From a virus, in the IMG/VR virus record IMGVR_UViG_3300032047_000012, positions 1 through 60,695 of that record: a stretch of DNA of 60,695 nucleotides; one strand, written 5' to 3'. Below, piece after piece: positions 1 to 60,695 of the stretch. Within the stretch, counting starts at the first letter, position 1, and the number at the start of each line of letters is the position of its first letter. The translations under genes were made by a program, and so were the position numbers. Below the pieces are notes generated by a model. It had not been told where the DNA came from and made no database searches. It saw only the letters and a list, made by a program, of their open reading frames with translations.

Positions 1-626
1 TCATTTGGTAAGGTCTGAATGAGTTCTCCGTTTTTCTTCTTATCCTCTAATGTTCCAACCAACGATCCCGATACATAGAAGTTCATCTTTATACTTCCCT
101 TCTTTATGGAAGAGCCGAAGAAGATAGACGGAATGGAGACAAGCTTCATTTCTTGAGTTGCTTTGTCCCACTCTGTGTTTTTGAACGAATAATGTTTACT
201 TAAAGGTTTGTAGTGATTGAAGGTGTTTTTAAGTGCCGTGATCCTGTTTCTATCAGATGTCGTGTAATGGTCTGTTGATATAGATGCAGACATTGGGTAA
301 GAGCCAGATATCTTATCACCATATTGAAAGTTTTGAAAGGATTCTGTTGAAACTGTCTTAAAGCTAGACAACGAACCTTGTTTTGTAACAAAAGGATATA
401 CGAGGTCGCCTGAACCTGGTGAGTTGTCTCTGTTTATGTTTATCTCGTGTAGACTAAGATATCCCTGCTCCGTGTTCTGAATGGTGTCCGTTGTAGAGCC
501 AGATCGAAAAGGCATTACATCATTATTATAATAAATTTTATTATTATTGATAAGGAAATAAGTGCGAGGGTGTGCCTTTATCCTGTTTGTGAATATGTCG
601 TTCTGTTCAAACTTATAATAAGACAC
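1..626 (-). CDS. Virion structural protein, 3' end cut by the window start
   Basis: An open frame of 208 codons begins at a GTG (624-626) and runs off the window start. The start is chosen because GGAGG lies a few bases upstream and no ATG occurs near the beginning. The visible N-terminus (VSYYKFEQNDIFTNRIKAHP) is followed by polar, Ser/Thr/Asn-rich sequence of the beta type common in tail and fibre proteins. It is the last visible gene of the structural block and follows the 401-aa protein by 18 nt, so it is probably co-transcribed with it. No domain is recognised; the virion role is inferred from position only. Confidence 0.7.
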   Translation of the reverse strand, partial: MSYYKFEQNDIFTNRIKAHPRTYFLINNNKIYYNNDVMPFRSGSTTDTIQNTEQGYLSLHEININRDNSPGSGDLVYPFVTKQGSLSSFKTVSTESFQNFQYGDKISGSYPMSASISTDHYTTSDRNRITALKNTFNHYKPLSKHYSFKNTEWDKATQEMKLVSIPSIFFGSSIKKGSIKMNFYVSGSLVGTLEDKKKNGELIQTLPN

Positions 627-644
627 GTTTAGTCCTCCTAACTT

Positions 645-1850
645 TTAGTAGTCAAGGCGAACACGAAGGGTCATATCGTTCGTTGGATCCTTGCGAAGAG
701 GCTCGGACAATTTAGCAACTGCGAGCATTTCGTTACGTGCAGAATAGAGACCTACTGTTGTGATATAGGAAACAGGAGCGTCTGTTGATTTATTCTTTAC
801 ACGAACCTTGCTGTTCTCCAAGTAAGTTGGGTTAGAACTGTAATTAAAGTCGTTGTGAGCAACACGACAGAAGTAGATAGTTGAGTTCAATTCTGTTGTG
901 TTGCTGAATGAGATATTCTTAATTCTTTTTCTGACTGCAAGAGAGAGTTCATCGTTTGTGCGAGTAGCCATAACAGTGTACATCTTTTCACTTGAAGTAT
1001 TCATATCGCAGTCAGAAGTATAAAGAAAGCCGATTCCATGTTCGGCTGATGTAGGTGTTCCAGCGTATCCCTCAAATTTGTTGAAAACTTCTGGTGTAAT
1101 CGCAACGACACCTGCTTGATAAAAGATTAAGCCACAGTTAGCATTATTTCGGTCGGCATTGATTCCATTGGCGGTATCGGCTGCTGAACCAGAGGTTGCC
1201 TTTAACACGGCGAATTCACCTGCTGGGGAATTAGTTCTATAGTCAGACTCTGCTCCTGCGTCAGTGATAAAAATGTGCTCGGTGTCAAGAGCATCGTCTG
1301 CCGTAGTATTTAGCTTCAAGCTAAATGTTCCCTTTTTAAGCTCATCTTTGCCCAAGAGCCGAGAGAAGTTAAAGAAAATAAGTGCGTTATATTTGTCGCC
1401 AGCGGTCAAGTCACCGTCAATGTCAAATTTTCTAATCTCACCATTTACATCGTGACCAACAAGAACCTGTGCCATTTGACCATAAATGTTTTTTCTTTTT
1501 GAAAAGAGTGCATTCTCATCTATATCAGCGGAAGAACCTGGCATCAAATTTGCAGTGCTCTTGGATACTAGGTCGTCGATGTTGTTATCATAAGTACCCT
1601 GGGTTGTGATAAGGGCATCATGACCGAAAGTCATGTCAAAGATATGATTTGCCGAAGAACTCTGGTATGGGTAGTCATAAACGGACTGAAACATCCCGTG
1701 TCCGTAAGTTTTGATATTAGTTGCCGCTGGTGTTGTCTCGTCATAAGTCACACCATTAACGATAGAGCCTGTAATTGGAATCGCTTCGTGAAGAAGTGTC
1801 CTTGTATTAACAATATCGTCACTTACGAATGTTTTAAATGTTGAAGCCAT
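645..1850 (-). CDS. Virion structural protein, 401 aa
   Basis: ATG with AGAGG upstream. Near the N-terminus is a segment (VYDYPYQSSSANHIFDMTFG) that reads like a conserved virion domain, followed by Ser/Thr/Asn-rich beta-type sequence and a C-terminal stretch ending in RVRLDY. There is no signal peptide, transmembrane helix or catalytic motif. It sits 16 nt after the 314-aa structural gene in a one-strand block downstream of baseplate genes, so a tail, baseplate or fibre role is likely. The family was not identified; the assignment rests on context. Confidence 0.6.
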   Translation of the reverse strand: MASTFKTFVSDDIVNTRTLLHEAIPITGSIVNGVTYDETTPAATNIKTYGHGMFQSVYDYPYQSSSANHIFDMTFGHDALITTQGTYDNNIDDLVSKSTANLMPGSSADIDENALFSKRKNIYGQMAQVLVGHDVNGEIRKFDIDGDLTAGDKYNALIFFNFSRLLGKDELKKGTFSLKLNTTADDALDTEHIFITDAGAESDYRTNSPAGEFAVLKATSGSAADTANGINADRNNANCGLIFYQAGVVAITPEVFNKFEGYAGTPTSAEHGIGFLYTSDCDMNTSSEKMYTVMATRTNDELSLAVRKRIKNISFSNTTELNSTIYFCRVAHNDFNYSSNPTYLENSKVRVKNKSTDAPVSYITTVGLYSARNEMLAVAKLSEPLRKDPTNDMTLRVRLDY

Positions 1851-1866
1851 TTTGTGTTATCCTCTT

Positions 1867-2811
1867 TTAATTTTTCTTCATAACCCTAATAGGGATATCG
1901 ATGCTGCTGCCAGTGGTGGCACCAGTTATTCTGACGTTTGTATCAATGTATAAGTAGTTGATACTAGAAATGGTCATTACACTACCTGTTCCGCCTCCCA
2001 ATTCATTGAACAGTGATGTGCTGTTTTCTATCTCCTCTGTACGGAATAAGTTAAACTTAATCATTGAGCCTACTGGTCCGTCGATGACTACATTTTTCGT
2101 AGATGGTTTCTCCAGCTTTTCTACATATGCCCTGTCCGTGAGGGAAAAATAATAAGTAGCAACCTGGTCGTCGTCTATATATGATACGGAGGCTGCTACA
2201 TCGTTATCCCTTGGGTTCACGACTTTTGCGAGGCGGTTGTCAACGCTGACAATATATTGGGTCTCTCTTAATTCGCTGCCGATATCTCTAGTGAAAGAAA
2301 TCTCTGTCGTATCCTGACCTTGGACCGCCTGAATGTGTCTCACTGGGTTGGTGCCGAGGACACCTTTGACTTTGGCATCTTCATTAAGCAGTTCATCACG
2401 AGTAGCATCGTCTGCTGGTAAGAAATATACGCCGTTGCCTGCGCTGCTTTCCGAAATTTCGCTGAATAGAAGACTGTTCGAGCTAAAGGCGGCGGCAGGA
2501 TAAGTTACATCGTCTATTTTAATGACTGGGAGATAAAGTAAGTTTGTCTGTGGCATTGACATCAATTTATGCTTCAAGGAAGAAGTGTTATTTGTAAAAG
2601 CTTCCAGTACTGGAGTTTGCATAATCTCCAAATCATAGTAAGCTGAACCTCTTGAATCGTTCTTATTAAAGAGACCGTAATCAATCTCGTCGTCGCCAAG
2701 TGCGAACTTTACAATCTTGAAAGAGCCATCACCTTGTGCCAGTCTTTTTCTGCCTGTGTCCGTTAATACTGCATCAAGAATGATGTCGCCTGAATTATCT
2801 AAAAATGCCAT
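1867..2811 (-). CDS. Virion structural protein, 314 aa
   Basis: The start has a strong GGAGG about 10 nt upstream. The N-terminus (FLDNSGDIILDAVLTDTGRK then a KFALGDDEIDY segment) is of a type I associate with structural proteins of large marine myophages, where the gene lies among tail genes. The rest is mixed alpha/beta without catalytic motifs. The 69-nt gap upstream is AT-rich and contains a TATAAT-like hexamer, so a local promoter is possible. Precise place in the virion unknown. Confidence 0.6.
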   Translation of the reverse strand: MAFLDNSGDIILDAVLTDTGRKRLAQGDGSFKIVKFALGDDEIDYGLFNKNDSRGSAYYDLEIMQTPVLEAFTNNTSSLKHKLMSMPQTNLLYLPVIKIDDVTYPAAAFSSNSLLFSEISESSAGNGVYFLPADDATRDELLNEDAKVKGVLGTNPVRHIQAVQGQDTTEISFTRDIGSELRETQYIVSVDNRLAKVVNPRDNDVAASVSYIDDDQVATYYFSLTDRAYVEKLEKPSTKNVVIDGPVGSMIKFNLFRTEEIENSTSLFNELGGGTGSVMTISSINYLYIDTNVRITGATTGSSIDIPIRVMKKN

Positions 2812-2880
2812 TTTATTCTGTCCTCCGCATTATAATTAGTTTTATTATAGAAATAACGCCTGAATCATAAATTAATTAGT

Positions 2881-5235
2881 TTACTCTGATACTTCTGTTT
2901 CTTGTTTTGTAGTAAACGTGAAATTAAAGTCAATTTTCTTGCCAGTTGATTTAGAGGTAAGTCTCATTTTGTATTTCTTACCCCAGGTGGATTCTTTTTG
3001 TACACCTAGCACCACTGTCTGACCTGGCTGTGGTCCTGGCGTACCTTCTATGCCCATAGCCTCTTCATTTGCGAATAAGCTCTCGAAAGCTGGTAGAATA
3101 TGAATGAACCTCTTAACACCCCTACTTAATTTTTGCTTTTTCGGTTCTTCAAATTCGCATATTTTACTTATTGGATATATGGAACCTGCATCGTCAACGA
3201 TCTCAATTTCGTATATAACACTTGGATGTGATAGATTTCCATGATAATCCCTTGCCCTTAAACAATAATAATACTTTTTATTTGGTGCTACGTTATCTAT
3301 GTGGGAATATGAAGATGCATCGTCGGTTGCCATATCCAGCGATGTACCATTTTCTTCGAAGTCTTCATAACTTGTAGGTTTTCTATCCATTTTGTAAAGA
3401 GTGAACTCGTGAATATGGTCATCTGACTCAAACATTATTTCTTTTTGAGAAAGAGGGATGTCCTGTGCTATTTTATATTTCTTCACCAACTCTTCGTCAC
3501 TAGCTGTAAAGACAATAGGTTCTGCCATGTATCTACCAACAGAAGAGTTAAAGAAGAACTTTATCTTGTTATTGACTCCTCTGAAAAAGATGGGCAGTAT
3601 TTCTGGTGCTATAGGTGGGTTATCGTAAATGATAACAGATTTCTCGAATACAGGAACGTTGATAATTTTGATATGTGGTTCGGATACTACTGTGAAATTC
3701 ATTCCAGAAACGAGGGTTTCTGTACCCCTTTCGTTTTGCATAAATGTAGCAACGAGAGTGGGATTTTCATATCTATACTTCGTCCCTATTACAAGAATCG
3801 ATGCGATGATCTTATATCTGTATCTCTTGTCATATTTCACTTGCGTGTCTACAAATTTTATGACTTCGAGCTTATCGGTATTGGTGAAATGAAAAGTCTG
3901 AAGCAAATTGTTCTCTGCATCTATTTTTTCGACCTTATAGAAGAGAACTTCGTTATATGAAGTCTGACCATCTACAATTTCTTTATAGTCCCTGAATCTT
4001 TGCTTTTTTATCTTTTCAACTCTTCCCTTTATTATAATAGACATTAAATTGTAGAAAGCACGATAATCTGAACCTGGAAGGATATCGTCATTGAACGTAA
4101 GCTCATTTGAGTCAGATGGTTCAAACATCTCCATAACATCATCAACGTTCCAAGATGCCCTGAATGCTGCTTCTGATGTAGAGGTGATAACACCTTCTTC
4201 AAACCCTTCTTGACCGCTATCATCAGTGACCAATCTTTCGGACTGGTTTGTCCTAACCTCTGCCGTGCGAAATACGGATACATTGTCTGTAGTTAGATAG
4301 TTTCTGATTTGTGAAGAGAAGTTTGTTTCTTCTAGAGTGGTGCCAAGAAGTGCATCGTCCTCTACATTGAACTCTATTGTGTTGAACATAGGAAATGAAT
4401 CCTTGTACTCGTACAATTCTTGCAACCTTTTTGTCTCTTTTTTTGTAAAAGAGACTTCTCTCATACGTGTGTTCTTGGCATAATCTGCTTGGTCACTTTT
4501 ATAGTCCTCAAAACTTTCTGACCATTTTGTGAAATAATCGCTGATTGGTCTTATTCTGCCGTCTAGTCCTGACGGTGGTCCCAATTTTATTCTGCCGCCG
4601 TGATTTCTTATTGAAGCTCTGTCACGACGCCTGTCCAGGTCAGTGTCTTCTCTGATGTCTCTGATAAGAAGGTTGTAATAGTTTGGAAGGTCTATTTCTC
4701 GTATAGCGCCTTCGTAAGAGTCTATGAAACTTTCATATCCCTCTTCTAAAAAATTATAGTCTGACTTTATTTCTGCATAGAGATTCTTTATTCCTGCTGC
4801 TTGTTCAACCTCGTTATTGCCATCTTCATATATGTTTATCACTGTAGCATGGTCGAGGTGCTCTTGTGAGTTGCTTAAGAAATCAATAAACTCTTGAATT
4901 CGGCGATCGCTGACGGTTTGGTCGGGAGAGCCCGTGTATGGAACGGGATTCCTGAAAGCTAAACTCATGTGTTGCGTAATAACATCTGATTCTGGAGAAG
5001 ACTCTGTTCTCTGTACGCTTACAGACTCCACAGGTCCGCCTCCGACCATCTTTTGCTTACTAGCATCTGGCTTTATCCAAAAGGCACCAAGTTGTTTACG
5101 CAATAAGTCCGAGGAGTTAATTCCTTCGTGTGCGTCATAACTGTCCGTAGGATCTTCGAGAGAAGCGTAGGACGACGATACGACAAATAACTCATCACCA
5201 GACTTCTTACTTTGATTTGCTTTGTTTCCAGACAT
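2881..5235 (-). CDS. Structural protein with fibronectin III-like repeats, 784 aa
   Basis: The N-terminal half is charged and helical. Two segments look like fibronectin type III folds: about residues 430-510 (ending in a KRYRYKIIAS strand) and about 615-705 (KKYYYCLRARDYHGN, with the usual Tyr-x-Tyr-x-x-Arg-Ala strand). Such domains are frequent decorations of phage tail proteins and bind carbohydrate or other proteins. The ATG has only a weak AGAG-type ribosome site. The motif CTATTTATTG lies upstream and may be a late promoter. No enzyme signature. FnIII assignment is by eye and tentative. Confidence 0.55.
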   Translation of the reverse strand: MSGNKANQSKKSGDELFVVSSSYASLEDPTDSYDAHEGINSSDLLRKQLGAFWIKPDASKQKMVGGGPVESVSVQRTESSPESDVITQHMSLAFRNPVPYTGSPDQTVSDRRIQEFIDFLSNSQEHLDHATVINIYEDGNNEVEQAAGIKNLYAEIKSDYNFLEEGYESFIDSYEGAIREIDLPNYYNLLIRDIREDTDLDRRRDRASIRNHGGRIKLGPPSGLDGRIRPISDYFTKWSESFEDYKSDQADYAKNTRMREVSFTKKETKRLQELYEYKDSFPMFNTIEFNVEDDALLGTTLEETNFSSQIRNYLTTDNVSVFRTAEVRTNQSERLVTDDSGQEGFEEGVITSTSEAAFRASWNVDDVMEMFEPSDSNELTFNDDILPGSDYRAFYNLMSIIIKGRVEKIKKQRFRDYKEIVDGQTSYNEVLFYKVEKIDAENNLLQTFHFTNTDKLEVIKFVDTQVKYDKRYRYKIIASILVIGTKYRYENPTLVATFMQNERGTETLVSGMNFTVVSEPHIKIINVPVFEKSVIIYDNPPIAPEILPIFFRGVNNKIKFFFNSSVGRYMAEPIVFTASDEELVKKYKIAQDIPLSQKEIMFESDDHIHEFTLYKMDRKPTSYEDFEENGTSLDMATDDASSYSHIDNVAPNKKYYYCLRARDYHGNLSHPSVIYEIEIVDDAGSIYPISKICEFEEPKKQKLSRGVKRFIHILPAFESLFANEEAMGIEGTPGPQPGQTVVLGVQKESTWGKKYKMRLTSKSTGKKIDFNFTFTTKQETEVSE

Positions 5236-5302
5236 AGTTTAATTATTCTCTCTTTACAATAAATAGGTTGAATGAAGTTTTCTGGCTCTGTGTATAGTGT
5301 TT

Positions 5303-8300
5303 CTAATTAAGGTCAAGCCTGACAATGTTTGACCCCTCTAGATTCCTAAGTCGTTCACGTAGAGTGTCTACTTCAACTTCTAATTGGCTGACTTCGGGAA
5401 TTAGAGAACTTCTTCTATCAATCATTCCTGATTCAAACTCGTGAAGGGTGTTATCCCAGTACGTATAGATAAATTTAGGCTCAGGTTTCATAAATTGTTG
5501 AATATCACTGGATTGTACAGAACCAAAGAATATCAAGTCGGGTCTGCTATAATTATCTGGATTGTTCACCAGTTGTGCTATGATTCCTTCCGCCTCAAGA
5601 ATATCTGCTCTCAATTGTTCGAGTTCTTCTCTTTTTTCTTGCAGAATGCGAAATTTCTCCGCAAGGCGACGTCGAAGATCCGACTTAACTGAATCAACCG
5701 AATTTGCAAATGGTAAAGCATTTTGATCTCTTTCATCTTGCTCGGCTGCGTCTGATGCGAGATTACGTGCGAATTGTGAACCCATCTCTAGTTCAAAATC
5801 TGCGGCAGGTTTTATAATAAAAAATGCGTCGTAGATAGGAGTCCTAGAATTTGCAGTTCTTATTCCCAAAGCGGGCAGATGGCTTGGGCTTATTTTACAA
5901 AGTAAATTTTTATCTGCATTGTTGCTATAAACATCCAAAGTTAAATTTTCCCACCTTGGCAAACTTACATTCAATCTATTCTCGTCAGGGTCGAATCCAG
6001 AGAGGTAAGAAATCTTTGTAAGAAACTCAAGTGTCACAACGAAGACTGACTCCATCGATGCTGGACCATCCTGCATTAGCGAGATAACCTGGTTGGGTGC
6101 TGATTCTGCGGTGGCTCTTCTATCCGAAGGTGGCAAGCCTGAGAGATCTAGGATCTCTCCTTCAAGCCTCTCTTCTTTTGAAACCTTGTCAAATATAAAT
6201 TTTTCAAAAGATCTTTGCTTTTCTAGAGTGGCTGATGCCTGTTCCTCAATTGGCTCAATAGAGTTATCTGGAGAGTTGGCTGTTGTTGCGGAAGAATCCG
6301 TAGAACCAATATCTTGATTTAATAAAGTATTAGTTTTAAAAATATGCTCAAGTGTAGCATCACGTCTAGAAAGATATGAAGCCTCTGGTCTATTTCCTGA
6401 TGGCACATAGGCTGGTGAGCCTGGGAAATGTCCTTCTACATTTAGCAAGACATCGTTTCTAATAATAGCTTCGCTGGCAGCAGTGTCTCCCAGCCCAGTG
6501 AATACAGAAAGATTTCTATCAGAATCCATAAACGCTGACATTGATAAGAATTCTGAACCAGGACCAAGGAGTGAGACGTTATTTGAACCTGGTGCTCCTT
6601 CTAGTACAGGCAAAGAGACTTCTGTCGTTCCCGCTGGGAAATATTTATTTATCTCCTGTTTTACCCTATCCGTGTATTCTGCCCCATTAATAACACGAAG
6701 CCCCACTTCTCCAGCATCTCTGGATAAAGAAGTTATTTCCCTTCTTGCAGCATCTGAAGTCGTTGTGCTAAAATTTGACAAATATTCAATGCCTTCCAGC
6801 TTTGGAACATTTGAATCAAACAATTTCTCTGGTGATGTGTAGAATTTCTTTGCTGTGATTCTTGCGTCTGTTACCGATGGACTCAACCTTCCCTCGTAAT
6901 AATCGTTTGATTCGCCTATAGATGAGGCGGCGTTCGCAAGAAGAGATTCCATCACCTCAATAATTACTTCTAATTCTTTTGGAGACTTTATTTTATCCAT
7001 TCTTAACAGGTCGCCTATCTTTCGTAGAGTTTCGTCGGCTATAAGTTGAGCATCTCTCAAAAACCCGAGGCGCTGTAAGCCTTTGCCTCCTACATTTGGT
7101 CTCCCTATAAATGTGCGATAAATGTCTCGGGCTCTATCTTTTGTGGATTTAAATTCTCTTATCTCGCCTGCGTCAGAAACAATTTCTTCCAGAGGTCTGG
7201 TATATAAGTCTGTTCTCGCATCATAAAACTCTGGTCGTATTGAGCCTGCTAAAATTTTCTTCATAACCGAGATGCTTTCGCTCAATCGACTAAGTTTTCT
7301 CAAAAGCAATTGGCGAGTAGTATCAATGATTTCGATTGAAACACCATAAGAGTATACCCCATCTGTAACGTTTGCGATATCATAATCTGTTCCTGTAACA
7401 AACATAAGGTTGTTGTCATCTAAGGGGCTCTCGCTGACGCCTGTTATGTTTATCTGCATTATGGAGCCCGTGTCGGTTATTACCTTTGTTAAGGCAGCAC
7501 CTCCTGAAAGCTTTGTTGTCTCTACAATCTCTTCCAATGTTCTCTCGTCTTTGAAATCCTTAACGGTTCTGCCATTTATATCCTGAACTACTTCTACTCT
7601 TTTCCTCAATATTTTTAAAGAGGGTATTTGCATCTGATTTATCAAATTGTATTTCTCTATTGAAGTAAGTCTCTTATAGATGTCCTTATACTCGCTTCTC
7701 TTCTCAAAGAACGAAGCTATATCAAAGATAAACACGAATTTTGCTTCACCTTGAGCGTTTCTCGTTATCCACAGGTCTGAAATAAAATCTGTCGTAAAGG
7801 AACTATCCCTTTCTTTCTTCGTAAGAACCTGTTCTTCAAGGAACTTGAAGTCCTCCGCTCGTTGTTCCAAGAACTCAAACTTTTTAATCTCTTCTCTTAT
7901 TCTAAAGTCTTGAATTGGATATTGAAGTTGTCCGTTCTTGTATATCTCAATCTTTTCAGTCTTTTGAGTATCTCGTGTGGCAGCATTGAAAAGGTCAATG
8001 CCGTAGTCTTGCTCCATCTGGGATATATCAAAAGATGTTACCACATAAAAGTTCATCGACTCGGGTTGATTGTCAATATAATATGTCTTTTCAAACGTGA
8101 ATTTAGAAATATTTGAGTCATTTTGCGACTCTATCATTTCGCCCAAGTTTGTATACCGTATCTCTGGGGTGGTATTTATATCCTGGTCTACAACGCCGTC
8201 GTACTCAAGACGAGTTCGAATTTGGAAGTATTTTTCATACTCCTGTTGATTAAACCAAGTGCCGATGGCATCTTGGTTAACCACATCCGAAATAGAATAA

Positions 8301-8419
8301 ACGACTCTCACTGCAATGCCTTTAGAATAGGTAAAGAGCCTGTTGCTTTCAAAGGTGATGTTTTCTACAGTCGCCACTGGTACCAGTGAGTTTAATATTT
8401 CTGCTTCTGTTTGAGCCAT
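5303..8419 (-). CDS. Large virion structural protein, 1038 aa
   Basis: The start is the ATG at 8417-8419 (MAQTEAEIL), which overlaps the stop of the upstream gene as TAATG; an upstream TTG would add two residues but is less likely. The protein is largely helical and charged. Heptad-like coiled coil occurs near the C-terminus (EKFRILQEKREELEQLRADI) and again at the very end (LEVEVDTLRERLRNLEG). No catalytic motifs. The tight overlap with the 329-aa gene suggests stoichiometric co-expression in baseplate or tail assembly. Function unknown beyond probable structural role. Confidence 0.6.
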   Translation of the reverse strand: MAQTEAEILNSLVPVATVENITFESNRLFTYSKGIAVRVVYSISDVVNQDAIGTWFNQQEYEKYFQIRTRLEYDGVVDQDINTTPEIRYTNLGEMIESQNDSNISKFTFEKTYYIDNQPESMNFYVVTSFDISQMEQDYGIDLFNAATRDTQKTEKIEIYKNGQLQYPIQDFRIREEIKKFEFLEQRAEDFKFLEEQVLTKKERDSSFTTDFISDLWITRNAQGEAKFVFIFDIASFFEKRSEYKDIYKRLTSIEKYNLINQMQIPSLKILRKRVEVVQDINGRTVKDFKDERTLEEIVETTKLSGGAALTKVITDTGSIMQINITGVSESPLDDNNLMFVTGTDYDIANVTDGVYSYGVSIEIIDTTRQLLLRKLSRLSESISVMKKILAGSIRPEFYDARTDLYTRPLEEIVSDAGEIREFKSTKDRARDIYRTFIGRPNVGGKGLQRLGFLRDAQLIADETLRKIGDLLRMDKIKSPKELEVIIEVMESLLANAASSIGESNDYYEGRLSPSVTDARITAKKFYTSPEKLFDSNVPKLEGIEYLSNFSTTTSDAARREITSLSRDAGEVGLRVINGAEYTDRVKQEINKYFPAGTTEVSLPVLEGAPGSNNVSLLGPGSEFLSMSAFMDSDRNLSVFTGLGDTAASEAIIRNDVLLNVEGHFPGSPAYVPSGNRPEASYLSRRDATLEHIFKTNTLLNQDIGSTDSSATTANSPDNSIEPIEEQASATLEKQRSFEKFIFDKVSKEERLEGEILDLSGLPPSDRRATAESAPNQVISLMQDGPASMESVFVVTLEFLTKISYLSGFDPDENRLNVSLPRWENLTLDVYSNNADKNLLCKISPSHLPALGIRTANSRTPIYDAFFIIKPAADFELEMGSQFARNLASDAAEQDERDQNALPFANSVDSVKSDLRRRLAEKFRILQEKREELEQLRADILEAEGIIAQLVNNPDNYSRPDLIFFGSVQSSDIQQFMKPEPKFIYTYWDNTLHEFESGMIDRRSSLIPEVSQLEVEVDTLRERLRNLEGSNIVRLDLN

Positions 8420-9408
8420 TAGCAATCTTCTCCAAATGGTGGGATAGAATCAATGTTGTCATAAATCTTATCCATATCACTATCGCCAACGAAGTCGTCG
8501 CAATTGACTTTGATGTGACCTCGCTTGCTAAAGTCTGTCTGATATCCAAGCCGACAGAGGGCGCTGGCATCTATTTCACTGTCAACATAAATTCTTAAGT
8601 GATTGAGGATGCTAGTCTCGTTGACCTCTTCTTCTTGAATATCTTCTATCTCGTCTTTATACATTCCATCGACAATAGAATCTTCCGTATCACGAGGAAA
8701 GCGAAGTGGCAAAAGAATCTCCTCATTTGTATCTACGTCTTCCTCAACAACAAAGAATTCAATGTCATAATTCTCTGAAAGAGAATCTGTGTGTAATTCA
8801 TCAATCTCCAGTATTATGTCTTTATGTTCAATTCTTATTGCCGTATTGTTCTGAAAAGTTCCCTCATCTGTAACTGCGGATGAGTTATGGTCGTGGGCAC
8901 CATCATTTGCAACGACGGATACCTTATATTCTAGGTCTTCTAAGTTCATTTGTGGGATTTGAAGTGTCTGCTTTCCATCTCCTGAACTTGTAATTAACTG
9001 TTGTTGAAAATTTGCTCCATGAAGTGTAACATCCCAAGAGGGTGCATTATCAGAAGTCAGGGCGCTTCGTCCAAGAGGGGTGGAAAGTGCATAATGCTTT
9101 TCTTTAGTTGCCTGAAAAGAATCTTTTAACTTCTTTTTACCAGCCCTTGACTCCTCTATTTGTCTCTCAATCTCTCTCTCTAAACTAGTGTAAGTTGTTT
9201 GAACCCGAAGTCTCGGAGTTTGCTCTAGGATTCTCGTTTGACTATAATTTTGTTCTTCAATCGCACCTGCATACTCTGAATCATAAATAATATCATCGTC
9301 AAAAAAAGCGTACAGGGCTGGTTTAAACTTTCCCTTTGACAGGAGGTATTTTCCATAGGAAGTAAGTTCTATCTCCATTACTTCTTCTTTTTGATTCTTG
9401 AAAGTCAT
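8419..9408 (-). CDS. Virion structural protein, 329 aa
   Basis: The start ATG overlaps the stop of the 4004-aa gene as ATGA, with GGGGA upstream; an in-frame ATG ten codons later (MEIELTSYGKYLL) is a possible alternative and begins the conserved-looking part. The N-terminal segment YGKYLLSKGKFKPALYAFFD followed by acidic residues reads like a family found beside large tail proteins of marine phages. The C-terminal third is strongly acidic. It shares a 1-nt stop/start overlap with the 1038-aa gene. Role inferred from position. Confidence 0.55.
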   Translation of the reverse strand: MTFKNQKEEVMEIELTSYGKYLLSKGKFKPALYAFFDDDIIYDSEYAGAIEEQNYSQTRILEQTPRLRVQTTYTSLEREIERQIEESRAGKKKLKDSFQATKEKHYALSTPLGRSALTSDNAPSWDVTLHGANFQQQLITSSGDGKQTLQIPQMNLEDLEYKVSVVANDGAHDHNSSAVTDEGTFQNNTAIRIEHKDIILEIDELHTDSLSENYDIEFFVVEEDVDTNEEILLPLRFPRDTEDSIVDGMYKDEIEDIQEEEVNETSILNHLRIYVDSEIDASALCRLGYQTDFSKRGHIKVNCDDFVGDSDMDKIYDNIDSIPPFGEDC

Positions 9409-12400
9409 TCTTCGTCCCCTGTTCTCTCATATTGTTGACGAGGGTCAACCTCTTTTTCAGAGTTAACCTCTACTTGAATCATCTCCAACATTGTGAAGTA
9501 GTCATATGGGTAATTATACCCGTATTCAGGTTCTTTCGTGCCAACCTCAAAATCAAATTTGAATCTGCTGTCATCTCTTGAATCTTGGGTCATCTTGTAG
9601 TAGCTTTTCTCCGCCTTTCTCTTTACCTTGAAAGTCATCCAGCGAATACCCTCTGGTAGTTCTCCCATATTTCCAAAGAACTCGTGCTTGTTGATTTCGT
9701 GGTCAATTTCAACAGAGTCAAGCATTGCTTTTTTCGCAATCTTTGGCTGCACGCCCTGCCAAATGTTAGAAAGATCTTCTCTATCAAGCGTGTGCTTGAA
9801 TTCAAAGAAATACATTACAAATGGATCTTGGTTCTCAAAGGTTTCAAAGTCGTAAAGTGGCGGAACATTGTACTTTTTCATACCTTCAATCATATTCGTT
9901 ATAGAAGTTTGTCGAATTTCTTCTCCTGCCTCGTTTGTATATATAACACCATTGATGTTGTGTTTGCGCTCTTGCTCCCTATATTCTAACTTATTAATCT
10001 TGATAAAGTTCTTATCGTCGACCAGTACGGTAGCAGGACTGCCAAGTGCTCGAATGGGCTTGTCCAAGAAAGGTATCATTACAACTGCTTCTGTTATTTC
10101 TTTTTCGTCAGCGACTCGTCCTACTTGCTTGGTCTCTGGTGTGAAACCACAAACCTCAATAAGTGAATTTTTTGAGTCGGAAGTGCCCTGTGGAAAACTT
10201 TCTCTTATAGAAATTGTTACTCCATTTCCGTCTTGCTGTTTGCCGTAGCCTGCCCAAATGCCTGAACCAGTTCTTTTGTCTTTTATGAACCTTTCTGTAT
10301 TTTGAGTGTTCAAATAAGAGGATGTGTAATCATAAGTACCAGAGTCAGTTGTCTTGCTCAAAGTTTCCTTTGACTCCTTGTTGATCCCGAGTGCATCCAA
10401 GGTTCCTTCGTCTGAAGCGTTGGAGGAATCCGAGAAATCAAATAGAGGGCATTCGAATTTGGTATAGATAACCCAAGTATCAAGTTCCGTATTGTTTGCT
10501 GAACTTATGGCTGTTGGGCTTCCATCAGCATCAAATTCTTGCCTGCTGATCTTTGTCTTTCCAAATAAGTTAATACTCGAATCAAGTGGCATCTTTGACG
10601 TCCAAGCAGCAGAGTTTTCAAAATCTCCGTCGAATGGGTCTTGCGTGGATCCAGCACCAGTATCCGAAGTGTTCGATAGATTCTTCCCTCGGAATAAACT
10701 AGCAGCCTGTTTATTTTCATACTGAACTGTTGATTGTTCTAAAATCTCGTCCAGCGTGTATTTTTTAGTTTCTGTTGCTGTGAATGCAATTCTCGCCACT
10801 GACTCTCCATAGAAATAAGGAGGAGTATATGGAGCATATGCTGGGTCTTCAATCTTTTCAAACGAGCCAGATTTAGGGTCGATAAACAACCAGTCTTCAG
10901 TTGTGTTGACATAGCCGCTGGGTGGTCCAAAGTATCGACCGCCGAGTGAGCCTGGGCTTCTAACTACTGAAGACTCCTTACTTTGTCGTAAAGCAACATC
11001 CATGTAATAAGTAGAGCCCGAGGTCATTGCTGAAAATTCGTTTTCTGGTCTTGAACTAAATGAAGATAGTTGCTCTTCTTTTATAAAGAATTTTACGGTT
11101 TCTGACAAGAAGTTGTTCATTGCTAGTTCATATCTAAAGTCTTTCTTTCCTGCGGAATCTCCACTTAATTCGAAGTAAGGGTAGCAATATTCGTCATAAT
11201 TGCCAGTCGAGGGGATTGTCTCGAAGAATGAGTTATAATAAGATGAATTCATCAAAAAATGTTGATTACTCTTTTTCTCTACATAAATCTCTACTGACGG
11301 GTCTGGCTTGTATCTCTCGTTGTTAGTCCCATCAAGCAAATATTCAACGGGGTTTAATAAAGATTCAAAAGGGAGTCGCTTATTTGGCGAATTAGTAGTA
11401 ACGAGAGTGTCGAGTTTTTGACCAAAATCCAGTTGATGAAACTGACCGTAAAGGTGACTAACAACATCTGCTCCTGTGGGGATAGTATCTCCAATCCTAG
11501 CGGGGTCAAGACTTCCTAAAGTATAAGGATCTACAACATCTGCTCGGTGAAGCCTAAACCAGTATGGAGTAGCGTCTTTTAAATATTTTGTTTGAGGGTT
11601 GCCGCTGGTATCGAAAACCTGAATTGTTTGACCAAAATAACTTGGCTCCATTCCGCTCTCATTTGTATATGTTACCCAGTCACAAGCGATGCCTGCCTTG
11701 ATTGAGTTGTAGAGAATACCAGGAGCAAAGAAGTGTTGTAATGCTGCTTGAATTGCCTGGTCTTTATAAACCTTTTCGTTGTGAAGAATATCTGGTGAGA
11801 CTTTTTCTACGAACAAGTTTGCTAATTGTACTGTTCTATCTTGCGGATAAAACCCTTCATAAGGAAGAAGCTTCTTTATAGCATTTACTTTTAATCTAAC
11901 CTTCTTTGTAGTTTCTAGTCCAAGTTCGTCGTGCTTTGCGTCGGCAGCTTCAATAAAATTGATGTCATCCGTATGAACATAAGAGTTAAAGAACTCCTCA
12001 TCCCACTGACCTTGGGTTACAACCTTGTCGTAACTTGGAACGCCGATTCTATGCCAAACAGAAAGGCTTGCTTCTATCAACTGTTGTTTTGCTACGGTAT
12101 AATTTAATTCGAAATCTACCAGGTTGATATTGGGGGAATTCGCACTCCCCTTCACATGAATCGCTCTCGGCGTAGAGGTATCACTAGAGACGTCGAATTC
12201 GTCGTTATCTACGGTCGCAGGCACTGGTATAGAAACAGACCCAAATGGGGACCAGGTAGTCTGTATCTCTGTGGTCTCGTACAATCCATTTCCAACAATT
12301 TGACCATTTGCAACAAGTTCATTTACGTTGTTTGGAACGCCATTATTGTATATTGCAGCAATAGATGATGAAGGTAAAATGCCTCTAAACATTGTAAATT

Positions 12401-15400
12401 CGTCAAGAAGACCTCTGAATCTGTTACTAGACGCCTCCATTCCTAGCCTTGCGACAAATGCGTGTTCCATATTTCTAAGTTGTAGGTTATCAGTAAATTC
12501 AGAGGCATCGTAATCTTCGAACCAAGGTTTAGTCCCACCATGCTTCCACTGACCGATTGGACAAGGAGAATATCCCTTAATAGTAGACCTACCTGACCAA
12601 TTTACATCCTCTAATTCTCGAATATGAACTCCATAAAGCTCCTCACCGTTGAGCCACATTTTTATCAAAAAGTTTAAATTAGGGTTGGCAATACTGTCTG
12701 TCTCTGGTGGGACTACTTGCAAGATTATATTATTCATCTTCCCGTTTTCTAAAAATGCCACAGAGCCGTCAGATTTAAAGAAAGTGTAAACGGTAGAGTC
12801 GTCGTTTACAGTTTGCCCTGGGAGTCCATTATCCGTATTATCAGTTACAACGAAGGTTAAACCAAGATTTCTGTAGTCTGAACCTGTAGATTCTCCATCA
12901 GAGTAGTAATATTGAGAAAATAGGCAAACTCTGTTTTCGCCTTCAGTGTCAAATAAACTCCATACACATTTGGAAGTACTTGTATAAGTTTCTTCTGGTT
13001 GAGCCCAGATGGAAATCGCAATTGGGTCTGGAGTGTCTGGTAAAATCCCACCTACAAGATCTGTAAAAGTCAAGGCGTTGGGACCCTGGGGTGTAGCACC
13101 TGGTGTTGTGGATTCGTCGTTAGAGAAGTTATCCAGCGTAATATCCAGGTAATCGAGAACCGAAGAAATAAGATTAAACTTACCTGCTGCGCTGATTCCA
13201 TCCTGGTAAGGTTCAATAGAAATATAATTCTCAACATCTGATGCAAATATCTCCACTTCGGAGTTTACACTGTTTGTGATATCAAAATTACTACCAGCAG
13301 GACTGTGGATCGGATTGTATCCAAAGAAGCCTTCGGCGTTGTTCTTTACGAGTGCAGTGTCCGTAGAAGACGTCGGATAAGCGGCGATGGCTAATGAGTC
13401 ATCTTCCTTTTTGAGAGAATAGAATGTAGAAGTTTCTTTTATAGAAGTTCCGCTTGATAAAGTATGGGACTCTCCGTCGTGGCTTGCTCCGTCAAGAGTA
13501 AGGAAATCATAATTCTTTGTTCTAAAATTACCGCCGTTCTCTAAAATGTACTTGTCCATATGCTCTGATATTCTGAACTCGGATACAAGACCATAGTTTT
13601 GTGCTGCAAGTTTGACTTCTTCTGAAAAGGAATCATAGTCGTTGTAGTTTGCTTTTTGACCAGAAGTAATAGGCTTTCTATTTATCCAACCTTCTGATTC
13701 TTTATAATTCTCATTATAAGGGTTATGGTAAAGCTGCGGTGAAGGAATCGGTGCTGTTTTGTTTCTAGTAATTTCGCTTGAAAAATACACAGGTACAAAA
13801 TCGCTAGAAGTTGCCTGTGGTTCGCAGATGCCTTCCAGACCCAAGAAAGAGCCTGTTGAACTTGTACCATTCAATGGGTGAGAAGAATCGGTCAAGTCCA
13901 AGTCTTTTCTTGTAATCATATGGCGCATCCTGGCTTCGCCCATATAAGTCAAGTCACCAATAACTTTGTAATACTCATTATCTGTAGAGTCTGTCTGGTG
14001 GAAGTGAAAGCTATCCATAACATCTACTGAAAACTTCTGCTTGAACAATCTCTTAAACTCAGGAGTCATTTCATACCCAAGTTTTGTTGTGTTAGAACAC
14101 TTGACTCTATCAAACATTTTGTCTTTCCAAAAGAACTTATAAGTATCGAACTTTGTTCGTGTTCTTGTCTTTCCAAGACCAACGTTTTTATGCTTTGGAA
14201 AGATAATCTCTCTTGCGACTGAACTAGAAAAGAGGAGTTCTGCCTTCTTGAAGATTTCCATTAAAGTCTCAGAAAACCCCTCTCCACCTGTCTTATTAAT
14301 ATCGACGGCACGAGTTAACATTTCGTTTGAGAACATTTCCAAGTTGTTGGAATAAGAGTAGCTTATAGGGTTGGAATTTGTAACAATACTGCGACGCCTG
14401 ACTTCCATGCGCTCTGGAGACTCTAGTTCTCCACTTTCTTCACGAATAAATGTATCGTATCTTTCATTTAAGACATGGTGAGTATTTGGTTTATTCCAGA
14501 CAACTGCTGGTTCAATATAAGAAGTTACGGTTCTTTCTGTGATCCCAACGCCAGAAGCAGGAACTAATTGAGAATAAGTGTTGGTCCTTCTTTGATTCAT
14601 AACTGCTGCTTTTTCAACATTTCTTATGAATCGCCAGCCTCCGCCTTGGAAGTCAGCATATGGAGCATCATAACCTTCGTTGCCCTTTTGGACGTGAATC
14701 TCGTCGTAGTATCCGCTAAACATAACTGGAATAGAGCCAGAAGCACACTGATGGTGGGGGTGTATATAATCGGCAGCACCTGTTCTGTATTTATCATAAT
14801 CTATTGACGCAGTAACAAAAGCGTATTGTAAATCTGACCTTGGTATCTGGTGGCTTACATAAGCGTTATCATAGTCTGTCGTACAGCCTGTGTCTAATGG
14901 TCTAAAGAAAGCATTTCTATTGACCTTGTGAACGGAAGGTAAGACTGGGCTAGAACTTTCATAACCTTGTGACCCTTCGTGGAACCCACTATGAGTATAA
15001 AGCCTCTTTGCGTAAGCCGAGCGTACATCCGAGTTCCTATTGTTTATTCCTGAATATGGGCTGAATTCTTCTGCGATTGCGTCAAGGTAACCTCTTGTCA
15101 TTGTAAGAGACTCGCCAGGAGCAGAGAACCTTTCTACGATAACGTGCTCTGACCTTCCTCTGTCTGGTAAAGTGAAACCTGCACTTCGCTTCCTTCTGCC
15201 TACAAAATCTATGATAGCAGTTGATTCGTCGGCTGGATCTGTACCACTATGTTCGTTACCCACTACGAACGGAGATTGATTCATCTTCGATCCAAAAAAC
15301 CTTGATGTGAACTCAATGCCCGTTGGGGTGCCGTGATTTGTCAGAACCGAGTCTTGGGCATCGTGAACTAATTTCCACCAAGAGATTATATTAGAATAGG

Positions 15401-18400
15401 AAGATAATATACTTAAGTCAAAATCATTCTGATTGTATATTTCAGTTACTTCTCCCTGTGATAGAACCTTGTCGTAAATCGCAGTACTTCTCATTTTTCC
15501 TTCATAAGAATAACCTAAACGAAGTACATTTCCCATCGCCTGCATCTCGTCGTAGACACCAGAGGTGCCTACAGAGACTGAACTTTCTACTGAATTTATA
15601 TATATTTTGACGGCAGATGACGGTAGAGCATTCCAATCCCCATTGTATGTTACCGCTATATGATACCATATACCAGGAGTAGGTGAAAAACTAGCATCAG
15701 CATAGGCAAATGATCCACCAGTCAACTGTAGTGTCAGACCATAGGAGGATGAATAAGACAGTTGATATTCTGTAGATTTCTCTAGTAATCTACTTAAGGC
15801 GTCGAGGGGAGAGGTAAAATTCACCCACATAGAAATTGTAAACGGGTCGTCATTGTCATTGTTATTTTGATTCGTAAATGATAGTGAGGAATCAGATGCT
15901 ACATCTATCTTGTCGGTGCTTTCAAAGAGCGCATATCCTTCAAGGTCATAATCGCCTAGTTGTCTCTCTGGACTTAACTTAGTTATGAAACTATTGTTTT
16001 GGGTTCTGCCAGATGTCTGAACTACTTCATAGTCTCTTGTATAATTGCCCAAAGGAGAGTTGGTTGTCGTGTTCGTCTTTATATTTCTAATGTTGACAGG
16101 GCGTTTGGCTACCTCGTCTCTTGTATATCTTGCTGCTGGATTATTAGAATCAACCTCTTGTGGGTGCTTCAAAATGCCAGAATCATCTAGGTAAAACTCT
16201 GGTCTGTCCGCAGGTGTCTGTTCTGTAAAATGTATATGCCTGTGTTGATTTCCACCAACCCAAGTCTCCGTGAATGGACCCTGCATTGGTATCTCTGCGT
16301 CATCGCCATAAGAGTCGTTGTGGTGTCCCGATATAACTGCCGTAGTGTCTATACCTGCGTCACGGTCTCTGTATCCGTAGTAAGGATAGATAGTATCACC
16401 ATCGAAGGTACTTGTTAGATTAAGTTCTGTGTCAGATATTGTGACTGTTACAGACCTCTTCACTGTGTAAAGTTTCTTCCACTCTTCATAAGTTACTGGA
16501 TTTGTTGCCAAAGTTGGTGTGATGCCGACAGTGGCTGGGTTACCTGGGATTATTCTCGTTGCTGCTCTGATAAAAGCATTTGGGTCTTTCGTCTTCGCAG
16601 AATAGTTAACTCCGCCGTGGACGCTCTTGGCTATATCTAGGTTTAGCTTGTAAGGTTTGGAGAGGGCTCTATTGGCAAAAGTTCTGCCCTCGTAAGTTGC
16701 GCCTGCTGGTGTCCTAAGGACAGGCTTGCTTTCTTCTACGAAATTCTTTGCAGGAGCGACCCCTCGGTCGACGACTTGAACCATTCCTTCTGTTGTTCTT
16801 GTGGCGACTTTTCTAAGTATCTCTCTATTATCATCGACATCAGAGTTACCAGTTGGAATGTCGGAGGCACTGACTCGCTGGTCCTTCCAAAGAAAAGTGT
16901 CCCTGCCTCCAGAAAAGCTACTATAACTTCCCGAATCGTAAGCAGGAGTCTGTCCTGAAAATTCTATAGTAATTGTAGTATTTCCCTGTACGCCTTCATT
17001 GTCTTGCACAAGGGTGACTGAGTTATCAGCAGAGATAGCTGAGATAGCGAGAGATGTAGTTGCAGTGATCGCTGATACAAACTCTGCCGCTATTGCTGTT
17101 GTACTTGACATTCCATTTACTTGGACCGCTATGTTGTTTCCAAAAATGACTTGACCAGTAGTATAAGTATTGTCATCATCAAATACAAAATTCCTTGTAG
17201 TTGAATTAGAATCTATCAGAGTAATGAATTTATTATCATAGTCAGAAGCTGTTGAGCTTGTGAAATTAATAAAAGCTGATGCAAAAGTAGGAGTGCCGTC
17301 CTTCCAACTATAAGTAAGTTCGTTGATACCTCGCATAACACCCATTGGAGGTTCGCCTGGCATCTCTAATGTTGGAAATTTGGTCCAGTATTTGTTACGC
17401 TCAAGAACGTGAGACTCAACCATATTCCTTAAGTCTGCTGAAAAGTTGCTTGATACTGGAATAAGCTCTTGTATCATAAGCCCAATAGAAGAGTCTATCC
17501 ACTTATAAAGCTCTATGTACTTTTCTAAACTTGGGACATTATTGACTTTTTCAAAATATCGTGCTCTGAATTTTTCAAGAGTCTTATACTCCATTCTGTA
17601 TCTATTGACTGGTTGACCGATAAGGTCATTGAACTCAACGATAGTAGCGAACAGATTTATCATATCGTCGGATATGACTTGATACATACTCTTTTCTGCT
17701 GCAAAAAAGTGAGTTGTTATTTGAGCATCTTTTGTAAAAGTTAAATCGTCCTGTGAGCGGATCTCAATAAGGTCTTCTGAATTTATTACTTCTGGTGGTC
17801 TGTGCTTCGCAGAGTGAACGTATTCTCTATTGACAATTTGTTTATCGTCATTTGTGAAGTGTTTGCCTCTACCAGTTACTTGACGCCCTACTAGGTTTGT
17901 GAACCAACCGTAAGTGCCAGAATACTCTACGTCCGATAACGGAGTTTCTGAAACAACTACTGCCGTACCTTGAAGGGTACCGTTATTTGAACCCACATAG
18001 TCTTTTATTCCGTTAGCACCCGTTGTATCAAGGTCATCTCCCATTTTCCACCAAGATATAATATCGCCATATACAGAAGCCTTCGACAAGTCTTTGACTT
18101 TTCCGCCGTTGTATATTTCCGTGACCTCGGCTGATGACAGAGCCTTATTAAATACTGCGGTGTCGGCGATGTAATCATCAAACGTGTTCCCAGTTGGAGT
18201 ATCTGTGCCGCCGATGGTTGTAACGATATTGTAGTTGGGCATGCCAGAATATTTAGTATTCGTCACGGTCTTGCCTGTGGTAATCTCTGTGCCATCTTTA
18301 TAAACTTTAAGACCTGAAACACTCTCACTTCCGTCATATGTAGCTGTTATAAAATGCCAATTATTAGAAGTTAGGTTTGCAACAGAGGAATTAAAATAGA

Positions 18401-21400
18401 GTCTGTTTGTAGTTGAGAATGCTGTGATTTCTGCTGCATTATAGTCTTTGTCAGCATATAAATAAACCTTTAATTTCCCGTTTACGTGCTCTACTAACCA
18501 CTCACCGAGTTGAGGCGCTGTGCCATCTCTGTCTCTTCTAGATATGATAACACCTGAATCTGTTGCGATGTTGCCGACCTTTACCCAAGCGGATATAGAA
18601 AATGGTCTGTCTGTGCCTGCACCATCTGTAAACGAGAGGTCATCGGAGTCTGCGATGTCTATCGTATCTCCGTCAGCGAGGAACTGAATTGATTTTTGAT
18701 TAACATCAGATTCAGTTATCGTATTACCCTGTGAAAGGTCATTTACAATAAATTCTCCACTTCCGTCTGTTGTTGAGACCTCGGAAAAGTCCCAGTGCAT
18801 TGCAAGTGTGTCCCTCTTGGGAACTTGTATCGTTGCAAACTCTGCATCGTGGCTATAAGCTTCTTCGCTTGGATGAAGGCGACCAAAGTTTGAAGCGTCA
18901 GAAGCGTGCGCTCTTATTTCCTCGTTCGTAACATTATCATACCAGAATAAGGTAGAAGAGATTTTTACCCTTGTATCATTATCCAGTGTATCTGTTTCGG
19001 CTGGGGTGTGCTCTGGGTCTCCAGAGCTACGCAAGGCACCAATGGATACATATTTATCTTTTGCTAGTAAAGCTCTTGCGCTTGCTTCCGTAACATCTGC
19101 TGTAACTGTTTCTTCATCCTCTACAACGTCTGCGAGCATTCTAACACAATATAACTCTGCTCTATAATCGGTCGTAGAGCCCCCAGAAACGACGCCTGAT
19201 AGACTTTTCTTGGGAACTAGTCTAACTGCTAGGTTCCACTTTGAGTTTTCGTAAACTGACTTGAAAAATTGAGTTTCTAATGTTTGTCCGTCCATCGTAA
19301 GAACGAACTTTACGTTCTCGGATGTAGCGTCAGAACCTTCTTTTACCGCTTTGAGATCAAATAAATCATTAGCGGAATATGAAGTGGTGTATTCACCCAA
19401 GTAGGCAATATGCTCTTCAAGATTGGTCGGGACATCGTACCCTGGATGGTCTGATGATATTCTTTTTGGAAAAATAACTTCTGTTTCAAACGTGAATGAG
19501 AGATTGGGCTGCCTATCATATCCAACACCTCTGATATAAGAATTGGAACTTGCGTTAGACGGGTCTTCCTTTGTATAAACAAGACCTTGGTCTCTATCTG
19601 CATTGTTGAAGTCTACAAACTTTTTCTTTATAGCAGTTGTTCTTCTTGAGTCCTCCAGCAGATAGTCTGCTCCGTCGGAGTACATATTAACCTTCAGGAG
19701 TTCGTCGTCAATACCAAAACATCGGATAAGGTTTCTAAATGCCTTTTCAGTTCCCTTTGACTTATAAATATAAGAAAGGTTGTTATAGATGTTTTGGTAA
19801 ATGGTGTTCTTTACGTCTTGAAGCTTTTCTTCAAACTTCTCTTGCTCTCCACGAGAAAGGATTTCCTCAAAGGCACTTGCTTCTGTGAAAAGGTCTGGAA
19901 CAATCATTCCCGCTGATTCTAATGTTCTTCTAATCAAAGAGTAAGGTTTATTTGTCCTTTCCTCTAGCGTGTGATATTCAATATCCTTGAGACTCACAAG
20001 CTCTTTAATTTTCACCTGGGCTGAATCAAAGTAACTACTCATTACCTGGGTTAGTTCTTTTGTATTTTCGCCCGAAGCTTCATCTTCTTCAATAATCCAA
20101 GCTGGGAGCGTATGATAAATGCTTGAGTTATTATTGTAATCATAAACAAGACCCGTATCCATATAAAGTTTTTTTGCAGAAATGAAATCGGGATGAGATG
20201 AATATATAATAAAGTCTTTTTCTTCTGCTACTTCGAACAAACCTGATTCGTCAAAAGCTGAAGTCGTGGCTCTCGCTGTGGTGGTATAATTTGTTATTGT
20301 TCCGTTTGAAATTCTTCCAGAATAGTCTAGAACTGTTGAATCGATTGCAGCATCAGTTGTGATACCTTCATTAAACTTGTAATAGATACCAAGGTCTACT
20401 TTTCTGTTCTCTGTATTATACTTATTATCGTCAGTATTAGTTCCGCCGTTGACGTTGGTCAGCCAGTAGCGACCTATCTCTTCTGCTGTCCTAACTCTTT
20501 TCCAGAAACGAAACTCGTCAAGGTAAAGACCGTTGACCGTGTTGGTTGATGCTGCGGTGCCGTTGGCTAAAAGATATGTCGTTTTTTGAGATACCGTACC
20601 GAGGTTTGTACCACTGGTTATTGTGCCTACAATAGTTCCGTTCTTATAAATCTCTGCTTTTATATTTGAACCAGAATTAATAAATGAAAATGCATAGTGA
20701 GCCCAAGTAGTTCCGAGCAAGTCAGTTATTGTTGTTTCACCAGAAACTCCACTCAATCCAACATCAGCGTCGTCGGTATAAACTAGTGAAACCTTATTAG
20801 TGGTAGTGTTAAACTGAACCTGTATTCTGTTCCCATTTTCATTTCCTACAACTACTGGATAAACATCTCCTGAAACCGAAGCTTCTAGTTTTGCCCAGAA
20901 TTCAATAGTGTTCCCGAGGGTTCCGTCAATATACAGGTTAGAATTTCTATAAATGGAAGTGTCCCAAATATTTGAGTTACCCTGCTTTACTGGATATTGC
21001 TTTGAGAGTTCTTCTTTTTCGCCCTCTGTGATGCCTGGCTGGTTGTTTGGACCGCCCTTTACAACAATAGATTGGTTTGTTCCTAATTTTACGTGACCTG
21101 CTGCTTTAGGGTAAGCGTTGTCAAGAATCCAAAGGTCTAGCTCGGATGAGTCATATAACCACTTCTCTTTTTCAGAAAGTGAGCCGTCGTATGGATAAGT
21201 CTGGTATACTCTGTTGAAAGAATCTTCATAATATTTTTGAGCGGAACCATAGAAGGCAAAGTTCTCTGGTTTTGAATAATCAATGTGAGAATGAAACTTA
21301 TTATTTGCTCTTACTACATCTCTTACGAGTTCTGTTGATTCAAGATCTGATTTTATCTTTGCTTCTTGACTTTTAGTAAGAACCTTGTTTCCCTTTTTGA

Positions 21401-21419
21401 AAAGGTCTTTCGTACTCAT
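9405..21419 (-). CDS. Giant LamG-domain virion protein, 4004 aa
   Basis: A single uninterrupted frame of about 12 kb, one fifth of the window. Four concanavalin A/LamG-like modules are visible at roughly residues 175-360, 930-1140, 1860-2030 and 2790-3030; each has a strand like ISAWVK or IEFWAK, a central W(A/H)HYAF or WHFITATYDG strand, and a closing FDEFRFW-like segment with EIYN. Two modules also end with a near-repeat IISWWK. Around residues 1390-1500 is another beta domain. LamG folds bind glycans or proteins, so a host-recognition or baseplate-to-fibre role is likely. The first gene after the 492-aa protein; its stop overlaps the next ATG. No frameshift seen. Confidence 0.75.
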   Translation of the reverse strand: MSTKDLFKKGNKVLTKSQEAKIKSDLESTELVRDVVRANNKFHSHIDYSKPENFAFYGSAQKYYEDSFNRVYQTYPYDGSLSEKEKWLYDSSELDLWILDNAYPKAAGHVKLGTNQSIVVKGGPNNQPGITEGEKEELSKQYPVKQGNSNIWDTSIYRNSNLYIDGTLGNTIEFWAKLEASVSGDVYPVVVGNENGNRIQVQFNTTTNKVSLVYTDDADVGLSGVSGETTITDLLGTTWAHYAFSFINSGSNIKAEIYKNGTIVGTITSGTNLGTVSQKTTYLLANGTAASTNTVNGLYLDEFRFWKRVRTAEEIGRYWLTNVNGGTNTDDNKYNTENRKVDLGIYYKFNEGITTDAAIDSTVLDYSGRISNGTITNYTTTARATTSAFDESGLFEVAEEKDFIIYSSHPDFISAKKLYMDTGLVYDYNNNSSIYHTLPAWIIEEDEASGENTKELTQVMSSYFDSAQVKIKELVSLKDIEYHTLEERTNKPYSLIRRTLESAGMIVPDLFTEASAFEEILSRGEQEKFEEKLQDVKNTIYQNIYNNLSYIYKSKGTEKAFRNLIRCFGIDDELLKVNMYSDGADYLLEDSRRTTAIKKKFVDFNNADRDQGLVYTKEDPSNASSNSYIRGVGYDRQPNLSFTFETEVIFPKRISSDHPGYDVPTNLEEHIAYLGEYTTSYSANDLFDLKAVKEGSDATSENVKFVLTMDGQTLETQFFKSVYENSKWNLAVRLVPKKSLSGVVSGGSTTDYRAELYCVRMLADVVEDEETVTADVTEASARALLAKDKYVSIGALRSSGDPEHTPAETDTLDNDTRVKISSTLFWYDNVTNEEIRAHASDASNFGRLHPSEEAYSHDAEFATIQVPKRDTLAMHWDFSEVSTTDGSGEFIVNDLSQGNTITESDVNQKSIQFLADGDTIDIADSDDLSFTDGAGTDRPFSISAWVKVGNIATDSGVIISRRDRDGTAPQLGEWLVEHVNGKLKVYLYADKDYNAAEITAFSTTNRLYFNSSVANLTSNNWHFITATYDGSESVSGLKVYKDGTEITTGKTVTNTKYSGMPNYNIVTTIGGTDTPTGNTFDDYIADTAVFNKALSSAEVTEIYNGGKVKDLSKASVYGDIISWWKMGDDLDTTGANGIKDYVGSNNGTLQGTAVVVSETPLSDVEYSGTYGWFTNLVGRQVTGRGKHFTNDDKQIVNREYVHSAKHRPPEVINSEDLIEIRSQDDLTFTKDAQITTHFFAAEKSMYQVISDDMINLFATIVEFNDLIGQPVNRYRMEYKTLEKFRARYFEKVNNVPSLEKYIELYKWIDSSIGLMIQELIPVSSNFSADLRNMVESHVLERNKYWTKFPTLEMPGEPPMGVMRGINELTYSWKDGTPTFASAFINFTSSTASDYDNKFITLIDSNSTTRNFVFDDDNTYTTGQVIFGNNIAVQVNGMSSTTAIAAEFVSAITATTSLAISAISADNSVTLVQDNEGVQGNTTITIEFSGQTPAYDSGSYSSFSGGRDTFLWKDQRVSASDIPTGNSDVDDNREILRKVATRTTEGMVQVVDRGVAPAKNFVEESKPVLRTPAGATYEGRTFANRALSKPYKLNLDIAKSVHGGVNYSAKTKDPNAFIRAATRIIPGNPATVGITPTLATNPVTYEEWKKLYTVKRSVTVTISDTELNLTSTFDGDTIYPYYGYRDRDAGIDTTAVISGHHNDSYGDDAEIPMQGPFTETWVGGNQHRHIHFTEQTPADRPEFYLDDSGILKHPQEVDSNNPAARYTRDEVAKRPVNIRNIKTNTTTNSPLGNYTRDYEVVQTSGRTQNNSFITKLSPERQLGDYDLEGYALFESTDKIDVASDSSLSFTNQNNNDNDDPFTISMWVNFTSPLDALSRLLEKSTEYQLSYSSSYGLTLQLTGGSFAYADASFSPTPGIWYHIAVTYNGDWNALPSSAVKIYINSVESSVSVGTSGVYDEMQAMGNVLRLGYSYEGKMRSTAIYDKVLSQGEVTEIYNQNDFDLSILSSYSNIISWWKLVHDAQDSVLTNHGTPTGIEFTSRFFGSKMNQSPFVVGNEHSGTDPADESTAIIDFVGRRKRSAGFTLPDRGRSEHVIVERFSAPGESLTMTRGYLDAIAEEFSPYSGINNRNSDVRSAYAKRLYTHSGFHEGSQGYESSSPVLPSVHKVNRNAFFRPLDTGCTTDYDNAYVSHQIPRSDLQYAFVTASIDYDKYRTGAADYIHPHHQCASGSIPVMFSGYYDEIHVQKGNEGYDAPYADFQGGGWRFIRNVEKAAVMNQRRTNTYSQLVPASGVGITERTVTSYIEPAVVWNKPNTHHVLNERYDTFIREESGELESPERMEVRRRSIVTNSNPISYSYSNNLEMFSNEMLTRAVDINKTGGEGFSETLMEIFKKAELLFSSSVAREIIFPKHKNVGLGKTRTRTKFDTYKFFWKDKMFDRVKCSNTTKLGYEMTPEFKRLFKQKFSVDVMDSFHFHQTDSTDNEYYKVIGDLTYMGEARMRHMITRKDLDLTDSSHPLNGTSSTGSFLGLEGICEPQATSSDFVPVYFSSEITRNKTAPIPSPQLYHNPYNENYKESEGWINRKPITSGQKANYNDYDSFSEEVKLAAQNYGLVSEFRISEHMDKYILENGGNFRTKNYDFLTLDGASHDGESHTLSSGTSIKETSTFYSLKKEDDSLAIAAYPTSSTDTALVKNNAEGFFGYNPIHSPAGSNFDITNSVNSEVEIFASDVENYISIEPYQDGISAAGKFNLISSVLDYLDITLDNFSNDESTTPGATPQGPNALTFTDLVGGILPDTPDPIAISIWAQPEETYTSTSKCVWSLFDTEGENRVCLFSQYYYSDGESTGSDYRNLGLTFVVTDNTDNGLPGQTVNDDSTVYTFFKSDGSVAFLENGKMNNIILQVVPPETDSIANPNLNFLIKMWLNGEELYGVHIRELEDVNWSGRSTIKGYSPCPIGQWKHGGTKPWFEDYDASEFTDNLQLRNMEHAFVARLGMEASSNRFRGLLDEFTMFRGILPSSSIAAIYNNGVPNNVNELVANGQIVGNGLYETTEIQTTWSPFGSVSIPVPATVDNDEFDVSSDTSTPRAIHVKGSANSPNINLVDFELNYTVAKQQLIEASLSVWHRIGVPSYDKVVTQGQWDEEFFNSYVHTDDINFIEAADAKHDELGLETTKKVRLKVNAIKKLLPYEGFYPQDRTVQLANLFVEKVSPDILHNEKVYKDQAIQAALQHFFAPGILYNSIKAGIACDWVTYTNESGMEPSYFGQTIQVFDTSGNPQTKYLKDATPYWFRLHRADVVDPYTLGSLDPARIGDTIPTGADVVSHLYGQFHQLDFGQKLDTLVTTNSPNKRLPFESLLNPVEYLLDGTNNERYKPDPSVEIYVEKKSNQHFLMNSSYYNSFFETIPSTGNYDEYCYPYFELSGDSAGKKDFRYELAMNNFLSETVKFFIKEEQLSSFSSRPENEFSAMTSGSTYYMDVALRQSKESSVVRSPGSLGGRYFGPPSGYVNTTEDWLFIDPKSGSFEKIEDPAYAPYTPPYFYGESVARIAFTATETKKYTLDEILEQSTVQYENKQAASLFRGKNLSNTSDTGAGSTQDPFDGDFENSAAWTSKMPLDSSINLFGKTKISRQEFDADGSPTAISSANNTELDTWVIYTKFECPLFDFSDSSNASDEGTLDALGINKESKETLSKTTDSGTYDYTSSYLNTQNTERFIKDKRTGSGIWAGYGKQQDGNGVTISIRESFPQGTSDSKNSLIEVCGFTPETKQVGRVADEKEITEAVVMIPFLDKPIRALGSPATVLVDDKNFIKINKLEYREQERKHNINGVIYTNEAGEEIRQTSITNMIEGMKKYNVPPLYDFETFENQDPFVMYFFEFKHTLDREDLSNIWQGVQPKIAKKAMLDSVEIDHEINKHEFFGNMGELPEGIRWMTFKVKRKAEKSYYKMTQDSRDDSRFKFDFEVGTKEPEYGYNYPYDYFTMLEMIQVEVNSEKEVDPRQQYERTGDEE

Positions 21420-22898
21420 TTAGTCCACCCTAAACTTGAAAATCTCTGGCTGTTCTTTCAACTCACCGTTAATGGAGAACATTACCTTGATTCCGTACAT
21501 ATATCCTTTTTCTAAAAGAGACATATCGAAATCGAAGTAGCTTCCCAAAGCGTCGTAAGAAATGAGTGTGTGCTCTTTGTTGGTTCCTGATGTTCCGATT
21601 CCGTATTTGATAACAGTTTCGTCATCTACAAGGCGAATTATCTTGTAATAAGCCTTCTCAACAATTAGGTTTTCCACTTCTTTGCTTGCTACTGTATAAA
21701 TAGTAGGATTCCAATCTTTTGCTCTTGTGTAAAGTCTGAATTTTGCCGTCTCATCTCTTGAATAGGAAGGTTTCATATTTGTGATGTCTATTCTGTAATC
21801 AATCTCGCCTGTGTTAGTGCTAGAACCATTCTGGATAATTTTTATTTCACCTTCATGAACAAGAGTTCTACTCTCAACTGCTGTGTTGCCGTTAGCAGCG
21901 AAATACCACTGGTCATAGATTTTAGTCACAGAAGATTCGTCTAGAATAACATCTACATAGTAAATACCAGTGGACTCATTTGTCGCTTCTATGAACTGGG
22001 CTACTGGATCTAATGTTGCCTGGGTTGTTCTTGCACTATCCGTATAGAACCTTACATACAACTCCTCATCTCCTTCGGGTGGAGTAAGGTTGGACCTTAC
22101 CCCTTCAAAGGAATTATAAAGATAAACTCTTTGAGTATTTTGTGTAGGTGTATTTGTTTTTCTCTTTGCGTAGAATTTTCCTCGGTCGTCTGCAATTCTA
22201 GAAGAACTTCTAGCCTCAATGACTGGTCGCTTGAAAAAGAACTCTGATGAGCGAGAAAAGAACTTCTTTGTGTAAAAGTTGTTTAGTTGCGATCCATCAG
22301 TCAAAGTGGGAGACATCGCAATAAGAAGACCATTATCTACTGTACCAGAGAAGATATCATCAATATACGCTGTAATATCTACTTCAAGGTTCTCGGTTCC
22401 AGTATCAAAGGCTTGGGTTACTATTGGCGTGGCGTCAGTAAAGACTGGTGTCGGGCTTGCTCCTGGGGTTGTCCAAACTGTACCAGTTGCTGAATTAGTC
22501 CAACTTGCGACGTCAATGTCTTTGTAAGACTCCATATCCAATCCATTGCCCTCGACGAAAGCTGCACCGAGGTGGTAAACCTTTAGGTCGTAGTTTCTAG
22601 CAAGAGTGAATGGGTGCTCTGCATTTGTAAGCTTTAGAATAAACTTTGTATCCGCTGGTGCTGAAGTTCCGCCGTAAAAGGTGGTGATGGCTGTTGTATC
22701 AAACTTTATAAGTATTCTTGCTTCTTCTAACTTGTCGGCTGCGTCAGGATTAGCTTTTGCAGTTTGTCCGTGGATAAAAAATACTTCCAGAGAATCAGAC
22801 AGACCCATATTAGAATCGGTTGCACGAGTTGATAAGTTTTCTTTGTATGCGTTGGTGATAGTGGTATCGGCTGTGGCATAAAACTTTTTAATAGACAT
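21420..22898 (-). CDS. Tail or baseplate-associated protein, 492 aa
   Basis: The start overlaps the stop of the gp6-like gene (TAATG) and the stop abuts the ATG of the giant LamG gene, so these three are translated as a unit. The N-terminal ~200 residues (ADTTITNAYKENL then AARILIKFDTTAI-type strands) look like an all-beta carbohydrate-binding-like module, similar in pattern to DNRLRE or CBM96-type domains; this is a weak visual match. The C-terminal half has Ig-like beta strands. Probably links the baseplate wedge to adhesion proteins. Confidence 0.55.
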   Translation of the reverse strand: MSIKKFYATADTTITNAYKENLSTRATDSNMGLSDSLEVFFIHGQTAKANPDAADKLEEARILIKFDTTAITTFYGGTSAPADTKFILKLTNAEHPFTLARNYDLKVYHLGAAFVEGNGLDMESYKDIDVASWTNSATGTVWTTPGASPTPVFTDATPIVTQAFDTGTENLEVDITAYIDDIFSGTVDNGLLIAMSPTLTDGSQLNNFYTKKFFSRSSEFFFKRPVIEARSSSRIADDRGKFYAKRKTNTPTQNTQRVYLYNSFEGVRSNLTPPEGDEELYVRFYTDSARTTQATLDPVAQFIEATNESTGIYYVDVILDESSVTKIYDQWYFAANGNTAVESRTLVHEGEIKIIQNGSSTNTGEIDYRIDITNMKPSYSRDETAKFRLYTRAKDWNPTIYTVASKEVENLIVEKAYYKIIRLVDDETVIKYGIGTSGTNKEHTLISYDALGSYFDFDMSLLEKGYMYGIKVMFSINGELKEQPEIFKFRVD

Positions 22899-24736
22899 TA
22901 TACAATAACTCCCTTGATATCAAACTCTGGGAATTTGATTTCATAAATAACGTTCTTTGGCATTTCAATATATCTGCCATCGGCGGAGGTCATCGTATTT
23001 AAATTAAACGAAACGTCTGAATATACTCTGCCTCCGTGAGTGCCATTTTTCTTTGTGACCTTGACATCTGTCACGTCTAAAATACCCTCAACATTTCTCA
23101 ACTCTTTGTATACGTCCGTGATAAAGAAAGGTTCGCCGATGTCTGGAAGTCTTGAAAATCTTTCTTGCAACCTTGTGTATGCCGCTTCTAAGACCTCATA
23201 TTTGGTTCTGCCAAGAGAACACACTGCTACAAAGTCAATAGACAGGTTAAGAACTCTTGCGTCAAGAATATCAATAGTGTCGTTTATCATTTTATTTTTC
23301 TGCAACCAAGTTTTCACATTTTGTTTCATCACATCGTTAGAACTTGTAAGCGTACCATTTTGAGCTTCTGAAATAACCAAGAGATTTAAATTTCTTTTTA
23401 GAGAATCATTATCTCTCATGATTCGACATCTTTTAATGGACCCGAACCTCGGCGGCATCTGGTAAACAAAAGATTCATAATCTTGCTGCGTGACCGCTCT
23501 GTTTTGAGTTGCGAAAGTATCTCTTATCCTGTGCCTAAGTTCATCAGTATCTGGAATATCAATATCTCCAAGTATTGGCTGCTCATTGTCAACTTCCAGA
23601 GAATTTATAACTTCTGTTGCCTTTGTTGCATTTAATAAATTATAGTTATTGAATTCCATCTTATAGTCAGAAGCTGAAGTTAGTTGACCTGTTTGCAGAT
23701 TTACATTTTGAATGGTGTTTTTTCTGTAAGTTATTGTCAGTGTTGTGTTAGATGGAGCTACTCCAAATTTATCGCTTTGAATTAATTTCGTAGGGTCGAA
23801 TGAAGTGTCTTGAATATAGTTCTTTCCGTGAATATCCAAAATTGCTGTTTGAGGCTCTGTAATAAGATCATTAGGTATTTCTGAATCTGAACTGGTTCCA
23901 AATACTAATTCTGTCGTTCTAACGTTTCTGTTTTTGGTAAATCTTCTTGGCACGACGAGGGGCTTGAGTATTTCAGATGCCTGATTTCCATCGTTATAAA
24001 CAGATCCGTCGGATGCGGTCGTCTGGGCTCTATTCGTTATTCCCTTATAAACAACATTTTGGCTAAGATAATCGACTTCAAAATATTCATTACCTTCAGA
24101 ATCAATTACTGATAATATTTCCGATATGTCCAAAGACTCTAGAGTTATTTTATTGAATCTCTTATAATTTCCTACCTCGACTATTTCTTCTCTTAATTCG
24201 CCCGACATAATTTCACCATATGTCTTTATTGCATAGTGAGTTGGATTTCCAGTCGCCTCATCCACTCTTGCAACTCTAGTCGTAGCGTTTAAGTTCCCAA
24301 AATGTACGTCCTGGTTTAGTAGAAAAGCTGCACCTGTCGTAGACGCCAATGATGCGCCTTGCTTGAGAATTGGTACGTAACTCATATCTGGTCCAATGCC
24401 TGTTGTTGATGCTGGTACCATTACGTAAAGTGCCGCTGTTCCGAAAGAAGATGCTGCGCCTCCGAACTTATAGCCAAGTTGCCGACCTAGTTTAAGAATG
24501 TTACCGTATTCTGTCGCAGTCTCTACAAAAGTCTCGTTGGCTTGATAATCTATATAAAATGATAAGATATCGCCTACGTAGGCAACTGTATCAATTACAA
24601 GAGAGCCAAATGAAGCTTCATTGAAGTCTCTATAAGTATTGGGATAATATCTCTTTATATACTCTATCAGATCTGATTTAATCGTATCAAATTCACGACT
24701 TGTGTATTTTATTGATACTGCTCGCTTTTTACTCAT
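22898..24736 (-). CDS. Baseplate wedge protein, gp6/baseplate J-like
   Basis: 612 aa, close to the size of T4 gp6. The N-terminus has the typical pattern of this family: a YTSREFDTIKSDL helix, then FGSLVIDTVAYVGDILSFYI with aromatic residues that pack in the wedge core, then a QANETFVETAT helix. The middle carries the JD(E/T)ELRHRIRDTF-QQDYE-type helix-strand segment common to J-like proteins. T4 gp6 forms the ring around the central hub and triggers sheath contraction. Adjacent to a gp25-like gene as in T4 and P2 relatives. GGAGAG ribosome site. Confidence 0.85.
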   Translation of the reverse strand: MSKKRAVSIKYTSREFDTIKSDLIEYIKRYYPNTYRDFNEASFGSLVIDTVAYVGDILSFYIDYQANETFVETATEYGNILKLGRQLGYKFGGAASSFGTAALYVMVPASTTGIGPDMSYVPILKQGASLASTTGAAFLLNQDVHFGNLNATTRVARVDEATGNPTHYAIKTYGEIMSGELREEIVEVGNYKRFNKITLESLDISEILSVIDSEGNEYFEVDYLSQNVVYKGITNRAQTTASDGSVYNDGNQASEILKPLVVPRRFTKNRNVRTTELVFGTSSDSEIPNDLITEPQTAILDIHGKNYIQDTSFDPTKLIQSDKFGVAPSNTTLTITYRKNTIQNVNLQTGQLTSASDYKMEFNNYNLLNATKATEVINSLEVDNEQPILGDIDIPDTDELRHRIRDTFATQNRAVTQQDYESFVYQMPPRFGSIKRCRIMRDNDSLKRNLNLLVISEAQNGTLTSSNDVMKQNVKTWLQKNKMINDTIDILDARVLNLSIDFVAVCSLGRTKYEVLEAAYTRLQERFSRLPDIGEPFFITDVYKELRNVEGILDVTDVKVTKKNGTHGGRVYSDVSFNLNTMTSADGRYIEMPKNVIYEIKFPEFDIKGVIV

Positions 24737-24758
24737 TATAATCGCTCTCCGCTATAAC

Positions 24759-25136
24759 CTAATTAGTCTCAATCTCTATTTCCAGTGAAGTAAAAAGGTC
24801 GAATGGGATAATACGGAAGTCCATATTGATACCAAGCGAGTTATCACCTTGGGGTGAACTGAAGTTGACCTGTTGTACTTCTACAAACGGCATATAAAAT
24901 TCTACCTGTTCTCTAATCCTTGTTTCTATTTCGGAATAAGTGGAGTTTGTGTTATTTTCGAACAAGTAATTTCTCAATCCAATGCCAAACTCGGGCTCCA
25001 TAATTCTCTCTCCAGGTGCCGTCAATAACAACATTTTGAGATTCTGCTTTACGAGATCGATATAATCTTTATTAAGAACATATCCATCTTGTGGGTCTTT
25101 TGTAAGTGGTAATTTTGGTGATAAGCCTTTAGACAT
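24759..25136 (-). CDS. Baseplate wedge protein, gp25-like
   Basis: 125 aa, the usual length for the GPW/gp25 family. The diagnostic central segment is present: PGERIMEPEFGIGLRNYLFE, containing the E-P-x-F-G motif, followed by the helix EIETRIREQVEFYMPFVEV and a final beta hairpin. The family is related in fold to lysozyme-like wedge proteins and connects the sheath to the baseplate ring. GAGG ribosome site, and a CTATTTATAG promoter-like motif 15 nt upstream of it. It precedes the gp6-like gene by 22 nt. Confidence 0.88.
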   Translation of the reverse strand: MSKGLSPKLPLTKDPQDGYVLNKDYIDLVKQNLKMLLLTAPGERIMEPEFGIGLRNYLFENNTNSTYSEIETRIREQVEFYMPFVEVQQVNFSSPQGDNSLGINMDFRIIPFDLFTSLEIEIETN

Positions 25137-25150
25137 TTCATTTTCCTCAT

Positions 25151-25160
25151 CTATAAATAG
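25151..25160 (-). promoter_or_regulatory. Late-promoter-like motif upstream of gp25-like gene
   Basis: Minus strand CTCTATTTATAG, followed by ATGAGGAAAATGAA and ATG. Confidence 0.4.
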
Positions 25161-25190
25161 AGTTTATGTTTTTTTATCCTCTATAAACGA

Positions 25191-28100
25191 TTAAAGCTCG
25201 TCGTATCTTATTCGGGAGATATTAAGATTCATCTTAATCCTGTCCTCTTCGACTTTCAACGTGGACCACTGTACAGCAGGAGTGGGGAGTAGTCTTTCTG
25301 GGCTTCTGCCTCCGTTATCGAAGTCTCTTTTACCAACAACCGTATAATTTGAGCGATTGTCGGTAAACTCTCTCAAAGATGCCCTTGTGCTAGAAAGCTC
25401 GTCTTCGAGTCGAAAGATTTGTGTACTCAAGTCTTCTTTTGACATTCCTGTGATACTATTATAATATTGCCTTTGTTCTTCTGACAAAGATTCAAGAATT
25501 TCCTGTTGTTGTTCTTCTAGTCGGGTTTGCTGTTGCGCTTGCTCTTCTTGTCGGGCTTGCTCTTCTTGTCGGACTTCATCTATTTCATCAAAGGATTCGC
25601 CGCAATAAGAAGGTAATTTGAGACCTGCACGCCTTAATTGCTCTCTTGCTTCAAAACCTTCGTCAGAGTCTGAGTTTAGCGTAGAGCTTGGCAAAAACAC
25701 GCCCAGACCGAGGGCATGGTAATTCGTTGCCATAGCTGTCAAGGGAGTAAGAAGCGGATTGTAAGCATTTATTGCCGCTGCAATCGCTGATGTAGGTATA
25801 TTTACACAAGCTAGTTTTGAAAGAAAAGACAACCTAGAAGCAAGCTTGACTGCTGGGTCGTTTCTCTCTACATATTTCTTAAATTCTAATAAAGCCGCAT
25901 CTCTTGCCATTCTCAAAGAAAGTGCAAAGAAGCCACCCATACCCTTGAACGGACTACCCCAGCATAATTCATTGTTACCGAAGTTATAAGAAAAATTAGT
26001 ACAAGGAGTGTCGTAAACATTATTGTTAAAGTCGAATAGTTTGGTTAAACCACTAGACCCTCCTACTGAAGATAGGGCTGGATTCTGTTTCTTCCAGTCA
26101 TCCTTCTCTGGGGTTATTGCATAAAATAGAGAGAATAAATTATCCCTGGTCTCTCCGAAAGAGGCTATCGTACTATCCATCCTAGATACAGTTTCCATCT
26201 CGTGAATAGAAAGAACAGAGGTGTAATCCTCTATAGAGAAAAATGTCATAAGCATCGCCTTGGTGACAGAAGCTCTATCGAAAGAGAACTCCTCTGCGAG
26301 AGGTATGATACATTTATGTGAGCCACCTGGCATTGTATATATACCATAAGCTTCTTCCAAATTATCCGATATCGTACCTTTGTCTAAAACTAACGATAAA
26401 AAGTCTTTTCCATCTTTTCTGAAGTAAATGAGAGGGTTTGTGAAATCCCCTTGATGGTTTTTGTAATCTACATATCCCAGGGTGTAAGGATGTAAGCGGG
26501 CGTTGCGAGCGTGGGTCAAAATAGGAACCTCTCCTTCCGAGAAGAGCATTGATGGATTGTTATCATCCTCTATCAATAATGCGTCTAACAAGCCTTCTGA
26601 AATAATTCCATATTCTTCCTTAATTATCTTTCTCATTAGAGAGTCATTTCCGTCGTTTTCTTCTCCGTAAGAAGATTCCATTTGCTCCAAAAAGTCCTCA
26701 AGGTATGTCGGCATATTTCCAGAAAACGGGTCAGGAGAAGTACACTTTTCTGCCTTGGGAGATTTGGAATATTGGTTGAGACTATCACGCATCTTGGCGA
26801 TGATGTAAGAACATTTAAGGTCTGATATTTGACTAGAACGACCTACAAATGTTGTCGTGGTAAGAATGCCAGTTGCCAGAGTTTCTATAATATAATGTCG
26901 GAAAGTCGCTTTTATACAAGCCTTCATCATTGCAGATTCCAAAGGGGAAAGTTTGGAACCATCATCTTCACTATCCATGTCAAGACACATCGCTTCTTGC
27001 ATTCCGTCTTTTACTTCTTCAATAAGTTGTGATAACTTAAGAAGATGGGGGTCGCACTCAGGTGTAGATGTTGGTCCTAAGTTTATAAACTCCAAGGGAT
27101 ACCTTTCATATGGAGTAGAAGTACCCTCGCCAATTATTTGAGGAGAAGACACATATGTTGAGACTTCTAATCTCTTCATCAAGATTTTATAAATTTTTTC
27201 TCTTACTTCTCTGGAGACGGCTTGTGAATAATTGTCAAAAAGACCTCGCCTCCTCCCCTTCTCTTCGGCAGTGAAGTCCCCCAGTTCAAAAGACTTATTA
27301 TAGATTGCCCTAATGCAGGTCTCTGCATTTTTGGGACTTTCTGAACCTATGTTTTCTTCCATAAAAGATACTATATCTGATGTAATTTCTCTTTGACCAA
27401 TGTATTCCTTATCACCAATCTTTACAGAACTTCCGATAATGTTTTGACTCTCGCAATCTCCTGAAATCTCTATATTAAAAGCAATGTCCGCAGTAGGTCG
27501 TTGAGGAGGGTTTGAGACCGATACTTCTTCTACTTTTACCACTGGTTTCGTATTATCTCCGCAATCATTGGATTGGAGTCCATCTGTTTCATAGACATCT
27601 ACCTTTTCCTCTTCTGGTTCTAATATAGGTTCTGGTTTTCTTGTCTTTTCCTGTATTTCACAATAATCAAGTTCAGTTATAGTAATCTTGGATGTAGCGT
27701 TGCTTTGAGACGATTTAATCGTACTTAATATATCCGTCAATTCTTGTAGTGCAGCAGTATTGTTTGTGTCCTGCTGGTTCTGTAGCATTTCCATTGCCCT
27801 ATCTGTACTATTGCCTAGTTGCGTCGGTATATTTATTTCTAACGACTTCGCATCAGATGTTCCAAACGAGGGGTTATTGTAAAATTCTACAAGATGTGGA
27901 ACAGGTCTTCTTTTTGTAACCAAGACGTCGAACTCTAGTGCATCACCTGGTCTTTTGTTTTCAGGGTGTGTAACATCAGCAAATGAAGGGAATGATATCT
28001 TGTAGTATCTCTTTTCCTTTTCTTCCACTTCTGCAAAAAGGTTTTGTGCAAATCTCATACCTTCTTCTGTAAATGAATTGTAAGTGCTTTTAAAAAGTGC

Positions 28101-30746
28101 TCCCAAGGTAGTCTCAAAGGTATAGGCGAATTGGTCATCCATAAAAGGCACTACACCAGGAATAGTATTGCCATCTTCGTCCTTGGCACAGAAAATATTC
28201 AGACCCTTATCATTAGCCAAAGAATCTCCGAGCAATTGTTCCGCCGCAGCCCTGTTTCTAGCCCTTTCTCTATCTAACTGGTCTTGTATCTCCTCTGCGG
28301 TCATGCCCTTGCCACGTAACAAGCCCTCTCTTACTGAAGAATCTGGTGGACAAATAAAGTCTTCTGGAAGTGAGTCTATTATGGCACCCAACTCATCACA
28401 AATACTTAAATCCATTGAGCCAGAAACTGCTATAAAAAAGTTTATTATTTCTTCGTCTGTATCAAGACCTAATTCACAATAAGAAGTTGCCAGTAGATTT
28501 TTTACAATATCAAGAGTCTCTTGGTCAGGCTGACCTCTCAATAGATCACACAATTCTTTTAAAGAAAGAAGGTTTGATAAGTCATTCATAAGATCTCTGA
28601 ACATATCGGGATCTACAAAACCAGAATCAAATAAGTCTTGCATCATATCTTGTAGGTCTGAAAGTAAGCCATCCATTGCTGGTGGGTTCGGACCTGCCTG
28701 TGATTTATCTCTCTTACCACAGCTATCAAAGAACGTTCCAAGCAAGTTACCTATAATAGAAGTTATAGCCTGGGTCAAAGTATCTTCTAATACATTTCGC
28801 AAGGTGTCGAAAAAGGCTTCCGATATATCATCGGTTGGAAGGTTATCTGGTTTAAAAAAATCTAATAACTTACCCTCTTCGTTTTCTTTTTTAAGTCGTT
28901 CGAATTCTTTCTCCAAGATCTCGTAATCTCTCTTCATAGATTTAAGAGAGCCAAGTGGTATATCTGGTATCATACATTTTGCTGCGTCAAGAGCCATTTT
29001 TGTGATATCAACTTTGTTAATAAAGTGATCATATAGCTCTTCGGCGTCTTTACTTACGATATCAGCAGTTCTAGTGGCAAAAGGAACCATAGGCGAAAGG
29101 ATTGGAACACCTGCAAAATCCGATTGCTTCGCTCTGCTCTTTGCGATTTCTTCTTTTCTCTCTGCATTTGAATAAAAATTATTCTCTTCACGAAGTTGTT
29201 CTAATGTCTTAACCTTTGGTCCTTCAGCCTCACGCTTTGGACCTGGCTTTTTTGATTCTTGGGTTTTCGGTGTGATGGTTACAGGTTGAAACTTTGCATA
29301 TGTCTTAAGGAAATCTTTCCAAGGTAATTCCATGTCGTTACTGGTAATGGCTTCTAAAAAGTTAATAAATATTCCAGTTCGCCTGGTTGTGACTGCTACA
29401 AATTCATTAAATTTGTTTTTGAAATTATATACTTTGCCACTCTTTTTTGTAAAAGTGCATCGGACAAGATAAGATTCACTATCCCAATATAAAGTCATGA
29501 TACCCTTGTCTTCATAAAAACTCTTACCAGTCTTGGAATATTCCTCATTTTGAGTTGTCAATTTTTCTAAAGCTTTTACAAAGATTTTCACATTGTTAGC
29601 TTCATAGCTCGACCTAAAAGTAGAAACAGAACCACCCTGGCTTTCATGCTTCTTTATATTGCTTTCGAGACTTTTAATCTTTTTTCTCAAGTCGTCAGTT
29701 TGACTCTTGAATTGCTCTATTTTATAATCATTCTTTGTTGACCACTCTGGCTCTTTATCCTCTAGCGGTGGTATGTTTCTGCTCTTTACTTTTACTAATG
29801 CTTTTACTTTTGCGCCGCTTCTAGAATCAAGATGCAGTTCTACCGCTTGAGCAGGGAAATCCCAAAAAGAAGTGTCCTGAAACACACGAGATAAATAAAT
29901 TGAATCATGACGCTTGCCCTTGTCTTTTAGGATTTTAGAAACGCCTTTTTTATAAGCCTTTTCTAATAAGTTTCTCTTCTGCGTTGGACTAGAAATAACT
30001 TCACTATCCAATGCGACCGAGATTCTAATTTCTGAAGTTTGAGGAACTTCTTGTGGTACCATGTCTGGGTAGTTGAGCCAATCTTGAACATTTCCTCCCG
30101 TTGGTTGAGTTGTTTCTTCAAAAGGTCTGGTGCGGAGGTCAGGTAACTTTTCAATTTTATCGTTTTCTATATAAAAAGGTCTAGTATCCTCTGTACCTTC
30201 CGTTATAGCATATGAGAAATTTCCTTCTGAACCAAGATAGGAATCGATGACAATAATTTTATCCGTATTGGGAGATACTGTTCTGAATTCATACTTCTCG
30301 TCTACTATCGGGTCTGTGTATACAGAGGTGGCTACTTTACAATAGTGAGTTTCAATAGTAGGTATTTGTGGATATCTTTCGTGAACTCTATTTTCTATTC
30401 TTGATGTTTTTTCTTCTTGGTCGCTTTCTTCTTCATCTTCTATCATAGAGCCACCTGCATCAAGAATCTCTGCAATTCTCACCCTGTCACTCTTACGAGC
30501 GGCATTTTGGGGATGGGCGGCTACATAAGCATCTATATCTTCCTGTGTATAAGTTACCCCGTTATTGATACCTGCTTTTGGAATAAGTGAAGAAAGCCTC
30601 ATTTCTTCTTCAAAGCTCAAGTGACCCTCTACCAAGGCTTGAATACTTTCTTGCACTTCGTTTGGATATTGGTATCCAGTCTTTTCTGTATATTTTTGCT
30701 TACCCTTATTATCTTGCAAGCGGGTTTGGTCAATTGAGATGCTCAT
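25191..30746 (-). CDS. Very large baseplate or hub protein, 1851 aa
   Basis: Long, charged, mainly helical protein with AAGG upstream of its ATG. Coiled-coil segments are visible around residues 340-365 (KKIKSLESNIKKHESQ) and near the C-terminus (about 1710-1790), which has a Gln/Glu/Arg-rich low-complexity stretch built from EEQARQ repeats. It lies between the spike/hub genes and gp25, the place occupied in other myophages by hub or tape-measure-like components; its length and helical content would fit a tape measure or a hub scaffold, but no family is recognised. Confidence 0.55.
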   Translation of the reverse strand: MSISIDQTRLQDNKGKQKYTEKTGYQYPNEVQESIQALVEGHLSFEEEMRLSSLIPKAGINNGVTYTQEDIDAYVAAHPQNAARKSDRVRIAEILDAGGSMIEDEEESDQEEKTSRIENRVHERYPQIPTIETHYCKVATSVYTDPIVDEKYEFRTVSPNTDKIIVIDSYLGSEGNFSYAITEGTEDTRPFYIENDKIEKLPDLRTRPFEETTQPTGGNVQDWLNYPDMVPQEVPQTSEIRISVALDSEVISSPTQKRNLLEKAYKKGVSKILKDKGKRHDSIYLSRVFQDTSFWDFPAQAVELHLDSRSGAKVKALVKVKSRNIPPLEDKEPEWSTKNDYKIEQFKSQTDDLRKKIKSLESNIKKHESQGGSVSTFRSSYEANNVKIFVKALEKLTTQNEEYSKTGKSFYEDKGIMTLYWDSESYLVRCTFTKKSGKVYNFKNKFNEFVAVTTRRTGIFINFLEAITSNDMELPWKDFLKTYAKFQPVTITPKTQESKKPGPKREAEGPKVKTLEQLREENNFYSNAERKEEIAKSRAKQSDFAGVPILSPMVPFATRTADIVSKDAEELYDHFINKVDITKMALDAAKCMIPDIPLGSLKSMKRDYEILEKEFERLKKENEEGKLLDFFKPDNLPTDDISEAFFDTLRNVLEDTLTQAITSIIGNLLGTFFDSCGKRDKSQAGPNPPAMDGLLSDLQDMMQDLFDSGFVDPDMFRDLMNDLSNLLSLKELCDLLRGQPDQETLDIVKNLLATSYCELGLDTDEEIINFFIAVSGSMDLSICDELGAIIDSLPEDFICPPDSSVREGLLRGKGMTAEEIQDQLDRERARNRAAAEQLLGDSLANDKGLNIFCAKDEDGNTIPGVVPFMDDQFAYTFETTLGALFKSTYNSFTEEGMRFAQNLFAEVEEKEKRYYKISFPSFADVTHPENKRPGDALEFDVLVTKRRPVPHLVEFYNNPSFGTSDAKSLEINIPTQLGNSTDRAMEMLQNQQDTNNTAALQELTDILSTIKSSQSNATSKITITELDYCEIQEKTRKPEPILEPEEEKVDVYETDGLQSNDCGDNTKPVVKVEEVSVSNPPQRPTADIAFNIEISGDCESQNIIGSSVKIGDKEYIGQREITSDIVSFMEENIGSESPKNAETCIRAIYNKSFELGDFTAEEKGRRRGLFDNYSQAVSREVREKIYKILMKRLEVSTYVSSPQIIGEGTSTPYERYPLEFINLGPTSTPECDPHLLKLSQLIEEVKDGMQEAMCLDMDSEDDGSKLSPLESAMMKACIKATFRHYIIETLATGILTTTTFVGRSSQISDLKCSYIIAKMRDSLNQYSKSPKAEKCTSPDPFSGNMPTYLEDFLEQMESSYGEENDGNDSLMRKIIKEEYGIISEGLLDALLIEDDNNPSMLFSEGEVPILTHARNARLHPYTLGYVDYKNHQGDFTNPLIYFRKDGKDFLSLVLDKGTISDNLEEAYGIYTMPGGSHKCIIPLAEEFSFDRASVTKAMLMTFFSIEDYTSVLSIHEMETVSRMDSTIASFGETRDNLFSLFYAITPEKDDWKKQNPALSSVGGSSGLTKLFDFNNNVYDTPCTNFSYNFGNNELCWGSPFKGMGGFFALSLRMARDAALLEFKKYVERNDPAVKLASRLSFLSKLACVNIPTSAIAAAINAYNPLLTPLTAMATNYHALGLGVFLPSSTLNSDSDEGFEAREQLRRAGLKLPSYCGESFDEIDEVRQEEQARQEEQAQQQTRLEEQQQEILESLSEEQRQYYNSITGMSKEDLSTQIFRLEDELSSTRASLREFTDNRSNYTVVGKRDFDNGGRSPERLLPTPAVQWSTLKVEEDRIKMNLNISRIRYDEL

Positions 30747-30749
30747 TTA

Positions 30750-31658
30750 TTAATTCACCTTGTTGTAGCGGCTGTTTATATAACCTTTACCGCCTTGGGA
30801 TAAATAGTTTTTTTCAAAGTTTTCCAGATTAGTCCTGTTTGTACGAAGAGAAACTTTAGTCTTAGACATATGTCTTTTTATTGTTATCGGTGCAGTTAAT
30901 TCAAGGATTGGCGAGGTTGATGTCCGCAAACCTGCTGCTGCGGAGATATGCCAGTGGTCTTTTATTTCTTTGTTTAATTTATCTTGCTCTATCAAAAGAC
31001 CTTCAACAATTCCGTTTAATTTTGCTACGTGCTTGGTTAACCTCTTCATTGCTTCAACCATATTATCGCCCTTCACCATTGGCTGCAAGCCCGAGGTGAT
31101 GTTGTTCGCTATAATATCAACTCCGAATTTAGCAGCAGATATGTCAACTCCTTGAGAGTTTTTATCGTCTATACCTGTAACAATTTTAACGCCCTCTCTG
31201 GATACGAATCTCAGAGCGTCTGCCTTAAGTGCAATTGCAGATTTAGTATTCGCATTACCACTGCCCTCGGCGAGACCGAAGTATTCATCGATGTTTGCCT
31301 TTTGACTTATATAAATTCTTGCAGAATCAGTTTCGAAATCAGGGTCTACGAAAACTTGGTCACTTGGAGAAGAAGCCATACGTCCGACTACTATATCAAT
31401 CATAGATGCTTGAGTATCTCCCTTTCCTCCATATCCGCTGTTTCTAGAACCAAACCTGTCTCGACCCATCACAATATAATTATTGTTTTTACCCTTATGT
31501 ACTGTTTCACAATCTGCTTGCACAAATTTAGGAATAGGTTCTACAATTTCAGAGCAAAAAACTCCGTTTCTTATAGTATCGAACTCTAAATTACCAGTAG
31601 AGGTAGAAGAATTCTTTACGTCAGATATATTATTTTTATCTACTGCTTTTTTATTCAT
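30750..31658 (-). CDS. Probable baseplate hub or spike-associated protein, 302 aa
   Basis: AGAGG ribosome site. The sequence is Gly/Ser/Asn-rich in the middle with beta-type strands (IALKADALRFVSREGVKIVTG), resembling the beta-helical hub/spike-associated proteins that adjoin gp5-like genes. A short helix (about residues 195-225, MVEAMKRLTKHVAKLNGIVE) follows. It comes directly after the spike-amidase (15 nt) and 3 nt before the 1851-aa gene, which supports a joint role at the tail tip. No catalytic motif. Moderate confidence in the structural role, low in the exact place. Confidence 0.55.
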   Translation of the reverse strand: MNKKAVDKNNISDVKNSSTSTGNLEFDTIRNGVFCSEIVEPIPKFVQADCETVHKGKNNNYIVMGRDRFGSRNSGYGGKGDTQASMIDIVVGRMASSPSDQVFVDPDFETDSARIYISQKANIDEYFGLAEGSGNANTKSAIALKADALRFVSREGVKIVTGIDDKNSQGVDISAAKFGVDIIANNITSGLQPMVKGDNMVEAMKRLTKHVAKLNGIVEGLLIEQDKLNKEIKDHWHISAAAGLRTSTSPILELTAPITIKRHMSKTKVSLRTNRTNLENFEKNYLSQGGKGYINSRYNKVN

Positions 31659-31673
31659 AATATATTCCTCTTG

Positions 31674-32942
31674 TTATGGGTAATGTGGAAATTTCTTTCT
31701 TTCTGCATAGGTAAGCGGTAATTGCTTTTTAAGATTCATAGGTAGTGTAGGAGTGGGATCTCCGCCGACCTTGGGTGGTGACATCTTTATCTTTCCAAAT
31801 AAGTGTGGGTTTGCTCTAGCTATTTTTTCTTCTGTTATCTCATAAGCCTCTTCTGGACTATATCCCCGTAGCCTATGAGCCATATAGAAACAAGGATAAG
31901 ATCCGTCTCCGTGGTCACCGTTCGCTGAAACATGACTGACTATTCCTGTAGTCTCGTCTTTATTTACTGCACAACCCATGTGATAAAGGTCGCCCTTTTT
32001 AATCTGCCTGAAAACGAGAGGTATGGAATATGTTGAACAAACATGATGCACAAGTGCATAAAGCGTCTCTACTTGAACCAATGGCGGTGAAGTATATTTA
32101 CCAGAAGGGCATTGCCATCTGGCTTTATAACAGTTTTTGTGATTAACCCCATGGACCATTTCTACTCCGATTCCAATACCATTAAAGAGTCGACAATGGT
32201 TAACACCAACGAGGGGATCTTCCCATTGTATAATTCCCTCATCCTTAGTTGCTCCATAATGAACTCCGCCATTTTTATTCTTCATCACGCTTTCTGCTAT
32301 CTTTCTACCTTCGCCCGCTGTTTCGTGAATTACGAAAACAGTCGGTGGATTTCGGCGGTTCCATGCCCTAAATCCAGTCAAACCGTCTTCATTCATCTTG
32401 TTCGCTCTGCCTGGCTTAAATCTGCTTCTGGCACCTTTGCCGCCTGTACCTTTGCCGCCTTTATGAGCGGATTTTGGACCCTTACCAGAAGGGGATTCTG
32501 GTGTTAAACCTTCTTCTTCTAAAATTTCAATAATAATGCCACTTTGACCATTTGAATCTCGTTCGACGAGAACTTTTGCGCCAGGCTTCGGCATGTCCTT
32601 TACACTTTCATTTTTTGGAAGATAAGTCAAGTGCATATCTATCTTTTTTATTTCATTTGAATCGGTTGGTGCAGGATAATCTTTTGGTTCTGGTATGTGT
32701 GCATCCAATTCTGGAACTCTAACTTTTGCTGTCCATTTTGCAGTAAAAAAGGAATACCAAGGAGTAGTCTGTTCATCAACACGTAACACATAACCAATAT
32801 ATGGACCAGGTTTTATTCTAGATTCCGAATAATTCTTTACTACTACTTTTTTTATAGCTTCAGTAGAAGTGGTGGTCTTGGTGTCAAGAGAATCTTTCTT
32901 CTTTACCGTTATCTCTCCGTTGAAGTCTCCGTAATCAACCAT
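31674..32942 (-). CDS. Tail spike with N-acetylmuramoyl-L-alanine amidase domain
   Basis: 422 aa. Residues about 40-145 have the beta pattern of the gp5-type OB fold (YIGYVLRVDE, then VRVPELDAHI). A Gly/Lys-rich linker (about 150-185) leads to an Amidase_2 zinc amidase (about 195-365): VIHETAG with zinc ligand near H206, then a second histidine near H337 and an aspartate near D346 in the HGDG segment. The reaction cleaves the lactoyl-Ala bond of peptidoglycan. Where T4 gp5 carries a lysozyme, this spike carries an amidase, for local wall digestion at injection. The start overlaps the 106-aa gene by 8 nt. Confidence 0.83.
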   Translation of the reverse strand: MVDYGDFNGEITVKKKDSLDTKTTTSTEAIKKVVVKNYSESRIKPGPYIGYVLRVDEQTTPWYSFFTAKWTAKVRVPELDAHIPEPKDYPAPTDSNEIKKIDMHLTYLPKNESVKDMPKPGAKVLVERDSNGQSGIIIEILEEEGLTPESPSGKGPKSAHKGGKGTGGKGARSRFKPGRANKMNEDGLTGFRAWNRRNPPTVFVIHETAGEGRKIAESVMKNKNGGVHYGATKDEGIIQWEDPLVGVNHCRLFNGIGIGVEMVHGVNHKNCYKARWQCPSGKYTSPPLVQVETLYALVHHVCSTYSIPLVFRQIKKGDLYHMGCAVNKDETTGIVSHVSANGDHGDGSYPCFYMAHRLRGYSPEEAYEITEEKIARANPHLFGKIKMSPPKVGGDPTPTLPMNLKKQLPLTYAERKKFPHYP

Positions 32943-33255
32943 CGTCGTCCGATGCCTCGGAGTTCAAGAGGTCATAAATTTCATCTTTTTCAGAAGCGGA
33001 TAAGCCTTCCTGTTTTCCTTCCTTTTTTTGAAGAAGTCCAGCAAGTTTGACTATTTGCTCGTTTGACCTTTGGAGTGTTTCTACATATTTAGAAGCAATC
33101 ATTCCGCATTGTTGGATAGTAGAGATAGAGCCTTGTTTATTCATTTCCTGAACTAGCTCTGTTAGTAGGTGGGAAGTTATCGCTCTGTCTGAACGAATGT
33201 TTTCTAATGCCTCTCCGATAAATTCTTCAAGGTTCTGATTCTTCTTTTTCGCCAT
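32935..33255 (-). CDS. Small helical protein of unknown function, 106 aa
   Basis: Charged and almost entirely helical, with an N-terminal Lys-rich start (MAKKKNQNLEEFI), a central helix pair and an acidic C-terminus ending EASDDDG. It overlaps the end of the sigma factor gene by 29 nt and the amidase spike start by 8 nt, so translational coupling is likely. It could be a small regulator or assembly factor; nothing in the sequence decides this. Confidence 0.6.
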   Translation of the reverse strand: MAKKKNQNLEEFIGEALENIRSDRAITSHLLTELVQEMNKQGSISTIQQCGMIASKYVETLQRSNEQIVKLAGLLQKKEGKQEGLSASEKDEIYDLLNSEASDDDG

Positions 33256-33997
33256 CTTGTCTTTCCTCTATGTGGGTTATTTTACCCTCATTCCAGTCAG
33301 ACTTGAAAGAGCGATACTTTGACCTCAACTTATTTAAGTTGTTAACGACCTGTTTTGTGTTAAGTCCCGTCAACTCTCTCAAGTAAAGGTAAATAGCTTT
33401 CTTATTAAAAATTTCTATGTCGTCAGACTGCTCAAGCAAGATCTTTACAGCCTTATAAACTTTTTCCTCGGTGGGTTTCATAGGCATCTCTCCCCACTTA
33501 TCGATCTCGTTCCAAAGAGCCTGCCAGAATTGTTTTTGCTCCATTGAATCTTCATAAGGATTTGAAGTAGACATATATCTTTCTTCAATAGACCGTGGAA
33601 GAGAGTCAAACTGAATTTCACGCTTCCTCTGAATAGAATGTCTCTTTACCTTATGGATAAACCAGTTTTTAGTAATGACTGAAAAATAAGAAAAAGCTTT
33701 TGAACCCTTTGAAACATCAAACTTTTCAAGGATAGTTGTAAGCCAAATTTTACACTCTTCACGAAGCTCATCAATGTTAGGAAGAGTTGTAAACTTATAA
33801 GTGTAGACAATCTTATCTACCATCTCACCCATCGCAGGTTGGATGAGTTCTCTGTAAAGCCTTTCTCTCTTTGCCCTGTCGTTAGTGGAGCAATATTCGA
33901 TGATTGCTTCTTCGTGAACGTGCGTAAAGTAAAGTCTTTTTGTTCTTTTGCGTCTTTTTCTTTTGATTTGTTTTCTTGGAGTATTTTCTTCAGTCAT
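33227..33997 (-). CDS. Late-transcription sigma factor, gp55-like
   Basis: 256 aa. A basic N-terminus (KQIKRKRRKRTKR) is followed by sigma-70 region 2-type sequence: about residues 70-120 LREECKIWLTTILEKFD, then KAFSYFSVITKNWFIHKVKR, with the aromatic/basic helix that melts and reads the -10 element. The C-terminal ~90 residues contain a helix-turn-helix-like segment (LTGLNTKQVVNNLNKLRSKY) in place of a standard region 4. In T4, gp55 with the clamp directs RNA polymerase to late promoters. It sits just upstream of the whole virion block, whose transcription it would drive. Confidence 0.82.
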   Translation of the reverse strand: MTEENTPRKQIKRKRRKRTKRLYFTHVHEEAIIEYCSTNDRAKRERLYRELIQPAMGEMVDKIVYTYKFTTLPNIDELREECKIWLTTILEKFDVSKGSKAFSYFSVITKNWFIHKVKRHSIQRKREIQFDSLPRSIEERYMSTSNPYEDSMEQKQFWQALWNEIDKWGEMPMKPTEEKVYKAVKILLEQSDDIEIFNKKAIYLYLRELTGLNTKQVVNNLNKLRSKYRSFKSDWNEGKITHIEERQDGEKEESEP

Positions 33998-34274
33998 TAT
34001 TTTCTTTTTCAGTAATTATTCTTCCCTCGAACTCGGATGCCCATTCGTCAAAGTCTTTAATGATAGACAATAATTCTTTCAGACGAGGTTCGCCAAAGAA
34101 CAGATCCATCTTATAAGTCTCATCAAGGAACTCGTGAAAGGTGTTGAACCTTTCTTTTAGTTCGACAGAATTGTCTTCGATAATGTTCAATAATTTTCTA
34201 ATATACCACAATAGGACGGCATTGAAAATTATAGCAAGGGGGAATAATAGGTAAATTATGAGAGTCTCAATCAT
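33990..34274 (-). CDS. Small membrane protein, 94 aa
   Basis: The start is placed at MIETLIIYLLFP (ATG 34272-34274), which overlaps the zinc-ribbon gene stop by 8 nt; a start 11 codons upstream is possible but lies deep in that gene. One N-terminal transmembrane helix (about residues 3-27, IETLIIYLLFPLAIIFNAVLLW) is followed by a charged helical cytoplasmic domain. Its end overlaps the sigma factor start by 8 nt. Function unknown. Confidence 0.6.
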   Translation of the reverse strand: MIETLIIYLLFPLAIIFNAVLLWYIRKLLNIIEDNSVELKERFNTFHEFLDETYKMDLFFGEPRLKELLSIIKDFDEWASEFEGRIITEKENND

Positions 34275-34521
34275 GCTCAACTCTTGTGTCGGACTTCTGC
34301 TGTTCAAGAACTTCTTTTGAGTCTTTAATAAACTCTTTTACTCTTGTAGCAGCAGAAGTCTTTGTCGGGGTGGTTTTTTTAACGTTTATTTTATCGTAAA
34401 CTCTTGTGAGTTCACTATCCTTACTTAAACAGAATTTACATTCTTCCTGCTCTTCGTTCATTCCGTGAAATGCTCTAAAAATAACTTCACACTTTGAACA
34501 CTTGTAAGAATAATAAGGCAT
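34267..34521 (-). CDS. FmdB-type zinc ribbon protein, 84 aa
   Basis: Begins MPYYSYKCSKC, typical of the FmdB/CxxC regulatory zinc ribbons, with C8, C11, C28 and C31 able to bind one zinc. The remaining 50 residues are basic and helical (VKEFIKDSKEVLEQQ). FmdB-like ribbons are thought to act as small nucleic-acid or protein-binding regulators; in this place, directly upstream of the sigma factor, a transcriptional role is plausible but inferred. The ATG overlaps the previous stop as TAATG. Confidence 0.75.
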   Translation of the reverse strand: MPYYSYKCSKCEVIFRAFHGMNEEQEECKFCLSKDSELTRVYDKINVKKTTPTKTSAATRVKEFIKDSKEVLEQQKSDTRVEHD

Positions 34522-34727
34522 TAATTGTCTTCACCCTCGTTTTGGTTTAGTTGGAATGTAGGTGGGTTGGTTACAACAAGTTCACCTGCTTTGGTCCCCC
34601 AACGCTTGGTTTCCTCGTCCTTGGTAAAATCCATTGACTTTAAAACAGGAACAATATCGGTCTGCTCCAATAGGCTCTTTTGTAGAGCCATCATAATAGC
34701 TCCTAATGCTTGGTCACTTAACTTCAT
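34521..34727 (-). CDS. Conserved-looking 68-aa protein
   Basis: Starts MKLSDQALGAIMMALQKSLL, a short amphipathic helix, followed by VPVLKSMDFTKDEETKRWGT and an acidic tail. No domain recognised, but it lies in a tightly overlapping operon: 14 nt overlap with the glycosyltransferase end and 1 nt with the zinc ribbon start. Soluble, no cysteines. Probably a small cytoplasmic protein. Confidence 0.6.
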   Translation of the reverse strand: MKLSDQALGAIMMALQKSLLEQTDIVPVLKSMDFTKDEETKRWGTKAGELVVTNPPTFQLNQNEGEDN

Positions 34728-35880
34728 TAGTGTTATCTCCTTCAGTTGTTGTTTCTAGAACACTATCTATAACATTATTATAGCATAAGTTTATCTGTTG
34801 TTCAGTAAAATTATCCTTTATATGATTCTGAAGACTCTTTGCCTGCTTATTGTATTTTGAAAGGTTGTTATAAACCTCTCGCATTTGAGAGCGAACAGAA
34901 CTGGTACTTGGAAATACCCAAGAAGATTCTTTTTCCAACACACCTTCCCAAACTTGATAATCTTCGATATTCTTAAGTTCATATTCCAACTCAACAATCT
35001 TACCTGCTGAAAAGTCTTTAATACCTCCCCAGTTTGTGGTTATAACAGGAACGCCGTGTTGTGCTGCCTCAAATACAGGCAAGCCGTAACCTTCTCCGTG
35101 TGAAGTTGAAACATAGGCAGAAATATTTTTATTTTTATAAAGTGATACCATTTCTTCATCAGATAGAGTTCCGTGAAGCAAGTGTATTTTACATTTACGC
35201 TCTTGTGGAAGAGTTGCTAATAAAGTTTCTAACCTTTCCTTTACATATTCTCGGTCGATGTGGCTACCACTCTTCACGGAGAGCTTTAATACAAGACCTA
35301 CTTCTTCGTTTTGGAACTCCTCAACGAATGCTTGAATAGTTTGCTCAACATTCTTTCTTGGGCTCAATTGAGCAACTGATAAGAAATTAAAATCAGTTGA
35401 AAACTCAAAGTTCGCTTTCTTCTGTCGAAGGTTTCTTGCTGGAAAGTTGATTACCTCTATCTTTTCTAACAAGGTTTCGGCAAACCCGTTTTTAGAATGC
35501 TGCGAAGGGACAATAACCTTATCTACCGATTCGCAAGCTTTGTTAAAATCTTCAGAGGCTTTATCTGTTTCAGTACCAGCAGTAACACCAATGTTCTTTT
35601 CACAAATAGGCTGCCATTCGGTAGGCAACTGAACTTGAATAGAAGTTGCGAATTCACGCTCACCATTCTGAATAGCAGTTGCTGTCTTCATAATAGTTTT
35701 ATCAATCCAGTCACGTTCCTCTGTGTCTTCACATATCCAGCCAGAATGACCCCAGCCTACATTTAAAAGATATACTTCATTTCTATCGTCAGAACGTAGT
35801 GCTCGCAAAACAGATCGACAATGCTCTCCATAACCTGAACGAGATAATGCTGGTCCTCGTACTAAAATCTTTCTACTCAT
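34714..35880 (-). CDS. GT-B glycosyltransferase, family 1/4 type, 388 aa
   Basis: Two Rossmann-like halves. The N-terminal half begins ILVRGPALSRSGYGEH with the acceptor-side GYG loop. The C-terminal half shows the nucleotide-sugar domain: VAQLSPRKNVEQTIQAF, then STSHGEGYGLPVFEAAQHG with the EX7E motif that holds the donor, then PVITTNWGG. Such enzymes move hexoses from UDP- or GDP-sugars. The ATG overlaps the stop of the other glycosyltransferase (ATGA). Possible targets are phage DNA, virion proteins or host surface glycans; the sequence does not tell which. Confidence 0.85.
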   Translation of the reverse strand: MSRKILVRGPALSRSGYGEHCRSVLRALRSDDRNEVYLLNVGWGHSGWICEDTEERDWIDKTIMKTATAIQNGEREFATSIQVQLPTEWQPICEKNIGVTAGTETDKASEDFNKACESVDKVIVPSQHSKNGFAETLLEKIEVINFPARNLRQKKANFEFSTDFNFLSVAQLSPRKNVEQTIQAFVEEFQNEEVGLVLKLSVKSGSHIDREYVKERLETLLATLPQERKCKIHLLHGTLSDEEMVSLYKNKNISAYVSTSHGEGYGLPVFEAAQHGVPVITTNWGGIKDFSAGKIVELEYELKNIEDYQVWEGVLEKESSWVFPSTSSVRSQMREVYNNLSKYNKQAKSLQNHIKDNFTEQQINLCYNNVIDSVLETTTEGDNTNEVK

Positions 35881-37127
35881 AGTTCAATAATCTCCCAGTT
35901 CTGGTGTTTGCGATTCTTCCAAGAACCTTTTGTTTTATAAATGTTTGTTAGAGCCTTTTCCCAACTATCGGAAAAGTCTTTGCTGTTATAATTTCTTATA
36001 ACGTGGTTGTGACCAAGCTGTCCAAGACGAGTTCTCTCTTCGGGAGACATAATACATAATTTTTTCAAGCCAGAAATGAAATCTTCCTTGCTTACTCTAT
36101 CTTGATAAATATAAGGAACGTTCTGTGAGCCGATAATCGTCCGTGTGGCGGGCTTAATTCCAATTCCGTGTTCGTTGTCGGAATCTCTTATTTGTTCGCT
36201 TAAACCGCCTGTCTCGTTGACGAGAATGGGTGTTCCGCAAGCCATTGATTCAAGTGTCGTAAGTCCGAAGCCCTCTGCGTCTGAAATATTAATAGTGCAG
36301 TCTACCGAATTATACAACATAGCCATTCTATCCGCAGGGTACTTGAGCGGAGATAACATAACCTGCCCGTCATCAAGACCTAATGTTTTAAGGTTAGATT
36401 GTAAGTCGCTTCCTGCTGGATCTTCTGGATCTGTATGCATAAGCAATGCTGCTTTGTCCTCTCCTACTTGTTCTAGGAACTCTTTGAACCACCAAAGGAT
36501 AGTTGTAGCGTTCTTCCTTGGAGAGTTTCGGTTGTTCCAGAAAAATAAAACTTTATCGTTGTCGCCAAAGTGTTCTTTTCTAAACTCCGATACTTCTTCC
36601 TCTGGTAGAATCTTAAAAGTAGAACTATCCACGGTATGAGGAATACGAATGTGCTTTGCTTTCGTTCCAACCTCGTTAACGACACGCTCTGTTAATTTAG
36701 AGATAGAAACAACGAGGTCGTTAGAATCATAAAACTTTTTATTATAATGAGGAGCAGGGTCGTTGTCCCAAACGTGATAATAAACCATAGAGGCTTGGGC
36801 ACGAACTTCGTCTTCTATCTGCCATAACCAAGACCAATACCGAGGGTCGGTCATTAACCAAACGATATCTGGTCTTTCAGTTCGCATAATAGAACGCATA
36901 GTTTCTACGTTTCCGTAACCCTCAACAGGAAAGATTTTCCACTTGTCTCCATACTGCTCGGTTTGAATGGGAGAGGTATCTCTGTGCTTCTGGGCTCCTG
37001 CTAGTGAAACAAACTCAAACTTATCTGTTTGTAACATCGCCTCAATAAACATTTTAGTCTGAATAGCAACACCTGTTGAAAACAACGGATGGTCAGACAA
37101 TGTTAGAACTTTTATTTTTTTAGTCAT
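35877..37127 (-). CDS. GT-B glycosyltransferase, 416 aa
   Basis: N-terminal acceptor domain with VLTLSDHPLFSTGVAIQTKM (sugar-acceptor loop) and an aromatic-rich segment around residue 90-120. C-terminal donor domain with FFWNNRNSPRKNATTILWWF, a DCTINISDAEGFGLTTLESM segment carrying the EX7E motif, then CGTPILVNETGG. It is paired head-to-tail with the 388-aa enzyme and follows the PD-(D/E)XK gene by 8 nt. TAGGAG ribosome site. Two consecutive glycosyltransferases suggest sequential addition of two sugars to one acceptor. Confidence 0.85.
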   Translation of the reverse strand: MTKKIKVLTLSDHPLFSTGVAIQTKMFIEAMLQTDKFEFVSLAGAQKHRDTSPIQTEQYGDKWKIFPVEGYGNVETMRSIMRTERPDIVWLMTDPRYWSWLWQIEDEVRAQASMVYYHVWDNDPAPHYNKKFYDSNDLVVSISKLTERVVNEVGTKAKHIRIPHTVDSSTFKILPEEEVSEFRKEHFGDNDKVLFFWNNRNSPRKNATTILWWFKEFLEQVGEDKAALLMHTDPEDPAGSDLQSNLKTLGLDDGQVMLSPLKYPADRMAMLYNSVDCTINISDAEGFGLTTLESMACGTPILVNETGGLSEQIRDSDNEHGIGIKPATRTIIGSQNVPYIYQDRVSKEDFISGLKKLCIMSPEERTRLGQLGHNHVIRNYNSKDFSDSWEKALTNIYKTKGSWKNRKHQNWEIIEL

Positions 37128-37135
37128 TTATTCTC

Positions 37136-37909
37136 CTATGGACACTCTGGTGTGTTCTTGAACTCGCACTTACTGCAAGATAATTTATTTTTTATGAATT
37201 TACCACTCTGAATATTATAGAGTGCTCTGTTTAACAGCTTCATTGCATTATCGACTTTTTTCGGACCACTTGTAACTCGAAAGATTTCCACTTGGTCTTT
37301 TTTAGCTGTTCGCTTAAGAAGTCCGAAGTGAGTTTCAATGTCTTCCATCGGAACATTATGTTTCCGAGAGTAGTAATGCTTATAATAGGTAAGTTGGTAA
37401 GTCGTCATTGGATCAGACTTACGTTGCATATTCCAGCCCCAAGAGCAAGTCTTCCAGTCAATGACGTGGAACTTGCCGTCAGGTGTCTTTATCACAAGGT
37501 CAATAAAACCCTTGAAGTTATAGTCCTCGAATCCCTCGATGGACTCATAGATGTCTTCTTCTGTTGAGACAAGTTCAAACTCACCGAAGTGTTCACGGAG
37601 AGCAGGGATAGCAACCGTTGATAGGCGTTTACCTTGTTCTCTCATGTCCGAAATGTCTTTGGCTTTAAAAGTTGAGCGAACCTCTTCTGGAAGGGATTGC
37701 AACTCTTTTAGAAAAGCAAGTTCGAACATCTCTGGCTCGTTTGTTATCGAGTCGTCTTCAATGCGCTTTTCACAAACCTCGTGAAGGGCTGTTCCAAAAG
37801 CTGTGTAGTGGTTGCCCACGAACTTCTTTATCTTATCAACATAAGTTATCTTATAATAATAAGGGCATTGATTCCAATTCTTTAAAGCAGAAAATGAAAC
37901 GTGTTGCAT
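37136..37909 (-). CDS. PD-(D/E)XK nuclease with probable Fe-S cluster (Cas4/RecB type)
   Basis: 257 aa. Motifs: an early YSALKNWNQCPYYYK-like segment with C15, a histidine in FGTALHEVCEK, then GFIDLVIKTPDGKFHVIDWKT that supplies the D...D-x-K catalytic residues. Three cysteines at the end (C245, C248, C256 in SCSKCEFKNTPECP) with C15 form the four-cysteine pattern of the iron-sulfur RecB/Cas4/AddB nucleases. Likely a 5'-3' or single-strand DNA exonuclease in recombination or host DNA breakdown. It has its own sigma-70-like promoter 28 nt upstream (37937-37965). Confidence 0.85.
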   Translation of the reverse strand: MQHVSFSALKNWNQCPYYYKITYVDKIKKFVGNHYTAFGTALHEVCEKRIEDDSITNEPEMFELAFLKELQSLPEEVRSTFKAKDISDMREQGKRLSTVAIPALREHFGEFELVSTEEDIYESIEGFEDYNFKGFIDLVIKTPDGKFHVIDWKTCSWGWNMQRKSDPMTTYQLTYYKHYYSRKHNVPMEDIETHFGLLKRTAKKDQVEIFRVTSGPKKVDNAMKLLNRALYNIQSGKFIKNKLSCSKCEFKNTPECP

Positions 37910-37936
37910 ATAAACCTCTATCCTTTGTTACAACTT

Positions 37937-37965
37937 ATTATGACATAAAAAGTAGGTTTAGTCAA
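37937..37965 (-). promoter_or_regulatory. Sigma-70-like promoter for the PD-(D/E)XK nuclease operon
   Basis: Minus strand: TTGACT (37960-37965), 17 nt, CATAAT (37937-37942). The 70-nt gap downstream of the basic-tail gene otherwise holds nothing; the AGAGG ribosome site follows at the nuclease start. Confidence 0.7.
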
Positions 37966-37979
37966 GCACTTTGTTCATT

Positions 37980-38399
37980 TTAGTTATTATTGGTGGGGTT
38001 TTTCTTGGCTCGTGGTTTTCTAGTTCTTGTAGAAGGTTTACGAGTTCTAGTGGTTTTTGGCTTTGGATCAGTAACCTCTGCTGGTGCTGGTTCTGGGTCT
38101 GAACCTGCGTGGCTTAAAGTTAAATCTTCTTGTTTTAATTCTTCTGGTTTGAAATTCTTTATTGCTTCTTCTCTTAATGATTTTTTTTCTATGATTCCGT
38201 CGCCGATATCAAAAACGAATAAAACCTTGCCCTCTGATATTGTATTTATTGCCTTCAGAGCGCCTACGTTAAATTTAAGAGAAATAAGACGTTTTCTAAC
38301 ATCATCTTCACCAATATCAACTCTCGCCTTTGAACTAGTATAAACAAATAATTTCTTTTTTACTTTTATTTCATCTATCTTTATATTAAATCTCTTCAT
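37980..38399 (-). CDS. Small protein with a basic, histone-like tail, 139 aa
   Basis: The first ~95 residues form a compact alpha/beta region with no recognised family. The last ~40 are Pro/Lys/Arg/Thr-rich, with the repeat RTRKPSTRTRKPRAKK, like the tails of H1-like DNA-binding proteins. GGGAGAAG ribosome site, and the start overlaps the zincin gene end by 14 nt. A DNA- or RNA-binding role is plausible from the tail, but the domain in front is unknown. Confidence 0.6.
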   Translation of the reverse strand: MKRFNIKIDEIKVKKKLFVYTSSKARVDIGEDDVRKRLISLKFNVGALKAINTISEGKVLFVFDIGDGIIEKKSLREEAIKNFKPEELKQEDLTLSHAGSDPEPAPAEVTDPKPKTTRTRKPSTRTRKPRAKKNPTNNN

Positions 38400-39081
38400 C
38401 TTCTTCTCCCTGGGTTGATATTTGTCTCAACTTAATAAATAGCTCTGGACTTATTTCTTTAATATAAGCCTCTTCTCCCTGGACGAAAAACATTTCAAAA
38501 GCCGTTGCGAAATATTCAGATACAGATACAGACGCATAAGGTGTAATAAATAAACCTTTTGTGAAATTAGTTAATTTCTCATATCCGACCTCATAATGTA
38601 AGAACTCATCAAAAGCTTTAGAATATTCTGATTCATATTTTAACCTATTTGGTACGTTTATGTCATGAGCAGATAGTAAATCAATAAATCTCTTTTTCTT
38701 CGCCAAATATTCTAGTTCGATTTTTGTATCCGCATATAAATCATAATCATACATTTTTTCTACGGCATGGGCTACTTCGTGAATAATGTCTTCAAAGAGT
38801 TGCTCGTCAGAAGGCTGTTCATTTGTAACATAAATGCCGCCGTCTAAAAATGCTGCTCGAATACCTCTTTGTTCTAGTTCTTTGAATTTACCTACCATAA
38901 TAGTCTCTACTTCATAAAATAAATGAGGAGGTATTGTGTCTTCAATTTCCATTATTACATTAGTGATATCTATTTCTGCTGGAACAGGATCTTTAACGAA
39001 TATATTAATAGTTCCGAAAACTGTAAACTCTTTTCGTTCAGATAAATTTTTAGTGTGAGAATTTTTTATATATTTATTCAT
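38386..39081 (-). CDS. Zincin metallopeptidase-like protein, 231 aa
   Basis: The zinc-binding motif HEVAH is at residues 101-105 in the helix EDIIHEVAHAVEKM, with a candidate third ligand glutamate in the later helix SVSEYFATAFEMFF (about residue 195). This is the HExxH...E layout of gluzincin-type peptidases. No signal peptide, so it should act in the cytoplasm or virion. Its target is unknown; processing of virion proteins or a host target is possible. Followed by the basic-tail gene with a 14-nt overlap. Confidence 0.7.
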   Translation of the reverse strand: MNKYIKNSHTKNLSERKEFTVFGTINIFVKDPVPAEIDITNVIMEIEDTIPPHLFYEVETIMVGKFKELEQRGIRAAFLDGGIYVTNEQPSDEQLFEDIIHEVAHAVEKMYDYDLYADTKIELEYLAKKKRFIDLLSAHDINVPNRLKYESEYSKAFDEFLHYEVGYEKLTNFTKGLFITPYASVSVSEYFATAFEMFFVQGEEAYIKEISPELFIKLRQISTQGEEDEEI

Positions 39082-39112
39082 TTATATATTTTACCACCAA
39101 TGACTGATTATG

Positions 39113-40450
39113 TTAAAGAATCTTGGAGCCGAGTGTTGCGATGGCAGAGCGTTCGCCCTTCTTAAGAGTTATGTGCCCTGTTATCTCGTGCTCTTTCATT
39201 TTCTCAACAGCATAAGTCAAGCCGTTGGTTCTCTCGTCGATATAGATGTTATCTATTTGCTCGACGTCGCCTGTAAGAACAAGCTTTGTGCCTTCACCTA
39301 CACGAGTTACAATAGTTTTGAGTTCGTGTTTTGTAAGGTTCTGGGCTTCGTCAATAATAATGAAAGCATTAGAGATAGAGCGCCCACGAATGTAGGTAAG
39401 TGCCTCTACTTCAATCTTTCCCATTTCCATATATTCTTGTAGAGTAACAGAATCGTCAACCATTAGGAATTTTAGATTATCCTGAATAGGTTTCAGCCAA
39501 GGCTCCATCTTCTCTTCCATTGTTCCTGGTAAGAATCCGATGTCTTTTCCAAGAGGTTCTACTGGGCGAGAAACAACAAGTCTTGTGTAGATAGATTTTT
39601 GAGTACTCATTGGGTGGTCGTCAAGCGTCTGTTGTAAACCTGCTGCGATAGCACACAAAGTTTTACCAGAACCAGCCTTTCCAACAAGAGACACAAGAGA
39701 GATAGAAGGGTCCATTAGAAGCTCAAGAGCATAGGTCTGCTCCTTGTTTCGTGGTCCAATGCCCCAAACCTTGCGTTTGTTTGGAATTTTTAAAAGTGGC
39801 GTGTTATAATTCTTAAAACGAGCGAGTGCTGACTTCTTTTCGTTTATTTCGGAAGTCATTACAAGGAACTCATTTCCGTTTAATTCTTCTTCACCTTCTT
39901 CGGGCATAGGAGCATAAATGTCGTCGCCTGCATAGAATTTATCTATCTCTCTGTCTTTCATAACGAGGTCTCTATAGCCAGCGTAGATTTCGTCAAGAGA
40001 CTCTATGACCTGGCTTGCTTGGTAGTCGTCTGTTAGAAGACCAATAGAATCACATTTTACTCTCAAATTGATATCCCGAGAAACAAGAGTTACTTTGCAT
40101 TCAGGATTTTCTTCTTTTACAGTAAGTGCTGTGGCGATAATTTGATTGTCTGGGTCATTTTTATCCCAGTCAATAGGAAGTAATTCTGGATTGTAACCTC
40201 TTGCTGTTACGATACCATAGCCCTCGCCCATCTCTACACCTTCGTGAAGAGAGCCGAGTTGTCTTAGTTCGTCAAGGGTTCTGATAATACTTCTTGCATT
40301 TGAGCCAACTGAATCTTGGCGTTTCTTGTGTTTATCGATTTCTTCCAAAACTTTGAACGGGATAATAATATCATTATCCTCAAAAGCTCTCAGCGATGAA
40401 AAGTCTGTCAAATAAACACTGGTGTCAATAACATAAATTTTCTTTGTCAT
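39113..40450 (-). CDS. phoH: PIN-PhoH fusion ATPase, 445 aa
   Basis: The start is the ATG at 40448-40450 (MTKKIYVIDTSVYL), which has AGAAAGGAAC upstream; an in-frame start 11 codons earlier lacks this. Residues 1-140 are a PIN nuclease-like domain, with D9 and later acidic residues. Residues about 240-445 are the PhoH ATPase: Walker A GKAGSGKT near 255-263, Walker B FIIIDEAQN near 368, then TGDVEQID. This two-domain form is common in bacteria and phages and suggests an RNA helicase/nuclease. phoH is frequent in marine phages, but phosphate regulation is not shown here. Confidence 0.88.
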   Translation of the reverse strand: MTKKIYVIDTSVYLTDFSSLRAFEDNDIIIPFKVLEEIDKHKKRQDSVGSNARSIIRTLDELRQLGSLHEGVEMGEGYGIVTARGYNPELLPIDWDKNDPDNQIIATALTVKEENPECKVTLVSRDINLRVKCDSIGLLTDDYQASQVIESLDEIYAGYRDLVMKDREIDKFYAGDDIYAPMPEEGEEELNGNEFLVMTSEINEKKSALARFKNYNTPLLKIPNKRKVWGIGPRNKEQTYALELLMDPSISLVSLVGKAGSGKTLCAIAAGLQQTLDDHPMSTQKSIYTRLVVSRPVEPLGKDIGFLPGTMEEKMEPWLKPIQDNLKFLMVDDSVTLQEYMEMGKIEVEALTYIRGRSISNAFIIIDEAQNLTKHELKTIVTRVGEGTKLVLTGDVEQIDNIYIDERTNGLTYAVEKMKEHEITGHITLKKGERSAIATLGSKIL

Positions 40451-40536
40451 AAAGTGTTCCTTTCTTACCAATAAATAGGTCAAGTTCTTTTTTATTCTTT
40501 TTCTTCTATTTACTTATAGAGCCCATAAGGAGACCA
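40451..40536 (+). promoter_or_regulatory. Divergent intergenic region between phoH and the lipoprotein protease
   Basis: This is the only place where transcription diverges. On the plus strand TTACTTATAG (40510-40519) lies 7 nt before the AAGGAG ribosome site (527-532) of the protease gene; on the minus strand CTATTTATTG (40469-40480 region) precedes phoH. Both fit the promoter-like motif seen elsewhere, each on the coding strand of the gene it precedes, which argues that the motif is directional and functional. Confidence 0.45.
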
Positions 40537-41436
40537 ATGGCTATGATAAATAGAATTTTTCTTATTCTACTTCTTGGACTTATCGCTGGCTGCACCCACC
40601 AAGTAAAGAATCCTGTTGACATTAAAAAATCATTTGTAATGGTTCACAAGGAAGTTGAGGTGCAAGTTTGTGGTGAAAACGAAGAAAGTAAAACTAATGA
40701 ATGCAAGACCTTGATGAATATGAACTCTTCTGGTTCAGGTGCGATTGTCTGGAATGAATACAGTCTAGGCAACCCTCCTAGAACCCTTGTCCTCACAGCA
40801 GACCACGTTTGTGAAGACCCTGAGATGGAATTCAGTAATTTTGACCCGAGAATGATGATTCATATTAGAGAGAATTTAAAGTTTAAAAAAGAAGTAAAAC
40901 TTATTGCTAATTCCAAGATGTCTGTCACGACCGCTGATGGCAAGACCTATAAGGTAAAGAAACACCCCTGGGTAAGAAATGTTTCAGCGGACACTTGCAT
41001 TGTAGAATCCTCTATAGATAAACCTTCTTTACTTATCGGAAGTAAATTAGGGTTTGGTCAAAAGCTCTTGAATGTTGCTGCACCGAAGGGCATCTTTCAC
41101 CCAAACCAGAGTGGTGGTGGTGTTTACTACACAGATGGAATGTATAATGGTGAATTTATTATGGCACATGAAGGTGGAGGTAGGATTTTTGCAATGTTCT
41201 CTATTATAGCTGCACCTGGTTCAAGTGGCTCACCAGTCGTAAATACAAACGGAGAGATTGTAGGAATGATTCACTCTATTGACTCTCGCTATTGCTCTCC
41301 ACTTACTGGTCAATGTAATAGCCCTGTTAGCTATGGCGCTACATTAGAGCAAATTCGACACACTCTTCTAGAAGCTCTTTCCGCTATAAAGCGAGGTGAG
41401 TCTATCAAGTTTGATTATAAGAAAGTAAGTCAATAA
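40537..41436 (+). CDS. Exported lipoprotein trypsin-like serine protease, 299 aa
   Basis: The only clear plus-strand gene. N-terminal signal MAMINRIFLILLLGLIAGC has a lipobox (IAGC), so the mature enzyme should be lipid-anchored at C19 in the periplasm or outer membrane. Chymotrypsin/trypsin-fold motifs: LTADHVC with catalytic H90 (variant of TAAHC), D152 in SADTCIVE, and S230 in GSSGSP, plus paired cysteines. Strong AAGGAG site. The 3' end overlaps the convergent HNH gene by 7 nt. Likely made late or early to act on an envelope target, for example receptor or exclusion. Substrate unknown. Confidence 0.82.
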   Translation: MAMINRIFLILLLGLIAGCTHQVKNPVDIKKSFVMVHKEVEVQVCGENEESKTNECKTLMNMNSSGSGAIVWNEYSLGNPPRTLVLTADHVCEDPEMEFSNFDPRMMIHIRENLKFKKEVKLIANSKMSVTTADGKTYKVKKHPWVRNVSADTCIVESSIDKPSLLIGSKLGFGQKLLNVAAPKGIFHPNQSGGGVYYTDGMYNGEFIMAHEGGGRIFAMFSIIAAPGSSGSPVVNTNGEIVGMIHSIDSRYCSPLTGQCNSPVSYGATLEQIRHTLLEALSAIKRGESIKFDYKKVSQ

Positions 41437-41945
41437 GCATAAGGGTCTAAATAAATCTTCCAAGCCTTATCGACATTATCAACTAAATTAAAAAACATTT
41501 TTGGTGAAGGCTGCGTTGGCGGGTTTGTAGGAAACATTCCTGCATCTCTCGGTAGTTTATTTGCCTTCTTTTGATTACATCTCTTGCAAGCAGCTACGAT
41601 GTTCTCCCAAGTCTTTGGACCGCCTGCTGACTTTGGAGTAACGTGGTCTATTGTAAGATTAGCTTTTGTGAATCGCTTGTTGCAATATTGGCAGGTGTAG
41701 TTATCTCTTATAAAAAGATTTTTTCTTGTGACCTTTAAGCTAACTCTCGCTTTCTTTACATAACGTGAAATAACAATGACGGAGGGAACTTGAAATTTCT
41801 CTGTGGCTGAATGGGCATAGACGCCTTCTTTATATTCAACAACAGAAGCTCTGTCGTTCATAACCATTGTGATTGCTTCAGTCCAACAGATGACCTGGAT
41901 TGGTCTATAAGAACTGTCTAATTTTAAAACTTTCCAATTCTTCAA
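41430..41945 (-). CDS. HNH endonuclease-like protein, 171 aa
   Basis: Residues about 75-130 form an HNH domain with structural zinc: C85-x2-C88 in NYTCQYCNKR, then LTIDHVTPKSAGGP with catalytic H101, N115 in WENIVAACKRC, and C120/C123. The N-terminal ~70 residues form an extra domain with a DSSYRPIQVICW segment that is common in the bacterial HNH family of this size. It could be a homing-type or restriction-like nuclease, or act in DNA packaging. GGGAGAG ribosome site. It converges with the protease gene. Confidence 0.8.
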   Translation of the reverse strand: MKNWKVLKLDSSYRPIQVICWTEAITMVMNDRASVVEYKEGVYAHSATEKFQVPSVIVISRYVKKARVSLKVTRKNLFIRDNYTCQYCNKRFTKANLTIDHVTPKSAGGPKTWENIVAACKRCNQKKANKLPRDAGMFPTNPPTQPSPKMFFNLVDNVDKAWKIYLDPYAY

Positions 41946-41953
41946 AACTCTCC

Positions 41954-43057
41954 CTAAGAATAGTCTGTCTGAATTACCTCTTCTAGCAACTCAATGTAAC
42001 CATCTACATTCTTTTTATTGTTTGGGTTATATCTCCACATCATCTCTTCGTTCTTTGGACGTTCTTCCAAATAACGCTTTGGGTGCTCATTGATAGCTTC
42101 TTTAAGAGCCTCTGCTCCCTTGTCTACGTCAAAGTCTGGATAATAATAACCATGCTCCTCGAATGTAGGACTATTGTGAACAAAAGGAAGGTTAAGAAAC
42201 ATTGCCTCAAGCTGAAGGTAATTCAGTTCATTGCACCACTGGTGTGAAACAATTGTTCCAGCATAACCTTTGTGTAACAAGAAATTTAAAGCCCACCTTC
42301 CTTCAAAAGACATCTTACCATCCTTTACAAGATCAAACTTTTGACAGAATCTAACAAAGTTATTTTTTTCTTTTAATCTTGAAGCACCTACATTGTAAAC
42401 CTGTTCAACCATATCCTTGTCTTCATTATATAATTTCTCTGAAATTAACATTGGAATAACACAAGTCTTTACAATATAAAGGTTCGATTCTAGAATAGCT
42501 ACATTTTTAAGATTAACGTGGTCTCCGAAATAAGGGTTGTATCCTGCTCTCATATAAGATTGGACTATAACCTCTGGAGACCAAATATAAGGTGCTATAC
42601 TAACAGGTGCCTTTGACATTGCTGATAAAGCACTAGCAGTTCTTTCAAAGTGAGGTGAGGTCCAATAGAAATCAACATCAGGTAAAGTAAAGCCGTCTTC
42701 ACCTGGACCACCATAAATCATAGTGCCCATATCAATAAGAACTTTATTTCCATACTCACAAGAGCCAACTTTGCCTCCGTGACCTCTGAGAATCATTCTA
42801 CAAGTTTCCGTCAAAGAATTGGCACACTGAAGAATTACTTTATATTCTAAAATAGAAACAGTATCTAGTTTTTCAACTGGGACACCTAGTAGATGCTTTC
42901 CATAATGGTTTTCAGACTCTGAAACTAGGTGAATATCATAACCAACATTTTTAAGAAGACGATAAAGAAACCAAACATTTTGTTTCAGTCCATTACCAAA
43001 TAGATTTTCATCAGATTGAGCAGTTATCCCAATCTTTACATTTTTACTTATTTCCAA
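41954..43057 (-). CDS. DUF2827-like glycosyltransferase, 367 aa
   Basis: The N-terminus KIGITAQSDENLFGNGLKQN followed by VWFLYRLLKNVGYDIHLVSE fits the DUF2827 group of GT-B-like glycosyltransferases. Near the C-terminus SHQWCNELNYLQLEAMFLNL is the donor-side segment with a glutamate, then LPFVHNSPTFEEHGYYYPDF. Third glycosyltransferase-type gene of the window. A CTATTTAG motif and GAGGG ribosome site lie upstream. Acceptor unknown. The family call is from memory of the pattern. Confidence 0.65.
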   Translation of the reverse strand: MEISKNVKIGITAQSDENLFGNGLKQNVWFLYRLLKNVGYDIHLVSESENHYGKHLLGVPVEKLDTVSILEYKVILQCANSLTETCRMILRGHGGKVGSCEYGNKVLIDMGTMIYGGPGEDGFTLPDVDFYWTSPHFERTASALSAMSKAPVSIAPYIWSPEVIVQSYMRAGYNPYFGDHVNLKNVAILESNLYIVKTCVIPMLISEKLYNEDKDMVEQVYNVGASRLKEKNNFVRFCQKFDLVKDGKMSFEGRWALNFLLHKGYAGTIVSHQWCNELNYLQLEAMFLNLPFVHNSPTFEEHGYYYPDFDVDKGAEALKEAINEHPKRYLEERPKNEEMMWRYNPNNKKNVDGYIELLEEVIQTDYS

Positions 43058-43249
43058 TTTATTACCCTCACAACTTATACTAAATAGGGAAGGGAAGTAG
43101 AAATGGACTTATCCATTGAGGAAGGAAACATATTTTATAGACTTATTTACTCAGACTCAGACTTGAGCTTTTCTTATTTTCTATTCTAATGTTTTTATGA
43201 TATGATTATATAAGTAACTAATATAATATATATGCGAAAATAAGTCCTG
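43058..43249. other. AT-rich intergenic gap of about 190 nt
   Basis: No convincing gene. On the minus strand it carries a TATAAT hexamer in a very AT-rich stretch around 43195-43225 without a good -35 box, and a CTATTTAG motif near 43079-43088. A small hairpin ATGGA-CTTA-TCCAT occurs at 43103-43116. A 28-codon plus-strand frame lies here (43103 onward) and a 13-codon minus-strand frame starts in the same hairpin; neither is supported. Probably the promoter and leader of the DUF2827-like gene. Confidence 0.4.
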
Positions 43250-43591
43250 TTAAGGTTTATTTATAAAATAATGAAAAACGTTGTATTTACGGAGACTTGC
43301 CTTGAGGCTAGAATATGAGATTCCAAGGAATCTTGCAGCGTCCCTACGGGTGTTGGCTCCAGAAATGGCTGCTTTTAGACAAGCGTCTTTAACAATATAA
43401 TGTAAATTATTCCAGATTGGTATTCCGTAAAGTTTGCCGTCGGCTTCTTTTGTGGCGAGTTCGAGCTTCAAAGCAATGACCTCCTCAAGAGTCAAGTTGG
43501 ATAACTGAATCTCAAAAAGGTCATTTGTTTTGTTTTCTTCTTTTAGTTTCTTTGAAACTGAATAGGATTTTCGTGGGATGGGGTTATGCAA
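43250..43591 (-). CDS. Fis-like helix-turn-helix regulator, 113 aa
   Basis: The frame opens with TTG (43589-43591) and no ATG is available, so a TTG start is used. The C-terminal half is a Fis/NtrC-type HTH: IVKDACLKAAISGANTRRDA then ARFLGISYSSLKASLRKYN, in which RDAARFLGIS-SYSSLKASL are the two HTH helices. It could bind phage promoters or DNA at late times. Located 12 nt after the 128-aa gene; ribosome site weak, so coupling is likely. Confidence 0.65.
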   Translation of the reverse strand: MHNPIPRKSYSVSKKLKEENKTNDLFEIQLSNLTLEEVIALKLELATKEADGKLYGIPIWNNLHYIVKDACLKAAISGANTRRDAARFLGISYSSLKASLRKYNVFHYFINKP

Positions 43592-43602
43592 CTAAAACTC
43601 GA

Positions 43603-43989
43603 CTAGTCGTCATCAACTAATGGATCTCTAACTGGGTCAGCAACGAGTTCGTCGCCATCATCGAGTGCATCGCCATCTGTATTTGCATTTAATGGCTCTG
43701 TACCTTGTGCTTCTTCAGTTTGACCAACGCCCTGTAGAATGTTACCAGCAGCAACGCCGTCTGTAAGTTCAGCCTTGATTGCTTCTTTACGACCTGCGTC
43801 GTCTGTTGCCAAGTGGTCTTGATCTGGGTCGATAATCCAAGTAAGTAAGTCGGCATCATCGATTGTACCAGCAGCAACACCTGCTTTGAGTGCCGCAATT
43901 GCAGCAGCATCTGTTGCGTAAGTACCAGCAGCAACATCAAGTTTTAGTTTCTGCTTAATACCTTTTTTAATTCTTCTTTGTTTTGACAT
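43603..43989 (-). CDS. Acidic repeat protein with Ca-binding-like motif, 128 aa
   Basis: A basic N-terminus (MSKQRRIKKGIKQKLKLD) is followed by Ala/Gly/Asp-rich sequence in which a short unit (AAG(T/N)-x-x-x-A or GVAAG) recurs three or four times. The C-terminus has NTDGDALDDGDELVADP, very like the Asp-rich loops of thrombospondin type 3 or dockerin-like calcium sites. GGAGG ribosome site and two tandem CTATTTA(C/T) motifs upstream. Possibly a small virion decoration protein or secreted adhesin; function unknown. Confidence 0.6.
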   Translation of the reverse strand: MSKQRRIKKGIKQKLKLDVAAGTYATDAAAIAALKAGVAAGTIDDADLLTWIIDPDQDHLATDDAGRKEAIKAELTDGVAAGNILQGVGQTEEAQGTEPLNANTDGDALDDGDELVADPVRDPLVDDD

Positions 43990-44004
43990 TTAAATGTCCT
44001 CCAT

Positions 44005-44033
44005 ATTCATAAATAGTTATCTGTAAATAGTCA
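44005..44033 (-). promoter_or_regulatory. Tandem late-promoter-like motifs
   Basis: On the minus strand ACTATTTACA and ACTATTTATG are 14 nt apart (44022-44031 and 44008-44017), just upstream of the GGAGG site of the 128-aa gene. This is the only doubled case of the motif in the window. Confidence 0.4.
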
Positions 44034-44048
44034 TAAGAAACGAAAAAG

Positions 44049-44804
44049 TTATAGTTCTAGTTCTTCTTCGTCACTTTCTTCTTCGCCATCCTTTTCTTCT
44101 TCATATTCTGGCGTAGTTGGTTCTACCAAAGTTGCACTCAACTCATCCTCAAACTTATCAAAATAAAGTTTGATATTTGTAAGTAAATATTCCTCAAATA
44201 AGTCTTGGTCTTCCTCATTACTAAGAAGAGCATAAGCATCAGTTATTTGTGTCTCAACCTTATCAAATGTAGTTGAGGCAAAATTAGCACCTGTTCTATC
44301 TTCGTCAGCGATGTCTTGGAAATTGCTTTCTTCTTCTGGTTCTTCTTTATCTTCGATATCAATAAAAGCATCATCGTCTTCTGGCTTATCGCCTCCAATC
44401 TCAACTTCAATTTCGTTGATATCGTCAATCTCATCAACGCTAATAAATTTATCTTCACCAGCAGCGGAAGTAACTGTTATTGGAGCCAAAGAATTTTTAA
44501 CAGCAGCAACGATATGTGCAGAGAAAGACTTTCGCTGATCACTATCAGTTGTAAGCATCTTGTAATCAGTCTCGATAACAGGAATAATCTTTTTCAAGAG
44601 ATCTTCAAGTACATTGATACCAGTAGAGCGATGTTGAGCTTTTTCCGCTGGGGCTTCTTTAAGGAGCTTTCTAACAATAGAACGAATCTCATACTCTTCC
44701 CAAATTTGCGGCTTCACTTTATTCTTCGCACGAACCTTGATGGCTCTTTTTACGAAATCACGAAGTCTAATCTCTTCGATAAGTTGTTGTCTGTCTAAAT
44801 ACAT
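44049..44804 (-). CDS. Highly acidic protein with shared N-terminal helix motif, 251 aa
   Basis: The N-terminus is basic and helical (QQLIEEIRLRDFVKRAIKVR, then YEIRSIVRKLLKEA), matching the IR-x-I-V-x-x-x-L-K-E helix found in other proteins of this window. The C-terminal half is extremely acidic (Glu/Asp runs near the end). Such proteins can be scaffold or internal head proteins; T4 internal proteins also carry an N-terminal targeting helix. No enzyme motif. It precedes the 128-aa gene and follows the 988-aa enzyme by 9 nt. Confidence 0.55.
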   Translation of the reverse strand: MYLDRQQLIEEIRLRDFVKRAIKVRAKNKVKPQIWEEYEIRSIVRKLLKEAPAEKAQHRSTGINVLEDLLKKIIPVIETDYKMLTTDSDQRKSFSAHIVAAVKNSLAPITVTSAAGEDKFISVDEIDDINEIEVEIGGDKPEDDDAFIDIEDKEEPEEESNFQDIADEDRTGANFASTTFDKVETQITDAYALLSNEEDQDLFEEYLLTNIKLYFDKFEDELSATLVEPTTPEYEEEKDGEEESDEEELEL

Positions 44805-44813
44805 CTTTAATCC

Positions 44814-47780
44814 TCAAACGTTATAAGTTTTCTGCTGACCACCACCAAAGTTGTCAGTCTTGAAATCATCTTTTCTCATTACAGTAACAATTTTCATTGT
44901 GTCTGGTCCTTTTCTCATCTCCAAGGCACAAACCAAATTCAATGCTGGTGTTTTAGCATTTGCTTTATGTCGAATAACAAAGGGTTCGTTATTTGAAATC
45001 TCACCATTTGCATAGTCTTGGATAACTAGTCCTAAACCTCGCTCGGCAGCCTGTAAAATAGCATCTTTTGAAATAGTTTTACCTTTTCCGTGTCGGAAAC
45101 GTCTTTCTTCTCCATGCTTGGAAGGCTCAAGGTCCATATCCTCTACATCAATAACTATTTTCATCTTTCCGACGTTAACAACCTCTTTATCACCGCCTAC
45201 TTTACCATAGGATGATTCATAGAGACTTTCGTCAGTAGTTTGTTTATAGGATGTCTTTGGAAACTCTTTCATAAGCTCAATAAGCTTTCTTGCAGAAGAA
45301 TCAATCATAATAATGTCGATTTCATTCTTTGGGTCGAGTTCACGAAGAGCATACCAGCGATGGTGACCATCAATGATGTGTTCATCATTAGAAGTCATAA
45401 GAGGTTTGCCTTTTGATAGATCAATTTCACCTGCTTTATGTTTTTCAGCCATTGAAAAGACTTTTTCTAAATTAATCTCTCTTTGAACTGGCTTTAAAAC
45501 GCCAACAGGAAAAGAAGCATCAAAACTCTCTATGTTTTGCGATTCCAACCATTGGATAAATTCTGGAACGTCAGTTGATTTGATTTGAGGTAGTTCATTT
45601 CTAGAAATCCCTAAACCATCTTCTAAATCAATAATTCCTCTCTCGGCATTGGCGTCTACTTCACGCATAATCTCTTTTGCAGGAACTTCTTCCTCTACTT
45701 TATTGACGACAGTGGCTTTACCTGTTTTGACATCTACAGAAACCACAGTTTTAGTAACAATCTCGACTTCCGTCGTTGAATTATCACCCCCTTTCGTAAT
45801 GGTATTTGTGTTAGGGGTTTCTTCGTCATCGTCAGGGTCTAAACCACCATCGTCAATAGAGCTAGGACCGCCTAGTTGCCCGTCTGGACCTGGGTTATTG
45901 TCAATTTCAAGTGCTTCATCAATCATTCGCCAAACTTCGCTTAAAACGGCAGTCTCGGCTTTGGGAAATAAGTTAAATTCTTCATCTATTACCTGGCTTA
46001 CGATATCTTCCCAAAGGTCCATAGCAGAAGCGCCAGAAAGAGGGACCATTTTCATAAAAGTCTCAACATCTCGGTTGGCAATAGCGTTTCCAAGAAGAGT
46101 TCCACTTGCACCAGTGTCTGACATCGAGCCATCAACCTGAACTGCCTTAACAGGTAGGTTATTTTTCTCAATAAACCTTCCCATTCTATCAAAGCGAGCA
46201 TCAGAGCCGTCTTTTTCGCCCTTTGAAACAAGAACAGTCGTTCCTTCTGGGAACTCTTTCAACATTTCATAGGAATCTGCGATAGGAGAAGGGTATTTTG
46301 AGATAATAGGAATAATTTTGCCTTTATATCCGTTTTCGTCAATGTATCTATTCCACATTTTCTCTGAAATCTCTGGAAAGACAATAAATAAGCCGCCTTC
46401 TGTCTCTCGCTTGACTGGTTTCTTGGAAATAATAATAAAAACCTTGTCTGCGTCGTAAGAATCAACCATTTCTTTCGCACCGAGGAAGTGTCCTGCGTGT
46501 GGCGGCTTAAATTTACCAGGAAAAAGACCAATTCGCTCACCAGAACTCGCTTCTTCGTTCAAATCTCCGCCTCTTTTACTTTCCCAAGGTAATAATCCCA
46601 TAATTTGGTTGATAGGAGCAAAGGAACCAGTCAATTTGTAAGTTGCTCCGTCAAAAGCGAACACAAAACCTTCCATTGAAGACGAAATCTTGTCTAAACT
46701 CTTGAGTTTCCCAAGACCAGCCTTAAGTTTTTGGATTTTCGTCTCATCACCAGTAGCCTCAATGTCTGAAATAGCCTGTTCAAGCCTATCAGCCATCCTA
46801 ACTACCTCGTCTTTATGAGAAAGAACGAACCGAGACTTCAATCCGTCGAGCATTTCTACTGCAAAGTCGTGAACAATGTCTTCTAGAGGATAAATAATTT
46901 CTTTTTTTACTCTTTTATCGTCTTTAACAAAGTCTCTAACAGCATTTTTAACCTCTGGGTCTTTGATAGTCTTATAAATTTGTGTTGCGGTAACACCCTT
47001 TACGCCAAACATTCTTTGAAGAAGCATCTTTTTAGTAGTTTCTTCTAAATCTGGAAACATTCTTTTAACAAGGGCATCTAATTTAGAGATAATGTATTCC
47101 CCAACAGTAGCACCTTCGCCCACTTGTGAGTCAGCGAGTAGTTTTTTAAGCCTACTAACTGCTGTTGTGAGAGCTTTATCATCCGAAAGAGCCCGAAGAC
47201 GTTCTACTGCTTTCATCTCGACACCAAAAGCACCTTCTTTATCAGACTTTTGAATTTGTTTTAATGCCTTTCCGAGTAAATTAGCTTCGGCTGAAACATC
47301 TCTATCAGTTACTTTGCCTGATTCACGGTCATATTCTCCGTGACCATCTCTGTGGATAATAAAGTTCTTGGAATTGTAGTTAATAATGTTTGGATTATCA
47401 GGGTCCATTACTTCTGCGTTATAAAAAATGTTAGCATCTGGACCGAAGACTTTTATTTTTACGTCATCTGATAGTTGTTGAACTGCATCAACGAATGCTT
47501 CGAAGGCTCCATTGAATGCTTTCTCTAATGTTCCACGACCTGCAAATTTAGCAGCGAGAGCTTCTGCATCCATTCCGCCTTTCTTTACATTACCTACATT
47601 ACGTGCAGCTTTTGCTTTGCCGTCCTTCACAGAATAAGAGACAAATAAGTTTTGACCGTCAAGCTTTTCTCCACCAGTGATTTCACCGTTGGAAGCAGCT
47701 TGCATTATCTTTATCATATCCGTGAATGATAAATCTGGATTGTCATAAAGATGATCTACGTGTCCGCCTAATCCACCCAT
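44814..47780 (-). CDS. Multidomain enzyme: ligase-like, NMNAT-like and ParB/Srx-like domains
   Basis: 988 aa. (1) About 1-400: DNA/RNA ligase-type nucleotidyltransferase; motif I EKLDGQN (nucleophile K39), a motif III-like segment near 130, and motifs IV-V in EGFVFAFDGATYKLTG near 375. (2) About 415-610: adenylyl/cytidylyltransferase fold, FPGKFKPPHAGHFLGAKEM with HxGH at about 427, closing with ASGTLLGNAI. (3) About 700-860: ParB/Srx fold, with DEHIIDGHHRWYAL near 800. (4) About 880-988: a basic tail with KHGEERRFRHG and VIRHKANAK, possibly a BECR-type nuclease fold. Partners and substrate unknown. Predicted to be soluble. Its ATG abuts the stop of the 89-aa gene; AAGAAGG site. Confidence 0.75.
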   Translation of the reverse strand: MGGLGGHVDHLYDNPDLSFTDMIKIMQAASNGEITGGEKLDGQNLFVSYSVKDGKAKAARNVGNVKKGGMDAEALAAKFAGRGTLEKAFNGAFEAFVDAVQQLSDDVKIKVFGPDANIFYNAEVMDPDNPNIINYNSKNFIIHRDGHGEYDRESGKVTDRDVSAEANLLGKALKQIQKSDKEGAFGVEMKAVERLRALSDDKALTTAVSRLKKLLADSQVGEGATVGEYIISKLDALVKRMFPDLEETTKKMLLQRMFGVKGVTATQIYKTIKDPEVKNAVRDFVKDDKRVKKEIIYPLEDIVHDFAVEMLDGLKSRFVLSHKDEVVRMADRLEQAISDIEATGDETKIQKLKAGLGKLKSLDKISSSMEGFVFAFDGATYKLTGSFAPINQIMGLLPWESKRGGDLNEEASSGERIGLFPGKFKPPHAGHFLGAKEMVDSYDADKVFIIISKKPVKRETEGGLFIVFPEISEKMWNRYIDENGYKGKIIPIISKYPSPIADSYEMLKEFPEGTTVLVSKGEKDGSDARFDRMGRFIEKNNLPVKAVQVDGSMSDTGASGTLLGNAIANRDVETFMKMVPLSGASAMDLWEDIVSQVIDEEFNLFPKAETAVLSEVWRMIDEALEIDNNPGPDGQLGGPSSIDDGGLDPDDDEETPNTNTITKGGDNSTTEVEIVTKTVVSVDVKTGKATVVNKVEEEVPAKEIMREVDANAERGIIDLEDGLGISRNELPQIKSTDVPEFIQWLESQNIESFDASFPVGVLKPVQREINLEKVFSMAEKHKAGEIDLSKGKPLMTSNDEHIIDGHHRWYALRELDPKNEIDIIMIDSSARKLIELMKEFPKTSYKQTTDESLYESSYGKVGGDKEVVNVGKMKIVIDVEDMDLEPSKHGEERRFRHGKGKTISKDAILQAAERGLGLVIQDYANGEISNNEPFVIRHKANAKTPALNLVCALEMRKGPDTMKIVTVMRKDDFKTDNFGGGQQKTYNV

Positions 47781-48050
47781 TTACTTATCCTTCTTTCCTT
47801 TTACGTTCTCTTCTAAAACACGAAGCTGCTCTTCTAGCGTTGCGACTCTCTCGTTCGCTCTTCGTAGGTGACTTTTTACTTCTTTTAAATTGTGTCTCGC
47901 CAACTCAATTCTACGTGAGTCTCGGAGTGATTTTGGGTTGAGCGAAGATAAGGCTTCGTCGATAGACTGAACTAAAGACTTCCAGTCAACGAGTTTTTTA
48001 GCACCCTCGCTCATAATGAACCTCTTCGTCATTGTTCTTAAATCTAACAT
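47781..48050 (-). CDS. Small coiled-coil protein, 89 aa
   Basis: ATG with GGAGGG six bases upstream. The C-terminal 50 residues form a heptad-rich coiled coil (RRIELARHNLKEVKSHLRRA, then RVATLEEQLRVLEENVKG). Upstream lies a TATAAATA sequence on the coding strand (about 48088-48095), the classical T4 late-promoter form. Ends one base before the 988-aa enzyme start, so it may be an accessory subunit of that protein. Function unknown. Confidence 0.6.
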   Translation of the reverse strand: MLDLRTMTKRFIMSEGAKKLVDWKSLVQSIDEALSSLNPKSLRDSRRIELARHNLKEVKSHLRRANERVATLEEQLRVLEENVKGKKDK

Positions 48051-48085
48051 AACAGCCCTCCAAAGTCAAGTATAATAGTACTTTA

Positions 48086-48100
48086 TTTATAAAATAACAC
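48086..48100 (-). promoter_or_regulatory. T4-type late promoter candidate TATAAATA
   Basis: Reading the minus strand, GTTATTTTATAAATAAAGTAC occurs 30-45 nt upstream of the 89-aa gene start, in the gap after a terminator. It is the one place where the exact T4 late consensus lies on the coding strand of a gene with free space downstream. Confidence 0.35.
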
Positions 48101-48149
48101 TTATAATTAGTCTTTTGAGGGATAAAGGGAGGATAAAATATAATACAAA

Positions 48150-48180
48150 CAAAAAAGCCCCCACACAAGGTGGAGGCTTA
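48150..48180 (-). terminator. Rho-independent terminator after the zincin gene
   Basis: On the minus strand AGCCTCCACC-TTGT-GTGGGGGCT forms a GC-rich hairpin (arms 48156-48165 and 48170-48178, one bulge), followed by TTTTTTG. It lies 22 nt after the stop of the 527-aa gene and separates it from the 89-aa/988-aa operon. Confidence 0.85.
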
Positions 48181-48201
48181 TTGAGATAAATTATTTATCT
48201 T

Positions 48202-49785
48202 TTATTTTTTGAAGTTCCAAGCCTTCATAAGTCTTTCGTTCAAAAGGGAAGAACGTTTATTGCGAATGCTCTTATTCCAATCTTCTGAAAGAGTTCTTGC
48301 GTCTGTTCTCATTTGAGCATAGAAGTCTTCTTGTGTCTCGGCAATGTCTGGAAGTTCTACGTCGCTTGTGTCAAGATAATCCTGAACATCAGCACCAGTA
48401 TATTCTACTCTGCCTTCTGAATCAGTAACAACGTCGCCAGAACCTAACTCGCCGTAAAGCCAGTCAGCAAGTTCCTCGTTTTCTTCCATTGCTCGAACGT
48501 CAGTTTCGATGTCGCCAGTAAAACGAACACCAGGGATGATGTGCTTCATGTCGCCATATCTGTCTTCTGAAGAAGTAATGTCGTCTTCAATAGCTTCGTT
48601 TGCTTCTTGTTCTTCTTTCTCTTTTCTCATTCGCTCGTCGTAAGCATCTTTCATTGCTTGTCGTCTGCGAAGATCTCTTTGAAAAGCAGATAACTTTTCC
48701 TCGTCTACTTCTTCTTCGGAATCAATAATTGCTTTCTGAAGGTGATCTGGAAGTTCGTCTTTCTGATCGCCTGTAAGTGCTGGATTGTCGTTGTGCTTGT
48801 CTGTGGTTTTTTCTTCCATCGGGCGCTGCCCTGGCATCTTACTATATCCATCAGCGTCAAACCCAGGTTCCACACCTTGCATTTGTGCGAGAACGTCGGT
48901 AACCATGTCATCAATCATTTCGATTCGTTCAACTACAGCAGGATCAATGGACATTTTTGCGATTTGAGAAATTTCAGCACCGATTTTTTCAATCTGTGTA
49001 ATTGTTCTGGACATCTCGTCGCCTTCTGCGACAACCTCTTCTTCCATAGGACAACCACAAGGAGACTCTCCACAGGAGGCACACATGCCTTCCATCATTT
49101 CGTCTTCGTCTTCGTCGGCACCGAACTCATCATCCATATCACGTTGAATGTCTGCGGGAGCGTCTGAAGCCCTGCCTCGTGGGTTATCCTTCAAAAAAGG
49201 AAATTCCTTCTCCAAATCATTCATATAAGGATCATCATCATAATCATCATGATCATCGTATCCCATCTCCTCAAGACGATTCTCTTTAAGAACCTTAGTA
49301 ACCGCCTCCTTTACAATATTTCTTAAATCGCCTTTAGTGCTCATTTGTAATTTCTCCTTAATAAAGCTTTTTCTAACACTCTCATAAATAGTTTGAACTT
49401 TTGGATTTGACTTATAGTTGTCTTCCCAATCCCTAAAGCACATGTTGCCTTGTAGGTAAGCCTCCGCTTCCAAGCCTCGAAGGACTTCATCGGATTGGGC
49501 ATATCCCGGTTTGGTGGGCGCTAGGTTATCCATCTTGCCGTCACAATTTTGACGGTGATGAACTAATTCGTGTGCAATAGATCTTAAAATATCCTTAGGA
49601 TGCCTTCCATCTGTGTAAACGGCAACGTTCATACTTGAGGGATCATAATAAGCAGTCTTACCTAATACGCTAATTGCATTTTCAGGATCGCTGATGAACT
49701 GAATCGTAGCGTCCGTGGAAAATCCAATCCTCTGTTTTGCAAAATTATAAAAATGTGCTAGGAGTTTTTGAAATTCACTTTCCAT
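48202..49785 (-). CDS. Zincin-like protein with acidic C-terminal region, 527 aa
   Basis: Residues 1-147 form a compact metallopeptidase-like domain: AHELVHHRQN with HELVH at 72-76, then YLQGNMCFRDWEDNY. At residue 148 an internal in-frame ATG (49342-49344, MSTKGDL) has its own AAGGAG site and a CTATTTATG motif 39 nt upstream; the C-terminal 380-aa product would start with the helix DLRNIVKEAVTKVLKEN, followed by very acidic sequence with CASCGESPCGC (about 236) and many Glu/Asp runs. Either a fusion of two genes or one gene with two products. Possibly a virion protease or scaffold. Confidence 0.65.
   Translation of the reverse strand: MESEFQKLLAHFYNFAKQRIGFSTDATIQFISDPENAISVLGKTAYYDPSSMNVAVYTDGRHPKDILRSIAHELVHHRQNCDGKMDNLAPTKPGYAQSDEVLRGLEAEAYLQGNMCFRDWEDNYKSNPKVQTIYESVRKSFIKEKLQMSTKGDLRNIVKEAVTKVLKENRLEEMGYDDHDDYDDDPYMNDLEKEFPFLKDNPRGRASDAPADIQRDMDDEFGADEDEDEMMEGMCASCGESPCGCPMEEEVVAEGDEMSRTITQIEKIGAEISQIAKMSIDPAVVERIEMIDDMVTDVLAQMQGVEPGFDADGYSKMPGQRPMEEKTTDKHNDNPALTGDQKDELPDHLQKAIIDSEEEVDEEKLSAFQRDLRRRQAMKDAYDERMRKEKEEQEANEAIEDDITSSEDRYGDMKHIIPGVRFTGDIETDVRAMEENEELADWLYGELGSGDVVTDSEGRVEYTGADVQDYLDTSDVELPDIAETQEDFYAQMRTDARTLSEDWNKSIRNKRSSLLNERLMKAWNFKK
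49344..49393 (-). promoter_or_regulatory. Internal start region (motif plus strong ribosome site)
   Basis: Inside the 527-aa frame, minus strand: ACTATTTATG (49383-49393), then TTTATTAAGGAGAAATTACAA ending at the ATG at 49342-49344. The AAGGAG to ATG spacing is nine bases, better than many true starts in this window. Confidence 0.5.
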
Positions 49786-49786
49786 T

Positions 49787-50131
49787 TTATTTTTTACTTA
49801 TAAGTTTGAGCGCCAAGGTAAGAGCTTGTCTGGCGTCTTTTTTATCATCGAATTGATTAACTAAGAGGGCAATTAATTGAGCCTTCTCTCTAGTATCATT
49901 TATCTTTGACATTAGGGGTGCAAGCTTCTTATCATTTAACATAATTTCAAAAGCGTTCTCGACATCTGTCTTGACGCCTGCGGCTTTAGCAACGCCTCTT
50001 CCCACGCCCACGCCAGTACCAGCAGCGTCAGAACCCGCTCCAGCAGGAGGAGCAGTTTCAGGCTTCTCAGAGAGTGCTTTTTTGACTTCTTCTAAAATGA
50101 TCTTTTTTAACAGTTGTCCAGAAATGTTCAT
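49787..50131 (-). CDS. Small protein with N-terminal targeting-like helix, 114 aa
   Basis: N-terminus ISGQLLKKIILEEVKKALSE is the clearest case of the shared helix motif, followed by a Pro/Ala/Gly-rich linker and a helical domain (about 55-114). The start overlaps the stop of the mini-histone gene as ATGA. The motif could be a capsid-targeting or scaffold-binding signal by analogy with T4 internal proteins; this is inference. No catalytic motif. Confidence 0.6.
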   Translation of the reverse strand: MNISGQLLKKIILEEVKKALSEKPETAPPAGAGSDAAGTGVGVGRGVAKAAGVKTDVENAFEIMLNDKKLAPLMSKINDTREKAQLIALLVNQFDDKKDARQALTLALKLISKK

Positions 50132-50304
50132 TTCTTAATCTCCTCCATAATTATTGCCCTTAACTCTTTAAGAGACTTCATGGCATCAAGAGATACCTTC
50201 CTTAGTCTCCGTCCGGCAGAAGCATTTCCCTTATTACACTTTTCAGCGTCCTCTTGTGCCAGAGTCAAGTCTTTTATGATTTGTTCGAATTTTTCTATAA
50301 TCAT
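50128..50304 (-). CDS. Histone H1-like (Hc1) DNA-binding protein, 58 aa
   Basis: Starts at ATG 50302-50304 with AAAGGAG upstream and the ACTATTTATAG motif 20 nt further up; it is short but fully supported. The sequence has LTLAQEDAEKCNKGNASAG, then RRLRKVSLDAMKSLKELR, the conserved core of the Hc1/HctA-type histone-like family (LTLAQEDA, GN-A-A-G-R-R-R). These proteins bind and compact DNA, and appear in large marine phages. The stop overlaps the next ATG (ATGA). Basic but not Lys-rich enough to be a full nucleoid protein. Probably packaged or used in DNA organisation. Confidence 0.75.
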   Translation of the reverse strand: MIIEKFEQIIKDLTLAQEDAEKCNKGNASAGRRLRKVSLDAMKSLKELRAIIMEEIKK

Positions 50305-50322
50305 GGTTAAGTCTCCTTTCGT

Positions 50323-50333
50323 CTATAAATAGT
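50323..50333 (-). promoter_or_regulatory. Late-promoter-like motif ACTATTTATAG
   Basis: Minus-strand ACTATTTATAG, exact, 18 nt upstream of the mini-histone ATG; the AAAGGAG site follows. Confidence 0.45.
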
Positions 50334-50352
50334 ATTATTTAGAGTAAATATC

Positions 50353-50667
50353 CTAGTTTTCACAAAAAGCGAAACTTAGAAATGATCCGATTATGAGGCT
50401 GTATACAATAAAACAGACAACAGAGCCCCATTGAGAAGTCTTAGAATTTGATGTTTTGTATAAAAAGAAACAACAAGAGCCACCTAATAAAATCTTTAAA
50501 ACGACAAAGCTCATTGGGTGTGTGTATATTAGGGGTATCCAAAGTGGGTTTGCCTCCTGAAGGAGTCTTAACTTTGAGATATAATGGTAGGAAAATAGAG
50601 CATCGGCAATATTGAGAATGAACGTGCCAAGTATGAGTTTTTGAAATATATCTTTATTCTTCTTCAC
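50353..50667 (-). CDS. DUF5658-like membrane protein, 104 aa
   Basis: GTG start (50665-50667) overlapping the previous stop by 14 nt. Three transmembrane helices are visible (about 10-30, 52-70, 80-100). The segment LNIADALFSYHYISKLRLLQ with later EANPLW, then HPMSFVVLKIL, fits the DUF5658 family, whose Asp-Ala and Asn-Pro residues are conserved. Role in phages unknown; in inner-membrane location it could influence host envelope or lysis. Terminal FAFCEN. No ribosome site evident, so coupling is likely. Confidence 0.65.
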   Translation of the reverse strand: MKKNKDIFQKLILGTFILNIADALFSYHYISKLRLLQEANPLWIPLIYTHPMSFVVLKILLGGSCCFFLYKTSNSKTSQWGSVVCFIVYSLIIGSFLSFAFCEN

Positions 50668-50821
50668 CTGCTATGTCGATAATGATGACGCAGCCGCCTT
50701 CCTCATCTTCCTCCTCACGCTCTTCGTAGAGAGGTTGGGGAACAGAAATATAAAGCGGTTCTGGTTCCCACTGCTCTAGGAGTGACTCTTCGGCTGAAAT
50801 AAGAACGTCTATATCATCCAT
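50654..50821 (-). CDS. Acidic small protein, 55 aa
   Basis: The start is taken at MDDIDVLISAEESLL (ATG 50819-50821), with GGAGGAAG directly upstream, rather than at the longer open frame that overlaps the 5'-nucleotidase gene. It overlaps that gene's stop by 8 nt (ATGGATGA). Composition is strongly acidic (EEREEEDEEGG near the end), with an Ile-rich C-terminus. Function unknown; acidic phage proteins of this size can be DNA mimics, but no evidence here. Confidence 0.55.
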   Translation of the reverse strand: MDDIDVLISAEESLLEQWEPEPLYISVPQPLYEEREEEDEEGGCVIIIDIAGEEE

Positions 50822-51395
50822 TAACTTCCTCCAAGAAAGCAAGAGCCTCTTGAGCGTTGTTTTGGAAATGAAAACCCAAGCCTCCATTTTCACGCCAAGG
50901 GCAAATCTTGCTCATAAAGTCATCAAAGAGAACATTACCCTCACCCTCTGTTGTAGCGTGAAGAAACTTTTCGTGCTCAAAGATTACCTCTCTAATATTA
51001 CATAGTCCAAGATTATTTTCTAACCAAATTCGCTTGCCTTCTAGACTTTCTTGGGCTCCTCTTTTATCCATAGGGCTGGTGAGGATAGTAACATTGTAAC
51101 CCTTGATGCCTTCCCACAACTCACGTCCAGCAGGATTCCATTCTAAGTTAGCCCAGAACTCTTTGTCGTTATGAACAACGAGGTACATAAACTCAGAAGC
51201 TTTCTTGCTGCCAGTTGGAGTATACTTTTCTAAGTCACCCTCAACAACATAGTTGCGACCAACTTCTTCTTTGACCTCTTGAGCTAATTGGGCTAGCTCG
51301 GGAGGTGGGTTATTTAAAACCTCGTTAACTCGTGGGACAGCCCCACCGATGAAGTCAACAAGGACTCCATCCATATCACAAAAAACATTTCTCAT
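50814..51395 (-). CDS. 5'(3')-deoxyribonucleotidase-like HAD phosphatase, 193 aa
   Basis: Starts at MRNVFCDMDGVLVDF (51393-51395), with TTAAGGAG upstream. HAD motif I is D7-M-D9-G-V-L-V-D, characteristic of NT5C-type 5' nucleotidases; motif II is ILTSP (about 103) and the late acidic motif is VLFDDFMSK (about 158-166). These enzymes dephosphorylate deoxynucleoside monophosphates, so it likely tunes nucleotide pools during replication, though PNKP-like roles cannot be excluded. A sigma-70-like promoter lies 33 nt upstream of the ATG. Confidence 0.83.
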   Translation of the reverse strand: MRNVFCDMDGVLVDFIGGAVPRVNEVLNNPPPELAQLAQEVKEEVGRNYVVEGDLEKYTPTGSKKASEFMYLVVHNDKEFWANLEWNPAGRELWEGIKGYNVTILTSPMDKRGAQESLEGKRIWLENNLGLCNIREVIFEHEKFLHATTEGEGNVLFDDFMSKICPWRENGGLGFHFQNNAQEALAFLEEVNG

Positions 51396-51427
51396 TGGTT
51401 TCTCCTTAACAACCACGCTACATGTAC

Positions 51428-51456
51428 ACTATAATAGATAGAGCAGTGAAAGTCAA
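51428..51456 (-). promoter_or_regulatory. Sigma-70-like promoter for the 5'-nucleotidase operon
   Basis: Minus strand: TTGACT (51451-51456), 17-nt spacer, TATAGT (51428-51433). Confidence 0.75.
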
Positions 51457-51472
51457 GCATAAACGACATTCA

Positions 51473-51661
51473 TTATGGATTTTTTACCAACTGAACGTCG
51501 TGGGCACGAAACTTACGAGTCTGTCCATTAACCAACACTGTGGCTGTTTTCATTAATTTATTATATTCGACAAGAACACCCTGAATGTTGAAAGGATTTT
51601 CTTCTCTTACATTTGGAAACTGGCTGAACTCACGACAACGAACTAACGCACCGACTTTCAT
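51473..51661 (-). CDS. Small SH3/KOW-like protein, 62 aa
   Basis: AAAGGAG site seven bases before the ATG. The short beta-rich sequence (MKVGALVRCREFSQFP, then IQGVLVEYNKLMKTATVLVN) resembles a small SH3-like barrel with the GVLVEY and ATVLVNG strands. Such folds bind nucleic acid or partner proteins. Preceded by its own TTGACT/TACTAT promoter. Family not certain. Confidence 0.6.
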   Translation of the reverse strand: MKVGALVRCREFSQFPNVREENPFNIQGVLVEYNKLMKTATVLVNGQTRKFRAHDVQLVKNP

Positions 51662-51682
51662 AGGAACTCCTTTACCACCAAC

Positions 51683-51889
51683 TCACAAACTAATAGTAGC
51701 ATAACTTTCTTGAGAAGTCAAGCTATTCACTGTGATTTCTTCTATTTCTTTCCAAGTATTTAATTCATCCACAAGTGACCACTGTGGGGTCTTGAGCCGC
51801 TTACCTGTAAAGGCGCAGACTTCGGAAGGGATATAACCGTTATCTTCGGTCAACTCAACTATCATTTCAAAGAATTCTACCTTTGTCAT
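51683..51889 (-). CDS. Hypothetical protein, 68 aa
   Basis: The start is placed at MTKVEFFEMIVELTE (51887-51889), with GAGGAG upstream, six codons inside the longest frame. Mostly helical and soluble with VCAFTGKRLKTP in the middle. Own promoter TTGACT-17-TATAGT. Function unknown. Confidence 0.55.
   Translation of the reverse strand: MTKVEFFEMIVELTEDNGYIPSEVCAFTGKRLKTPQWSLVDELNTWKEIEEITVNSLTSQESYATISL
51693..51721 (-). promoter_or_regulatory. Sigma-70-like promoter for the 62-aa gene
   Basis: Minus strand: TTGACT (51716-51721), 17 nt, TACTAT (51693-51698); it lies inside the 3' end of the 68-aa gene. Confidence 0.65.
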
Positions 51890-51916
51890 TCCTGTCTCCT
51901 CTCTCAATGCACAATA

Positions 51917-51945
51917 ACTATACTAAAGAGAAGAGCAAAAGTCAA
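51917..51945 (-). promoter_or_regulatory. Sigma-70-like promoter for the 68-aa gene
   Basis: Minus strand: TTGACT (51940-51945), 17 nt, TATAGT (51917-51922). Confidence 0.7.
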
Positions 51946-52175
51946 GAAGATAATAAAATTAAGTTTTGTTTTTTTACGTGGTCTACGTAGAGGACATCTT
52001 TATTATAAGAGACTGGGTGGTTCTTGGTAGGAATCCAAGCAACTCTCCAACAATCTTTTAGGTAGGGATTATCTTTTACTTCTCGGATGGCTATTCCAAG
52101 ACGATAAGCTAAAGGACCAGTTTGTCTATGAACAACTTTATGTTTGACTAACGAGCCTGTCTTTATCAAAGTCAT
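51942..52175 (-). CDS. Small hypothetical protein, 77 aa
   Basis: Starts by ATGA overlap with the DnaQ-type gene stop. Sequence MTLIKTGSLVKHKVVHRQTG, then RLGIAIREVKDNPYLKDCWR, has the spacing of a small beta-barrel (KOW/SH3-like) protein with a WRVAWIP strand. No enzyme motif. Probably part of the DnaQ transcription unit. The next promoter overlaps its last codons. Confidence 0.55.
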   Translation of the reverse strand: MTLIKTGSLVKHKVVHRQTGPLAYRLGIAIREVKDNPYLKDCWRVAWIPTKNHPVSYNKDVLYVDHVKKQNLILLSS

Positions 52176-52765
52176 TTCCTCCGACGTCGCTGATAAGGTT
52201 CTTCAAAAGTAAACATTTCATATTCTTCATTAACATCACGCATGAGTTCATCAAAGACAAGCATTGTTCTTTCACAATCAACGAGCGCCGTGTGAGCCCT
52301 ACCTTGAACGTTTACCTTATAATGTTCTACGAGATAATCCATTCCCGAACGTTGCAGCCAGGATGCCCTTACGAGCCTGTCAGCTATGGACTTTGTGTCA
52401 ATATAAGGAGGAAAGCTTGGAACCTCCAGATCATTGCGAGAACAAATCTCGTGAATAAAATTTAAATCAAAAATAAGGTTCTGTCCGAGCAGGACATCTG
52501 AACCTTCGATAATCTCTCTGACCTCTGGAAGAACTTCTAGGGCATTGGGAGAACCAGCCCATTCTTCAATAGTAAAACCATTTACTTGAAGTGCTCTTTC
52601 CGAAGCCGTGTGAAGTTGTTGTGGGTTTATTTTCTTTTCCCACTTCTTCATTACATAACGATTACCCTCTGCGTCGAGAACATAAGTTATCGCTGCTATC
52701 TGAATAATCTCGTGAATATCAGGGTCAAGCCCTGTCGTTTCTGTATCTATAACTGTTAGTATCAT
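52172..52765 (-). CDS. DnaQ-like 3'-5' exonuclease (DEDDh), 197 aa
   Basis: DEDDh motifs: Exo I VIDTETTGLD (D7, E9), Exo II in GQNLIFDLNFIHEIC (D101 approx.), Exo III GRAHTALVDCERTM with the H-x4-D pair. Length fits the epsilon/RNase T/oligoribonuclease group. It digests single-stranded or 3' ends of DNA or RNA; proofreading, DNA repair or host RNA degradation are possible. The gene overlaps its downstream neighbour by four bases and abuts the ImmA-like gene. Confidence 0.85.
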   Translation of the reverse strand: MILTVIDTETTGLDPDIHEIIQIAAITYVLDAEGNRYVMKKWEKKINPQQLHTASERALQVNGFTIEEWAGSPNALEVLPEVREIIEGSDVLLGQNLIFDLNFIHEICSRNDLEVPSFPPYIDTKSIADRLVRASWLQRSGMDYLVEHYKVNVQGRAHTALVDCERTMLVFDELMRDVNEEYEMFTFEEPYQRRRRK

Positions 52766-53266
52766 TTATTCCTCTTCTTCCGTTGCCCAAAAAACATAGG
52801 ACATTACACATTCAGTCATCATTCTATCAAACTTTTTGTGATTTATAAAGTGATTTAAAATATTGTCTCCGAGATTTCTTCCCAACTTCCAAGACTCTAT
52901 CTCTTCTCCGAGAATAGAAATTCTATAAGCATCAGAGTTCCTTCTTCTCTCGTCCTTCTGGTCAACGTAATAGGGATAGTTGTATTCAAAGTTCTCTGGA
53001 TTCTCTGAAACAATGATGTGCCCGCACTCGTGAAGAAGGGCATAGTAACGACTCTCCCATTTAGGCTTGCTATTTATTCTTACAAGGTCGTTGCCCCATT
53101 CTATAATGTCTTCGCAATCTTTCTCTAAAACAACTTTAATGTCACGTTGAGCTAACCAGTCTTCTAGTTCAAGGAACTGACGTTTCCAGATATCGGATTT
53201 TTTAATGTTAAACTGTTTGGCGATTTCGCTTAATAGGGTTTGGAAAGAAACTTTATCAGTAGTCAT
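52766..53266 (-). CDS. ImmA/IrrE-like metallopeptidase, 166 aa
   Basis: Start taken at MTTDKVSF (ATG 53264-53266); the longer frame would need a TTG. Zinc motif HECGH at residues 79-83 in YALLHECGHIIVSE, followed by EEIESWKLGRNLGD that may provide the third ligand near residue 120. The layout is that of the ImmA/IrrE peptidases, which often cleave repressors or antitoxins. Its ATG overlaps the stop of the 56-aa basic gene, so the two are probably co-expressed. Target unknown; no signal peptide. Confidence 0.72.
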   Translation of the reverse strand: MTTDKVSFQTLLSEIAKQFNIKKSDIWKRQFLELEDWLAQRDIKVVLEKDCEDIIEWGNDLVRINSKPKWESRYYALLHECGHIIVSENPENFEYNYPYYVDQKDERRRNSDAYRISILGEEIESWKLGRNLGDNILNHFINHKKFDRMMTECVMSYVFWATEEEE

Positions 53267-53426
53267 CCTGTTTGTCAAGCTTTCTTTTCTCTAACGTGCG
53301 GTTATATTTTTTATTAGAGTGAAAGCCTGAACCTGTTCGTAGGGCTACTCCAACTGCGTAGGGGTTACGTTGTTTTATCTTAACCTTCTTGTGCTTCTTT
53401 TTCACTCTTGACTTCTTTCGCTTCAT
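53256..53426 (-). CDS. Very basic 56-aa protein
   Basis: Start at ATG 53424-53426; an in-frame GTG eight codons on is an alternative. Lys/Arg-rich N-terminus (MKRKKSRVKKKHKKVK) is followed by QRNPYAVGVALRTGSGFH and a basic tail. The core RNPYAVGVALR-TGSG recalls small basic proteins that phages often carry near metallopeptidase genes. It overlaps the end of the 72-aa gene in another frame and the 166-aa start by 11 nt. RNA or DNA binding is likely from charge alone. Confidence 0.6.
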   Translation of the reverse strand: MKRKKSRVKKKHKKVKIKQRNPYAVGVALRTGSGFHSNKKYNRTLEKRKLDKQDDY

Positions 53427-53598
53427 GATTATTTTGAATAGCCTCTAGTAGAATGGCACCACAAGCTTGGTGCATGTCCTGCAAGTCTTTTAGAGAAAAC
53501 TCTGAGTTACGTGCAGCTTGTGACCAAAGGTCAAGCACTTCTGTTGGTTCTGATGCTGTTCGAATTGCTTCGACAAAGTGTTGTGCTTTTACGTTCAT
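53380..53598 (-). CDS. Small helical protein, 72 aa
   Basis: Good AAGGAG site and own TTGACT-17-TATTCT promoter. Sequence is amphipathic helical (AQHFVEAIRTASEPTEVLDL, then LKDLQDMHQACGAILLEA) and ends in a charged tail. No known family. First gene of a small operon with the 56-aa, 166-aa, DnaQ and 77-aa genes. Confidence 0.6.
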   Translation of the reverse strand: MNVKAQHFVEAIRTASEPTEVLDLWSQAARNSEFSLKDLQDMHQACGAILLEAIQNNHEAKEVKSEKEAQEG

Positions 53599-53623
53599 TG
53601 TTTTTTCTCCTTACTACTTGAAC

Positions 53624-53652
53624 AGAATAACAAGACTCTACAAGAAAGTCAA
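53624..53652 (-). promoter_or_regulatory. Sigma-70-like promoter for the 72-aa operon
   Basis: Minus strand: TTGACT (53647-53652), 17 nt, TATTCT (53624-53629). It should serve the 72-aa, 56-aa, ImmA-like, DnaQ and 77-aa genes. Confidence 0.65.
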
Positions 53653-53861
53653 GTATAAAATAAATAAAGGGCTGGCTTCTTTTCGCTCCACCTTGCTAGT
53701 TGTCCTTTAACGTGCCACGAGTTCTCTTCTTGTTTTGTTTTGGCGAAAGGTTCGTTGACAACATTGAACCAGTCATTTTCCTCTATTAGCCCTATAAAAT
53801 AAGTAGCCCCGAAAATAGGATAAGACTGCTTTTGTTGTCTGCAAAGGTAATTTTTTAAGGG
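53649..53861 (-). pseudogene. 70-codon frame lacking a usual start codon
   Basis: Protein-like, soluble sequence (SYPIFGATYFIGLIEEN, then WHVKGQLARWSEKKPALYLF) with balanced amino-acid use, ending at TGA 53649-53651. No ATG, GTG or TTG lies in frame before it; an in-frame TAA is directly upstream. It is in the -1 frame of the 34-codon membrane ORF, whose stop falls in a TTAAAAAA run. It may be a decayed second half of one longer gene, or reached by a frameshift, or use an unusual start. Confidence 0.35.
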
Positions 53862-53959
53862 TTAAGGTAGAACGAGGTGTGATAAAATTTGACAATGAGG
53901 GAAGTAATGACAGCGAGAACAAATAATTTCCATTCTTTCACTTCAAAAACCCTCGCCAT
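53855..53959 (-). CDS. Small membrane protein, 34 aa
   Basis: ATG at 53957-53959; one hydrophobic segment WKLFVLAVITSLIVKF (about 10-25) after a short charged N-terminus. No ribosome site is evident in the AT-rich leader, but a good TTGACT/TATAAT promoter with an inverted repeat lies directly upstream. May be joined by frameshift to the 70-codon frame that follows. Function unknown. Confidence 0.45.
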   Translation of the reverse strand: MARVFEVKEWKLFVLAVITSLIVKFYHTSFYLNP

Positions 53960-53973
53960 AAAAATTTTTTGCA

Positions 53974-53990
53974 CTTATAGAAGCTATAAG
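53974..53990 (-). promoter_or_regulatory. Inverted repeat at transcription start
   Basis: CTTATAG-AAG-CTATAAG, 7-bp arms with a 3-nt centre, immediately downstream of the -10 box of the 34-aa gene promoter. It could be an operator or a short 5' hairpin. Confidence 0.4.
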
Positions 53991-53993
53991 CAC

Positions 53994-54023
53994 ATTATAA
54001 CACAAGTAGGTAGGTGTAGTCAA
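53994..54023 (-). promoter_or_regulatory. Sigma-70-like promoter for the 34-aa gene
   Basis: Minus strand: TTGACT (54018-54023), 18 nt, exact TATAAT (53994-53999). Confidence 0.7.
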
Positions 54024-54026
54024 ATG

Positions 54027-54248
54027 CTATTTTTGAATAAAGTTAACTTTTTTGCTATCAAGAACCCAAATAGTCAAGCCGTCTTTTGTAGAAACAGGTT
54101 TGCAAACCTTCTTTAATTTTGTAAGGTCTCCTTTAGGCATAGCAGCAGTCCAAGAGAGTTGGTCGTGAATAGACTCCTCAATAGCGAGAGACACGCCATC
54201 AAGAACATGGACAGGTTGGATGATTGTTTTGTTTTGTAGTTTTTTCAT
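54027..54248 (-). CDS. Hypothetical protein, 73 aa
   Basis: AAGGAA site 11 bases before ATG. Sequence KKLQNKTIIQPVHVLDGVSL, then beta-type strands and KDGLTIWVLDSKKVNF, suggests a small alpha/beta protein. No domain recognised. The downstream promoter for the 34-aa gene begins directly after its stop. Confidence 0.55.
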   Translation of the reverse strand: MKKLQNKTIIQPVHVLDGVSLAIEESIHDQLSWTAAMPKGDLTKLKKVCKPVSTKDGLTIWVLDSKKVNFIQK

Positions 54249-54314
54249 AATAAAAAATTCCTTAGAAGTTTGCCGATAAAATTTTCTTGCCTTTTAGGAC
54301 AAGAAGAGACAAAC

Positions 54315-54488
54315 TTAACTTTCGGTTAGATAATCATTTTCCAACTTCATTATCAACTTTGTAGAGACTTCGGTCTTTGTCCATTCTTCCCTATCTTCGG
54401 TTACGCCAAACTCAGTTAGCTTCTCCTCTAATAGTTCACGGATTTGTTCCCAAAGCTCCTCGCTAATAGTATCGATTGTTTCATTCAT
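54315..54488 (-). CDS. Acidic helical protein, 57 aa
   Basis: ATG at 54486-54488 with AAAGGAA nine bases upstream; the frame uses the whole gap between neighbours. Sequence MNETIDTISEELWEQIRELL is a Glu-rich amphipathic helix, followed by TEFGVTEDREEWTKTEVSTK. Acidic and soluble; function unknown. Confidence 0.6.
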   Translation of the reverse strand: MNETIDTISEELWEQIRELLEEKLTEFGVTEDREEWTKTEVSTKLIMKLENDYLTES

Positions 54489-54556
54489 AATCTAATTCCT
54501 TTCATTATAAAGTAGAATAATGGTAAAGAAAAGGCAGAATAAAAATATTTTTTTTA

Positions 54557-54847
54557 TCAATCAAAGCAACGAGAGATGATTCTTATTTCATCCGTGGTAG
54601 AAGAGACATGGTAAAATCTTGAGTTAGACCAGTCCCATACGGACCAATGAAAGATACCTTCCACTATACTACGTTCTGTTACTACACCAGTACGAACAAG
54701 GTCTGCTTCCCACTTCTCTATATTAAAGTAAGGACCACCATCATCTACCCAACTATCATTAGACCAGACTTCCAAAAGGTTAACCCATTGGATAAGGTCG
54801 CCTACTTTGGGGAATCCTAAATCTATAGGTGGCTCTATCTTGTTCAT
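54557..54847 (-). CDS. Hypothetical protein, 96 aa
   Basis: Trp-rich sequence (PPIDLGFPKVGDLIQWVNLL, then HWSVWDWSNSRFYHVSS) that looks like a small beta domain. There is no clear ribosome site before the ATG. Function unknown; the Trp content is unusual among its neighbours. Confidence 0.5.
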   Translation of the reverse strand: MNKIEPPIDLGFPKVGDLIQWVNLLEVWSNDSWVDDGGPYFNIEKWEADLVRTGVVTERSIVEGIFHWSVWDWSNSRFYHVSSTTDEIRIISRCFD

Positions 54848-54877
54848 AAGAGTAATTATTAGCTTTATAAGGTTTTA

Positions 54878-55243
54878 CTAAACGAGAGGGTCGAATGCAA
54901 AATCAAATGGACGATACTCGTCTATCCATCTAACGATTCTGAAAGATTGCCTGGAGATAAGGACATGTTCTATTCTATGAGCATAAACTGGAAGCAACGA
55001 GTCACTAGTCTTATTTGTCTTAAGCCATTCTTGCCACTGAGTCCATCTTTTAAGCTCGACCAAAACTACTTTCACATCTCGGCTGTCGTAATCATCGGAG
55101 CCAAAGAATCTATGGAACACTAGATCGCCCATAAAGTAGTCCTTGCCTGTGGGGTTTATATCTGACCCTGATGTTAGATAAATTGTCTTTTCTTCTGACC
55201 AACAGTTATCTAGGTTCTCCCACCATTTGCTTTTATCACTCAT
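54878..55243 (-). CDS. Hypothetical protein, 121 aa
   Basis: The ATG directly follows the stop of the upstream gene (TAGATG), so translation is probably coupled. Sequence starts SDKSKWWENLDNCW and is rich in aromatic residues and Asp, with a beta-type centre (KVVLVELKRWTQWQEW). Soluble; no recognised family. It pairs in style with the Trp-rich 96-aa protein and may share a role. Confidence 0.5.
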   Translation of the reverse strand: MSDKSKWWENLDNCWSEEKTIYLTSGSDINPTGKDYFMGDLVFHRFFGSDDYDSRDVKVVLVELKRWTQWQEWLKTNKTSDSLLPVYAHRIEHVLISRQSFRIVRWIDEYRPFDFAFDPLV

Positions 55244-55558
55244 CTATAAAGTTTTTATTCCTTTGCTCTCTTGACCAGGCTTATCTATTGTTAGTTTTGT
55301 TTTTAAGATGCCCTCAAGAACGTTCTTCAACTCATCAACCTCATCTTCTGTCCAGTTAGGATCTAGATAAAGCTCAGTTAGTACTTGCTTTCTTGTAGAT
55401 ACTTTGCAAGCTGTAAGGTTTTGAGCCATTAGTGAAATGTTTTTGTAGTTTGGTTTTGGCTCTGGTTTACCAGTTTGATAAATAAGCCAGATTGCATAAA
55501 TGCCTCCCGACAGGATTATAGTGGAACCAAGCCATAAGCAAAATTCTGAAATAGACAT
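55244..55558 (-). CDS. Membrane protein with cytoplasmic tail, 104 aa
   Basis: AGAGG site. One N-terminal transmembrane helix (about 8-28, WLGSTIILSGGIYAIWLIYQ) followed by a soluble region with NLTACKVSTRKQVLTELYLD and EDEVDELKNVLEGILK. Ends against the 121-aa start. Looks like an inner-membrane anchored small protein; function unknown. Confidence 0.55.
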   Translation of the reverse strand: MSISEFCLWLGSTIILSGGIYAIWLIYQTGKPEPKPNYKNISLMAQNLTACKVSTRKQVLTELYLDPNWTEDEVDELKNVLEGILKTKLTIDKPGQESKGIKTL

Positions 55559-55560
55559 TT

Positions 55561-56010
55561 TTAATTTTCCTCTTCAAATAATTTTATATTTAGGAACTCG
55601 GCGATATCGTAAAAACCAGATAGTCGAATTTCCTTGTCGTGTAAATAGTAGAAGGCAGGAACTGCGTCATCTAAATATAAATCTTCTGCTATTCTTTCTA
55701 CTCTCTCTTCGTCAATGCTAACAATGAGAACCTTCTCTCTCCATCCCATTTCATTGACCAAAATTCGTAGGTCTCTGCAAGGTCCGCACCATTCGGCAGA
55801 GAAAATGACCATCAGAGGGCGAAACTTGCCCTGCAAGGCTCGTTCCAACTCTTGAGGTCCATTCCAACCCGTTTTAGTAGAACTCGCCTCTAAACCGTAA
55901 AATGAGCTTATTGTGGAAGGTGGTGTTTTTTGCTTGACTTCGTTGTGTTTTAGTGTTATAGCGGCAAGCAATAAAGTAAAAAACAAAATGTTTTTGTGGA
56001 GTGCTCTCAT
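55561..56010 (-). CDS. Exported thioredoxin-like protein, 149 aa
   Basis: N-terminal hydrophobic signal or anchor (NILFFTLLLAAITL, about 7-20), then a thioredoxin fold with the intact redox motif W74-C75-G-P-C78 in FSAEWCGPCRDLR, preceded by GKFRPLMVIFS and followed by PAFYYLHDKE (cis-Pro). Signal and fold point to a periplasmic thiol-disulfide enzyme, perhaps helping fold phage or host envelope proteins. ACTATTTATAG lies two bases before ATG. The next gene upstream is a degenerate paralogue. Confidence 0.78.
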   Translation of the reverse strand: MRALHKNILFFTLLLAAITLKHNEVKQKTPPSTISSFYGLEASSTKTGWNGPQELERALQGKFRPLMVIFSAEWCGPCRDLRILVNEMGWREKVLIVSIDEERVERIAEDLYLDDAVPAFYYLHDKEIRLSGFYDIAEFLNIKLFEEEN

Positions 56011-56012
56011 GC

Positions 56013-56023
56013 CTATAAATAGT
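56013..56023 (-). promoter_or_regulatory. Late-promoter-like motif abutting the thioredoxin start
   Basis: Minus strand ACTATTTATAG, then GC, then ATG. If it is a promoter, the RNA would start at or in the first codon (leaderless). Confidence 0.4.
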
Positions 56024-56125
56024 TCGTTAGTTTATTTACGATTTTGCTTGCTTTTTGCTTACAAATGTGGTAACAGAAACTTGACACTTTTATCTTTTGT
56101 AGGTTTAGGTAGGTTTATGTAACCT

Positions 56126-56602
56126 TTACTCGTAGATTTCCACACCTGTGGGTTCGTTTTTTTGCTTTTCAACAAACTCTATAATGGAAATTATGTCTTT
56201 TAAAACAATTTTATTGAACCGATTGTCCAAATGAACCAAAGTTGGGATGTCTTCGCCTGCATCGGTGAACACCATTAGCATAGAAGTGATAGAATGGCTT
56301 GTGTCGAGAAACCAAACCTTGTGGTGCATTCGCATTCTTGCTATTTCTTCGGACAAAACCTTGCAATGTCTTGACCAAGGTGCTGCAAAGATGATTGTAA
56401 TAGGGCGAGACTCACCCAACAAGAGACGTTCTGCCTCAATTGGGTCGTCGTATCCGCCACCACTTGTGTGTTCTCTTACACCGTAATAGTCTGCTGTCAG
56501 TGTTACGTTAGAATTAGGGTTGGTTTTGTGACTTCCTGAACAGGATAAACCAACTAGACATGCGAGCGTTATGAAAACGCTCTTTAAGATTGTTGCCTTC
56601 AT
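56126..56602 (-). CDS. Thioredoxin-fold lipoprotein with degenerate active site, 158 aa
   Basis: N-terminal signal with a lipobox-like GLSC (C21), then a thioredoxin fold similar to the 149-aa paralogue: SRPITIIFAAPWSRHCKVLS at about 65-84, in which the redox CxxC is replaced by W76-S77-R78-H79-C80. The single remaining cysteine cannot make a disulfide pair. Shares EHTSGGGYDDPIEAERLLLG with the paralogue pattern (GLEASS...GPQELERALQG). A binding rather than redox role is likely. ACTACTTATAG precedes the ATG. Confidence 0.75.
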   Translation of the reverse strand: MKATILKSVFITLACLVGLSCSGSHKTNPNSNVTLTADYYGVREHTSGGGYDDPIEAERLLLGESRPITIIFAAPWSRHCKVLSEEIARMRMHHKVWFLDTSHSITSMLMVFTDAGEDIPTLVHLDNRFNKIVLKDIISIIEFVEKQKNEPTGVEIYE

Positions 56603-56604
56603 GT

Positions 56605-56615
56605 CTATAAGTAGT
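56605..56615 (-). promoter_or_regulatory. Late-promoter-like motif abutting the degenerate thioredoxin start
   Basis: Minus strand ACTACTTATAG, then AC, then ATG. Same layout as the paralogue, which suggests the upstream region was duplicated with the gene. Confidence 0.4.
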
Positions 56616-56620
56616 TTGGT

Positions 56621-57877
56621 TTAGCTTAATGGAAGGTCTTGCTGCTCACCTTGGAGGTTTGAGAGGTAATCGGCGGCATAACTCGTGAAGGAAATCTTCT
56701 GAGCAGACGCTGGAAGAGAGTTTTTAGCTGCAATGACATATTTGTCATCCACAATTAACTTTCCTTTTTCCATTTTTGTGTCAAAACCTTGCTTTTGAAG
56801 TGCCGACTCAACACCTACTAGGGAAACGGGAATTCGGCTGCGAGCGCCAAGCTCAAGCATGTCTGCTGCAATGTCCATTACCTGGTCCATTTCTGGGTCT
56901 GATGAGTGCGTAACACGAGTTGCAAAAGAAGAAGGGTTACCTTCCTTTGTAAGATTATCTTCTTCTGCTGAACGCTCGTCGATGTCATAGAGTTCCATGT
57001 CGTCGCTTGTGCCACCTGACTCTAAATCTCCTGCAAGAGCAATAACTTCGTCGCCTCTTTGTCCGAAGACTCTTTTATCGGCGGCGGAATAAAGTTCGAT
57101 AGCGAAACCTTCTTCGCCAGTTGAAGTAGTAACAGGTTCTAGAATCTTGCCGCTGGCACCTTTAAGTGAACCATCAACAACATAAACGAACTCGCCTACC
57201 TCAAACTTTTTTTTTTCGTTTTCTTCCAAGTTGCCTCTTTGAAGCGCATCAAGGTAAGCTTGGTCTGGTTTAACGATAGGAAGAGGTTCTTTGCCCATCT
57301 TCTGCATAACAGCGTTGAATGCTGCCATATATTCTTCGTTGCCGTGACCAATCTTTGAAGGAGGGTTGCCGTCTTGAGCATCAACCATGCCACGCTCACC
57401 CATCGTCATTTCGTTGACGGAAGGTTCTTTTTGCTCGTGATGGTCGCTAGGCATGTCATTAGAGTATGAATCAGCCCACTCTTTGGATTCCTCGTCGCTA
57501 TAGTGAACATAACCTTTTTCACCTGTGATTGCCCGTGTAGCCTTCCGTTTCTTATCAATCAACCTCAAAATGGGTTCATTTTCATCGTATGTCGCTGTTT
57601 TCGGGTACTTCATGATGACACCCAATTGGGATTCTTTGTGTGCTTTATCCAATGCGGCAGCGATTGCTTCTACCTCTTCTTTTGATTTGGTTCTATATTC
57701 TTCTTCTGGAATGTTTAAAAGTTCCAACTCTTCGGGTTCCATTTCAGCAGCGAAATGCGCCTTTCTAAAATCCATGGATTCATTTAAGGCTTTCTTGAAT
57801 GCACCTTCAGCGAGAAATTTTTCCCACTTTGATGTTGCCTTACGCAAAATCTTTTCCGTTTTTGTTACTTTAGTCAT
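56621..57877 (-). CDS. Acidic modular protein with KOW-like segment, 418 aa
   Basis: N-terminal helix (VTKTEKILRKATSKWEKFLA, then AEGAFKKALNESMDFRKAHF), acidic middle with conserved-looking blocks, and a KOW/SH3-like segment at about 225-262 (FEVGEFVYVVDGSLKGASG). Ends with SAQKISFTSYAADYLSNLQG. No catalytic motif. Starts by ATGA overlap with the 98-aa gene. Could be an internal head or scaffold-type protein; function unknown. Confidence 0.6.
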   Translation of the reverse strand: MTKVTKTEKILRKATSKWEKFLAEGAFKKALNESMDFRKAHFAAEMEPEELELLNIPEEEYRTKSKEEVEAIAAALDKAHKESQLGVIMKYPKTATYDENEPILRLIDKKRKATRAITGEKGYVHYSDEESKEWADSYSNDMPSDHHEQKEPSVNEMTMGERGMVDAQDGNPPSKIGHGNEEYMAAFNAVMQKMGKEPLPIVKPDQAYLDALQRGNLEENEKKKFEVGEFVYVVDGSLKGASGKILEPVTTSTGEEGFAIELYSAADKRVFGQRGDEVIALAGDLESGGTSDDMELYDIDERSAEEDNLTKEGNPSSFATRVTHSSDPEMDQVMDIAADMLELGARSRIPVSLVGVESALQKQGFDTKMEKGKLIVDDKYVIAAKNSLPASAQKISFTSYAADYLSNLQGEQQDLPLS

Positions 57878-58170
57878 TTATTTTCTCCTTCGTCAAGATT
57901 TCCAACTTGATTTCTTTTATAATCTAATTCTTCTGCTGCTTTCCATAACGCACGAGCGGCGGCATCAGCCATAGAAGCAATTTCATCTTCTAGGGAGTCG
58001 TAGGTTAATTCGTTAAGAATCTTTATGCACTGCTCAAATGCTTGTGCTCTTGGGTCTTCCGAAACGTCAAGTTCGTCGAAAGAGTTCGCAAAATGGTAAC
58101 GTCCTTCGCCCAAAACCCTTTTGGTTTCTTCTTTAATAATCTTTACTAATTCTTCTTTTTTGATTTTCAT
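57874..58170 (-). CDS. Small protein with N-terminal targeting-like helix, 98 aa
   Basis: N-terminus KIKKEELVKIIKEETKRVLG matches the shared helix motif of this window, then helical sequence with EDPRAQAFEQCIKILNELTY and MADAAARALWKAAEELDY. GGAG site, and ACTACTTATAG 38 nt upstream. Linked by ATGA to the 418-aa gene. Function unknown. Confidence 0.6.
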   Translation of the reverse strand: MKIKKEELVKIIKEETKRVLGEGRYHFANSFDELDVSEDPRAQAFEQCIKILNELTYDSLEDEIASMADAAARALWKAAEELDYKRNQVGNLDEGENK

Positions 58171-58206
58171 TATGGTGCTCCAAATAAAATTGCCTTTTCC
58201 AGTCCT

Positions 58207-58217
58207 CTATAAGTAGT
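58207..58217 (-). promoter_or_regulatory. Late-promoter-like motif upstream of the 98-aa gene
   Basis: Minus strand ACTACTTATAG, 37 nt before the ATG. Confidence 0.4.
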
Positions 58218-58219
58218 TC

Positions 58220-58564
58220 TTACAAGTCTTTTCCGCCATTAGCACCAGGAAGAACTTTTTCTATTCTTAAGGAATAAAGGGCTGTATTGGGAACGATAAG
58301 CTTTCTATCCGATTCTATTAAGTGGAATACCGTTTTGGTGGGGGTCTGGCGAATGATTCTCGCCTTTTTGGTTCCCCCTATATAAACGATGTCATCCACA
58401 TCGAAATCGTGCCCGAACATAAACATTAGCCCGTCCAATACGTTGCTTACTACGTTTTTGAAAAGAAGGACTGCAAAGGCTGCTAGGAACATCCATCCAT
58501 AGTGCCCAAGTAGGTCCGTTATAATCGTCTCGGTTGTTTCTATAATTTGCTGTGGGTTGTCCAT
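58220..58564 (-). CDS. MscS-like mini mechanosensitive channel, 114 aa
   Basis: One transmembrane segment (about 22-45, GWMFLAAFAVLLFKNVVSNV) followed by the MscS beta domain: FDVDDIVYIGGTKKARIIRQ, then TPTKTVFHLIESDRKLIVPN with the conserved VPN. E. coli MscS is 286 aa, so this is only the pore helix plus beta domain; it would need to oligomerise. Could relieve osmotic stress or alter envelope behaviour during infection. AAAGGAGG site, and a strong sigma-70 promoter about 220 nt upstream. Confidence 0.78.
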   Translation of the reverse strand: MDNPQQIIETTETIITDLLGHYGWMFLAAFAVLLFKNVVSNVLDGLMFMFGHDFDVDDIVYIGGTKKARIIRQTPTKTVFHLIESDRKLIVPNTALYSLRIEKVLPGANGGKDL

Positions 58565-58589
58565 GCATGCTATCCTCCTTTCGTTATGT

Positions 58590-58600
58590 TGTAAGTAGTC
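58590..58600 (-). promoter_or_regulatory. Late-promoter-like motif before the MscS-like gene
   Basis: Minus strand GACTACTTACA, 25 nt before the ATG, between the GC-rich leader and the ribosome site. Confidence 0.35.
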
Positions 58601-58619
58601 TAGCCAAATGTGTAAATTT

Positions 58620-58784
58620 TTTGGTGCGGTTTTTTTACCTCATCTACTTTGGGAATACCGCTCAATCTCCAAATTTTGCCGTGATATCGTGAACGCCCCT
58701 AGCTTCACCCAGGGGGTCTAGATGGGGGGTAGGGACATAGATCCCGTCGGGGGGGTGGTCGTGGTACCCCTACCTACCCTTTCT
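58620..58784 (-). other. GC-rich leader segment
   Basis: Much richer in G+C than the rest of the window, with long C or G runs (58710-58775). On the minus strand GGGTAGGTAGGGG (58768-58780) can pair with TCCCTACCCCCC (58721-58732), and CCCCCT pairs with AGGGG nearby, so it could be a structured leader RNA of the MscS-like gene, starting just after the promoter at 58785-58813. A 35-codon frame without start (58662-58769) reads YHDHPPDGIYVPTPHLDPLG, which may be chance. Confidence 0.4.
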
Positions 58785-58813
58785 TTATAACACACCTTAT
58801 TAAGCTTTGTCAA
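58785..58813 (-). promoter_or_regulatory. Strong sigma-70 promoter
   Basis: Minus strand: exact TTGACA (58808-58813), 17-nt spacer, TTATAA then A (58785-58790). Best promoter match in the window; transcription would run through the GC-rich leader to the MscS-like gene. Confidence 0.82.
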
Positions 58814-58825
58814 GTTATTTATAAT

Positions 58826-58857
58826 AAAAAAGGGAAGTATCTGAGCCAGACCTTCCC
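58826..58857 (-). terminator. Rho-independent terminator
   Basis: Minus strand GGGAAG (58852-58857), loop of 14 nt, CTTCCC (58832-58837), then TTTTTT. It ends the candidate RNA and the VWA gene transcript. Confidence 0.8.
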
Positions 58858-58985
58858 CATTCTTACACCAGCAACCCAACTGGTTCACTATATTATCTTA
58901 TCCTAGCTAATGCTGTAAGGACTTGACCTTCCTCATAAGCTCTCCAGTCTTCAAGTCACTACTCCTGAAGACTGTTTGTAATTAG
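58826..58985 (-). ncRNA. Candidate structured small RNA
   Basis: Between the VWA gene stop and the terminator, four hairpins occur in a row on the minus strand: AGTCTTCA/TGAAGACT (arms 58966-58973 and 58946-58953), AAGG/CCTT (58917-58930), ACCAG/CTGGT (58867-58884) and the terminator (58832-58857). No frame of length is open here. It could be a 3'UTR-derived RNA or the 3' end of a transcript from the VWA operon. No tRNA fold was found. The call is by eye only. Confidence 0.4.
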
Positions 58986-59014
58986 TTTATTTATTATTAT
59001 TGCTCTCGGATATG

Positions 59015-60190
59015 TTAGTCAATAGCAATAACCTTTTCTCGGGTTTGGAAGTAAGGGTTGGCTGCACCTTGAGCATCAGTCATCCACATTCGTTGTGCCT
59101 TGCAGTTCTTTGGCTTTGGAGCATACATGTCTGTTAAGATAATAACACCGTCAAAGTTATGACTGTTAACATAATCAGTGGGAGCATTGAAGTCAGTACC
59201 TCCTGTTAACACACGCTCTCTCTTTCTATTCTCGCCTTTCTTCCAGACGTAGACTTTACTCTCGTCTACTTCGTGGTCAAATGGAATGACTGTGAACTCT
59301 GCTAGTTTAGCCAAGTTGTTTAATTCTGCAAAGAATAGGGAGAGCATTGTGTTATCAACAGAACCAGACTGGTCGATAGCGACGGCAATCTTGGCTTGTC
59401 GCTGGACTTTCTTACCAGGATGAACATAGGCGTAGCGTCTGTTGATTCGTTTGATTGTAGACCGCTTGTTAGCCTTCTGACTTGTTTTGATAAAGTAGCG
59501 AAGGACTTTACGCCAGCAAACCTTAGTAGTCACTGAATCAATAATGTCTTGACGAATGCCTTGTGAGACTGAACCCCAACTGTTAGAGCGACTTGCTTCT
59601 TCTACTGCTTTCTTGACAGCTTCTTTTAAACGTTCTTTAGCAATCTCATTAGCTGTGTTATCTACTTCACTATCCTCGCCAGCGGACCAACCAGAATGGT
59701 CATCAAGGGTTTCATATCCTTCACCCTCGCCAGGCTGACCTTCACCAGACTCTTCTTGTTCTTGTTGCTTTTGCTTAAGCAACTCAAGGTAGTGTTCAGC
59801 AGACTTGCCAACAGGAAAGTCCTCGAAGTGTTTGCCACCAGGAATAAGAGCTTTGTCTGGTAGCTTGCCGATAAGGTGAGAGTTAATAGCCAAGTCAGTT
59901 GCGACGTTCCAAATCTTGGACATCCCTTCTGAGGGTAATCGACCAGTAACGTGTTCGAAGACCAAGTGGTAGAACTCGTGCATAAGGACACCAGTTCGGT
60001 GATTATCACTTAATTCTTCAAAGAATTGGGGGTTATAGAGCATTTCAAACTGACCAGAGTCAGGATTTACCCTTACACCTGCTGTTGGAATGGCTGTTGA
60101 AGCCCGTTTATCTATCTTTCTAGATAGTGCTGCAAAGAAAGGCTCTTGTTTTAGGAGCCGAGCAGTATGTCTATTTAAATCGAAAGTCAT
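59015..60190 (-). CDS. VWA-like and zincin-like metallopeptidase protein, 391 aa
   Basis: N-terminal putative metallopeptidase (DUF2201-type): VLMHEFYHLVFEH with H71-E72-x-x-H75. A Gln/Glu/Gly-rich linker (about 138-165) leads to a VWA-like domain with MIDAS motif KIAVAIDQSGSVD (about 270), a downstream TGGTDF threonine (about 323) and IILTDMYAP aspartate (about 345). This architecture usually works with a MoxR-type AAA ATPase, whose probable C-terminus is next. Role in phages unknown; remodelling of metal centres or virion maturation is possible. Own promoter and GGAG site. Confidence 0.85.
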   Translation of the reverse strand: MTFDLNRHTARLLKQEPFFAALSRKIDKRASTAIPTAGVRVNPDSGQFEMLYNPQFFEELSDNHRTGVLMHEFYHLVFEHVTGRLPSEGMSKIWNVATDLAINSHLIGKLPDKALIPGGKHFEDFPVGKSAEHYLELLKQKQQEQEESGEGQPGEGEGYETLDDHSGWSAGEDSEVDNTANEIAKERLKEAVKKAVEEASRSNSWGSVSQGIRQDIIDSVTTKVCWRKVLRYFIKTSQKANKRSTIKRINRRYAYVHPGKKVQRQAKIAVAIDQSGSVDNTMLSLFFAELNNLAKLAEFTVIPFDHEVDESKVYVWKKGENRKRERVLTGGTDFNAPTDYVNSHNFDGVIILTDMYAPKPKNCKAQRMWMTDAQGAANPYFQTREKVIAID

Positions 60191-60212
60191 TTCATCTCCT
60201 CACTACATGTAT

Positions 60213-60241
60213 AATATAGCAAAGCTTGGGGCATAAGTCAA
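60213..60241 (-). promoter_or_regulatory. Sigma-70-like promoter for the VWA gene
   Basis: Minus strand: TTGACT (60236-60241), 17 nt, TATATT (60213-60218). Confidence 0.7.
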
Positions 60242-60250
60242 GTAAAAAAA

Positions 60251-60311
60251 GAAAGAAAGTCCCTTGCTAGGTAGGAAAGTTGGTTGTGAGAGAGAAACCT
60301 AGCAAGGGACA
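60251..60311 (-). terminator. Long perfect-arm terminator after the ATPase gene
   Basis: Two perfect 14-bp arms: GTCCCTTGCTAGGT (minus strand, 298-311) and its complement (260-273), loop of 24 nt, then TTTCTTTCTTTTTTT. It lies 10 nt after the stop of the partial gene. Confidence 0.85.
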
Positions 60312-60320
60312 AGGAAAGGA

Positions 60321-60695
60321 TTAGTCGTTCTGAGGTCGTTTACCAGTGATAAGCTCGACAATGATGTCTGAACATTTCACACCATCAGCAGTGTGAGCAC
60401 CATGCATCTGAATAACGTTCTGTTGACCGTTCTCACCTGACTGACCAACAAGAGTAAATAACTTCATTGCACATTCACTTGGAATAGAGACAAAGTAGTT
60501 GACCAAGTTCTGGACCTGGTTTTCAGTCAAGATATCTTCGAAGGTGCCTGCGGCTTCCATCTTCTCAACCATTGCAGAATGGTCATTGATAGTGAACTCT
60601 GCGACCTTTTCTAATTCACCTTTATCAAGAATATCCTCGATCAGAACTTGACTCTCGTACTTCTCACAGAAGTCACGGAAAGCAACAGCAGCTTC
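60321..60695 (-). CDS. C-terminus of a probable MoxR-type AAA ATPase (partial)
   Basis: An open frame of 124 codons runs from the window end to TGA at 60321. No start is in the window; the internal ATGs are not preferred, since the frame continues without a stop upstream. The visible part is helical (EAAVAFRDFCEKYESQVLIE, then LTENQVQNLVNYFVSIPSE), with no ATPase motif left. It directly precedes the VWA/zincin gene, where a MoxR partner is expected; the link is inferred from gene order. Confidence 0.5.
   Translation of the reverse strand, partial: EAAVAFRDFCEKYESQVLIEDILDKGELEKVAEFTINDHSAMVEKMEAAGTFEDILTENQVQNLVNYFVSIPSECAMKLFTLVGQSGENGQQNVIQMHGAHTADGVKCSDIIVELITGKRPQND

Follow-up and report, generated by a model that had tools for sequence, protein, structure and literature searches.

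The product of the only large plus-strand gene of the viral DNA studied here is almost certainly an exported lipoprotein whose trypsin-type domain is HtrA/Deg-like, and this gene is very probably a long-standing possession of its lineage, a large clade of T4-like phages that are uncultured and mostly marine. The window analysed is a linear IMG/VR virus record of 60,695 bases, and its Gp6-, gp25- and late-sigma-like proteins identify it as a T4-like myovirus. Nearly all of its genes are on the minus strand, where open reading frames span 94% of the window. When all plus-strand frames of at least 60 aa were compared across the window, the protease frame was the sole large one that does not overlap others (minus-strand frames cover 1% of it), and the next-best non-overlapped frame had only 72 aa. 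This agrees with the initial annotation, which had called it the only clear gene on its strand and had given its frame, coordinates and triad numbering (H90, D152, S230) correctly. The strong ribosome site claimed there is present as AAGGAG, and 45 of 64 relatives have a similar site within the last 22 nt upstream of the start, compared with 3 of 64 for a control stretch. Translation probably begins at the second ATG, as orthologs begin at the second Met.

Table 1. Features of the protease locus and of related records (positions without a record label refer to the window).
Feature	Position	Strand	Remarks
Exported lipoprotein serine protease gene	40537..41436	+	299 aa; second-ATG start at 40543 gives 297 aa
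Lipoprotein signal peptide and lipobox (LIAG before C)	40537..40593	+	C19 = 40591-40593; +2 = Thr
Cys45 and Cys56, probable cross-hairpin disulfide	40669..40704	+	both missing from the same 3/85
Catalytic His90	40804..40806	+	kept in 85/85
Cys92 (His+2) and Cys154 (Asp+2), second probable disulfide, close to active site	40810..40998	+	81/85 keep both
Catalytic Asp152	40990..40992	+	kept in 85/85
Catalytic Ser230 within PGSSGSP	41224..41226	+	kept in 84/85; remaining one is a gap
Shine-Dalgarno AAGGAG	40527..40532	+	SD-like site also frequent among relatives
CTATTTAC, variant of phage upstream element CTATTTAT	40506..40513	+	at -31 of protease
CTATTTAT element 5' of PhoH	40471..40478	-	upstream-region motif count
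PhoH-like ATPase with PIN domain	39113..40450	-	phrog_2765 E 5e-110; PF02562/PF13638; divergent neighbour
HExxH metallopeptidase-like protein	38386..39081	-	conserved at PhoH locus
HNH endonuclease	41430..41945	-	tail-to-tail with protease, in the window's subclade
Trypsin-like protease and vWA lipoprotein, often overlapping	L201:1477-3416, L202:1237-3140, L203:1462-3241, L207:260-2070, L211:1453-3357		
Records with MopE-repeat lipoprotein			G013, G017, G024, G029, G030, G033, G034, G048, G049, G051

Several lines of evidence define the protein. The Trypsin_2 profile (PF13365) matched residues 66-244 over its whole length (positions 1-144 of 144) with E 3.9e-9 and 37.8 bits (cut-off 27.6), and all 62 members aligned matched it at E <= 0.01. 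An AlphaFold2 monomer model built on this 62-row alignment (A3) reached a mean pLDDT of 89.7, whereas an earlier model from three rows was useless (pLDDT 39). The catalytic triad, whose loss among relatives would have spoken against the annotation, is conserved throughout the family (Table 1). The description of an exported, trypsin-fold lipoprotein with an intact triad is backed by the profile match, the structure model and the conservation seen in dozens of relatives. The protein also contains four cysteines (C45, C56, C92 and C154) that are retained together in 81 of 85 members; C92 and C154 are both lacking from the other four, of which three divergent ones lack all four cysteines and one (L103) lacks this pair alone. 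Because members lose cysteines pairwise, the alignment suggests disulfides C45-C56 and C92-C154.

The nearest solved structures are HtrA/Deg proteases (DegP, DegQ, DegS and HtrA1; MEROPS S1C), with Z 21-25 (24.8 to DegQ) at 15-23% identity, and the best PDB profile matches belong to the same group (DegQ/DegP/DegS, E ~1e-11). Chymotrypsin fold, H-D-S triad and export are common to both. On the other hand, the phage protein is lipid-anchored, carries the four conserved cysteines, resides at a phage core locus, has PGSSGSP around the serine instead of the usual GNSGG, and lacks a PDZ domain, none being found by Pfam; the ~55 residues after the end of the Pfam domain were modelled as a helix spanning 270-286 followed by a short tail. 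HtrA proteases recognise their clients through the PDZ domain. Since this defining HtrA/Deg feature is missing, we place the protein in a new phage subfamily of Trypsin_2 proteins and do not count it as HtrA, although it would work like an anchored HtrA protease domain. Trypsin_2 proteins of other phages (the HtrA-like protein of Rhizobium phage AF3, BFVD A0A7G7WW26, and A0A516MAS3, the best match by fold) have the same fold, with 13-20% identity to the window protease. The 'periplasmic serine protease' of Felix O1 was rejected as a counterpart, being a ClpP-class prohead protease.

The N-terminus (MAMINRIFLILLLGLIAG followed by Cys) shows, on inspection, the n-region, hydrophobic stretch and lipobox cysteine (MINRIFLILLLGLIAG followed by C) of an SPII substrate. 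Among 69 distinct relatives a lipobox was called by rule in 57 and by eye in a further 7 (~64/69), whereas in the clade of L023, L026, L027, L045 and L092 the N-terminus resembles a signal but shows no clear lipobox. A PHROG match of the N-terminus to an Rz-like spanin (E 0.008) reflects the signal peptide and lipobox alone and was discarded as an identity. The +2 residue was never Asp in the 57 rule-called lipoboxes. The infected cell would export the protease and tether it by lipid to its envelope, most likely to the outer membrane because the +2 residue is not Asp.

The initial annotation had also proposed that the gene is a recently gained, moron-like cargo. To the contrary, the same locus and orientation were found down to ~26% identity: orthologs with 64% (L002), 59% (L003) and 56% (L020) identity, as well as homologs with 26-28% identity in L023-L028, occupy the same place. 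A profile scan of viral contigs yielded 159 relatives, of which 80 loci (69 distinct) were kept, and in nearly all distinct loci the protease gene was divergent from the adjoining PhoH gene amid opposite-strand genes; it was co-oriented with PhoH in L068 and L077, and L076 had no PhoH in view. In a sampling independent of the protease, with loci fetched via the metallopeptidase, 61 loci included PhoH together with 1.5 kb or more of upstream sequence; the protease was present in 33 and divergent from PhoH in 32 of these. On a 116-row PhoH tree, its presence and absence required 4 changes compared with ~27 after shuffling, one clade of 22 relatives having no copy at the PhoH locus. Absence here means that no protease was seen at the PhoH locus in the sequence examined; one record (G042, locus L189) has a family member elsewhere. 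Protease and PhoH distances were correlated over 85 loci (Mantel r 0.78, a value reached in 0 of 999 permutations), and 30 of 30 records had exactly one copy.

That the gene was recently acquired from a host as an independently transcribed cargo is therefore highly improbable. Such an origin would fit its opposite strand, its own upstream region and the lower identity of its orthologs (64%) compared with PhoH (97%). However, other neighbours diverge equally fast (67% for the metallopeptidase, 51% for the frame at 37980-38399), locus and orientation are fixed across deep divergence, the gene is co-inherited with PhoH, and its G+C content (39.4% versus 39.6% for the window) and GC3 are ordinary. 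It is thus neither missing from close relatives at this position nor atypical in composition, nor is it a recent arrival. A place in the phage core on the same strand had been named as the finding that would contradict the cargo proposal: the gene does belong to the core, but on the opposite strand. A search for relatives in host genomes had been suggested as a check; a scan of bacterial and archaeal genomes gave only short chance-like trypsin matches and no close homolog. Searches with three family members by tblastn against 50,697 phage records found none among cultured phages, megablast of the protease region gave no match, the phage collection searched held no isolate of the protease-bearing clade, and literature searches on phage-encoded lipoprotein or HtrA proteases gave no description of this family. 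The nearest cultured relatives by TerL of close relatives were Flavobacterium phage immuto (46%) and Microcystis phage Mel-JY01 (43%), which are too distant for a host assignment, and this was dropped.

The surroundings of the gene were also examined. The PhoH frame has an ATG start, with a longer TTG version beginning at 40483, and on its far side lie the HExxH metallopeptidase-like protein, an exonuclease and glycosyltransferases. The HExxH protein is conserved beside PhoH clade-wide with invariant H101, E102, H105, D118 and E189, and had no match among cultured phages. The slot 3' of the protease is held by the opposite-strand HNH endonuclease in the window and, in L023-L028, by a J-domain-like (HPD) gene that shares the strand of the protease (L023:5296-6132, L024:1001-1768, L026:2578-3381 and L028:5365-6132). 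A DUF2827 protein (41954-43057; E 1e-70, no PHROG match) shares 96% identity with its L020 counterpart and 71-75% with those of L002 and L003, although these are closer by PhoH, which suggests gene exchange. An acidic, fast-changing protein (43603-43989, and L020:3323-4087) with TDGDxLDDGDE-like calcium-binding-type repeats differs in length among relatives (128 versus 254 aa), and a frame of 4004 aa (9405-21419) is unusually long by the standards of phage proteins. Tubulin/TubZ-like (L043:12072-13223), weakly GAPDH-like (L096:8954-10015) and ClpP (L075:3632-4249) genes were observed close to the protease locus of relatives.

Regarding expression, the gene had been credited with its own promoter-like motif. 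No sigma-70-type promoter was found on the plus strand ahead of it; what does precede it is CTATTTAC, a variant of the phage-wide element CTATTTAT. This recurrent element, (A)CTATTTAT(A), is strongly biased to the gene strand: 68 occurrences 5' of gene starts versus 4 on the other strand (1254 regions, partly redundant), mostly 20-45 nt ahead of the start. The T4-type TATAAATA was rejected as a promoter, being rarer on the gene strand than its reverse complement (10 versus 30). In the window, CTATTTAT precedes the gp25-like baseplate wedge gene, PhoH and others, and it may be a promoter element of the phage clade, possibly a late one. Late expression would suit a lysis or egress factor that, as infection ends, cuts envelope proteins tethering the outer membrane. 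We consider this unlikely, given that enrichment of the element before family genes is weak (23/64 versus 11/64 on the opposite strand) and that no endolysin, holin or spanin was recognised adjoining the protease.

A possible partner emerged elsewhere in these phages. In five of five records having a short lipoprotein with a vWA domain (DxSxS motif), its gene adjoins that of an exported trypsin-like protease. In L201 this protease belongs to the window protease's own family, whereas those of L202, L203, L207 and L211 are exported Trypsin_2-type proteins of the same phage clade but of a different subfamily and at a different locus; the A3 profile matched these only weakly (E 7e-14, 5e-11 and 0.0025 for three of them). 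Proteases of this other kind occur in some sister phages without the PhoH-linked gene. In addition, lipoproteins of ~575-780 aa with EICDGxDNDCDGxIDEG (Cu-binding_MopE-like) repeats were found in 10 of 34 records tested, near-complete or large ones bearing the protease (L213-L224), and several of those inspected contain a vWA domain. The short vWA lipoproteins end in DTGDTG tails. Both these tails and the MopE-like repeats recall Myxococcota surface proteins, which we take as a clue to the host.

It is conceivable from these data that the protease processes or quality-controls the phage's own exported vWA and MopE-repeat lipoproteins, as HtrA/DegP do in the host periplasm, and the closeness of its fold to DegP/DegQ would agree with such a task. 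However, the PhoH-linked configuration keeps the protease and the MopE-repeat gene mostly 9-17 kb apart where measurable, neither a vWA nor a MopE gene was seen in the window or its closest relatives in the sequence present in the records, and the client-recognition part of HtrA, the PDZ domain, is lacking. We think this possible but rather improbable. Also speculative is a core envelope module in which an outer-membrane lipoprotein protease and a phage vWA lipoprotein would together remake the infected cell's surface, trypsin subfamilies and vWA lipoproteins varying by subclade.

Export, lipid anchor and HtrA fold together point to an enzyme that would cut envelope proteins of the infected cell, and we favour, with a probability of roughly 0.55, a protease that acts on the envelope in general. 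Once anchored, it would cleave envelope or periplasmic proteins during infection. The main benefit would most likely be a changed host envelope, through superinfection exclusion or remodelling of receptor or envelope, and the next would be maturation or quality control of the phage's exported lipoproteins, such as those with vWA domains. A putative role at the host surface or in exclusion is plausible, while superinfection exclusion in particular is put forward only tentatively. Our ranking of functions would accordingly place exclusion or host-surface remodelling ahead, processing of phage lipoproteins close behind and lysis last. Superinfection-exclusion lipoproteins have been described for phages, such as Llp of T5 and Ltp of Streptococcus phage TP-J34 (PMC9586334, PMC3952083). 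Like the protease, these are phage-encoded lipoproteins of the host surface or envelope, a likeness of kind for which no homology is claimed. Lipoproteins of the Llp and Ltp type act by binding, which blocks the receptor or injection, and not by cutting.

Phage lipoproteins are usually viewed as late, dispensable add-ons. In this study, a lipid-anchored HtrA-type protease was found to be a conserved and locus-fixed gene of a large phage clade, which implies that these phages may regularly cleave host-envelope proteins when they infect. With the vWA lipoprotein, repeatedly paired with an exported trypsin, there is a concrete, testable partner.
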